This document shows, piece after piece, positions 1-25,783 of a stretch of DNA of 25,783 nt. Position numbers and translations under genes: made by a program. The stretch lies in contig JAUWYR010000034.1 of the NCBI GenBank assembly GCA_030615745.1, positions 1-25,783 on the forward strand, read 5' to 3'. This DNA is from Candidatus Zixiibacteriota bacterium (GTDB taxonomy: Bacteria; Zixibacteria; MSB-5A5; SM23-73-2). Within the stretch, counting starts at the first letter, position 1. Each line of letters begins with the position of its first letter. The notes beneath the pieces were generated by a model. That model saw only the letters and a list, made by a program, of their open reading frames with translations, searched no databases and had not been told where the DNA came from.

Positions 1-144
1 TGTTTTTGGGGATGTTATAGTTTTATGCATCGGCAAAAGGATTTGCCTTTGCCTTTTAGCTTCGGGAATTCCTATGCGAAGCTCGAAGAGTCCTTCGGAC
101 ATCCTTCGGATTCCCAAAGCATCAGAAAAGCAAGAATAAAAGAA

Positions 145-246
145 AGCGAGGATTTTAAGATCCTCGCTGAACAAAAGAGTAGTCCTGTTAGGACAGGGAT
201 TTAACCTCTGTCCTAACATGTTCTCTGTTGGTCTTAAGACCAACAG
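145..246. repeat. Cluster of three perfect stem-loops downstream of the aminotransferase
   Basis: Three hairpins follow each other: 145-168 (9-bp stem AGCGAGGAT, loop TTTAAG), 186-218 (11-bp stem TGTTAGGACAG, 11-nt loop) and 225-246 (9-bp stem CTGTTGGTC, loop TTAA). All stems are perfect and the loops are TTAA-like. They lie just beyond the aminotransferase stop codon, but no T-tract follows on the minus strand, so they are not ordinary Rho-independent terminators. Further hairpin clusters of similar style occur near 4160, 7357 and 10893. Bases 1-144 hold no gene that I can support. Confidence 0.7.
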
Positions 247-256
247 ATAGCTAAAG

Positions 257-1423
257 TTACAACTTTTCTACAGTTGTTTTTATCCTCTCCAACCCCTTCT
301 TTATATTCTCCGCTGAATTAGCATAGGAGATTCTTAAATATCCTTCTCCATATTTGCCAAAGGCGGTGCCGGACAGGACAGCTACACCTGCTTCCTCCAA
401 TAGATGGTCAGCTAATTTTTTTGCGCCCCACCCTATCTCTTTCACATTTGGAAAGGCGTAAAATGCACCCTTGGGAGTTTTACACGATATCTTAGGAATT
501 GAATTTAATCCACCAATAGTAACTTCCCTTCTTTTTTTAAACTCCTCAACCATTTTTTCAACATCATCCTGAGGTCCGGTTAAAGCCTCAATTGTCGCTA
601 TCTGGGTAAAGCTGGCTGTGCAGGAGGCGGAATTGGTCATCAGTTTTGCGATATGGGGTGCTAACTCTTTGTTCATCACCCCATAACCCAACCTCCATCC
701 GGTCATGGCAAAGGTCTTGGAAAGACCATCCAAAATTATTGTCCTTTCCTGCATGCCTGGCAGAGATGCAATGGAATGATGCTCTCCTTCATATATTATT
801 CGAGAATAGATCTCATCTGACAAGACATAAATATCCTTTGATATGGCGATCTCCGCTATGGTCTCTAAATCTTTTTCAGTTAAGATTCCACCGGTTGGGT
901 TGTGAGGGGAGTTTATTATAATCATCCTGGTTCTGTCAGTGACCAAACTTTTTAGCTCCTCAGTGTCTAACCTGAAGTCATTTTCTTCCCTCAACTGGAT
1001 GGGAACAGATTTTGCCCCAATGAAATCAATGACCGACTCATATATGGGGTAGCCAGGATTGGGATAGATCACCTCGTCCCCTTCTTCGATCAGGGCAAAC
1101 ATGGGTAAAAAGATGATCGGTTTTCCGCCAGGGGTTATAACCACGTTTTGGGCTGTAACCTTGATGTTTCTGGTTTTGGATACCTCTTGGGCAATTACCT
1201 CCCGGACCTCCATAAGTCCGGCAGAAGGAGTGTAATGGGTGTAGCCCTGGTTAATTGCTTTTATTGCTGCATCAATGATGTTTCTTGGAGTGTCAAAATC
1301 GGGCTCACCAATCTCCAGATGGATTACCTTTATTTTTCTCTCTCTTTCTAAGTCTTTAGCTTTAGCTAAAACCTCAAAAGCTGTTTCAGTCCCAAGCCTT
1401 GACATCCTTTGTGCAAATCTCAT
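257..1423 (-). CDS. PLP-dependent aminotransferase, class I/II (aspartate aminotransferase-like)
   Basis: This 388-residue protein is a fold-type I, pyridoxal-phosphate-dependent aminotransferase that would transfer an amino group between an amino acid and a 2-oxo acid in the cytoplasm. The visible signature is EIGEPDFDTP near residue 38, NPTGG at 175-179, SDEIY at 202-206 and the Schiff-base lysine in LDGLSKTFAMTGWRLGYG (Lys236). The length is normal for the AspC/AlaT-like Igamma subgroup. The ATG at 1423 lies 10 bp downstream of the transketolase stop, so the two are probably co-transcribed. Substrate preference (aspartate, alanine or aromatic) cannot be read from the sequence. Confidence 0.93.
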   Translation of the reverse strand: MRFAQRMSRLGTETAFEVLAKAKDLERERKIKVIHLEIGEPDFDTPRNIIDAAIKAINQGYTHYTPSAGLMEVREVIAQEVSKTRNIKVTAQNVVITPGGKPIIFLPMFALIEEGDEVIYPNPGYPIYESVIDFIGAKSVPIQLREENDFRLDTEELKSLVTDRTRMIIINSPHNPTGGILTEKDLETIAEIAISKDIYVLSDEIYSRIIYEGEHHSIASLPGMQERTIILDGLSKTFAMTGWRLGYGVMNKELAPHIAKLMTNSASCTASFTQIATIEALTGPQDDVEKMVEEFKKRREVTIGGLNSIPKISCKTPKGAFYAFPNVKEIGWGAKKLADHLLEEAGVAVLSGTAFGKYGEGYLRISYANSAENIKKGLERIKTTVEKL

Positions 1424-1433
1424 AAAGCCTCCA

Positions 1434-3458
1434 TCATTTATTTTTTAAATCATAAAGCTCTTTTGCCTTCTGGGCAATATGCTCTGCTGAGACCTCGAAC
1501 TCCTTGACTAGCTCCCATGGCTTGCCGGACTCTCCGAACCTATCTTTAACCCCAATCATTCCCATTACCATCGGTTTTCTATAAAGCTCTTTTGCTTGTG
1601 AAACGACATTTGCGACCCAGTTGCCAAATCCACCTACCTGGTGCTCCTCAGCGGTTATAATAATCCCGGTATCGGAAGCTGATTGAATTATTGTCTTTTT
1701 ATCCAGAGGTTTTAGGGTGTGCATATTTATCACCCTTGATTCTATTCCAAAGTCCTCTTTTAAAATATAGGCGGCTCTCATTGCCTCAGGAACCATAGGA
1801 CCACAGGAGATTATGGTTAAATCCTCATTTTCGGATTTGTAATCAGAGGCAAGTTTGGTCTCGAATGCATCGATAAAATCGTCTTTTTCACCTCGATATC
1901 TTATAATATTTGCCTGACCAAATCTGAAAGGCGTATCTTCAGTTGTTATCACCGGGGTCGCTTCTCTGGCAAATCTGATATATTTAGGTCCTTTCACATT
2001 GAACAACATGAACTTGGTGGCTTTATTTGTCTCGATAGAATCGCAGGGAACACATACATGCATATTGGGCAATCCGCAGATCTGAAACAAATCCTCCAAT
2101 GCCTGATGAGTTGCTCCATCCGGACCAACTGAAACCCCTCCATGAGCACCTACAATAAAGACGTTGAAGTTTCCATAACAAACGGTAGTTCTTAACTGGT
2201 CTAAATTTCTTCCTGCTGCAAAAACTCCATAGGTTCCTATAACAGGAAACTTACCCTCCTTGGCTAAACCTGCGGCGACTCCTGTGCCACTCTGTTCAGC
2301 TATCCCCATGCTCAAAAAACGCCTCTTTCTTTCTGGATGATCCTTATAGAAATCTGAAATGGTGATCGAACCTGATATATCAGCCCCCAAACAGACAACC
2401 CTTTCATCATCTCCAACCTCATTTAAAGCTCTGCCAAATCCCTTTCTGGTAGCATCCATTTTGGCTTTCATCTTATCCATTCTATTCCAGAAATAATCGT
2501 TTGAGAATTTGGGCTGTTTGGCTTCTAATTTTTTGGTCGCCTCAGCTTGATAGTCCTCTGCTTTTTTGAAAAGCTTATCCTTATCCAGTATATCTTTTTT
2601 ATCTTTGAATCCTAACTGTTCTAAGGCTCTCTCCATCTGTTCGCATACTGGAGATTTTCCATGCCAGCCAGCAACGTTCTCCATAAAATCGACACCTTTT
2701 CCCTTGATGGTGTGGGCTATTATCAGGGTTGGTTTCCCTTTAAAACTTTTTGCTTTTTCAAAAGCATCCAGAATCTCTTTCATATTGTGTCCATCGACCT
2801 CGATAACATTCCATTTGAAGGCTTTATATTTATCAACAATAGGGTCGATATCCATAACATCTTTAACCCACCCATCGATCTGGAGTCTGTTTTTATCCAA
2901 AACATTGGTCAGATTATCCAATTTAAAATTACCTGCCTCCATTATCGCTTCCCACATCTGTCCCTCCTGATGCTCACCATCACCGGTTAAGGCATAGACA
3001 TGATAATTTTTGTTATCCAATTTCGCAGCCAAGGCGATTCCAACAGCAATGCTTAAACCCTGACCCAGAGAACCTGTGGATGCTTCCACTCCGGGTAGTT
3101 TCACCCAATGAGGATGTCCCTGATAAGGGCTGTAAAGCTTGCGTAGTTTCACCACCTCTTCCACATCATAATATCCTGACATTCCTAAAGCTAAATATAA
3201 AGAGGGTGCTTTGTGCCCGGTTGACCAGATGATTCTGTCCCTACCCCCCCAGAAAGGATTTTTTGGGTCGTGTGTTGCAACATGGAGATATAAAGCAGAC
3301 GCAATATCCATTATAGACATTGTCCCACCGGAATGACCAGAACCGGCAGCACATAAACTGACCATATTAAGACCCCGCATATAATTAGCAGCTTCAATTA
3401 GCTCTTCTATGGTATAATTCTTTCTTGTCTTACTGGTTTTAGAGTCAACTATTGGCAT
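1434..3458 (-). CDS. tkt: Transketolase, full length
   Basis: This 674-residue thiamine-diphosphate enzyme would transfer two-carbon ketol units in the pentose phosphate pathway. The N-terminal TPP domain carries GSGHSGGTMS near residue 39, LGQGLSIAVG near 131 and the cofactor motif GDGEHQEGQMWE at 159-170. The central pyrimidine-binding domain carries GIAEQSGTGVAAGLA, and the C-terminal transketolase domain has the HTLKPLD and EEHQVGGFG blocks. Both catalytic halves are in one chain, unlike the split form of archaea and some bacteria. The start ATG is preceded by AAAGGGATAAAAG. It sits upstream of the aminotransferase and is probably transcribed with it. 1-Deoxyxylulose-5-phosphate synthase is less likely given the motifs and order. 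Confidence 0.94.
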   Translation of the reverse strand: MPIVDSKTSKTRKNYTIEELIEAANYMRGLNMVSLCAAGSGHSGGTMSIMDIASALYLHVATHDPKNPFWGGRDRIIWSTGHKAPSLYLALGMSGYYDVEEVVKLRKLYSPYQGHPHWVKLPGVEASTGSLGQGLSIAVGIALAAKLDNKNYHVYALTGDGEHQEGQMWEAIMEAGNFKLDNLTNVLDKNRLQIDGWVKDVMDIDPIVDKYKAFKWNVIEVDGHNMKEILDAFEKAKSFKGKPTLIIAHTIKGKGVDFMENVAGWHGKSPVCEQMERALEQLGFKDKKDILDKDKLFKKAEDYQAEATKKLEAKQPKFSNDYFWNRMDKMKAKMDATRKGFGRALNEVGDDERVVCLGADISGSITISDFYKDHPERKRRFLSMGIAEQSGTGVAAGLAKEGKFPVIGTYGVFAAGRNLDQLRTTVCYGNFNVFIVGAHGGVSVGPDGATHQALEDLFQICGLPNMHVCVPCDSIETNKATKFMLFNVKGPKYIRFAREATPVITTEDTPFRFGQANIIRYRGEKDDFIDAFETKLASDYKSENEDLTIISCGPMVPEAMRAAYILKEDFGIESRVINMHTLKPLDKKTIIQSASDTGIIITAEEHQVGGFGNWVANVVSQAKELYRKPMVMGMIGVKDRFGESGKPWELVKEFEVSAEHIAQKAKELYDLKNK

Positions 3459-3514
3459 CTTTTATCCCTTTGTGAAATTTATCACTATTTAATTTAATAA
3501 ATTTAAGTTTTTTG

Positions 3515-4117
3515 TCAAATCATTTCGGTGATTTTTCTCCAAAAAGAATTTGCTTTTTCCCTTAACTCTCTTAATCCCTTGTTATTTTTAATAATAAAAT
3601 CAGCGTGTTTCCTTTTTTCAAACTCTGGAAGTTGAGCTTTTATTCTTTTCTCTGCCTGTTTTTTTGTATAACCTTTCTTCTGGACTAATCTTTTGACCCT
3701 ATCTTTCTTTGATGAATCTACGAAAATAAGATAATCAAGCTTTTTTTCAAGGCCCCATTCAACAAGTAAAGCCGCATCGATTATCACCGGACCTTTATGA
3801 TTTTTTCTTTTTAAATTTTCAATTTTTAATTTTAAATTTTGTAAAAGATAAGGATGGATGATTTGATTGAGCTTTTTAGTCAAAGAATAGGAGGAGAAGG
3901 CGAGCTCTCCGAGTTTTTTCCTTTTTAATCTTTTTTTTGAATCTAAGATTTCTTCTCCGAAGGTCTTTGTTAATTTTTTCAAAAGCAAAGGGTTTTTTTC
4001 AACAACATCTTTTCCAATCTCATCCCCGGATAAAACAATTGCTCCCATCTTTTGAAAAACCTTACAAACCTCAGTTTTCCCCGAGCCAATTCCACCTGTG
4101 ATGCCGATTAATAACAT
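3515..4117 (-). CDS. coaE: Dephospho-CoA kinase
   Basis: This 200-residue cytoplasmic kinase catalyses the last step of coenzyme A synthesis, phosphorylating the 3'-hydroxyl of dephospho-CoA with ATP. The P-loop GITGGIGSGKTEV is at residues 6-18. It is followed by GDEIGKDVV near residue 31, the IDAALLVEWGLEK block typical of CoaE near 113, and a lid with QKKGYTKKQAEKRIKAQLP. Length and order match the family. It starts at ATG 4117 without an obvious Shine-Dalgarno sequence; an array of hairpins lies directly upstream. DNA polymerase I is the next gene upstream, an arrangement seen in several phyla, but the 375-bp gap argues against tight coupling. Confidence 0.93.
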   Translation of the reverse strand: MLLIGITGGIGSGKTEVCKVFQKMGAIVLSGDEIGKDVVEKNPLLLKKLTKTFGEEILDSKKRLKRKKLGELAFSSYSLTKKLNQIIHPYLLQNLKLKIENLKRKNHKGPVIIDAALLVEWGLEKKLDYLIFVDSSKKDRVKRLVQKKGYTKKQAEKRIKAQLPEFEKRKHADFIIKNNKGLRELREKANSFWRKITEMI

Positions 4118-4159
4118 ATTAAAAATCGTAACTCAATCCTTTAGGGTTGACCTTATCAA

Positions 4160-4383
4160 GGCTAAAGCCGCAAGTTACAGCATTGAATCCGTTGTTGTTC
4201 TTTCGGGGTATTCTACCCCGAAAAGTTATCTAAAATCTGGAGTCCAATCCATATGGATTGCAATTCATTGCAAAAACAAGTTTTTGCATTCCTTTTTACC
4301 GTCGGGCATAAAGCCCGACGCTACGTTTATCTCCGCGTAGCGGAGGGTTTACCCCTCCGCAGAGCTGGTTAAAGTCCAGAGCT
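4160..4383. repeat. Tandem array of about nine short stem-loops between polA and coaE
   Basis: The 375-bp gap between polA and coaE is packed with consecutive inverted repeats: 4160-4169 (GGCT/AGCC), 4201-4223 (10-bp stem TTTCGGGGTA), 4245-4260 (palindrome CAATCCATATGGATTG), 4260-4271, 4270-4287 (8-bp stem GCAAAAAC), 4300-4320 (8-bp stem CGTCGGGC, loop ATAAA), 4319-4342 (7-bp stem CGCTACG), 4340-4360 (GCGGAGG arms, loop TTTA) and 4363-4383 (imperfect). Neighbours share arm bases. There is no open reading frame and no T-tract after each hairpin. The remaining bases, 4384-4492, show nothing I can name. Confidence 0.75.
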
Positions 4384-4492
4384 ACAAACTATAAACCTTC
4401 GCTCGTTGGCCCATCTGTTTCATCTGTTGGGAAATCCATTCAATTCGCAATTATTTTCTTTTTGCATCTTGCAACTTGCCCCTATTATTTTC

Positions 4493-7189
4493 TCAACTCG
4501 CCTCCAGCCAATTCTCACCCACTTTTAAGTCAACTTTAACTGGAACCTTCAATTTCACCGTATTCTCCATCTTATCTTTGACCATCTCTTTTATCCAATC
4601 CAATTCCTCTTTGAAAGCTTCAAAGACCAACTCATCGTGCACTTGTAAAATCATTTTAGTCTTAGTTTTTTTACCTTTCAATTCTTTGGAAATCTCAATC
4701 ATCACAACCTTAATCAAATCAGCGGAAGACCCTTGAATTGGGGTATTTATCGCTACCCTCTCAGCGAACTCACGCTTCTGACGGTTGGTGGAGGCTATCT
4801 CCGGGATATATCTTCTCCTTCCGAGAAGGGTTGTGGAATAACCCAACTCTTTTGCTTTTTTTATACAACTCTCAAGATATTCCTTAACCTTGGGATAACG
4901 TCTGAAATAGACTTCAATAAATGCACCTGCTTCCTTGGGTGTCATATCTGTCTGCTGTGATAAACCATAAGCTGAAACGCCATACATTATTGAAAAATTC
5001 GTGGTCTTTGCTAACCTTCTCTGCTCCTCAGTAACCTCAGAGATTGGAACACCAAATACCTCAGAGGCGGTTCTTTTATGTATATCCTCACCTTTTATAA
5101 AAGATTTCATTAAAGTCTTATCCTCGGAAAAATGTGCTAAAATCCTTGGCTCGATCTGGGAGTAATCTGCTGATAACAAAAGATACTCTTTGCTTTCAGG
5201 GATAAAAGCTTTTCTTATTTTCTTCCCCCAATCTGTTCTTATTGGAATGTTCTGCAGGTTTGGGTCTGAGGAGGATAATCTTCCAGTTGCTGTTACTGTC
5301 TGATTAAAAGAGGTGTGAATTCTTTTGGTCTTTTTGCTTATAAGCTGAGGAAGTGCATCAACATAGGTTGACTTCAACTTTGAAAGCTCTCTGTATTCCA
5401 TTAAAATTTTAGGAAGTGGATGAATCTTGGAGAGCTGTTCTAAAACCCCCCAATCTGTTGATAAAGCTGTTTTTTTCTGAGTTTTGCGAATGGGCGGAAG
5501 CTTCAAATCCTCAAATAACACTTTTGAAAGCTGCTTGTGGGAGTTGATGTTGAATTCTTTTTTAGCTAAATCGAAAATCTTTTGAGTTAAATTATCCAAC
5601 TCTTTTTGTAAAGATAGGGATAGTTTTTTAAGATATTTGACATCAATACACACCCCTGAAAGCTCCATCTCAGCCAGAACCTCGATTAAAGGAAGCTCAA
5701 CCTCATAGAAAAGCTTTTCCAAAGAATACTCTTTTAACCTGGGCTCAAATATCTCCTTAAGCCTCAAGGTGAAATCGACATCCTCACAGGAATAAAAACA
5801 GGCATCCTCAACCAAGACAGTTGAAAAAGACTTCTGCTTTTTTCCGGTTCCGATAAGGTCTGATATTGGAATCATTTTATGGTCAAGATATTTTAGTGCA
5901 AGATATGAGAGATTATGCTTTTGCTCACCAGGATTTATAAGATAAGATGCGACCATAGTATCAAATGATATCCCCTTTAAATCTATATTATATTGTCTTA
6001 ATACCTTCAAGTCAAACTTTAGGTTCTGACCTGTTTTTTTTATATTTTCATCCTCCAGAATTGGCTTTAAAGATGATAAAACCATTTTTTTGTTCAGGTT
6101 TTTCTTTTCATCCTCATGACCCAAGGGCAGATAAAATGCCTCCTCTTTTTTGAATGAGAAAGAGATACCGACCAGCTCACTATCGATGGGAGACAAACCA
6201 GTGGTCTCTGTATCGAGAATTATCTCTTTTTTCCCTTTCAACTCTTCCAAAAACTTTTGAAACTCCTTTTCATTTTTAATCCATCTGTAATTGAGTTTTT
6301 CTTCTTTTTCCTCCGGGGTTATCTCCTTTAAAAATGTTGAGAACTCGAGTTCTTTGAAAAGCTTTTTTAATTTAGAATAATCGAACTCAATTCTTTTTAA
6401 GCCTTCTAAGTCCAATTTGAAGGGGACATCAATGTCGATTGTAACAAGTTTTTTAGACAAACGCGCTATATCTTTATGCTCTTTTAAGCTCTCTTTAATA
6501 TTTTTTCTTTTGATTTTTTCAAAATTGTCTAAAACGTTTTCCAAAGAGCCAAATTTTTTAATAAGTTCCAGAGCGGTCTTTTCCCCTATGCCAGGAACCC
6601 CAGGGACATTATCCGATTTGTCACCCATCAACCCTAAAACATCAACTACTTTATCAGGTGGAACACCGAATTTTTCCTTCACATTGTCTTTATTGATCAG
6701 CTCGATTTCCTGCCCTGATTTTCTTGGATTTAATACCTTTACATCTTCATTTACCAGCTGGAGAAAATCCTTGTCTCCTGTGACCAGAATCACCTCCATA
6801 CCCTTCTTTTTACCCTGAACCGCTAAGGTTCCCATAATATCATCTGCTTCATAGCCATCCATTTCGATAACCATCAGATTCATAGCAGAAACAATCTGCC
6901 TTATCCTGGGGAGTTGTGCTTCCATCTCCTCAGGCATTTTAGCACGGGTCGATTTATATTCCTTGAATAGCTCATGTCTGAAAGTGGGTGCCTTGGTATC
7001 AAAGACTATAGCTATGTAATCAGGCTTTTCCTCCCTCAGTATCTTCATCATTGAATTGGTGAATCCAAAAGGAGCTGAGGTATTTTCGCCTTTGGAGTTT
7101 ATAAGTGGGTTTCTTATGAAGGCATAATATGACCTGTAAGCCAAGGCTGACCCATCGATCAAAAAAAGCCTTTTTTTCTGTTGAGTCAT
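4493..7189 (-). CDS. polA: DNA polymerase I with 5'-3' and 3'-5' exonuclease domains
   Basis: This is a full-length, about 898-residue family A polymerase used in Okazaki-fragment maturation and excision repair. Domains in order: the 5'-nuclease (FLIDGSALAYRSYYAF; EADDIMGTLA; VTGDKDFLQLV; LMGDKSDNVPGVPGIGEKTA), a 3'-5' exonuclease whose DEDD motifs look intact (ILDTETTGLSP; GQNLKFDLKVL; YSCEDVDFT), then the polymerase with motif A (LLSADYSQIEPRILAHFS), motif B (RRLAKTTNFSIMYGVSAYGLSQQ region) and motif C (LQVHDELVFE). Motif A reads IEPR where most homologues read IELR. I place the start at ATG 7189; an in-frame TTG two codons upstream (7195) is a weaker alternative. Proofreading appears retained, unlike in Thermus or many Bacillus enzymes. 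Confidence 0.96.
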   Translation of the reverse strand: MTQQKKRLFLIDGSALAYRSYYAFIRNPLINSKGENTSAPFGFTNSMMKILREEKPDYIAIVFDTKAPTFRHELFKEYKSTRAKMPEEMEAQLPRIRQIVSAMNLMVIEMDGYEADDIMGTLAVQGKKKGMEVILVTGDKDFLQLVNEDVKVLNPRKSGQEIELINKDNVKEKFGVPPDKVVDVLGLMGDKSDNVPGVPGIGEKTALELIKKFGSLENVLDNFEKIKRKNIKESLKEHKDIARLSKKLVTIDIDVPFKLDLEGLKRIEFDYSKLKKLFKELEFSTFLKEITPEEKEEKLNYRWIKNEKEFQKFLEELKGKKEIILDTETTGLSPIDSELVGISFSFKKEEAFYLPLGHEDEKKNLNKKMVLSSLKPILEDENIKKTGQNLKFDLKVLRQYNIDLKGISFDTMVASYLINPGEQKHNLSYLALKYLDHKMIPISDLIGTGKKQKSFSTVLVEDACFYSCEDVDFTLRLKEIFEPRLKEYSLEKLFYEVELPLIEVLAEMELSGVCIDVKYLKKLSLSLQKELDNLTQKIFDLAKKEFNINSHKQLSKVLFEDLKLPPIRKTQKKTALSTDWGVLEQLSKIHPLPKILMEYRELSKLKSTYVDALPQLISKKTKRIHTSFNQTVTATGRLSSSDPNLQNIPIRTDWGKKIRKAFIPESKEYLLLSADYSQIEPRILAHFSEDKTLMKSFIKGEDIHKRTASEVFGVPISEVTEEQRRLAKTTNFSIMYGVSAYGLSQQTDMTPKEAGAFIEVYFRRYPKVKEYLESCIKKAKELGYSTTLLGRRRYIPEIASTNRQKREFAERVAINTPIQGSSADLIKVVMIEISKELKGKKTKTKMILQVHDELVFEAFKEELDWIKEMVKDKMENTVKLKVPVKVDLKVGENWLEAS

Positions 7190-7356
7190 AACCAAAACCT
7201 ACAGTCCTTCTTTATCTATAAAAGATGGAACAAATTCTTCTTTAAGACAAAATATCACTGAATCTTTTAAGAGTCAACTAATTTTATCTTGGTCTTTATG
7301 AAAGTAGCTTTAAGAAGGTTTATTATTTAAAGATGATCAAATCTCTAAAGTTAGTT

Positions 7357-7419
7357 GTAGGTCGATTTTCTAAAATCGACAAACATCTTTTTATTGTCGA
7401 AATTAGAATTTCGACCTAC
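7357..7419. repeat. Nested double hairpin overlapping the end of the DUF299 gene
   Basis: An outer inverted repeat (GTAGGTCGA at 7357-7365 against TCGACCTAC at 7411-7419) encloses two inner hairpins: 7361-7380 (9-bp stem GTCGATTTT, loop CT) and 7396-7415 (9-bp stem GTCGAAATT, loop AG). The second inner hairpin includes the stop codon and last codons of the upstream minus-strand gene, so the repeat encodes that protein's C-terminal residues. It may act in 3'-end formation or be a mobile hairpin repeat; no T-tract follows on the minus strand. Confidence 0.7.
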
Positions 7420-8245
7420 TGATAGCTTTATCTACGGTCAAACTGCATACCTCATCAGCTACCTCTTCGATAGCTTTTCCGGTTATATCGATAACAGACC
7501 ACAACGGATTTTTGCGAAAGACCTCGTGGCTATATTTAAGTTCCTCTCTTACATATTTAGGGTCAGCATAGTTTATGTCTATATGAGTTAGTTGAGCTAT
7601 CCTGGTCTGGCGGAGTTTTATCAGTATCTCAGGGTTGAGGGTTAAGCCCACAATCTTTTTTTGGTCTATTTTAAAAAGTTGTGAAGGTGGCTCTGACCCT
7701 AAGATCAGAGGAACATTAGCTACCAAAAGCCCTCTGTTATAAGCCAGATACATAGAGAGGGGGGTCTTTGAGGTTCTTGAGACCCCGGTTATCACTACAT
7801 CGGTTCTGGGAAGATCCTTTAATTTAAGTCCATCATCATGTTTTACCGCAAAACCAACAGCATCAACCCTTTTGAAATAGTAATGATTTAAATCAGCTAA
7901 AAGACCTGGTTTTGCTTCTGGAGCTAAGGCTAAAAACTTGCTAAGGCTGGTTAAAAGAGGTCCCAAAAGGTCCACTGCCGGGACATTGTATTCATTAGCT
8001 ATGGTAGCAATTTCTTTGCGTAAGTTTTGGGTAACCAAGGTGTAAGCGATAAATCCATTTTTTTGTTTTGCTTTTTTGACGATTTGTCTGATCTGAGCTA
8101 CTTTCTTCACATTGGGAATACGCTCAACCACAACCTCTTTTTGTTCAAATTGAACCAAAGAAGCCTGCAATACCCTTTCACCGGTAAACCCCGAGCCATC
8201 GGAGATGATCCAGATATGTTTGGTTTTAAGATTGGGAGATTTCAT
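7403..8245 (-). CDS. Pyruvate,phosphate dikinase / PEP synthase regulatory protein (DUF299 family)
   Basis: This 280-residue protein belongs to the DUF299/PPSR family of bifunctional ADP-dependent serine/threonine kinases and Pi-dependent phosphorylases, which switch pyruvate,phosphate dikinase or PEP synthetase off and on by phosphorylating a threonine next to the catalytic histidine. The family P-loop-like motif GVSRTSKTPLS is at residues 154-164, preceded by WIISDGSGFTGE near 12 and DLLGPLL near 92, and followed by NVPLILGSEPP. The length is normal. The target dikinase is not in the window, so PpdK versus PpsA as substrate cannot be decided. The start ATG has AGGTAATTAA before it. The stop lies inside the hairpin at 7357-7419. 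Confidence 0.92.
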   Translation of the reverse strand: MKSPNLKTKHIWIISDGSGFTGERVLQASLVQFEQKEVVVERIPNVKKVAQIRQIVKKAKQKNGFIAYTLVTQNLRKEIATIANEYNVPAVDLLGPLLTSLSKFLALAPEAKPGLLADLNHYYFKRVDAVGFAVKHDDGLKLKDLPRTDVVITGVSRTSKTPLSMYLAYNRGLLVANVPLILGSEPPSQLFKIDQKKIVGLTLNPEILIKLRQTRIAQLTHIDINYADPKYVREELKYSHEVFRKNPLWSVIDITGKAIEEVADEVCSLTVDKAISRSKF

Positions 8246-8330
8246 TTAATTACCTGAAGAATCTTTTTTTGTTTTCTATATTAAGTCCTGTTGAGACGAG
8301 ACCTAAAAATATGGTATTTTGACAAGTTGA

Positions 8331-8390
8331 CTTAAATTGATAAATATCAACTCTAACAAAATATGGTCAAAATCTTTATAGTCAATAAAA
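8331..8390. promoter_or_regulatory. Palindromic operator-like segment in the divergent intergenic region
   Basis: The 566-bp gap (8246-8811) separates the minus-strand DUF299 gene from plus-strand unknown genes. It contains the perfect palindrome TTGATAAATATCAA within a longer imperfect inverted repeat (AGTTGA ... TCAACT) and, either side, two similar ATATGGT blocks. This could be a repressor site or merely AT-rich symmetry. Nothing else in 8246-8700 looks like a gene. Confidence 0.25.
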
Positions 8391-8704
8391 AAAGCTAATC
8401 TTTCGCTTTCAAATTTTCACAAATCTTAGTGTCTTTTTTGGCTCCGAACAGGAGTGATGAAGTACCTATACTATACTTCTTTATTCAAGAGGTTTGGGAA
8501 AATTGTTTTTTGTAAATTTACAATAGTGGATTAAAAACATTTCATTTTATCTGCCATAAGCTTTAAATAGAACTTTGATACCGCATTTTTCTCTTAAGAT
8601 TATACAAGAAGATTATTACTAAAAGATTATGGTCGTAATTGGGCTAATCAGAAAGGGAAGGGTTTTCACAATTCGGAGAAAGTTCAAAAAAATTAAAAAA
8701 ATCC

Positions 8705-8732
8705 TTGACATATTATGTGAATTGGGTATTTT
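8705..8732 (+). promoter_or_regulatory. Sigma-70-type promoter for the 8812-9992 gene pair
   Basis: A consensus -35 box TTGACA (8705-8710) is followed after 16 bp by TATTTT (8727-8732). It lies about 80 bp upstream of the ATG at 8812 and is the best promoter match in the gap. The short leader then carries an AAAGGG ribosome-binding sequence. Confidence 0.5.
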
Positions 8733-8811
8733 TTGGTTGTAAATGGATTTGAAATAGAGAACAATTTATGTAAGAATAGATGATATACTTGTCTAAAGGG
8801 AATTAGTAGAG

Positions 8812-9438
8812 ATGATATTTCAATATTTTCTTTTAGTTATTTGGCTATTTTTTTTAATTCTTTTCTATTTTTCGATTAGAGATGCTTACAAGGGAGCCCA
8901 TCCAAGGACCAAAACCTTTACTGACCCCGAAGAGAAGGTAGAGGTTCTTGATCAAGCGGAAGACCTGCAGATTGAAGGGGGAGAGCTTGAGCCGGACTTC
9001 TATCACATGTTCGTTGCTAAACTGGAAGAACCAAAGTACCATGGAATTAAAATCGATTTCATCTGTGGTCCCAATATCCTGGTGGACAAGATACATGAAG
9101 AAAAGCTTGGGGGAAATAAAGGAAAAACTGAAAATATGCAGGATTATCACCCGCTCTTTGAATTTGCTAATAAACATCCAAATCGTTTAAAGATTTTACT
9201 CAGAATACTCAGTGAGGAGGGTTTCCATTACTCGGTCGGTACCTCTCCAAGATTAATCTGTGTAGAGGAAGAACATGAGAGAGGTGGACCAAAGGTAGGC
9301 ACTTTCTATTATAATGATGTGCCGAGGTGGCAGACACTCAAAAGAAAGATCGAAAGAAACAAAAGAAAATGTATTACTTGGAACAAAAGGGTACAGGTGC
9401 AATTCGAAACCGCAGAGGTTCCGACTAAACAAGGATGA
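8812..9438 (+). CDS. Unknown protein with N-terminal membrane anchor
   Basis: I do not recognise this 208-residue protein with confidence. Residues 1-21 are a strongly hydrophobic membrane segment (IFQYFLLVIWLFFLILFYF), so the rest probably faces one side of the inner membrane as a soluble domain. That domain has an acidic stretch (40-65), then blocks such as IDFICGPNILVDKIHEEK, HPLFEFANKHPNRLKILLRI and GFHYSVGTSPRLICVEEEHERGG. The last faintly recalls the His-x-Lys half-sites of phospholipase D-like proteins, but the lysine is absent, so any relation is speculative. The ATG has AAAGGG upstream. The following gene starts 11 bp after the stop and is probably co-transcribed. Both run opposite to all neighbouring genes. 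Confidence 0.7.
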   Translation: MIFQYFLLVIWLFFLILFYFSIRDAYKGAHPRTKTFTDPEEKVEVLDQAEDLQIEGGELEPDFYHMFVAKLEEPKYHGIKIDFICGPNILVDKIHEEKLGGNKGKTENMQDYHPLFEFANKHPNRLKILLRILSEEGFHYSVGTSPRLICVEEEHERGGPKVGTFYYNDVPRWQTLKRKIERNKRKCITWNKRVQVQFETAEVPTKQG

Positions 9439-9449
9439 AGGAGTGACGC

Positions 9450-9992
9450 ATGCGCTACGCGTTAATAATTGCTCTTTTGACTGTTGGAGTTTTCACAATT
9501 ATAATACTATCGCTTCCACTTTACGCATTTCCAGGGGGTAATCCGGTTTCAAGCTCACCTGCTCAACGAGTATTTAAACATGTCACACCGGAGACTAAAA
9601 GTGTTGCTTCTCTGAGTTTGACGATTATTACTATTTTGGTCGCTTTACTTGCTTTGATTGGAGCAAGAGAAGATATAGACCAATTTTTCGACACCTACCC
9701 GTCTCCAATGCGGGTTGACCTAGCAAGTAGAATAGGAAGAGCGGTTGATACATTTTTTCAGGTGTTTGCTCCTCGGAAATGTATTGTGTTTATACTAGCA
9801 GTTGCCATAATTTGTCCGGTTGTGTGTTTTGCTGGTCACCTTAGGCCGGAACCAACAGCGACATTGGTAGCTTTGCACACGATTGTGGAAGTTGCCATGA
9901 TTATAGCGACTTTGTTATTTGTTAATATCCTCTTGCGAGCATTTCGTTTTTTCCTCTCCAGGGATAAAATATCTCGGTGTTGCGGTACCTAA
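9450..9992 (+). CDS. Unknown polytopic membrane protein
   Basis: This 180-residue protein has about four hydrophobic segments (roughly residues 3-25, 52-70, 110-130 and 140-165), so it is probably an integral inner-membrane protein. Between the second and third is a loop with DTYPSPMRVDLASRIGRAVD. Both ends contain cysteines (CFAGH; CCGT at the C-terminus). A good ribosome-binding site, AAGGAG, precedes the ATG, which lies 11 bp after the previous gene's stop. The two-gene unit could be an anchored domain and its membrane partner, but no family is recognised and no function is proposed. Confidence 0.65.
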   Translation: MRYALIIALLTVGVFTIIILSLPLYAFPGGNPVSSSPAQRVFKHVTPETKSVASLSLTIITILVALLALIGAREDIDQFFDTYPSPMRVDLASRIGRAVDTFFQVFAPRKCIVFILAVAIICPVVCFAGHLRPEPTATLVALHTIVEVAMIIATLLFVNILLRAFRFFLSRDKISRCCGT

Positions 9993-10024
9993 GTAGGGAT
10001 GTCCTCGATGTGTTGAAAAAGTTT

Positions 10025-10162
10025 TTATCGATTTCCAAATGATTTTTCTTTTGGGTGACGTGGCTTTTTTCTCCCTTTCGATGAAAGAGATATAATATCC
10101 AACAAAGAGAGAATCAGTATAATGGTTAAGAATACAACTATTATTAACAGAAAGACTTTCAT
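10025..10162 (-). CDS. Small single-pass membrane peptide, 45 residues
   Basis: On the minus strand an ATG at 10162 opens a 45-codon frame ending in TAA at 10025. The product has a continuous hydrophobic helix (MKVFLLIIVVFLTIILILSL) and then a basic tail (KGRKKPRHPKEK), the classic layout of a small inner-membrane peptide with its C-terminus in the cytoplasm. A GGGGTGA sequence lies a few bases upstream of the ATG. It is too short for standard gene finders. It occupies an otherwise empty 286-bp gap before nadD, and its strand matches the downstream genes. Chance cannot be excluded. Confidence 0.4.
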   Translation of the reverse strand: MKVFLLIIVVFLTIILILSLLDIISLSSKGRKKPRHPKEKSFGNR

Positions 10163-10278
10163 TTCATCGTCACCCCGTTTTCCCCTTCCCGAGGAAAACT
10201 CTGATTTTATTTTTTTTATCGACCAATATTGTCTACGCTTGAACGGAAATTAATGTTTAGTGATTTTCGCTTCATAGC

Positions 10279-10884
10279 TTAAATACCGTTTGAGCTTGTA
10301 AACAGGCGTGTAGCCTTGATATACTCCTCTACCTTGGGTGGAACCAAATATTTTATCGATTCCCCTTTTTTTACCTTTTCCCTTATCCGGGTTGAGGAGA
10401 CCTCCAGACCATTTATCTGGACAATAATAGATTTTTTGAAAAACTCATTTTCCTTGTAGATCCGATTAAAACCCGGACGAACCCCAATTACAACTCTTAT
10501 AAGCTCATAGATTTTCTGAGGTTCCCTCCAGATCTTTATCTCATCTAAAATATCTGAACCGCCTAATAGATATAGTTCTGAATCAGGATAAAGTTCTTTT
10601 AATTTTTGAATTGTTATTACTGTATATGATTTCCCCTCCCTTTTAAGCTCAATATCTGATACTGAGAAAAGATGATTATCCTCAACTGCCAGTCTGGTCA
10701 TCTCCAGTCTATCCTTAGCAGATGAAACTAAATTTAGCTCTTTATGAGGAGGGGAGGCTGATGGAATAAATAAAACCTTATCTAATTTGAGCTTCTCAGC
10801 TAACTGCTCAGCCAGAATCAAGTGACCCAGATGTATCGGGTCAAAAGTTCCACCCAAAATCCCTATCTTTTGTTTTTTGTTCAT
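10279..10884 (-). CDS. nadD: Nicotinate-nucleotide adenylyltransferase
   Basis: This 201-residue enzyme joins nicotinate mononucleotide to AMP from ATP, giving deamido-NAD in NAD synthesis. The nucleotidyltransferase signature GILGGTFDPIHLGH is at residues 8-21 with the catalytic HxGH at 18-21, followed by FIPSASPPHKE near 40, LLGGSDILDEIKIWREP near 106 and the C-terminal SSTRIREKVKKG. The length is typical. CoaD (phosphopantetheine adenylyltransferase) is shorter and lacks the FIPSASPPHK block, so NadD is the better call. A structured hairpin cluster lies between it and bamD upstream, so expression might be affected by that RNA. Confidence 0.95.
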   Translation of the reverse strand: MNKKQKIGILGGTFDPIHLGHLILAEQLAEKLKLDKVLFIPSASPPHKELNLVSSAKDRLEMTRLAVEDNHLFSVSDIELKREGKSYTVITIQKLKELYPDSELYLLGGSDILDEIKIWREPQKIYELIRVVIGVRPGFNRIYKENEFFKKSIIVQINGLEVSSTRIREKVKKGESIKYLVPPKVEEYIKATRLFTSSNGI

Positions 10885-10892
10885 TATGGATT

Positions 10893-11014
10893 GTCAAGCT
10901 TTAGCTTGACCCTTGTTTGTGCGGGAATTGTCGTAAAGACCCCGCCAAAGGCGGGGGATTTCCCGCACAATACCTGCGGTTCGGGAATTCCAATTCCCGA
11001 ACCAACTAACAAGG
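10893..11014. repeat. Branched inverted-repeat cluster between bamD and nadD
   Basis: A hairpin with arms GTCAAGCT (10893-10910) is followed by a larger fold. Outer arms CCTTGTT (10911-10917) and AACAAGG (11008-11014) close a junction holding two helices: TGTGCGGGAA / TTCCCGCACA (10918-10927 with 10960-10969) containing a nested CCCCGCC-AAA-GGCGGGG hairpin (10940-10956), and the 12-bp stem GGTTCGGGAATT (10978-10989 with 10992-11003, loop CC). All stems are perfect. This nested arrangement is more RNA-like than a simple terminator. It has no T-tract. Confidence 0.75.
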
Positions 11015-11033
11015 CTTGCACTCCATTTCAAAA

Positions 11034-11798
11034 CTACTTCAATTCCTCTAATTTTTCTTTTGCCTTCTTTGCTGGTTTGCTCTCAGGATAGTTTTCTATC
11101 ACTTTTTGATAAAATTCTTTTGCTTCACCATTTTTTTTCTGGAACCTTTTGACCTCACCCTTTTGATACAAAGCCCAACTTGTCCATGAGCTCTCATGGT
11201 ATTCTGTCAGGACCTCATCTAAATATATCATCGCAGCTTTGTAGTTTTTGAGCTTCACATATAGCTCACCATTTTTATAAGCCTTCTCAGCAAGTTTGTT
11301 TTTTGCCTGGGACAAAAGCTTTTTTGCCTCAGGTGCTAAATCAGATTGTGGATACTCCTCCAAGAAGCTCTCAAAGGCTTCAATAGCATAATGGGTATAG
11401 GCTTGATCCAAAGAGGGTTTGGGAGAAAGCTCGAAGTTTGCTTTTCCTATCATAAATGACGCATCGTCAGCTAAAGAGCTCGAGGGAAAAGAAGATATAA
11501 GTTTTTTAAACTCTCCTATTGCAAAAGGATACTCATCATTTTTATAATAAGACATAGCTAAAAGATATTGAGCAGAATCGATCTTAGCGAATCCAGGATA
11601 GTTGAAGATGAGTTTGCGAAATTCAGTTACCGCTTCAGTAAAGTGTTTTTTTTGAAACTCACCTTTGGCTATCTCGAATTGAGTTTCTGCATCAGGGATA
11701 GGTTTTATCTTTGAGGAGCCACAGGATGAAAATAGAAATGATAAAAAAATGATAAAAAAAGTAAAAAAATTAAACTTTTTTGGCAAATCTCTTCTCAT
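11034..11798 (-). CDS. bamD: Outer membrane assembly lipoprotein BamD-like (TPR)
   Basis: This 254-residue protein resembles BamD/YfiO, the essential TPR lipoprotein of the BAM complex that inserts beta-barrel proteins into the outer membrane. It has a signal peptide with a lipobox (LFSSC, lipidated Cys26), then tandem TPR-like helices: FEIAKGEFQKKHFTEAVTEF, AQYLLAMSYYKNDEYPFAIGEFKKLISSFPSS, AIEAFESFLEEYPQS and WALYQKGEVKRFQKKNGEAKEFYQKVIENYPES. Size and repeat layout fit BamD; a general YbgF/CpoB-type TPR protein is the alternative. The ATG overlaps the stop of the upstream gene by ATGA, implying translational coupling. It is firm evidence for a two-membrane cell. Confidence 0.87.
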   Translation of the reverse strand: MRRDLPKKFNFFTFFIIFLSFLFSSCGSSKIKPIPDAETQFEIAKGEFQKKHFTEAVTEFRKLIFNYPGFAKIDSAQYLLAMSYYKNDEYPFAIGEFKKLISSFPSSSLADDASFMIGKANFELSPKPSLDQAYTHYAIEAFESFLEEYPQSDLAPEAKKLLSQAKNKLAEKAYKNGELYVKLKNYKAAMIYLDEVLTEYHESSWTSWALYQKGEVKRFQKKNGEAKEFYQKVIENYPESKPAKKAKEKLEELK

Positions 11799-12472
11799 CT
11801 GTTAGCAAAAAAAAGATATACCAGCCCACCAACAAAAAAAGCAACTAAAGCTGGCTCCAAATATTTTTTCAAATTAGTTTGAGGAAGTTGCGGTGATAGG
11901 AAAGGATAGGTTTCGTTGTTTAAATTTTTTACCCACCCTTTTTTAATCTCATCCTCCCTTTTATCCTCCACCTTTTTTGTCCAAAGGATTTTGCCTGATG
12001 AGAGGTTAGTTAATCTGAAATACAAATTGAGATAAGATCTGCGGATAACTATTTTTTCTTTTAGAAAGCCGGTGCCCTTGAGCTCAGGATATGCCAGTTT
12101 TAATTCTAAAACTCTGTAAGAAAGCTTCCAGCTATCCTTTTCTATGAATCCTTCGGAGAAATTAAACTTTTGGTTTCTGGGTAGACCAACATCATAGTTC
12201 AATTCTTTAAGAAAAGATAATAGCTCCTCCTCTAAAAGCCAGAAAGCTGGATGCTCAATATCTTTTTCTAAAAAGATCAAATTATTTCGGCTTTCAGGAA
12301 AATCAGAAAAATTATCTTTTAAAGCAACTCTGATCGATTCCCTTAAGAAATTCTCATTGTTAAAAACAGAGTCTTGCGGTTGAGCAAATGTTGTCTCTTT
12401 TAAAAAAAAGAAAAAGAGGGCTATAACAAAAATGCGGAGCATTTTGACGATTTTGAATATTTTATGTTTCAT
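11795..12472 (-). CDS. Unknown envelope protein with signal peptide and C-terminal membrane segment
   Basis: I do not recognise this protein. I choose the start at ATG 12472 (225 residues), because it gives a clean signal sequence (MKHKIFKIVKMLRIFVIALF..., probable cleavage after TTFAQ) and only an 11-nt overlap with the upstream transglycosylase. The longer frame from 12523 adds 17 residues and overlaps it by 62 nt. The mature part has a long mixed region ending in SGKILWTKKVEDKREDEIKKGW, and a hydrophobic C-terminal helix (LEPALVAFFVGGLVYLFFANR). That pattern fits a periplasmic domain tethered to the inner membrane. Overlaps on both sides place it in one operon with the transglycosylase and bamD, hinting at cell-envelope work. 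Confidence 0.75.
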   Translation of the reverse strand: MKHKIFKIVKMLRIFVIALFFFFLKETTFAQPQDSVFNNENFLRESIRVALKDNFSDFPESRNNLIFLEKDIEHPAFWLLEEELLSFLKELNYDVGLPRNQKFNFSEGFIEKDSWKLSYRVLELKLAYPELKGTGFLKEKIVIRRSYLNLYFRLTNLSSGKILWTKKVEDKREDEIKKGWVKNLNNETYPFLSPQLPQTNLKKYLEPALVAFFVGGLVYLFFANR

Positions 12473-13166
12473 CTCTTGATGTCTCTTGACCTTCGGCATA
12501 CGTATCTCTTGATGCATACGCATATTTTTCTTTCAGAGACTTATAATTCCTTAAAACCCTTGAAAGATAAAAAGTGGGGAGCTTTTGCCCTTTTCTTATT
12601 TTCAACCTCAAGGCATTTTCTCCTAAATTGTAAGCTATGATTGCTTTTTTAACATCTTTGAATTTTAAGATCAACTCAAAAAGATATAATGTTCCCAATC
12701 TGATGTTAAAAGCTGGTTGAAAAAGGGAGAGATGACCATTCCAACCCAAGTTTCTCCTTTGTGCCAGAGCATACCCCACCGATGGTTTCACCTGCATTAG
12801 ACCCTGTGCTCCCATAGGAGAAACCTGACCTTTTTTAAAAGAGCTTTCAGTTATAATCAAAGCTAAGATAAGCAAAGGATCATAACCATAGCGTTTGCTT
12901 TCATCATAGATCACCTGAGTCAACTCAGCTATCTCCTCATCCTTAAATCCGACCTGAAAATCCTCTATTATATTCAAAATCTTAACTTTTTCCTCAAGCT
13001 CCTCTATTTTAAGCTGTTGCTCTTTTAAGACCTTCTCCTTTTCGAATTTGTTATGCAGAAGGTATCCGATAAAACCAGTCTGAGCTACATAAATAAAGAC
13101 TAATATAAAACTTAATGGAAGAGATATAGTTATTCCAGCTTTCCTGAGCCTTAAACCAAAGGACAT
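12462..13166 (-). CDS. Membrane-anchored lytic transglycosylase (SLT domain)
   Basis: This 234-residue protein would cleave the glycan strands of peptidoglycan in the periplasm, with 1,6-anhydro-muramic acid formation. It has an N-terminal membrane anchor (about residues 12-36), a short coiled coil rich in K and E (40-66), then an Slt/MltE-type catalytic domain: the catalytic glutamate in ITESSF (Glu107), SPMGAQGLMQVKPSVG, FNIRLGTLYLFEL and AIIAYNLG. The size is typical of small SLT enzymes. The last 15 or so residues (RDTYAEGQETSRDET) are encoded by short repeats of TCTCTTGA and are outside the conserved domain. The downstream gene overlaps its 3' end. Confidence 0.9.
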   Translation of the reverse strand: MSFGLRLRKAGITISLPLSFILVFIYVAQTGFIGYLLHNKFEKEKVLKEQQLKIEELEEKVKILNIIEDFQVGFKDEEIAELTQVIYDESKRYGYDPLLILALIITESSFKKGQVSPMGAQGLMQVKPSVGYALAQRRNLGWNGHLSLFQPAFNIRLGTLYLFELILKFKDVKKAIIAYNLGENALRLKIRKGQKLPTFYLSRVLRNYKSLKEKYAYASRDTYAEGQETSRDET

Positions 13167-13471
13167 AGAAAACCTCCGGTTGAAAAATTAAAAATGAAAA
13201 ATGAAAAATTAAAAACTATTTTTAATTTTTTCATTTAGCACAAGTTTTAGTTTTTCGGTTCGAACTCAGCTCTTTTTTGTTCAAATAATAGTTAATCAAT
13301 TTAAAAAATTTTTCCAACAAAATTTTTCGGATTTTCTTTCACCTACCTTTTTTGTTTATCAAAATATACCCCAAATATTCTGATTTGATTGAATTTTTTT
13401 AAACTTTTTTATTATCGGAAAAAAATACGGGTTAGATCAAAAATTGTTCGAATATATTTAGATGAAATCTT
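13167..13471. other. Intergenic gap, AT-rich, no gene seen
   Basis: The 305 bp between the transglycosylase and mazG are very AT-rich, with low-complexity A and T runs near 13183-13235. I see no open reading frame, RNA gene or clear promoter here. The transglycosylase promoter should lie in it, reading leftward. Confidence 0.5.
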
Positions 13472-14254
13472 TCAAGTTCTATGAATCCTTTGGATTTTTT
13501 TAGCCTCCTCCCACAGTTTGTCCATCTCAGCTAAGGATGTTTTTTTGAGATCTTTTCCTTTTTTGGATAGTTCTTTTTCGATATAGCTGAATCTTTTAAC
13601 AAATTTCTTAACAGTTTTTCTTAAAACAAATTCAGGATTTATCTTCAGATGTCTGGAGAGATTAACCAAGGAGAAAAATATATCTCCTAACTCTTCTTCT
13701 GAGGTTTTTTTTCTTTTCTTTTTGTAAGCTTTTTCGAACTCACAGATCTCCTCTTTTATCTTTTCAAAAATATCATCGGTTTTTTGCCAGTCGAAACCAA
13801 ATCGACTCACTTTCTCCTGAACTCTGTAAGCTTTTAATAAAGCTGGCAGTTTATCAGGTATGCCGGATAAAACCGCTTGATTTTTTGTCACCTTCTTTAT
13901 ATGCTCCCAGTTGTCCACCACCTCTTTTGGAGTTAGTTTTCTTTTCTTTTTAAAAACATGAGGATGGCGAACTTTTAATTTACAGATTAGATTTTCTATC
14001 ACCTCCTCAATGTCAAACCTCTTTTTTTCCTTTGCAATCTTCGAATGGAAAACTATCTGCAAAAGAAGATCCCCGAGTTCCTCTTTTAATTTTAAGTCAT
14101 CTTTTGCCTCAATGGCATCTAAAACCTCATATGCTTCCTCGAGCAAATAAGGAAGTAAAGTTCTGTGGGTCTGGACCCTATCCCAGGGACAGCCATTTTT
14201 AGAGCGCAGTTTAGCCATTATTTCAACCAGCTTATAAAAACCCTTTTTTCTCAT
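13472..14254 (-). CDS. mazG: Nucleoside triphosphate pyrophosphohydrolase MazG
   Basis: This 260-residue protein is a two-domain MazG that hydrolyses NTPs or dNTPs to monophosphate and pyrophosphate, a house-cleaning or stress role. The first domain begins with the hallmark GCPWDRVQTHRTLLPYLLEEAYEV near residue 21, with metal-ligand acidic residues in EEAYEVLDAIE (39-49) and EELGDLL (58-64). The second carries FEKIKEEICEFEKAYKKKRKKTSEEELGDIFF. It stands alone: 305 bp of AT-rich sequence separates it from the transglycosylase downstream. The last codons overlap the small repeat CTATGAATCCTTTGGAT described elsewhere. Confidence 0.94.
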   Translation of the reverse strand: MRKKGFYKLVEIMAKLRSKNGCPWDRVQTHRTLLPYLLEEAYEVLDAIEAKDDLKLKEELGDLLLQIVFHSKIAKEKKRFDIEEVIENLICKLKVRHPHVFKKKRKLTPKEVVDNWEHIKKVTKNQAVLSGIPDKLPALLKAYRVQEKVSRFGFDWQKTDDIFEKIKEEICEFEKAYKKKRKKTSEEELGDIFFSLVNLSRHLKINPEFVLRKTVKKFVKRFSYIEKELSKKGKDLKKTSLAEMDKLWEEAKKIQRIHRT

Positions 14255-14340
14255 AATGGAACCTGCCTTAAAGACGATATTTTTACTGAATATAGGTATA
14301 AAAATCTAAAAAACAAAACATTTTATTTTTGTAACTAAAC

Positions 14341-14558
14341 AGGTAGAAAGTATCCACCCTTGGAGGTTATGTTTTATCGCTATCTTAAGGGAGGATAAGG
14401 GACTTACCTATCCGGTGAGGTAAACAGAGGGTGATGGACAGTTCGTGAGTTTGGCAGATAAGAAGTTGGACAGGGACTTTCCTAATTCCTTTGGGAGCTA
14501 AGACCTGCAACTCAGATGTGGAGCTTTTCCACCGTAGAGTAGTGGAGGAGTTCTATTG
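14341..14558 (+). ncRNA. Unidentified candidate structured RNA upstream of tRNA-Ser
   Basis: No protein frame is visible, but pairing is dense. A 12-bp hairpin pairs GAGCTTTTCCAC (14521-14532) with GTGGAGGAGTTC (14542-14553). Three of its pairs are G-U on the plus strand and would be C-A mismatches on the minus strand, so a plus-strand RNA is favoured. TATCCACCCTT (14351-14361) pairs with AAGGGAGGATA (14387-14397) around one A-A mismatch; GGATA there can instead pair with TATCC at 14409-14413. TTACC (14404) pairs with GGTAA (14419). Outer arms TAGAA/TCCAC (14344-14357) can pair with GTGGA/TTCTA (14542-14555), competing with the first hairpin. It does not match 6S, SRP, RNase P or tmRNA motifs that I know. 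Confidence 0.35.
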
Positions 14559-14740
14559 TGTTGAGCTGATTCTATGAATCCTTCGGATAAAACTTTTAAG
14601 TGAATCAAAAGAAAATAATTATCCACCTGAGATTTTTAACTTGTCTCCCCTAGCCAGGCAGGCTGTGCTTTTAAATGATCACATTAACAAGCTACCCGAT
14701 ACAATCTACCTGTAAAGTACACTCATTAAAAAAATTATTG

Positions 14741-14769
14741 TTGCAAATTTTTTTCGTAATTATTATAAT
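14741..14769 (+). promoter_or_regulatory. Promoter of tRNA-Ser
   Basis: TTGCAA (14741-14746) and a perfect TATAAT (14764-14769) are separated by the optimal 17 bp. The tRNA begins 10 bp downstream at 14779, as expected for a stable-RNA promoter with a very short 5' leader. Confidence 0.75.
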
Positions 14770-14778
14770 AAAAATGTC

Positions 14779-14867
14779 GGAGAGATGTCCGAGCTGGCCG
14801 AAGGAGCACGCCTGGAGAGCGTGTATCCCCCAAAAGGGGATCCTGGGTTCGAATCCCAGTCTCTCCG
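14779..14867 (+). tRNA. tRNA-Ser (anticodon GGA)
   Basis: An 89-nt class II tRNA. The acceptor stem GGAGAGA (14779-14785) pairs with TCTCTCC (14860-14866), with discriminator G at 14867. The anticodon stem CACGC/GCGTG encloses the loop CTGGAGA with anticodon GGA at 14814-14816, reading UCC and UCU codons. A long variable arm follows (TATCCCCCAAAAGGGGAT region), then the T arm CTGGG-TTCGAAT-CCCAG. CCA is not encoded. A T-tract follows directly. The 3' end is the presumed integration target of the island to the right. Confidence 0.96.
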
Positions 14868-14873
14868 CTTTTT
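14854..14873 (+). repeat. attL-like direct repeat (tRNA-Ser 3' end)
   Basis: The 20 bases covering the last 14 of tRNA-Ser and the first T residues after it recur exactly at 20952-20971. Tyrosine recombinases that integrate into tRNA genes restore the gene at one end and leave such a copy at the other, so this is read as the left attachment site of a 6.1-kb island. Confidence 0.75.
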
Positions 14874-15370
14874 TAATATCTGTGTTCCATTAATCCGCAG
14901 TTGAGGCGGAGAGACACTTGCACGAATACCACCAGGGAAATCCCGACCTCCCCACCCTATAGGGAAAGCTTTTGAAGTGCAAACCCCTCATGAGCACATC
15001 CACAGTTATTTTTACCTAAGCGGGTGGCGTTCTTGTTGTATACTAAGCCAGATTCTTCTCGTTAGGAACAAACCCCTCACTTGTCATCAACTATATCTCC
15101 TTGAATAGTTAAGCTACTAAAACAAGTCAAATATGAAATCGGACTTGGAAATCGCTCAAATCTAAAGTCAATTCATATTTATGGCAAAAATAATTAAACC
15201 TTTTAAAAGAATCTGTGTCTAATTAAGAGAGAGGGTCAAGGGGCAAGGGAAAAGGGGCAAGGTATATAGTTAACCTTTGAGTGTATGATATTTAGACATA
15301 AACTCTGTAAAAACCAAAATAAAGACCCTTCACTTCGTTTCCTGGCCGGACAGGCAGGGTGACATTTGTA
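14874..15370. other. Non-coding gap between tRNA-Ser and the macA-like gene
   Basis: No supported gene lies in this stretch. It holds short frames only, a small CCGC/GCGG inverted repeat near 14900, and a purine-rich run of repeated GGGGCAAGG units around 15238-15262. It may contain decayed mobile DNA, but I recognise no protein fragment on either strand. Confidence 0.4.
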
Positions 15371-15389
15371 GACTTCAGCAACAACCTCT
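15371..15389. repeat. Isolated IS1182-type terminal repeat remnant
   Basis: Bases 15371-15389 match the right end of the IS element at 25560-25579 at most positions (ACTTC-GCAACA-CC-CT shared), in the same orientation. No transposase remains next to it. It looks like the solo end of a deleted or rearranged element, about 85 bp upstream of the macA-like gene. Confidence 0.45.
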
Positions 15390-15474
15390 GTTTAACCGTA
15401 AAATGAATTGAACAGAATTTGCGTAAAGGTTAATAGATACTTTGGTTTAATTTAAAGAAAAAAAAGGAGCAAGA

Positions 15475-16743
15475 ATGAAGAAACTAATAGCAAGCCTTCT
15501 AATTATAGCTATACTGGTAATTTGGTTCATCTTCAATCCATTTAAAAAACCGGAAAATTTAAATAGAGGTCCCACAAAAAGATCAACCTCCATCGCCAAG
15601 CGAGGCAACCTTATAATAGCCATAAATTCAACCGGAGTTATAGAACCAACCCTGACAGTAGAGCTGAAATCAAAAGCTTCTGGCGAAATCAAAGAACTGC
15701 CCATCGAGGAAGGTGATATAGTAAAGAAAGGTCAGCTCATAGCCCGCCTTGACGCAACAACTGCAAAAAACGATTTTGACCAGGCTCAAGCTGACCTTGA
15801 AGTGGCAAGAGTTGCACTTTCACAGGCTACCAAACAAGCCCAACGGCAGAAACAATTGTATGAACAGGGATTGATATCAGAGCTCGATTATGAAAATTCA
15901 GTACTGGCTAAAGAGCAGGCAAACTCAAACCTGGTTCGGGCAGAAACAGCCATGGAATATGCTAAGGAGCGTCTTTCAGATACCATTATCAAATCACCCA
16001 TCGATGGTATCATCCTGAAAAAGTTTGTGGAGAAAGGCCAGATTATCGCCTCGGGCATATCGGCTGTCTCAGGTGGAACAACGATTGTAACGGTGGCAGA
16101 TATGTCACGAGCCTATGTCAGAACCTCTGTAGATGAGGTTGATATTGGACAGATCACACCCAATCAGAAAGCTACAGTTATCGCTGAGAGCTATCCGGAT
16201 CGTGAATTCTATGGTGAGGTATTGCAAATTCACCCGCTGGCAAAAGTGGAGCAAAATGTAACTACATTTGATGTAACCATCGGGGTGGACAATTCCGAGG
16301 GATTGCTTATGGCAGGTATGAACGCCAGTGTTGAGATCATAGCAGGCTTCAGAGAAAACGTTTTATTGGTTCCCCGGGAGGCTTTAACTGATGCAAGAAC
16401 CATAGTCAAGATGCTTGGTGTTAGTCCTGTAGGTGCCGGTCAATACGCTAATATAAAAAAGCCAGACAGGAGAGGCAAAGAAGGTGGACATCCTGGTATG
16501 AAAGTTAATAAATCAACTAATCCTAAAAGGATGGTTATCGTTATTGTAAATGGCCAGGAGGAACCGCGAGAGGTAGAGATAGGGCTGTCCAATTTTGAGA
16601 AAGCGGAAATCTTATCCGGCTTGGTTGAGGGGGATACAGTCCTCACAACAGTAACCTCCAAGGCACTGCAGGATCGCGAGGCGTTTTTAGAGAGAATCAA
16701 AGGGTGGAGCCGTCTTCCAGGGATGGGTGGTAAGAAAAAATGA
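15475..16743 (+). CDS. macA: Efflux RND/ABC periplasmic adaptor subunit (MacA/HlyD family)
   Basis: This 422-residue membrane fusion protein would link an inner-membrane ABC transporter to an outer-membrane channel. It has an N-terminal membrane anchor (residues 4-21), a barrel-sandwich (lipoyl-like) half at about 45-85 (TVELKSKASGEIKELPIEEGDIVKKG...), a helical hairpin with strong coiled-coil character (85-150), the second lipoyl half (IKSPIDGIILKKFVEKGQ), then the beta-barrel and membrane-proximal domains. The ATG is preceded by AAAGGAGCAAGA. Its last codons overlap the permease start (ATGA), so the two form an operon. The gene symbol is by similarity only; HlyD-type adaptors of other exporters look alike. 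Confidence 0.87.
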   Translation: MKKLIASLLIIAILVIWFIFNPFKKPENLNRGPTKRSTSIAKRGNLIIAINSTGVIEPTLTVELKSKASGEIKELPIEEGDIVKKGQLIARLDATTAKNDFDQAQADLEVARVALSQATKQAQRQKQLYEQGLISELDYENSVLAKEQANSNLVRAETAMEYAKERLSDTIIKSPIDGIILKKFVEKGQIIASGISAVSGGTTIVTVADMSRAYVRTSVDEVDIGQITPNQKATVIAESYPDREFYGEVLQIHPLAKVEQNVTTFDVTIGVDNSEGLLMAGMNASVEIIAGFRENVLLVPREALTDARTIVKMLGVSPVGAGQYANIKKPDRRGKEGGHPGMKVNKSTNPKRMVIVIVNGQEEPREVEIGLSNFEKAEILSGLVEGDTVLTTVTSKALQDREAFLERIKGWSRLPGMGGKKK

Positions 16744-17957
16744 TCTTCAGTGAGCTTCTTCAGCTTAGTATTAGTTCTTTGCTGGTTAACAAGGTCCGTT
16801 CTTTTCTGACCATGCTGGGGATAATAATCGGCGTAGCCGCAGTTATTACCATGATATCCCTTGGTCAGGGAGCCAAAAAAACGGTATCTGACAGGCTGGA
16901 GGCATTAGGAACCAATCTTATATACATCCGGTCAGGAGCTCCTCATACAAGACGGGTTAGGGGGGCAGCAGGAACTCTGCAGCGATTGGATGAAAAAGAC
17001 TTAAAGAGACTTAAAGCCGAATGTACAACCGTGGATCATATCGTGCCGGAGATTCAAGGGTCCCAGCAGGTGATTTACGGTAATTTAAACTGGAACACCA
17101 CAATAATCGGCACCAGTCCGGAATACTTCGAGCTGAGAAATTTCAAAATTGCCCAAGGTGAAAAATTTACCCACCGCGATGCAAATGCACTTAGCCGAGT
17201 TGTGGTTATCGGGCCCAAGGTGGCTGAGAATATTTTTGAAAATGTTAATCCGGTGGGCAAATTCATAAGAATTGGACGAATGAGATTTAGAGTTATCGGT
17301 GTGACTCAATCCAAGGGGATATCCGGAGGCTGGCTCGATTATGATGACATTGCACTGGTTCCTTATACAACCGCCCAAAAACGAATCTTTGGCATAGACC
17401 ATTTAAACCGCCTTATCGCCCGTTTAAAAGATGAGACCATGGTTCAAGCCACCTATTTGGAAATCGAAAAAATTCTCAGGAGATCTCACCGTCTCCGGCC
17501 TGACCAAGACAATGATTTCTTTATCCAATCACAGTCAGATTTCACTGCAGCCAGAGAGGAGACCGCCCAGACTCTTACCTATCTTTTAGCAGGAGTGGCG
17601 TTGGTATCGTTGATAGTAGGCGGTATAGGGATAATGAACATAATGCTGGTCTCGGTAACGGAACGAACACGGGAAATCGGCGTTCGTATGGCAGTGGGAG
17701 CTAGACGCTTAGATATTTTGACTCAATTTGTAATGGAAGCTGTCAGCCTGTCCTTGTTGGGTGGGATTATGGGTATATTTGTGGGCGTAGGCGGGTCCTA
17801 CGCATTGACAGAGTTTTTCGGCTGGAGCACTTTAATTGCGCCTGAGGCGGTAGCCTTGTCGTTTTTATTCGCTTTTGCAGTTGGTATCTTTTTCGGCATC
17901 TACCCCGCGCGCAAAGCCTCGCTTTTGGATCCGATTGAGGCGTTGAGGTATGAGTAA
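16740..17957 (+). CDS. ABC transporter permease, MacB/FtsX type, without ATPase domain
   Basis: This 405-residue permease has the MacB topology: one N-terminal membrane helix (about 20-42: FLTMLGIIIGVAAVITMISLG), a large periplasmic MacB_PCD domain (about 50-260) and three C-terminal helices in an FtsX domain, with the family block ERTREIGVRMAVGARRLDILTQFV and the ending PARKASLLDPIEALRYE. Unlike Escherichia coli MacB, it lacks the fused N-terminal ATPase, and no separate ATP-binding gene lies beside it, though three-gene adaptor-ATPase-permease loci are the usual pattern. Its stop is TAA at 17955-17957. The last 117 bases and the downstream flank recur at 20619. It may export lipoproteins, peptides or drugs; the substrate is unknown. 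Confidence 0.88.
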   Translation: MIFSELLQLSISSLLVNKVRSFLTMLGIIIGVAAVITMISLGQGAKKTVSDRLEALGTNLIYIRSGAPHTRRVRGAAGTLQRLDEKDLKRLKAECTTVDHIVPEIQGSQQVIYGNLNWNTTIIGTSPEYFELRNFKIAQGEKFTHRDANALSRVVVIGPKVAENIFENVNPVGKFIRIGRMRFRVIGVTQSKGISGGWLDYDDIALVPYTTAQKRIFGIDHLNRLIARLKDETMVQATYLEIEKILRRSHRLRPDQDNDFFIQSQSDFTAAREETAQTLTYLLAGVALVSLIVGGIGIMNIMLVSVTERTREIGVRMAVGARRLDILTQFVMEAVSLSLLGGIMGIFVGVGGSYALTEFFGWSTLIAPEAVALSFLFAFAVGIFFGIYPARKASLLDPIEALRYE

Positions 17958-18042
17958 AACCGTGAGAGATTTTGAGATGTGGAGGTGGAGCTGTCAACTG
18001 GAGTCTGGTGAGAAGACACACTTAAGTGCGACTCTGGGTCTA
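17841..18042 (+). repeat. macB 3'-end repeat, copy 1
   Basis: From 17841 to about 17988 this matches 20619-20766 with only about four differences, covering the last 39 codons of the permease, its stop and about 30 bases beyond. Weaker similarity (about 60 percent by eye) continues to 18042/20820. The two copies are direct repeats flanking the integron-like segment. Confidence 0.85.
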
Positions 18043-18249
18043 CTTTGCAACCAACACCAAACGATTCTTGACCTTGGAAATTTTCAATAAACGCACCACT
18101 TTTGAGCCACAGTCGTTAATCATAAAACAATCCCGCTTAATATCAACTTTGCGATAAAGATACTTTGATACATTGGCAGTAGGAAATACTAATGTGTTTC
18201 CTTCACTTGCTTTAGAGATTCCAATACCAGAAGGATGAACAAAGAATTT
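18040..18249 (-). pseudogene. Unrecognised minus-strand frame without a start codon
   Basis: On the minus strand an open frame of about 70 codons runs from a TGA (18250-18252) to TAG (18040-18042). It contains no ATG near its 5' end, and the frame KFFVHPSGIGISKASEG may follow a lost start (a one-base change near 18250 would supply one). The composition is protein-like (GNTLVFPTANVSKYLYRK; SKVVRLLKISKVKNRLVLVA). It sits just after the decayed attC-like site in cassette orientation, so it may be a truncated third-cassette gene. No family recognised. Confidence 0.35.
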
Positions 18250-18268
18250 TCAAAATAGCTATGAAACC

Positions 18269-18305
18269 GAACGCGTTTTCGTTCCATTGCATGCCATTGT
18301 TAGGC
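18269..18305 (-). repeat. Decayed attC-like site
   Basis: On the minus strand this begins GCCTAAC (the RYYYAAC core of an attC R'' box), then AATGGCATGCAATGG and a small hairpin GAACG-AAAACG-CGTTC. That resembles the left half of a short integron attC. The expected right-hand GTTRRRY box is absent or degraded in the bases that follow (18240-18268). It lies in the same orientation as the complete attC at 19077-19209. Confidence 0.35.
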
Positions 18306-18503
18306 CATCTCTTTACTTCATCACCACACTGTTTTCCTGAATAGTTGATTTCGTTTTTGAATTCAAGATGATATGTAAATATTTTTTATATTACAATTAA
18401 AGTCATTTTAGTTTATAACAGAAGCTGTAAATCACAGACAAACATAATGCTGATTATCGGCAGTGATATGGTGTCATGCCGTTTTTTTCTACTAACATGG
18501 TAG
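18306..18503. other. Non-coding segment upstream of the recombinase fragment
   Basis: About 200 AT-rich bases without a frame that continues the recombinase toward its missing N-terminus. I see no recognisable remnant here, so the truncation point is close to 18504. Confidence 0.35.
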
Positions 18504-18947
18504 TTGCTAAATCTGGAGTGGGTTGACATAGATTTTAAAAGAGGAAAGATCAAGATCAGGAGAAAGGAGTTCTGGATACCTAAGACCGGAGAGAGAGAAA
18601 TTCCGATAAACAGAGGAATGTTTGACCTGCTTCAAAAACTGAAAAAACAGAACGTGATGAACAGCAATTTTGTTTTTCATGGTATAGACGGGAAAAAATT
18701 GAAAATAAAGCTCAGGGAGGAACTAATCAGGATCACAAGGAAATGCGGTTTCCCTGACGTGACGAAAATACATTCGTTGAGGCACACATTTGCTAGCCAT
18801 TTGATTATGAAAGGAGTTGACCTGCCAACGGTGCAGAAGTTGATGGGACACTCTGACATTCAAACCACTATGATGTACTCTCATCTTGCCCCTGATCACC
18901 TGGTTGACGCTGTGGACAAGTTGGATTTTGAAAACCAGAAAAAATAG
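18504..18947 (+). pseudogene. 5'-truncated tyrosine recombinase (phage integrase family)
   Basis: This frame holds the C-terminal catalytic domain of a XerC/D-like tyrosine recombinase of 147 residues. Visible catalytic residues are the beta-hairpin lysine (PKTGE, Lys27), HSLRHTFASHL (His90, Arg93), GHSDIQTT (His116) and the nucleophile in MMYSHL (Tyr125). The N-terminal core-binding domain and the first catalytic arginine, normally just before LLNLEW, are missing: a TAG precedes the TTG at 18504. It therefore cannot recombine DNA alone. It may be what is left of the enzyme that inserted the island at tRNA-Ser. Its strand is opposite to the integron remnant, so it is probably of separate origin. 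Confidence 0.8.
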
Positions 18948-19076
18948 GTGTGACTACCAACCTCCTGAAACTCAGTTTATCATAAAATTGTGATAGTTAA
19001 GACTTAATCTGACATTTCGAAAGGTAGTCTTAGCTAAGCTCTATGACTGCAAGAACGCCCTGTTGGTAGCCGATCT

Positions 19077-19209
19077 GCCCAACGATTGAATTGAGCGGAC
19101 GCAAACATTAAGAGAGAAAGACTTTAGAAACCCTCAGACTTACAACAAAGCCACCAACAGTCCAAATTTGACCGCACTGTTTGCGTTCCGCCCGAATGAG
19201 TGGTTAGGC
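19077..19209 (-). repeat. Integron attC recombination site
   Basis: Read on the minus strand, the site opens with GCCTAAC (19209-19203) and closes with GTTGGGC (19083-19077), matching the R'' RYYYAAC and R' GTTRRRY boxes. Inside, imperfectly inverted arms run CACTCATTCGGGCGGAACGC... and ...GCGTCCGCTCAATTCAATC; they pair over about 30 bases with unpaired or mismatched positions, around a non-symmetric centre of about 70 bases. Low sequence conservation with conserved ends and imperfect long arms is the attC hallmark, and the length of 133 bp is in the normal range. It follows the 185-residue gene on the same strand, as in a gene cassette. Confidence 0.75.
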
Positions 19210-19983
19210 AAACTCAGGCAGTTTATAATTTTATGGACGTCCCCATCCTCCGTCCCTTTTATATCTTTCCTGAAATCTTTCCGACAACCCTTCAACAATT
19301 TCAAATTAAGTGACCAAAAATGAGCTTACGTCTTACTCACTTTGGACGTCTCTTTCTGTAATAATCTAGAGATTCGCGCAAATAGCGTTCCAAATTGGGA
19401 ATATAAGCTTCTACAATTTTCAGTGAGGGTGCCTCAAATGTGGCTGTAAATTCACGTGACTCAGGGTCACTCCAAAACCCGAGACTTCCTTCACCACCAG
19501 TAGGTAGGTGACCAGGTCCCTCGATTTGTGTGGTGATTCTGAAATGTACGACTCGATCTCGCCACCAAAACAAAGCCCAGGCGGGTATCGATAGTTCATA
19601 CCACTTATGCTCCGTATGCCAACTAGTATCTGTGGGATCTGGATAAAATCCGACTTCGTCCGTAATCACGTTTGCCCAGCTGGAGCCAATAAGCCTATCG
19701 ATCAAGACTCGGTAGCGAGCACTTGCACCATATGGTTTTTTGTACGTGAACTCCATTGGCAGTCTGAGAATGTTTTGAATACCGCCTTTAAATGTTTTCT
19801 CGTTATCATTGTGCCACTGCGTTTCCCAACTCCAGAACTCACTTACAAGGGTTGCTATGGGGTGATCTCCCCAATTATGTATTACAGCAGTCATTACAAA
19901 CCTCCTTTCTTTGTGTTTTTAACATCTCTAAAATGGAAAGCAGGACAAACGTCGAACCACACCGACTCCTACTTTCCGTCTAA
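19083..19983 (-). mobile_element. Integron gene cassette
   Basis: The 901-bp unit runs from a presumed G/TTAGAC crossover (minus strand, 19984/19983) to the G/TTGGGC crossover in the attC at 19083. It contains a single gene (19337-19894) in the usual orientation with a short leader, strong ribosome-binding site and a 3' attC. This is the standard anatomy of a mobile gene cassette. Confidence 0.65.
19337..19894 (-). CDS. Unknown cassette-encoded protein, Trp/Arg-rich, 185 residues
   Basis: The frame is complete and starts at ATG 19894 behind an excellent ribosome-binding site (AAAGGAGG, 7 bases before the ATG). The product is soluble, with no signal peptide or membrane helix, and unusually rich in tryptophan (NWGDHP, FWSWETQWHND, SSWANV, SWHTEHKWYELSIPAWALFWWRD). 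Alternating hydrophobic strands (RVVHFRITTQIEG; REFTATFEAPSLKIVEAYI) suggest a beta-sandwich, and the C-terminus is basic and helical (LERYLRESLDYYRKRRPK). I do not recognise the family. Its position before an attC and after a presumed attI makes it the cassette gene; most such genes are of unknown function. Its base composition looks less AT-rich than the flanking genes. Confidence 0.75.
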   Translation of the reverse strand: MTAVIHNWGDHPIATLVSEFWSWETQWHNDNEKTFKGGIQNILRLPMEFTYKKPYGASARYRVLIDRLIGSSWANVITDEVGFYPDPTDTSWHTEHKWYELSIPAWALFWWRDRVVHFRITTQIEGPGHLPTGGEGSLGFWSDPESREFTATFEAPSLKIVEAYIPNLERYLRESLDYYRKRRPK

Positions 19984-19989
19984 CAATGG

Positions 19990-20006
19990 TTATACAGTCT
20001 GTATAA
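19990..20006. promoter_or_regulatory. 17-bp palindrome, copy 1 (TTATACAGTCTGTATAA)
   Basis: A perfect 8-bp inverted repeat around a single T. The same palindrome with central A occurs 135 bp away at 20125-20141; each is the exact reverse complement of the other, and both are preceded by GG. This one sits about 95 bp upstream of the cassette gene start and next to the presumed attI core. A dimeric DNA-binding protein is the obvious reader; it is not the Escherichia coli LexA box, whose half-sites point the other way. Confidence 0.6.
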
Positions 20007-20124
20007 TACGGGAAACACAGGCTGTTTCTTTCAGTATAAGAAGTTCTCGTATCTTCTTGTTTATGTGCGAAACGCTTTTCATCTCAACGACTTACCTCCA
20101 CATGTTGCATCAGGCAACTCGGGG

Positions 20125-20141
20125 TTATACAGACTGTATAA
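20125..20141. promoter_or_regulatory. 17-bp palindrome, copy 2 (TTATACAGACTGTATAA)
   Basis: The second copy of the palindrome begins 6 bp beyond the stop codon of the IntI remnant. Two such sites 135 bp apart could be paired operators controlling the cassette promoter, or integrase-accessory sites. Confidence 0.6.
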
Positions 20142-20147
20142 ACCGGT

Positions 20148-20365
20148 TCAGAGTTCATCGACCGGGCTTCTCACGCCGTGGCCTCCCTTGTTTAGCACAT
20201 GGGTGTAGACCATTGTCGTCTTTACGTCCTCGCGAGCCCAAAGTACTTGACGGTGCCAACATGATTAGCAGCCTCATAGTAAAAGAGTGTGCTCGACCTT
20301 TGCTTCTCATCGAGTATTTCTGAGACATGTCCCTTTCTCGCTGCACTCCTAATCGCATGCATCAT
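20148..20365 (-). pseudogene. intI: Integron integrase (IntI) C-terminal remnant
   Basis: On the minus strand the final 27 codons before TGA (20148-20150) read [14 protein letters not shown] then [13 protein letters not shown]. This is the characteristic C-terminal tail of integron integrases, with the nucleophilic tyrosine in VYTHV and the GGxGVRSP ending that XerC/D and phage enzymes lack. Upstream the match decays: [23 protein letters not shown] and similar blocks align with the IntI segment before GHEDV, but the HxxR motif is lost and at least one frameshift occurs near 20235. The remainder (about 240 residues) is gone. It points the same way as the cassette, the arrangement described for Treponema denticola and Rhodopirellula rather than the usual divergent one. 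Confidence 0.7.
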
Positions 20366-20499
20366 TTACTCGCCAACCCAAAACATCCCTGGACATATTA
20401 ATTATAACCCGATTTCTCTCGAAATCAATTCTGTTTATATAACATATTATAATCATTTATGCAATCTTGTCAAGCACTTTTTTAAATTATTTTCCCGAT

Positions 20500-20618
20500 T
20501 GCCAATGTTCGATTTGGATAATTGGCTTTCGAAGTACAACCAGCAAAGGATCCATGACGGGAAGCATTGCTTTGGGAAGACGCCAATGCATACCTTTTTC
20601 GGATTCAATACCTTTCTG
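20500..20618 (+). pseudogene. IS481-type transposase C-terminal remnant, fused in frame to macB repeat
   Basis: The frame around 20508-20600 reads FDLDNWLSKYNQQRIHDGKH then CFGKTPMHTFF, matching the end of IS481-like rve transposases (a DLDxWLxxYNxxRxHQGxxCxGxTPMxTF pattern). Everything upstream, including the catalytic DDE residues, is missing. At 20619 the frame passes without a stop into the permease C-terminal sequence, ending at 20735. The hybrid frame could start upstream but has no convincing ribosome-binding site; I treat it as a recombination scar. Confidence 0.65.
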
Positions 20619-20820
20619 CCTGAGGCGGTAGCCTTGTCGTTTTTATTCGCTTTTTCAGTTGGTATCTTTTTCGGCATCTACCCCGCGCGCAAAGCTTCGC
20701 TTTTGGATCCGATTGAGGCGTTGCGGTATGAGTAAAACTGTGAGAGATTTTGAGATGTGGAGGTGGAGAGGCCAACTGGAACTCGGTCACAAGAAAAGTT
20801 TGAATGCAATTTTGTGTCCA
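20619..20820 (+). repeat. macB 3'-end repeat, copy 2
   Basis: This carries the last 39 codons of a MacB-type permease (PEAVALSFLFAFSVGIFF..., stop at 20733-20735) and downstream bases homologous to 17841-18042. Within the coding part two changes are synonymous and one changes Ala to Ser. Beyond about 20766 the copies differ much more, which fits a second permease paralogue rather than a very recent exact duplication. Confidence 0.85.
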
Positions 20821-20951
20821 CTCAAAGTAAAAATAGGTAAAAACATATCAAAACAAATAAAAACAAATCAAAAATGAAAATTCTTAAGAATCAAAGACTT
20901 ATTTCGTAATTTAATGATAGAGAGCAACTTACGAAAACACCCATATTAGAC

Positions 20952-20971
20952 TCCCAGTCTCTCCGCTTTTT
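20952..20971 (+). repeat. attR-like direct repeat (copy of the tRNA-Ser 3' end)
   Basis: An exact 20-base copy of 14854-14873, with the tRNA-Ser 3' acceptor sequence CAGTCTCTCCG and T-tract, but no tRNA upstream of it. The preceding bases do not match the tRNA, so the duplication ends at the T-arm. This marks the right end of the island. Confidence 0.75.
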
Positions 20972-21199
20972 CCCTTCCTTTTTGAACCCAGACTTCTAAA
21001 AAGAGCAAAAGAGTGTAAACTATAAACTAAGACTTTAACTTACTTCAGTCTCAATCTCAGCTCTTAAGACTTAATCAATAAGGGATTACACTACAGACTT
21101 GAGACTTGGGATTTGAGACTTGAGGAATAAACACTTGTTCCCTCAAATCTCTTTCTCAGTTCTCAAGTCTCTTTTTTGTTTCTCAATAGTAAATTTTTG
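20972..21199. other. Non-coding gap with GAGACTTGAG repeats
   Basis: No gene is visible. Several near-copies of GACTTGAGACTT occur around 21096-21125. The arm GAGACTTGAG near 21114 has its complement CTCAAGTCTC near 21163, followed by TTTTTT, so a long-loop terminator on the plus strand is possible. Confidence 0.4.
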
Positions 21200-21230
21200 T
21201 TGACAAAAAAAGAAATTAAGCTTTTATTTT
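21200..21230 (+). promoter_or_regulatory. Weak promoter candidate for the sigma-54 activator gene
   Basis: TTGACA at 21200-21205 is followed by TATTTT at 21225-21230 with a 19-bp spacer, longer than ideal. The start codon is only 6 bp further on, so transcription from it would give an almost leaderless message, consistent with the lack of a Shine-Dalgarno sequence. Confidence 0.3.
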
Positions 21231-21236
21231 TTTAAG

Positions 21237-23054
21237 ATGCAAAAATCAAAATTAGAACAGAGAACTTTCAGGTTGGAGGAACACCTTTTTGCTCTGAAAT
21301 CATCGAGCTTTAAAAATTTTAAAAAGATTTACAAAGACCTTTTGAATCTTCGTGAGGAGATTTTATCCCTAAACTCCAATTTACCCTCCAAAAAGTCTCA
21401 AAGTGTTTTGGGAAGATCTCTGGATAGCATAGATTCAGTTGAGAAAAAAATCTCACATCTCGAAAATGAAATAGGTGATAATTTAACAAGACTTGCAAAA
21501 AGTTACCAGCGTTTTAAAACAGATTTTAAACAAACAGAGGATGAGAGAAGAACCTTCAAGACACTTTATGAGCTTTCAACCACGATATACTCTGAAACCG
21601 ATATAAATATCTTATTGGATAGTGTGGTCGATTCCCTTCTGGATCTTTTCTCCTCAGAAAAAGCACTCCTCGAAATATTCAACCAAGAGAGGGCATCAAT
21701 TTTTTCAATTGCAAAGGATAAGGAGAAAAAATCTTTGGATGAATATGAAGATAAAACTAAGGCGTTGATTACAGAGAATGCATATTCAACTGGTAATCCA
21801 GTATGCATGACCAATATCTTAGAGAGAGAACCGGATGAGGATAAAGATGAGCTTTCAGATTCGGTTAAATCAGTTCTATGTGTTCCACTTAAGTCAAAAG
21901 AGAATGTGCTTGGAACAATATATCTGGAGAACACAGAAAAGAATTTTGCTTTTTCCTCTGAGGATGCAGATCTTTTGGTCTCCTTAGCAGAAAGAATTGC
22001 TTTGGCAGTTGAGAATAACCTCTTGCTTTCTGAGCTTAAACAGTCACATGAGAAGCTCTTGGAGGATTTGAGGGAAAAATTTAAATTCGATGAGATCATC
22101 GGCAACAGTCCGCAGATGGTTGAGATACTGAAGACAGTTGCAGATGTTGCAGACACAGATGCAACTGTTTTGATCGAGGGTGAGTCCGGGACTGGAAAAG
22201 AGATTTTGGCAAGGGCAATTCATTTTAACTCCAGCAGGTCTAAAAAGCCATTTGTTACTATTAACTGCGCGGCTATTCCAGAGACCCTTTTGGAGTCAGA
22301 GCTTTTTGGATATGAGAAGGGAGCTTTCACTGGTGCCACCCAGAGAAAGCCGGGCAAATTTGAGATCGCAAATGGAGGAACAATCTTTTTAGACGAGATA
22401 GGTGAGATGAGCTCACTTTTACAGGTGAAAATCCTTCGATTTTTGCAATCATATGAGTTCGAACCCTTGGGTTCGAATCGAGTGAAAAGATCAGATATAA
22501 GGATCATCGCTGCTACAAACAAAGATTTGCTCTTGATGGTGAAATTTGGAAGGTTCAGAGAAGATTTATATTATCGGGTAAACGTTATAAATTTGAAACT
22601 TCCCCCATTGCGTGAGCGGAGATTGGATATCGCACCTTTAGCTGAAAGCTTTACTCGTAAGTTCTCTGAAAAACTCGAAAAAACCATCGAGGGAATAGAC
22701 ACAGAGGCTTTGAATCTTTTAGCTCGTTATGATTTTCCAGGTAATGTTAGAGAGCTGGAGAATATCATCGAGCGCGCTGTTATCTTAGCTAAAAGTACTC
22801 TCATAACAAAGGATGACTTCCCAAAAAATATCTTGAATGGTTCTGGGGATGAATCAAAAGTTGAGGTTCCGAAAAATTATCAGGAGTTGAAAATTTTAAG
22901 AAAAAAAGTTGTGCAGGAGGTTGAAAAAAAATTTATTAAAAACATCTTGGAAAAAAATTATAACAATATTTCAAAAGCAGCAAAAGAAGCCAATATGCAT
23001 AGAATGGAACTTCAGCGCCTTTTGAAGAAATATCGTCAAATGTCCTCACAGTGA
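21237..23054 (+). CDS. Sigma-54-dependent transcriptional activator (GAF, AAA+, Fis-type HTH)
   Basis: This 605-residue enhancer-binding protein would remodel sigma-54 RNA polymerase at -24/-12 promoters. An N-terminal coiled-coil region (about 1-110) is followed by a GAF sensor domain (about 115-265; [21 protein letters not shown] to [15 protein letters not shown]), the AAA+ domain with Walker A GESGTGKE (near 314), the sigma-54 contact loop GAFTGA (near 362), Walker [11 protein letters not shown] and the arginine-finger region [11 protein letters not shown], then [14 protein letters not shown] and a C-terminal Fis-type helix-turn-helix ([22 protein letters not shown]). There is no receiver domain, so the signal probably acts through GAF. 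No Shine-Dalgarno sequence precedes ATG 21237. A sigma-54 promoter lies 260 bp downstream. Confidence 0.94.
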
Positions 23055-23127
23055 GGAAGATCCGACCTTTATTTTTCTGTTAATCCTAAATTTTTTTAAA
23101 AAATTATAAAAGCAACAATAAGAAATT

Positions 23128-23152
23128 CTTGTGACACATTTTGTTGCACAAG
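23128..23152. promoter_or_regulatory. Candidate enhancer site for the sigma-54 activator
   Basis: An imperfect palindrome with perfect outer arms CTTGTG / CACAAG, centred about 200 bp upstream of the predicted sigma-54 start site, the distance usual for enhancer sites. A second palindrome, GTAACTGTTAC, lies at 23207-23217. Binding by the neighbouring activator is inferred from position only. Confidence 0.35.
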
Positions 23153-23314
23153 AAAAAATAGCTTTTTTTCAACTTATTTTATACAAATAGGTTATTTACC
23201 TGCAACGTAACTGTTACATTTTTTAACCAATTGGTTTTCAGCAGGTTCCAGTCTTCTTTCATAACCTTTTGATTTATAATCAATTACATTAGAAGAAAAA
23301 CAATTTATAAAATT

Positions 23315-23331
23315 TTGGCATAAAAATTGCT
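23315..23331 (+). promoter_or_regulatory. Sigma-54 (-24/-12) promoter
   Basis: The sequence TTGGCATAAAAATTGCT matches the consensus TGGCAC-N5-TTGC at all invariant positions: GG at 23317-23318 and GC at 23329-23330 with correct spacing. Transcription would begin near 23341, about 55 bp before the ATG of the GxxExxY gene. A sigma-54 activator gene immediately upstream makes the call much more likely. Confidence 0.75.
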
Positions 23332-23395
23332 TTTAGGAAGTTATGTTTTCTTAACTCTATGGTAATTAAGCAAAAACAGAAGGCTTTTAAACTCT

Positions 23396-23758
23396 ATGTC
23401 AATAAAGGAGCTACAAGATCAGGTAGTAGAAGCGGCCCTGGAAGTCCATAAGAATATGGGATTGGGATTTCCTGAGTCCGCTTACACTCAGGCTTTAGCA
23501 TATGAGTTCGATTTAAGAAAAATAGATTATGAAAGAAAGAAAAACATAAAACTTTCTTATAAAGGGAGTGTGGCTGGAGAATATACACTCGAGTTTGTGG
23601 TGAAAAACTCTATCATTGTTATGATAAAATCAGGAGAGCCAATTACCGAGACTGATGAGTCCAAACTACGAAGTTTTTTGAAAGCAACCAAACTCCATTT
23701 GGGGATGATTATAGATTTTGGAAAGGAGGTTTTAGAGATAAAAAATATCACAAGATAA
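23396..23758 (+). CDS. GxxExxY family protein
   Basis: This 120-residue protein belongs to the GxxExxY family, small proteins with a PD-(D/E)XK nuclease-like fold and no established role. The name motif is present as GFPESAY (Gly24, Glu27, Tyr30), followed by ALAYEFDLRKIDYERKKNIKLSYKG and a C-terminal LRSFLKATKLHLGMIIDFG. At the usual nuclease-like core, where most members have a D...(E/V)xK arrangement (LDLLVE...VELK), this one reads LEFVVKNSIIVMIKSGEP, so the second acidic residue appears replaced by Met and catalysis may be lost. The ribosome-binding site is weak. It lies behind the sigma-54 promoter, and the next small gene begins 26 bp after its stop. Confidence 0.87.
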   Translation: MSIKELQDQVVEAALEVHKNMGLGFPESAYTQALAYEFDLRKIDYERKKNIKLSYKGSVAGEYTLEFVVKNSIIVMIKSGEPITETDESKLRSFLKATKLHLGMIIDFGKEVLEIKNITR

Positions 23759-23783
23759 AAATTTTAGGAAGGAGGTGAAGTGA

Positions 23784-23861
23784 ATGCCAGCCAAGAAGAA
23801 AAAAACTGTTAAAAAGAAAAAGGTTACCAAAAAGAAAAAGCCCACCAGAAGGAAAAAGTAG
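23784..23861 (+). CDS. 25-residue lysine-rich peptide
   Basis: ATG 23784 has a textbook ribosome-binding site (AAGGAGGTGAAGTGA) and opens a 25-codon frame ending in TAG. After MPA the product is built of three K4-plus-two units (KKKKTV, KKKKVT, KKKKPT) and ends RRKK: 17 of 25 residues are lysine or arginine. It resembles the basic tails of bacterial histone H1-like proteins and would bind nucleic acids. The strong ribosome-binding site, ordered repeats and terminator right after it argue for a real gene that standard finders would skip. It is probably co-transcribed with the GxxExxY gene from the sigma-54 promoter. Confidence 0.65.
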   Translation: MPAKKKKTVKKKKVTKKKKPTRRKK

Positions 23862-23887
23862 ACTACTGAGCCTGGTAGAAAAGAAAA

Positions 23888-23927
23888 GGGCTGATGCTCC
23901 ATAAATTGTGAGTATCAGCTCTTTTTT
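23888..23927 (+). terminator. Rho-independent terminator of the sigma-54 module
   Basis: GGGCTGATGCTC (23888-23899) pairs along its full length with GAGTATCAGCTC (23910-23921), two pairs being G-U, around a 10-nt loop and followed by six T residues. It ends the transcript carrying the GxxExxY and lysine-rich genes. Confidence 0.85.
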
Positions 23928-23948
23928 ATTTATCCTCATCCTTGTTCA

Positions 23949-23966
23949 CTCTCCATAGATGGAGAG
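23949..23966. repeat. Perfect hairpin next to the IS left end
   Basis: CTCTCCAT and ATGGAGAG are perfect complements around the 2-nt loop AG. It lies 22 bp outside the left inverted repeat of the IS element and resembles the small intergenic hairpins elsewhere in the window. Confidence 0.5.
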
Positions 23967-23987
23967 GGGGAATGGTTTATGTAAATT

Positions 23988-24007
23988 AAGGGGCTGTTGC
24001 TCAACTC
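23988..24007 (+). repeat. IS1182-type left inverted repeat
   Basis: AAGGGGCTGTTGCTCAACTC matches the reverse complement of 25560-25579 at 17 of 20 positions, with the outer 13 identical. It lies 15 bp beyond the transposase stop codon. Confidence 0.8.
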
Positions 24008-24022
24008 ATAGAATTTTGGAAC

Positions 24023-25459
24023 TTAGGTTACTTGAAAGGGCGGTATTGCTACCCGGAGATAAAATTGTTCTAAAACAAAAGATACTGAATTTGTTATTGG
24101 GGTATAGCAATGTTTGACCAACCTCTTGATGTTCTGGACAGCGGAAGTTAAAAGAGCCTGAATAGTTATCTCTTGATGCATTCGCACTTTATCCAGTCCT
24201 CTGCAGATAGCTCGGGTTAACCCATGATAGTTTTTAGCTTCGCCGAATATAGTTTCTGGATACGTCTTCCGTTGCTTAATAGTGGCCTTAGTTTTTTCTG
24301 TTTTGAGATGGGCTAAAGCAAAATCTAATGCATCCCGGCGATCATAACGTATCACCGAGCAACCAGCCTCACCACCAGTGCATTGGCTTTTTAACTTACA
24401 TGCTTTACACTTCTTTTTCTCAGCCTTATATACTGTCCAATGCCAGCGGTAGCTCCGCCCTTTGCGTTTGAGAATCTGATTTTCTGGGCAGATGCAAACA
24501 TCATGCTCTCTGTCGTATACAAACTTGTCTGTAGGGAATCCACCAGTATATCTCCAGCCCCCGGTGGAACGGCGAGGAATACTGGGTAGTATCTCTCTAT
24601 CAAAAAGATGGGCATAGATATCCACGCTACCATAGATTTTATCAGCGCACACCTCTTTGGGTTTTACAGGCTGGTGGTGTATTAGATCGGGTAACACTCG
24701 GTCATCTGTTACCGCAGCCGGAGTTACTTTCACCGCAGTAATCACCCGAGCTTTACTATCTACCGCCACATGTTCTTTGTAGGCTAATTGATAAGGAACA
24801 CCTGGACGCTGATACACTGAAGCATCCGGATCGGTGGTGGAAACAAGACCTTTGTTGGCTTTCCCTCTTTGCCTTCTCTTTAACCCCTCAGTATTCTCTT
24901 GAGATTCCTCCTCCACAGGATTTTCAGAAAATACACGGTCAACATATTCTTTTGGACTAAATTTGGGCTCCACTAAATCCTGGCGAGGAACTATACTTTT
25001 TAAAGAAGCATTGGCCTTAATTATGGTGGAATCCACAAACACCTTCTCCCCACCAACTAAACCAGCCTCTATGCAGAGCCCTAAAACCTTCTGGAAAAAT
25101 TGCTCAAAAACTTCTTTGCCGTAACGAGCACGGGCCTTGGAAATAACCGAATGATTAGGGGTGGACTCATCCAGATCGTAACCCAAATACCACATATAGG
25201 CCATATTCAAAAAAATCTCCTCGGCTAATCTGCGCTCAGAGGTGATACCGTAAAAATACCCAATCAACATCATCTTAAACAAAACCAAAGGATCAATAGA
25301 TGGTTGCCCGGTATAACTGTAATAAGGCTTCACTAACTTCCGCACAAAACTCAAATTTACAACCTTAGCTACCTTCCGAAGAAAATGATCTTGAGGCACC
25401 CTCTCACTCAACGAAAAATTGTAAAACATCTTCTCCTGATAAACTTTTATTCCCATCAT
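24023..25459 (-). CDS. IS1182 family transposase (DDE)
   Basis: This 478-residue transposase appears intact. It opens with the DUF772-type N-terminal region (FYNFSLSERVPQDHFLRKV; YYSYTGQPSIDPLVLFKMMLIGYFYGI; SERRLAEEI), then the DDE catalytic core with aspartates in VFVDSTIIKANAS and VCADKIYGS and a glutamate in YPETIFGEAKNYHGL. A zinc-ribbon-like CKACKLKSQC region lies between the last two, as usual in IS1182/ISL-type enzymes. Two ATG codons stand at the start; a GAGGAGGG ribosome-binding site lies 8 bases upstream. Terminal repeats flank it correctly. It would be expected to move the element by cut-and-paste. Confidence 0.93.
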   Translation of the reverse strand: MMGIKVYQEKMFYNFSLSERVPQDHFLRKVAKVVNLSFVRKLVKPYYSYTGQPSIDPLVLFKMMLIGYFYGITSERRLAEEIFLNMAYMWYLGYDLDESTPNHSVISKARARYGKEVFEQFFQKVLGLCIEAGLVGGEKVFVDSTIIKANASLKSIVPRQDLVEPKFSPKEYVDRVFSENPVEEESQENTEGLKRRQRGKANKGLVSTTDPDASVYQRPGVPYQLAYKEHVAVDSKARVITAVKVTPAAVTDDRVLPDLIHHQPVKPKEVCADKIYGSVDIYAHLFDREILPSIPRRSTGGWRYTGGFPTDKFVYDREHDVCICPENQILKRKGRSYRWHWTVYKAEKKKCKACKLKSQCTGGEAGCSVIRYDRRDALDFALAHLKTEKTKATIKQRKTYPETIFGEAKNYHGLTRAICRGLDKVRMHQEITIQALLTSAVQNIKRLVKHCYTPITNSVSFVLEQFYLRVAIPPFQVT

Positions 25460-25559
25460 TGACTTATCCCTCCTCTCAAGTCAATCCTTGATGGGAAAGT
25501 ATAAAATGTCTTCGTCCTTCGCAAGCTATTTATGGTCGTCATCCCTCCCTTAATTCAAA

Positions 25560-25579
25560 GACTTCGGCAACAGCCCCTT
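25560..25579 (-). repeat. IS1182-type right inverted repeat
   Basis: The mate of 23988-24007, about 100 bp upstream of the transposase start. A degraded relative of this end is found at 15371-15389. Confidence 0.8.
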
Positions 25580-25628
25580 ATAGTGTGGAAATTTCTAATT
25601 TCTTGAGATAGAAGGAGAGAGGATAAAG

Positions 25629-25783
25629 ATGGTATTAGGGGAGGTATTGTTGGATGAGGTTAAGGGTGTGGTGGGCTGTGATAGGTATGAGCGGAGTAAG
25701 GAGAGGAGAGCTTGTCCGAAGGATCAAGAGATAAGTTGGACCCCCTCGGTATGGAAAAGATACAAAAGGAGGCAGAAGACATT
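25629..25783 (+). CDS. IS256/Mutator-type transposase N-terminal fragment, runs off the window
   Basis: A plus-strand frame begins at ATG 25629 behind GGAGAGAGGATAAAG and is still open at the window edge. Residues VLLDEVKGVVGCDRYERSKE resemble the N-terminal region of IS256 (Transposase_mut) enzymes, which read roughly LLxxEVxxLLGAxRYERSxERxxYRNG. After ERRACPKD the match fades and the expected YRNGY block is not seen, so this copy may be truncated or internally rearranged. It adjoins the IS1182 element, indicating an insertion hotspot. Confidence 0.5.
   Translation, partial: MVLGEVLLDEVKGVVGCDRYERSKERRACPKDQEISWTPSVWKRYKRRQKT

Follow-up and report, generated by a model that had tools for sequence, protein, structure and literature searches.

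In the chromosomal integrons of Treponema (T. denticola and relatives) the gene cassettes lie downstream of the integrase gene intI and in the same direction, and in T. brennaborense an R-type site, GTTAGGT, is located between intI and the first attC (PMC3607928). In archaeal integrons the attI site directly follows intI and is semi-conserved across phyla (PMC9668308). About one third of the intI genes surveyed in 2008 were broken, giving intI pseudogenes and 'pseudo-integrons' (PMC2426708), and clusters of attC sites without intI are termed CALIN (PMC9668308).

The stretch of DNA analyzed here (the window, 25,783 b) is the entire contig C54 of a 2.28-Mb genome (74 contigs, 98.6% complete). 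It holds what is almost certainly the remnant of a co-oriented ('inverted') chromosomal integron, decayed and with its integrase gene deleted; the order of the genes, their homology, the deletion, the boxes of attI and the attC with its orientation are all read from the sequence. On the minus strand, a sigma-70-like promoter and leader are followed by intI codons 1 to ~12, a deletion, the last ~33 intI codons, attI, a 901-bp cassette, a 133-bp attC and half an attC. In this direction, the features of the locus and its flanks are:

20618-20780, plus strand: macB 3' end, right copy of a direct repeat (163 bp, 96% identity)
20446-20473, minus strand: sigma-70-like promoter of the former intI, TTGACA-16 nt-TATAAT, read from the sequence
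20292-20481, minus strand: intI leader and intI start, ATG at 20328, MSQKYSMRSKGR, by DNA identity to genome G010
20148-20249, minus strand: intI 3' end, codons ~308-340 and stop, by match to TIGR02249 and to a second relic (G000:C1)
19978-20141, minus strand: attI, with box 1 dyad 20141-20125, box 2 from 20039, box 3 dyad 20006-19990 and core GTTAGAC 19984-19978; homologous boxes occur in the co-oriented clade
19083-19983, minus strand: first gene cassette, 901 bp from G/TT to G/TT, bounded by the attI core and the attC R' site
19337-19894, minus strand: cassette gene, an ORF of 185 aa with AGGAGG before the ATG and no known relative
19077-19209, minus strand: attC, 133 bp, R'' GCCTAAC, R' GTTGGGC, stem GGCGG(A)ACGCAAAC/GTTTGCGTCCGC, one extrahelical A, by structure-aware score
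18504-18947, plus strand: fragment of a tyrosine recombinase, Xer-like and unrelated, with the 147 C-terminal codons, located between the complete attC and the half attC (NF040815 1e-23, PF00589 6e-23)
18276-18305, minus strand: 5' half of a second attC, R'' GCCTAAC with spacer and L'', by half-site score
17840-18002, plus strand: macB 3' end, left copy of the direct repeat (163 bp, 96% identity)

An integron is recognised by an intI gene, an adjoining attI with a GTTRRRY core and at least one cassette with a structured and oriented attC. In the window intI is present as an inactivated remnant only, with both ends kept and an IntI-specific C-terminus; attI adjoins it with the core GTTAGAC and homologous boxes, and the attC at 19077-19209 is structured and oriented. 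The co-orientation is shared with the Treponema integrons, but these are mostly intact and have long arrays (PMC3607928), whereas the window has lost intI by deletion and retains only a small part of its array. The position of attI directly after intI is as in the archaeal integrons, which belong to a different host domain. Compared with the pseudo-integrons (PMC2426708), the window has lost nearly the whole ORF and is recognisable mainly by attI and attC. As in a CALIN there is a cassette with attC and no integrase, but the CALIN class (at least two attC, without intI or attI) was rejected, as attI and the intI ends are kept and only one attC is complete. Inverted integrons are thus already described, and the window is a relic of a known kind. 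Two aspects look new: an attI module of three boxes, of which boxes 1 and 3 covary within each integron, and the occurrence of this module eleven times in 10 of 129 genomes of the phylum, in which no intact intI was found. Neither the covariation nor intI-less copies of attI were found reported for archaeal integrons in the available part of PMC9668308.

The 33 residues encoded at 20249-20151 (stop codon 20150-20148) matched the integron integrase model TIGR02249 with 38.5 bits (E 8.6e-10), reaching the last position of the model, while no Xer model matched at E≤10. Identity as XerC/XerD or as a phage integrase was rejected, since only IntI models match. The 97 bp of the intI 3' end are 87% identical to the second relic, on contig C1 of the same genome. 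At the other end of the gene, 20481-20408 showed 81% DNA identity to the sequence that precedes intI in G010, whose genome belongs to the same order, and 20356-20292 showed 86% identity to the intI leader and start there; residues 1-12 are recognisable from the start codon at 20328 and match the start of G010 intI. The reading frame from this ATG is now 57 aa long and runs into a frameshifted version of the intI C-terminal part. That intI ends are recognisable at both sides of the gap indicates an in-place deletion of the middle of the gene, from ~codon 13 to ~307 (~295 codons), which left the ends out of frame. The junction is placed only approximately, because 20291-20231 has no significant homology to G010 intI (425/1000 shuffles). 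The surviving remnant, ~45 codons in two pieces, is short, which counts against the interpretation as an integron. An Rfam scan gave nothing.

The 185-aa cassette protein had no match in Pfam, NCBIfam, PHROGs, PDB, plasmids, viral contigs or relatives, and a structure search was dropped as the single-sequence AlphaFold2 model was too poor (mean pLDDT 49.6). Since the protein is without relatives, the cassette is recognised by its sites alone, and this also counts against the preferred interpretation. For the attC we used a home-made structure-aware scorer, trained on 16 attC from other loci and with the loop length left free, on which other attC sites score 25-75. The site at 19209-19077 scored 54.6 on the minus strand vs 29.9 on the plus strand, with a maximum of 29.5 over 200 dinucleotide shuffles of the window. 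The strands score differently owing to asymmetric elements of the site, the extrahelical base for example, and this difference shows the attC to have the same orientation as the cassette gene and intI. A first, simpler scanner separated less well (23 vs a shuffle maximum of 25.5) and was superseded by the structure-aware scorer. An Infernal model (R1, 16 attC sites) was unsuitable for long-loop attC and gave no match at 19077-19209, because it was trained on short-loop sites. The half attC at 18305 scored 20.8, the best of the window (shuffle 95% 17.1, max 21.2), and a search for its 3' half found none; it is probably a second attC-like site reduced to its 5' half.

Most of these parts had been named in a first-pass annotation of the letters alone: an IntI-type C-terminus with its stop at 20148, a presumed attI with GTTAGAC, a complete cassette with a 185-residue gene and a 133-bp attC with GCCTAAC and GTTGGGC ends, all of which are borne out. 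From a second, decayed attC-like site that it also listed, the 5' half stands, with weaker scores. Two tests had been set beforehand, and in these the C-terminus within 20148-20365 matched IntI and not Xer, and the attC at 19077-19209 was significant in the correct orientation with the home-made scorer. The proposal of a co-oriented integron that has lost its integrase is likewise upheld by the IntI C-terminus, the significant and oriented attC and the collinearity with G010 and C1. It had overlooked the promoter and leader of intI together with codons 1 to 12 (20481-20292), as well as the three boxes of attI and the plus-strand Xer-like fragment.

The island is flanked on each side by one copy of the macB repeat, which consists of the last 120 bp of macB and 43 bp beyond. 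An integrative element may have inserted at the macB 3' end, leaving the 163-bp repeats, with the Xer-like fragment as its integrase and the integron relic as its cargo. This is compatible with a decayed integron, and we consider it unlikely as an account of the island. The direct repeat stands at both borders, as such an insertion would leave it, but may equally be a simple tandem duplication. The recombinase fragment is inside the island, nearer the left border, and its family has many copies in the phylum; yet the fragment is truncated and lies between attC sites, and it could belong to a second cassette or have been inserted separately. In G001, of the same genus, macAB is missing upstream of the neighbouring regulator, which counts in favour of such an element, but for the same reason G001 was uninformative as an empty site, and an empty site was not found. 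A plus-strand ORF at 20289-20735 (20480-20620, WLSKYNQQRIHDGKHCFGKTPMHTFFG) has by eye some likeness to an integrase-type transposase at its end, here joined to the macB copy; a Pfam search of this ORF did not confirm the likeness.

The decayed integron is recognisable in particular by its attI, which is, together with the intI end, 80-87% identical to the copy on C1 (attI region 80%). In the 200 bp after intI the co-oriented relatives have three boxes. Box 1 is a dyad, TTAT...ATAA, at ~10-25 bp or less from the intI stop, box 2 is a half-box, TTATAC, and box 3 is a second dyad, 29-33 bp past box 2 and continuing into the core GTTRRRY. Integrons differ in the inner bases of these dyads (ACAG/CTGT, CCGATCCG, AGAAACCAT). 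Within an integron boxes 1 and 3 agree at 6.9 of 11 inner positions vs 4.64 (sd 0.33) with shuffled partners, in 31 loci with boxes chosen by eye, and an automatic comparison of 45 co-oriented loci gave 12.07 vs 11.12 of 16 (sd 0.15, 0/5000 permutations). After 31 mostly classical intI genes no such signal was seen (p 0.27). The dyads are near-perfect 17-bp palindromes, unlike simple core sites, and could in principle be operators of a host regulator (e.g. LexA). We find this improbable: the inner bases vary between integrons and agree within one, box 3 adjoins the recombination core, and a search of the 2.28-Mb genome for the 17-bp dyad (≤1 mismatch) hit the two integron relics, each of them twice, and no other place. 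Because the dyad is confined to these relics, the boxes are more likely to be integrase-binding sites than a host-wide operator. The covarying boxes open a way to ask how integrases of co-oriented integrons recognise their cognate attI.

The second relic in the same genome (G000:C1:18508-18757, L025:8508-8757, minus strand) consists of an intI 3' end and attI, then a 76-aa ORF and two radical SAM/SPASM genes. A short interspersed palindromic repeat, of which another copy lies ~1 kb upstream, truncates its intI, and the intI end scored 56.6 bits with TIGR02249 vs 28-32 bits with Xer models. Contig C1 also encodes a dockerin-rich protein, which may hint at Zixibacteria. In G010 intI is frameshifted and otherwise complete (two ORFs, the larger part 361.7 bits), with a GTTAGGC ~170 bp after it, near the contig end; with 7% estimated contamination, the locus may not belong to that genome. 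The order intI, attI, cassette is common to the window, C1 and G010, and the cassettes follow intI and point the same way, as they do in the co-oriented clade. Using the G010 IntI as query we collected 80 related loci with named organisms. Where attC was detectable, it was nearly always downstream of intI in those with IntI at least 63% identical, and upstream of intI for IntI from cyanobacteria and Chloroflexi. Of 78 IntI proteins placed in a tree, 46 formed a clade (support 100/95) with 15 downstream-attC rows, including G010, and 0 upstream-attC; two downstream-attC loci with weak attC scores fall outside it. The clade spans Planctomycetota, Chlorobiota, Nitrospirota, Thermodesulfobacteriota, Actinomycetota, Spirochaetota and others. 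Co-orientation is thus the mark of one large IntI clade across many phyla, instead of being confined to a few lineages as the first-pass annotation had stated. The intI fragment of the window is closest in DNA to the co-oriented L084, L055 and L054, and is too short for placement in the tree. It is most improbable that a classical divergent integron had its intI end moved or inverted later, an origin of the gene order that the annotation had allowed for: the two macB copies at the borders and the foreign recombinase fragment next to the relic do indicate rearrangement nearby, and a probable classical, divergent integron exists in the same order (G008:C101), but the series of promoter/leader, intI ends, attI and cassette runs collinear with G010 and the C1 relic, the spacing from intI end to attI recurs at G000:C1, G010 and G012, leader and intI start are common to G010 and the window, and the closest IntI relatives are co-oriented. 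The G008:C101 locus (L027) has a split, below-cut-off IntI and three attC-like sites on its other side (2501, 3234 and 3871).

For the co-oriented integron we propose that intI was formerly transcribed from the promoter at 20473-20446 toward attI, and that IntI would have bound the attI boxes and joined the folded bottom strand of an incoming attC at the G/TT of GTTAGAC. Past capture of the cassette is suggested by this arrangement, and cassettes would thus be placed downstream of intI in the same direction. With intI preceding attI co-directionally, one promoter could serve both integrase and cassettes. Recombination of attI with attC by IntI is presumed for this locus; after the ~295-codon deletion no integrase can be made from it, and it retains attI, a single cassette, one attC and half of another. 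As intI lay between promoter and cassettes, its loss would also have brought the promoter closer to the cassette gene (now ~550 bp from its ATG) and stopped further excision. Possibly, the frozen cassette is still transcribed by read-through from the intI promoter, since the deletion moved this promoter so near; the AGGAGG before the ATG of its gene makes a good ribosome-binding site.

In the phylum, TIGR02249 was above cut-off in 1 of 132 genomes, the frameshifted G010, and none of the 132 had an intact IntI. We searched 129 genomes with the box 2/box 3 pattern, which is loose, as a reversed control pattern also matched ~20 places, and each match was therefore scored. Eleven of the 18 distinct matches resemble known attI at E 3e-8 to 1e-20, with 1e-6 as the best of 1000 random pattern-conforming sequences, and the other seven (G045, G095, G105, G110, G114, G117, G124) were rejected as chance (best E ≥0.01). 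Beside these eleven attI modules, intI is near-complete at G010, present as its end only at the window, C1 and G012, and absent in up to 1.5 kb upstream at the remaining seven, which retain boxes 2 and 3 (G003:C42, G006:C11, G029:C75, G072:C96, G074:C65, G111:C94 and G127:C36; L172-L178). G012 has ~16 intI codons, attI, cassette genes that are TIR-like by eye, and two attC (42.1 and 38.0), and attC-like sites are found downstream in G003 and G127 (34.6 and 19.8). Two genomes of one genus, G072 and G074, share 99% identity over 300 bp through attI and 24% over the next 33 bp, with the break exactly after GTTAG, at the recombination point. This is as expected for cassette insertion at a shared attI without intI, and is suggestive only: the G074 contig stops 33 bp past the break, the genomes are all draft, and no attC was found within 1 kb in G072. 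It is conceivable, though we put it forward tentatively, that the co-oriented attI outlives intI in this phylum as an intI-less platform of promoter, attI and cassette, where the cassette would stay expressed, excision would be stopped and new cassettes would come via an integrase in trans, as the G072/G074 pair suggests. A literature search with terms for orphan or intI-less attI, with subscription papers mostly beyond its reach, found none. Integron surveys seek intI and attC, so that attI sites without intI are missed, and the signature of three covarying boxes allows such relics to be found. If intI-less attI still receive cassettes, capture would be possible in genomes scored as integron-free.

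The recombinase fragment at 18504-18947 was also considered as the lost IntI and rejected, as XerA/XerC models match it better than IntI. Its full-length relatives in the phylum are 365-395 aa long and 60-71% identical. One recombinase of this family, at L134:1681-8935 (G095:C42), shows further copies of the final ~27-33 bp of its own gene at 2785, 6552 and 8903, and the repeats bound two cargo modules, one with a 985-aa nSTAND NTPase and one with a Hypoth_Ymh protein and an orphan. From this arrangement it looks as if cargo was inserted at the 3' end of the recombinase gene. Partial copies of this recombinase, covering its C-terminal part, are common in the phylum.
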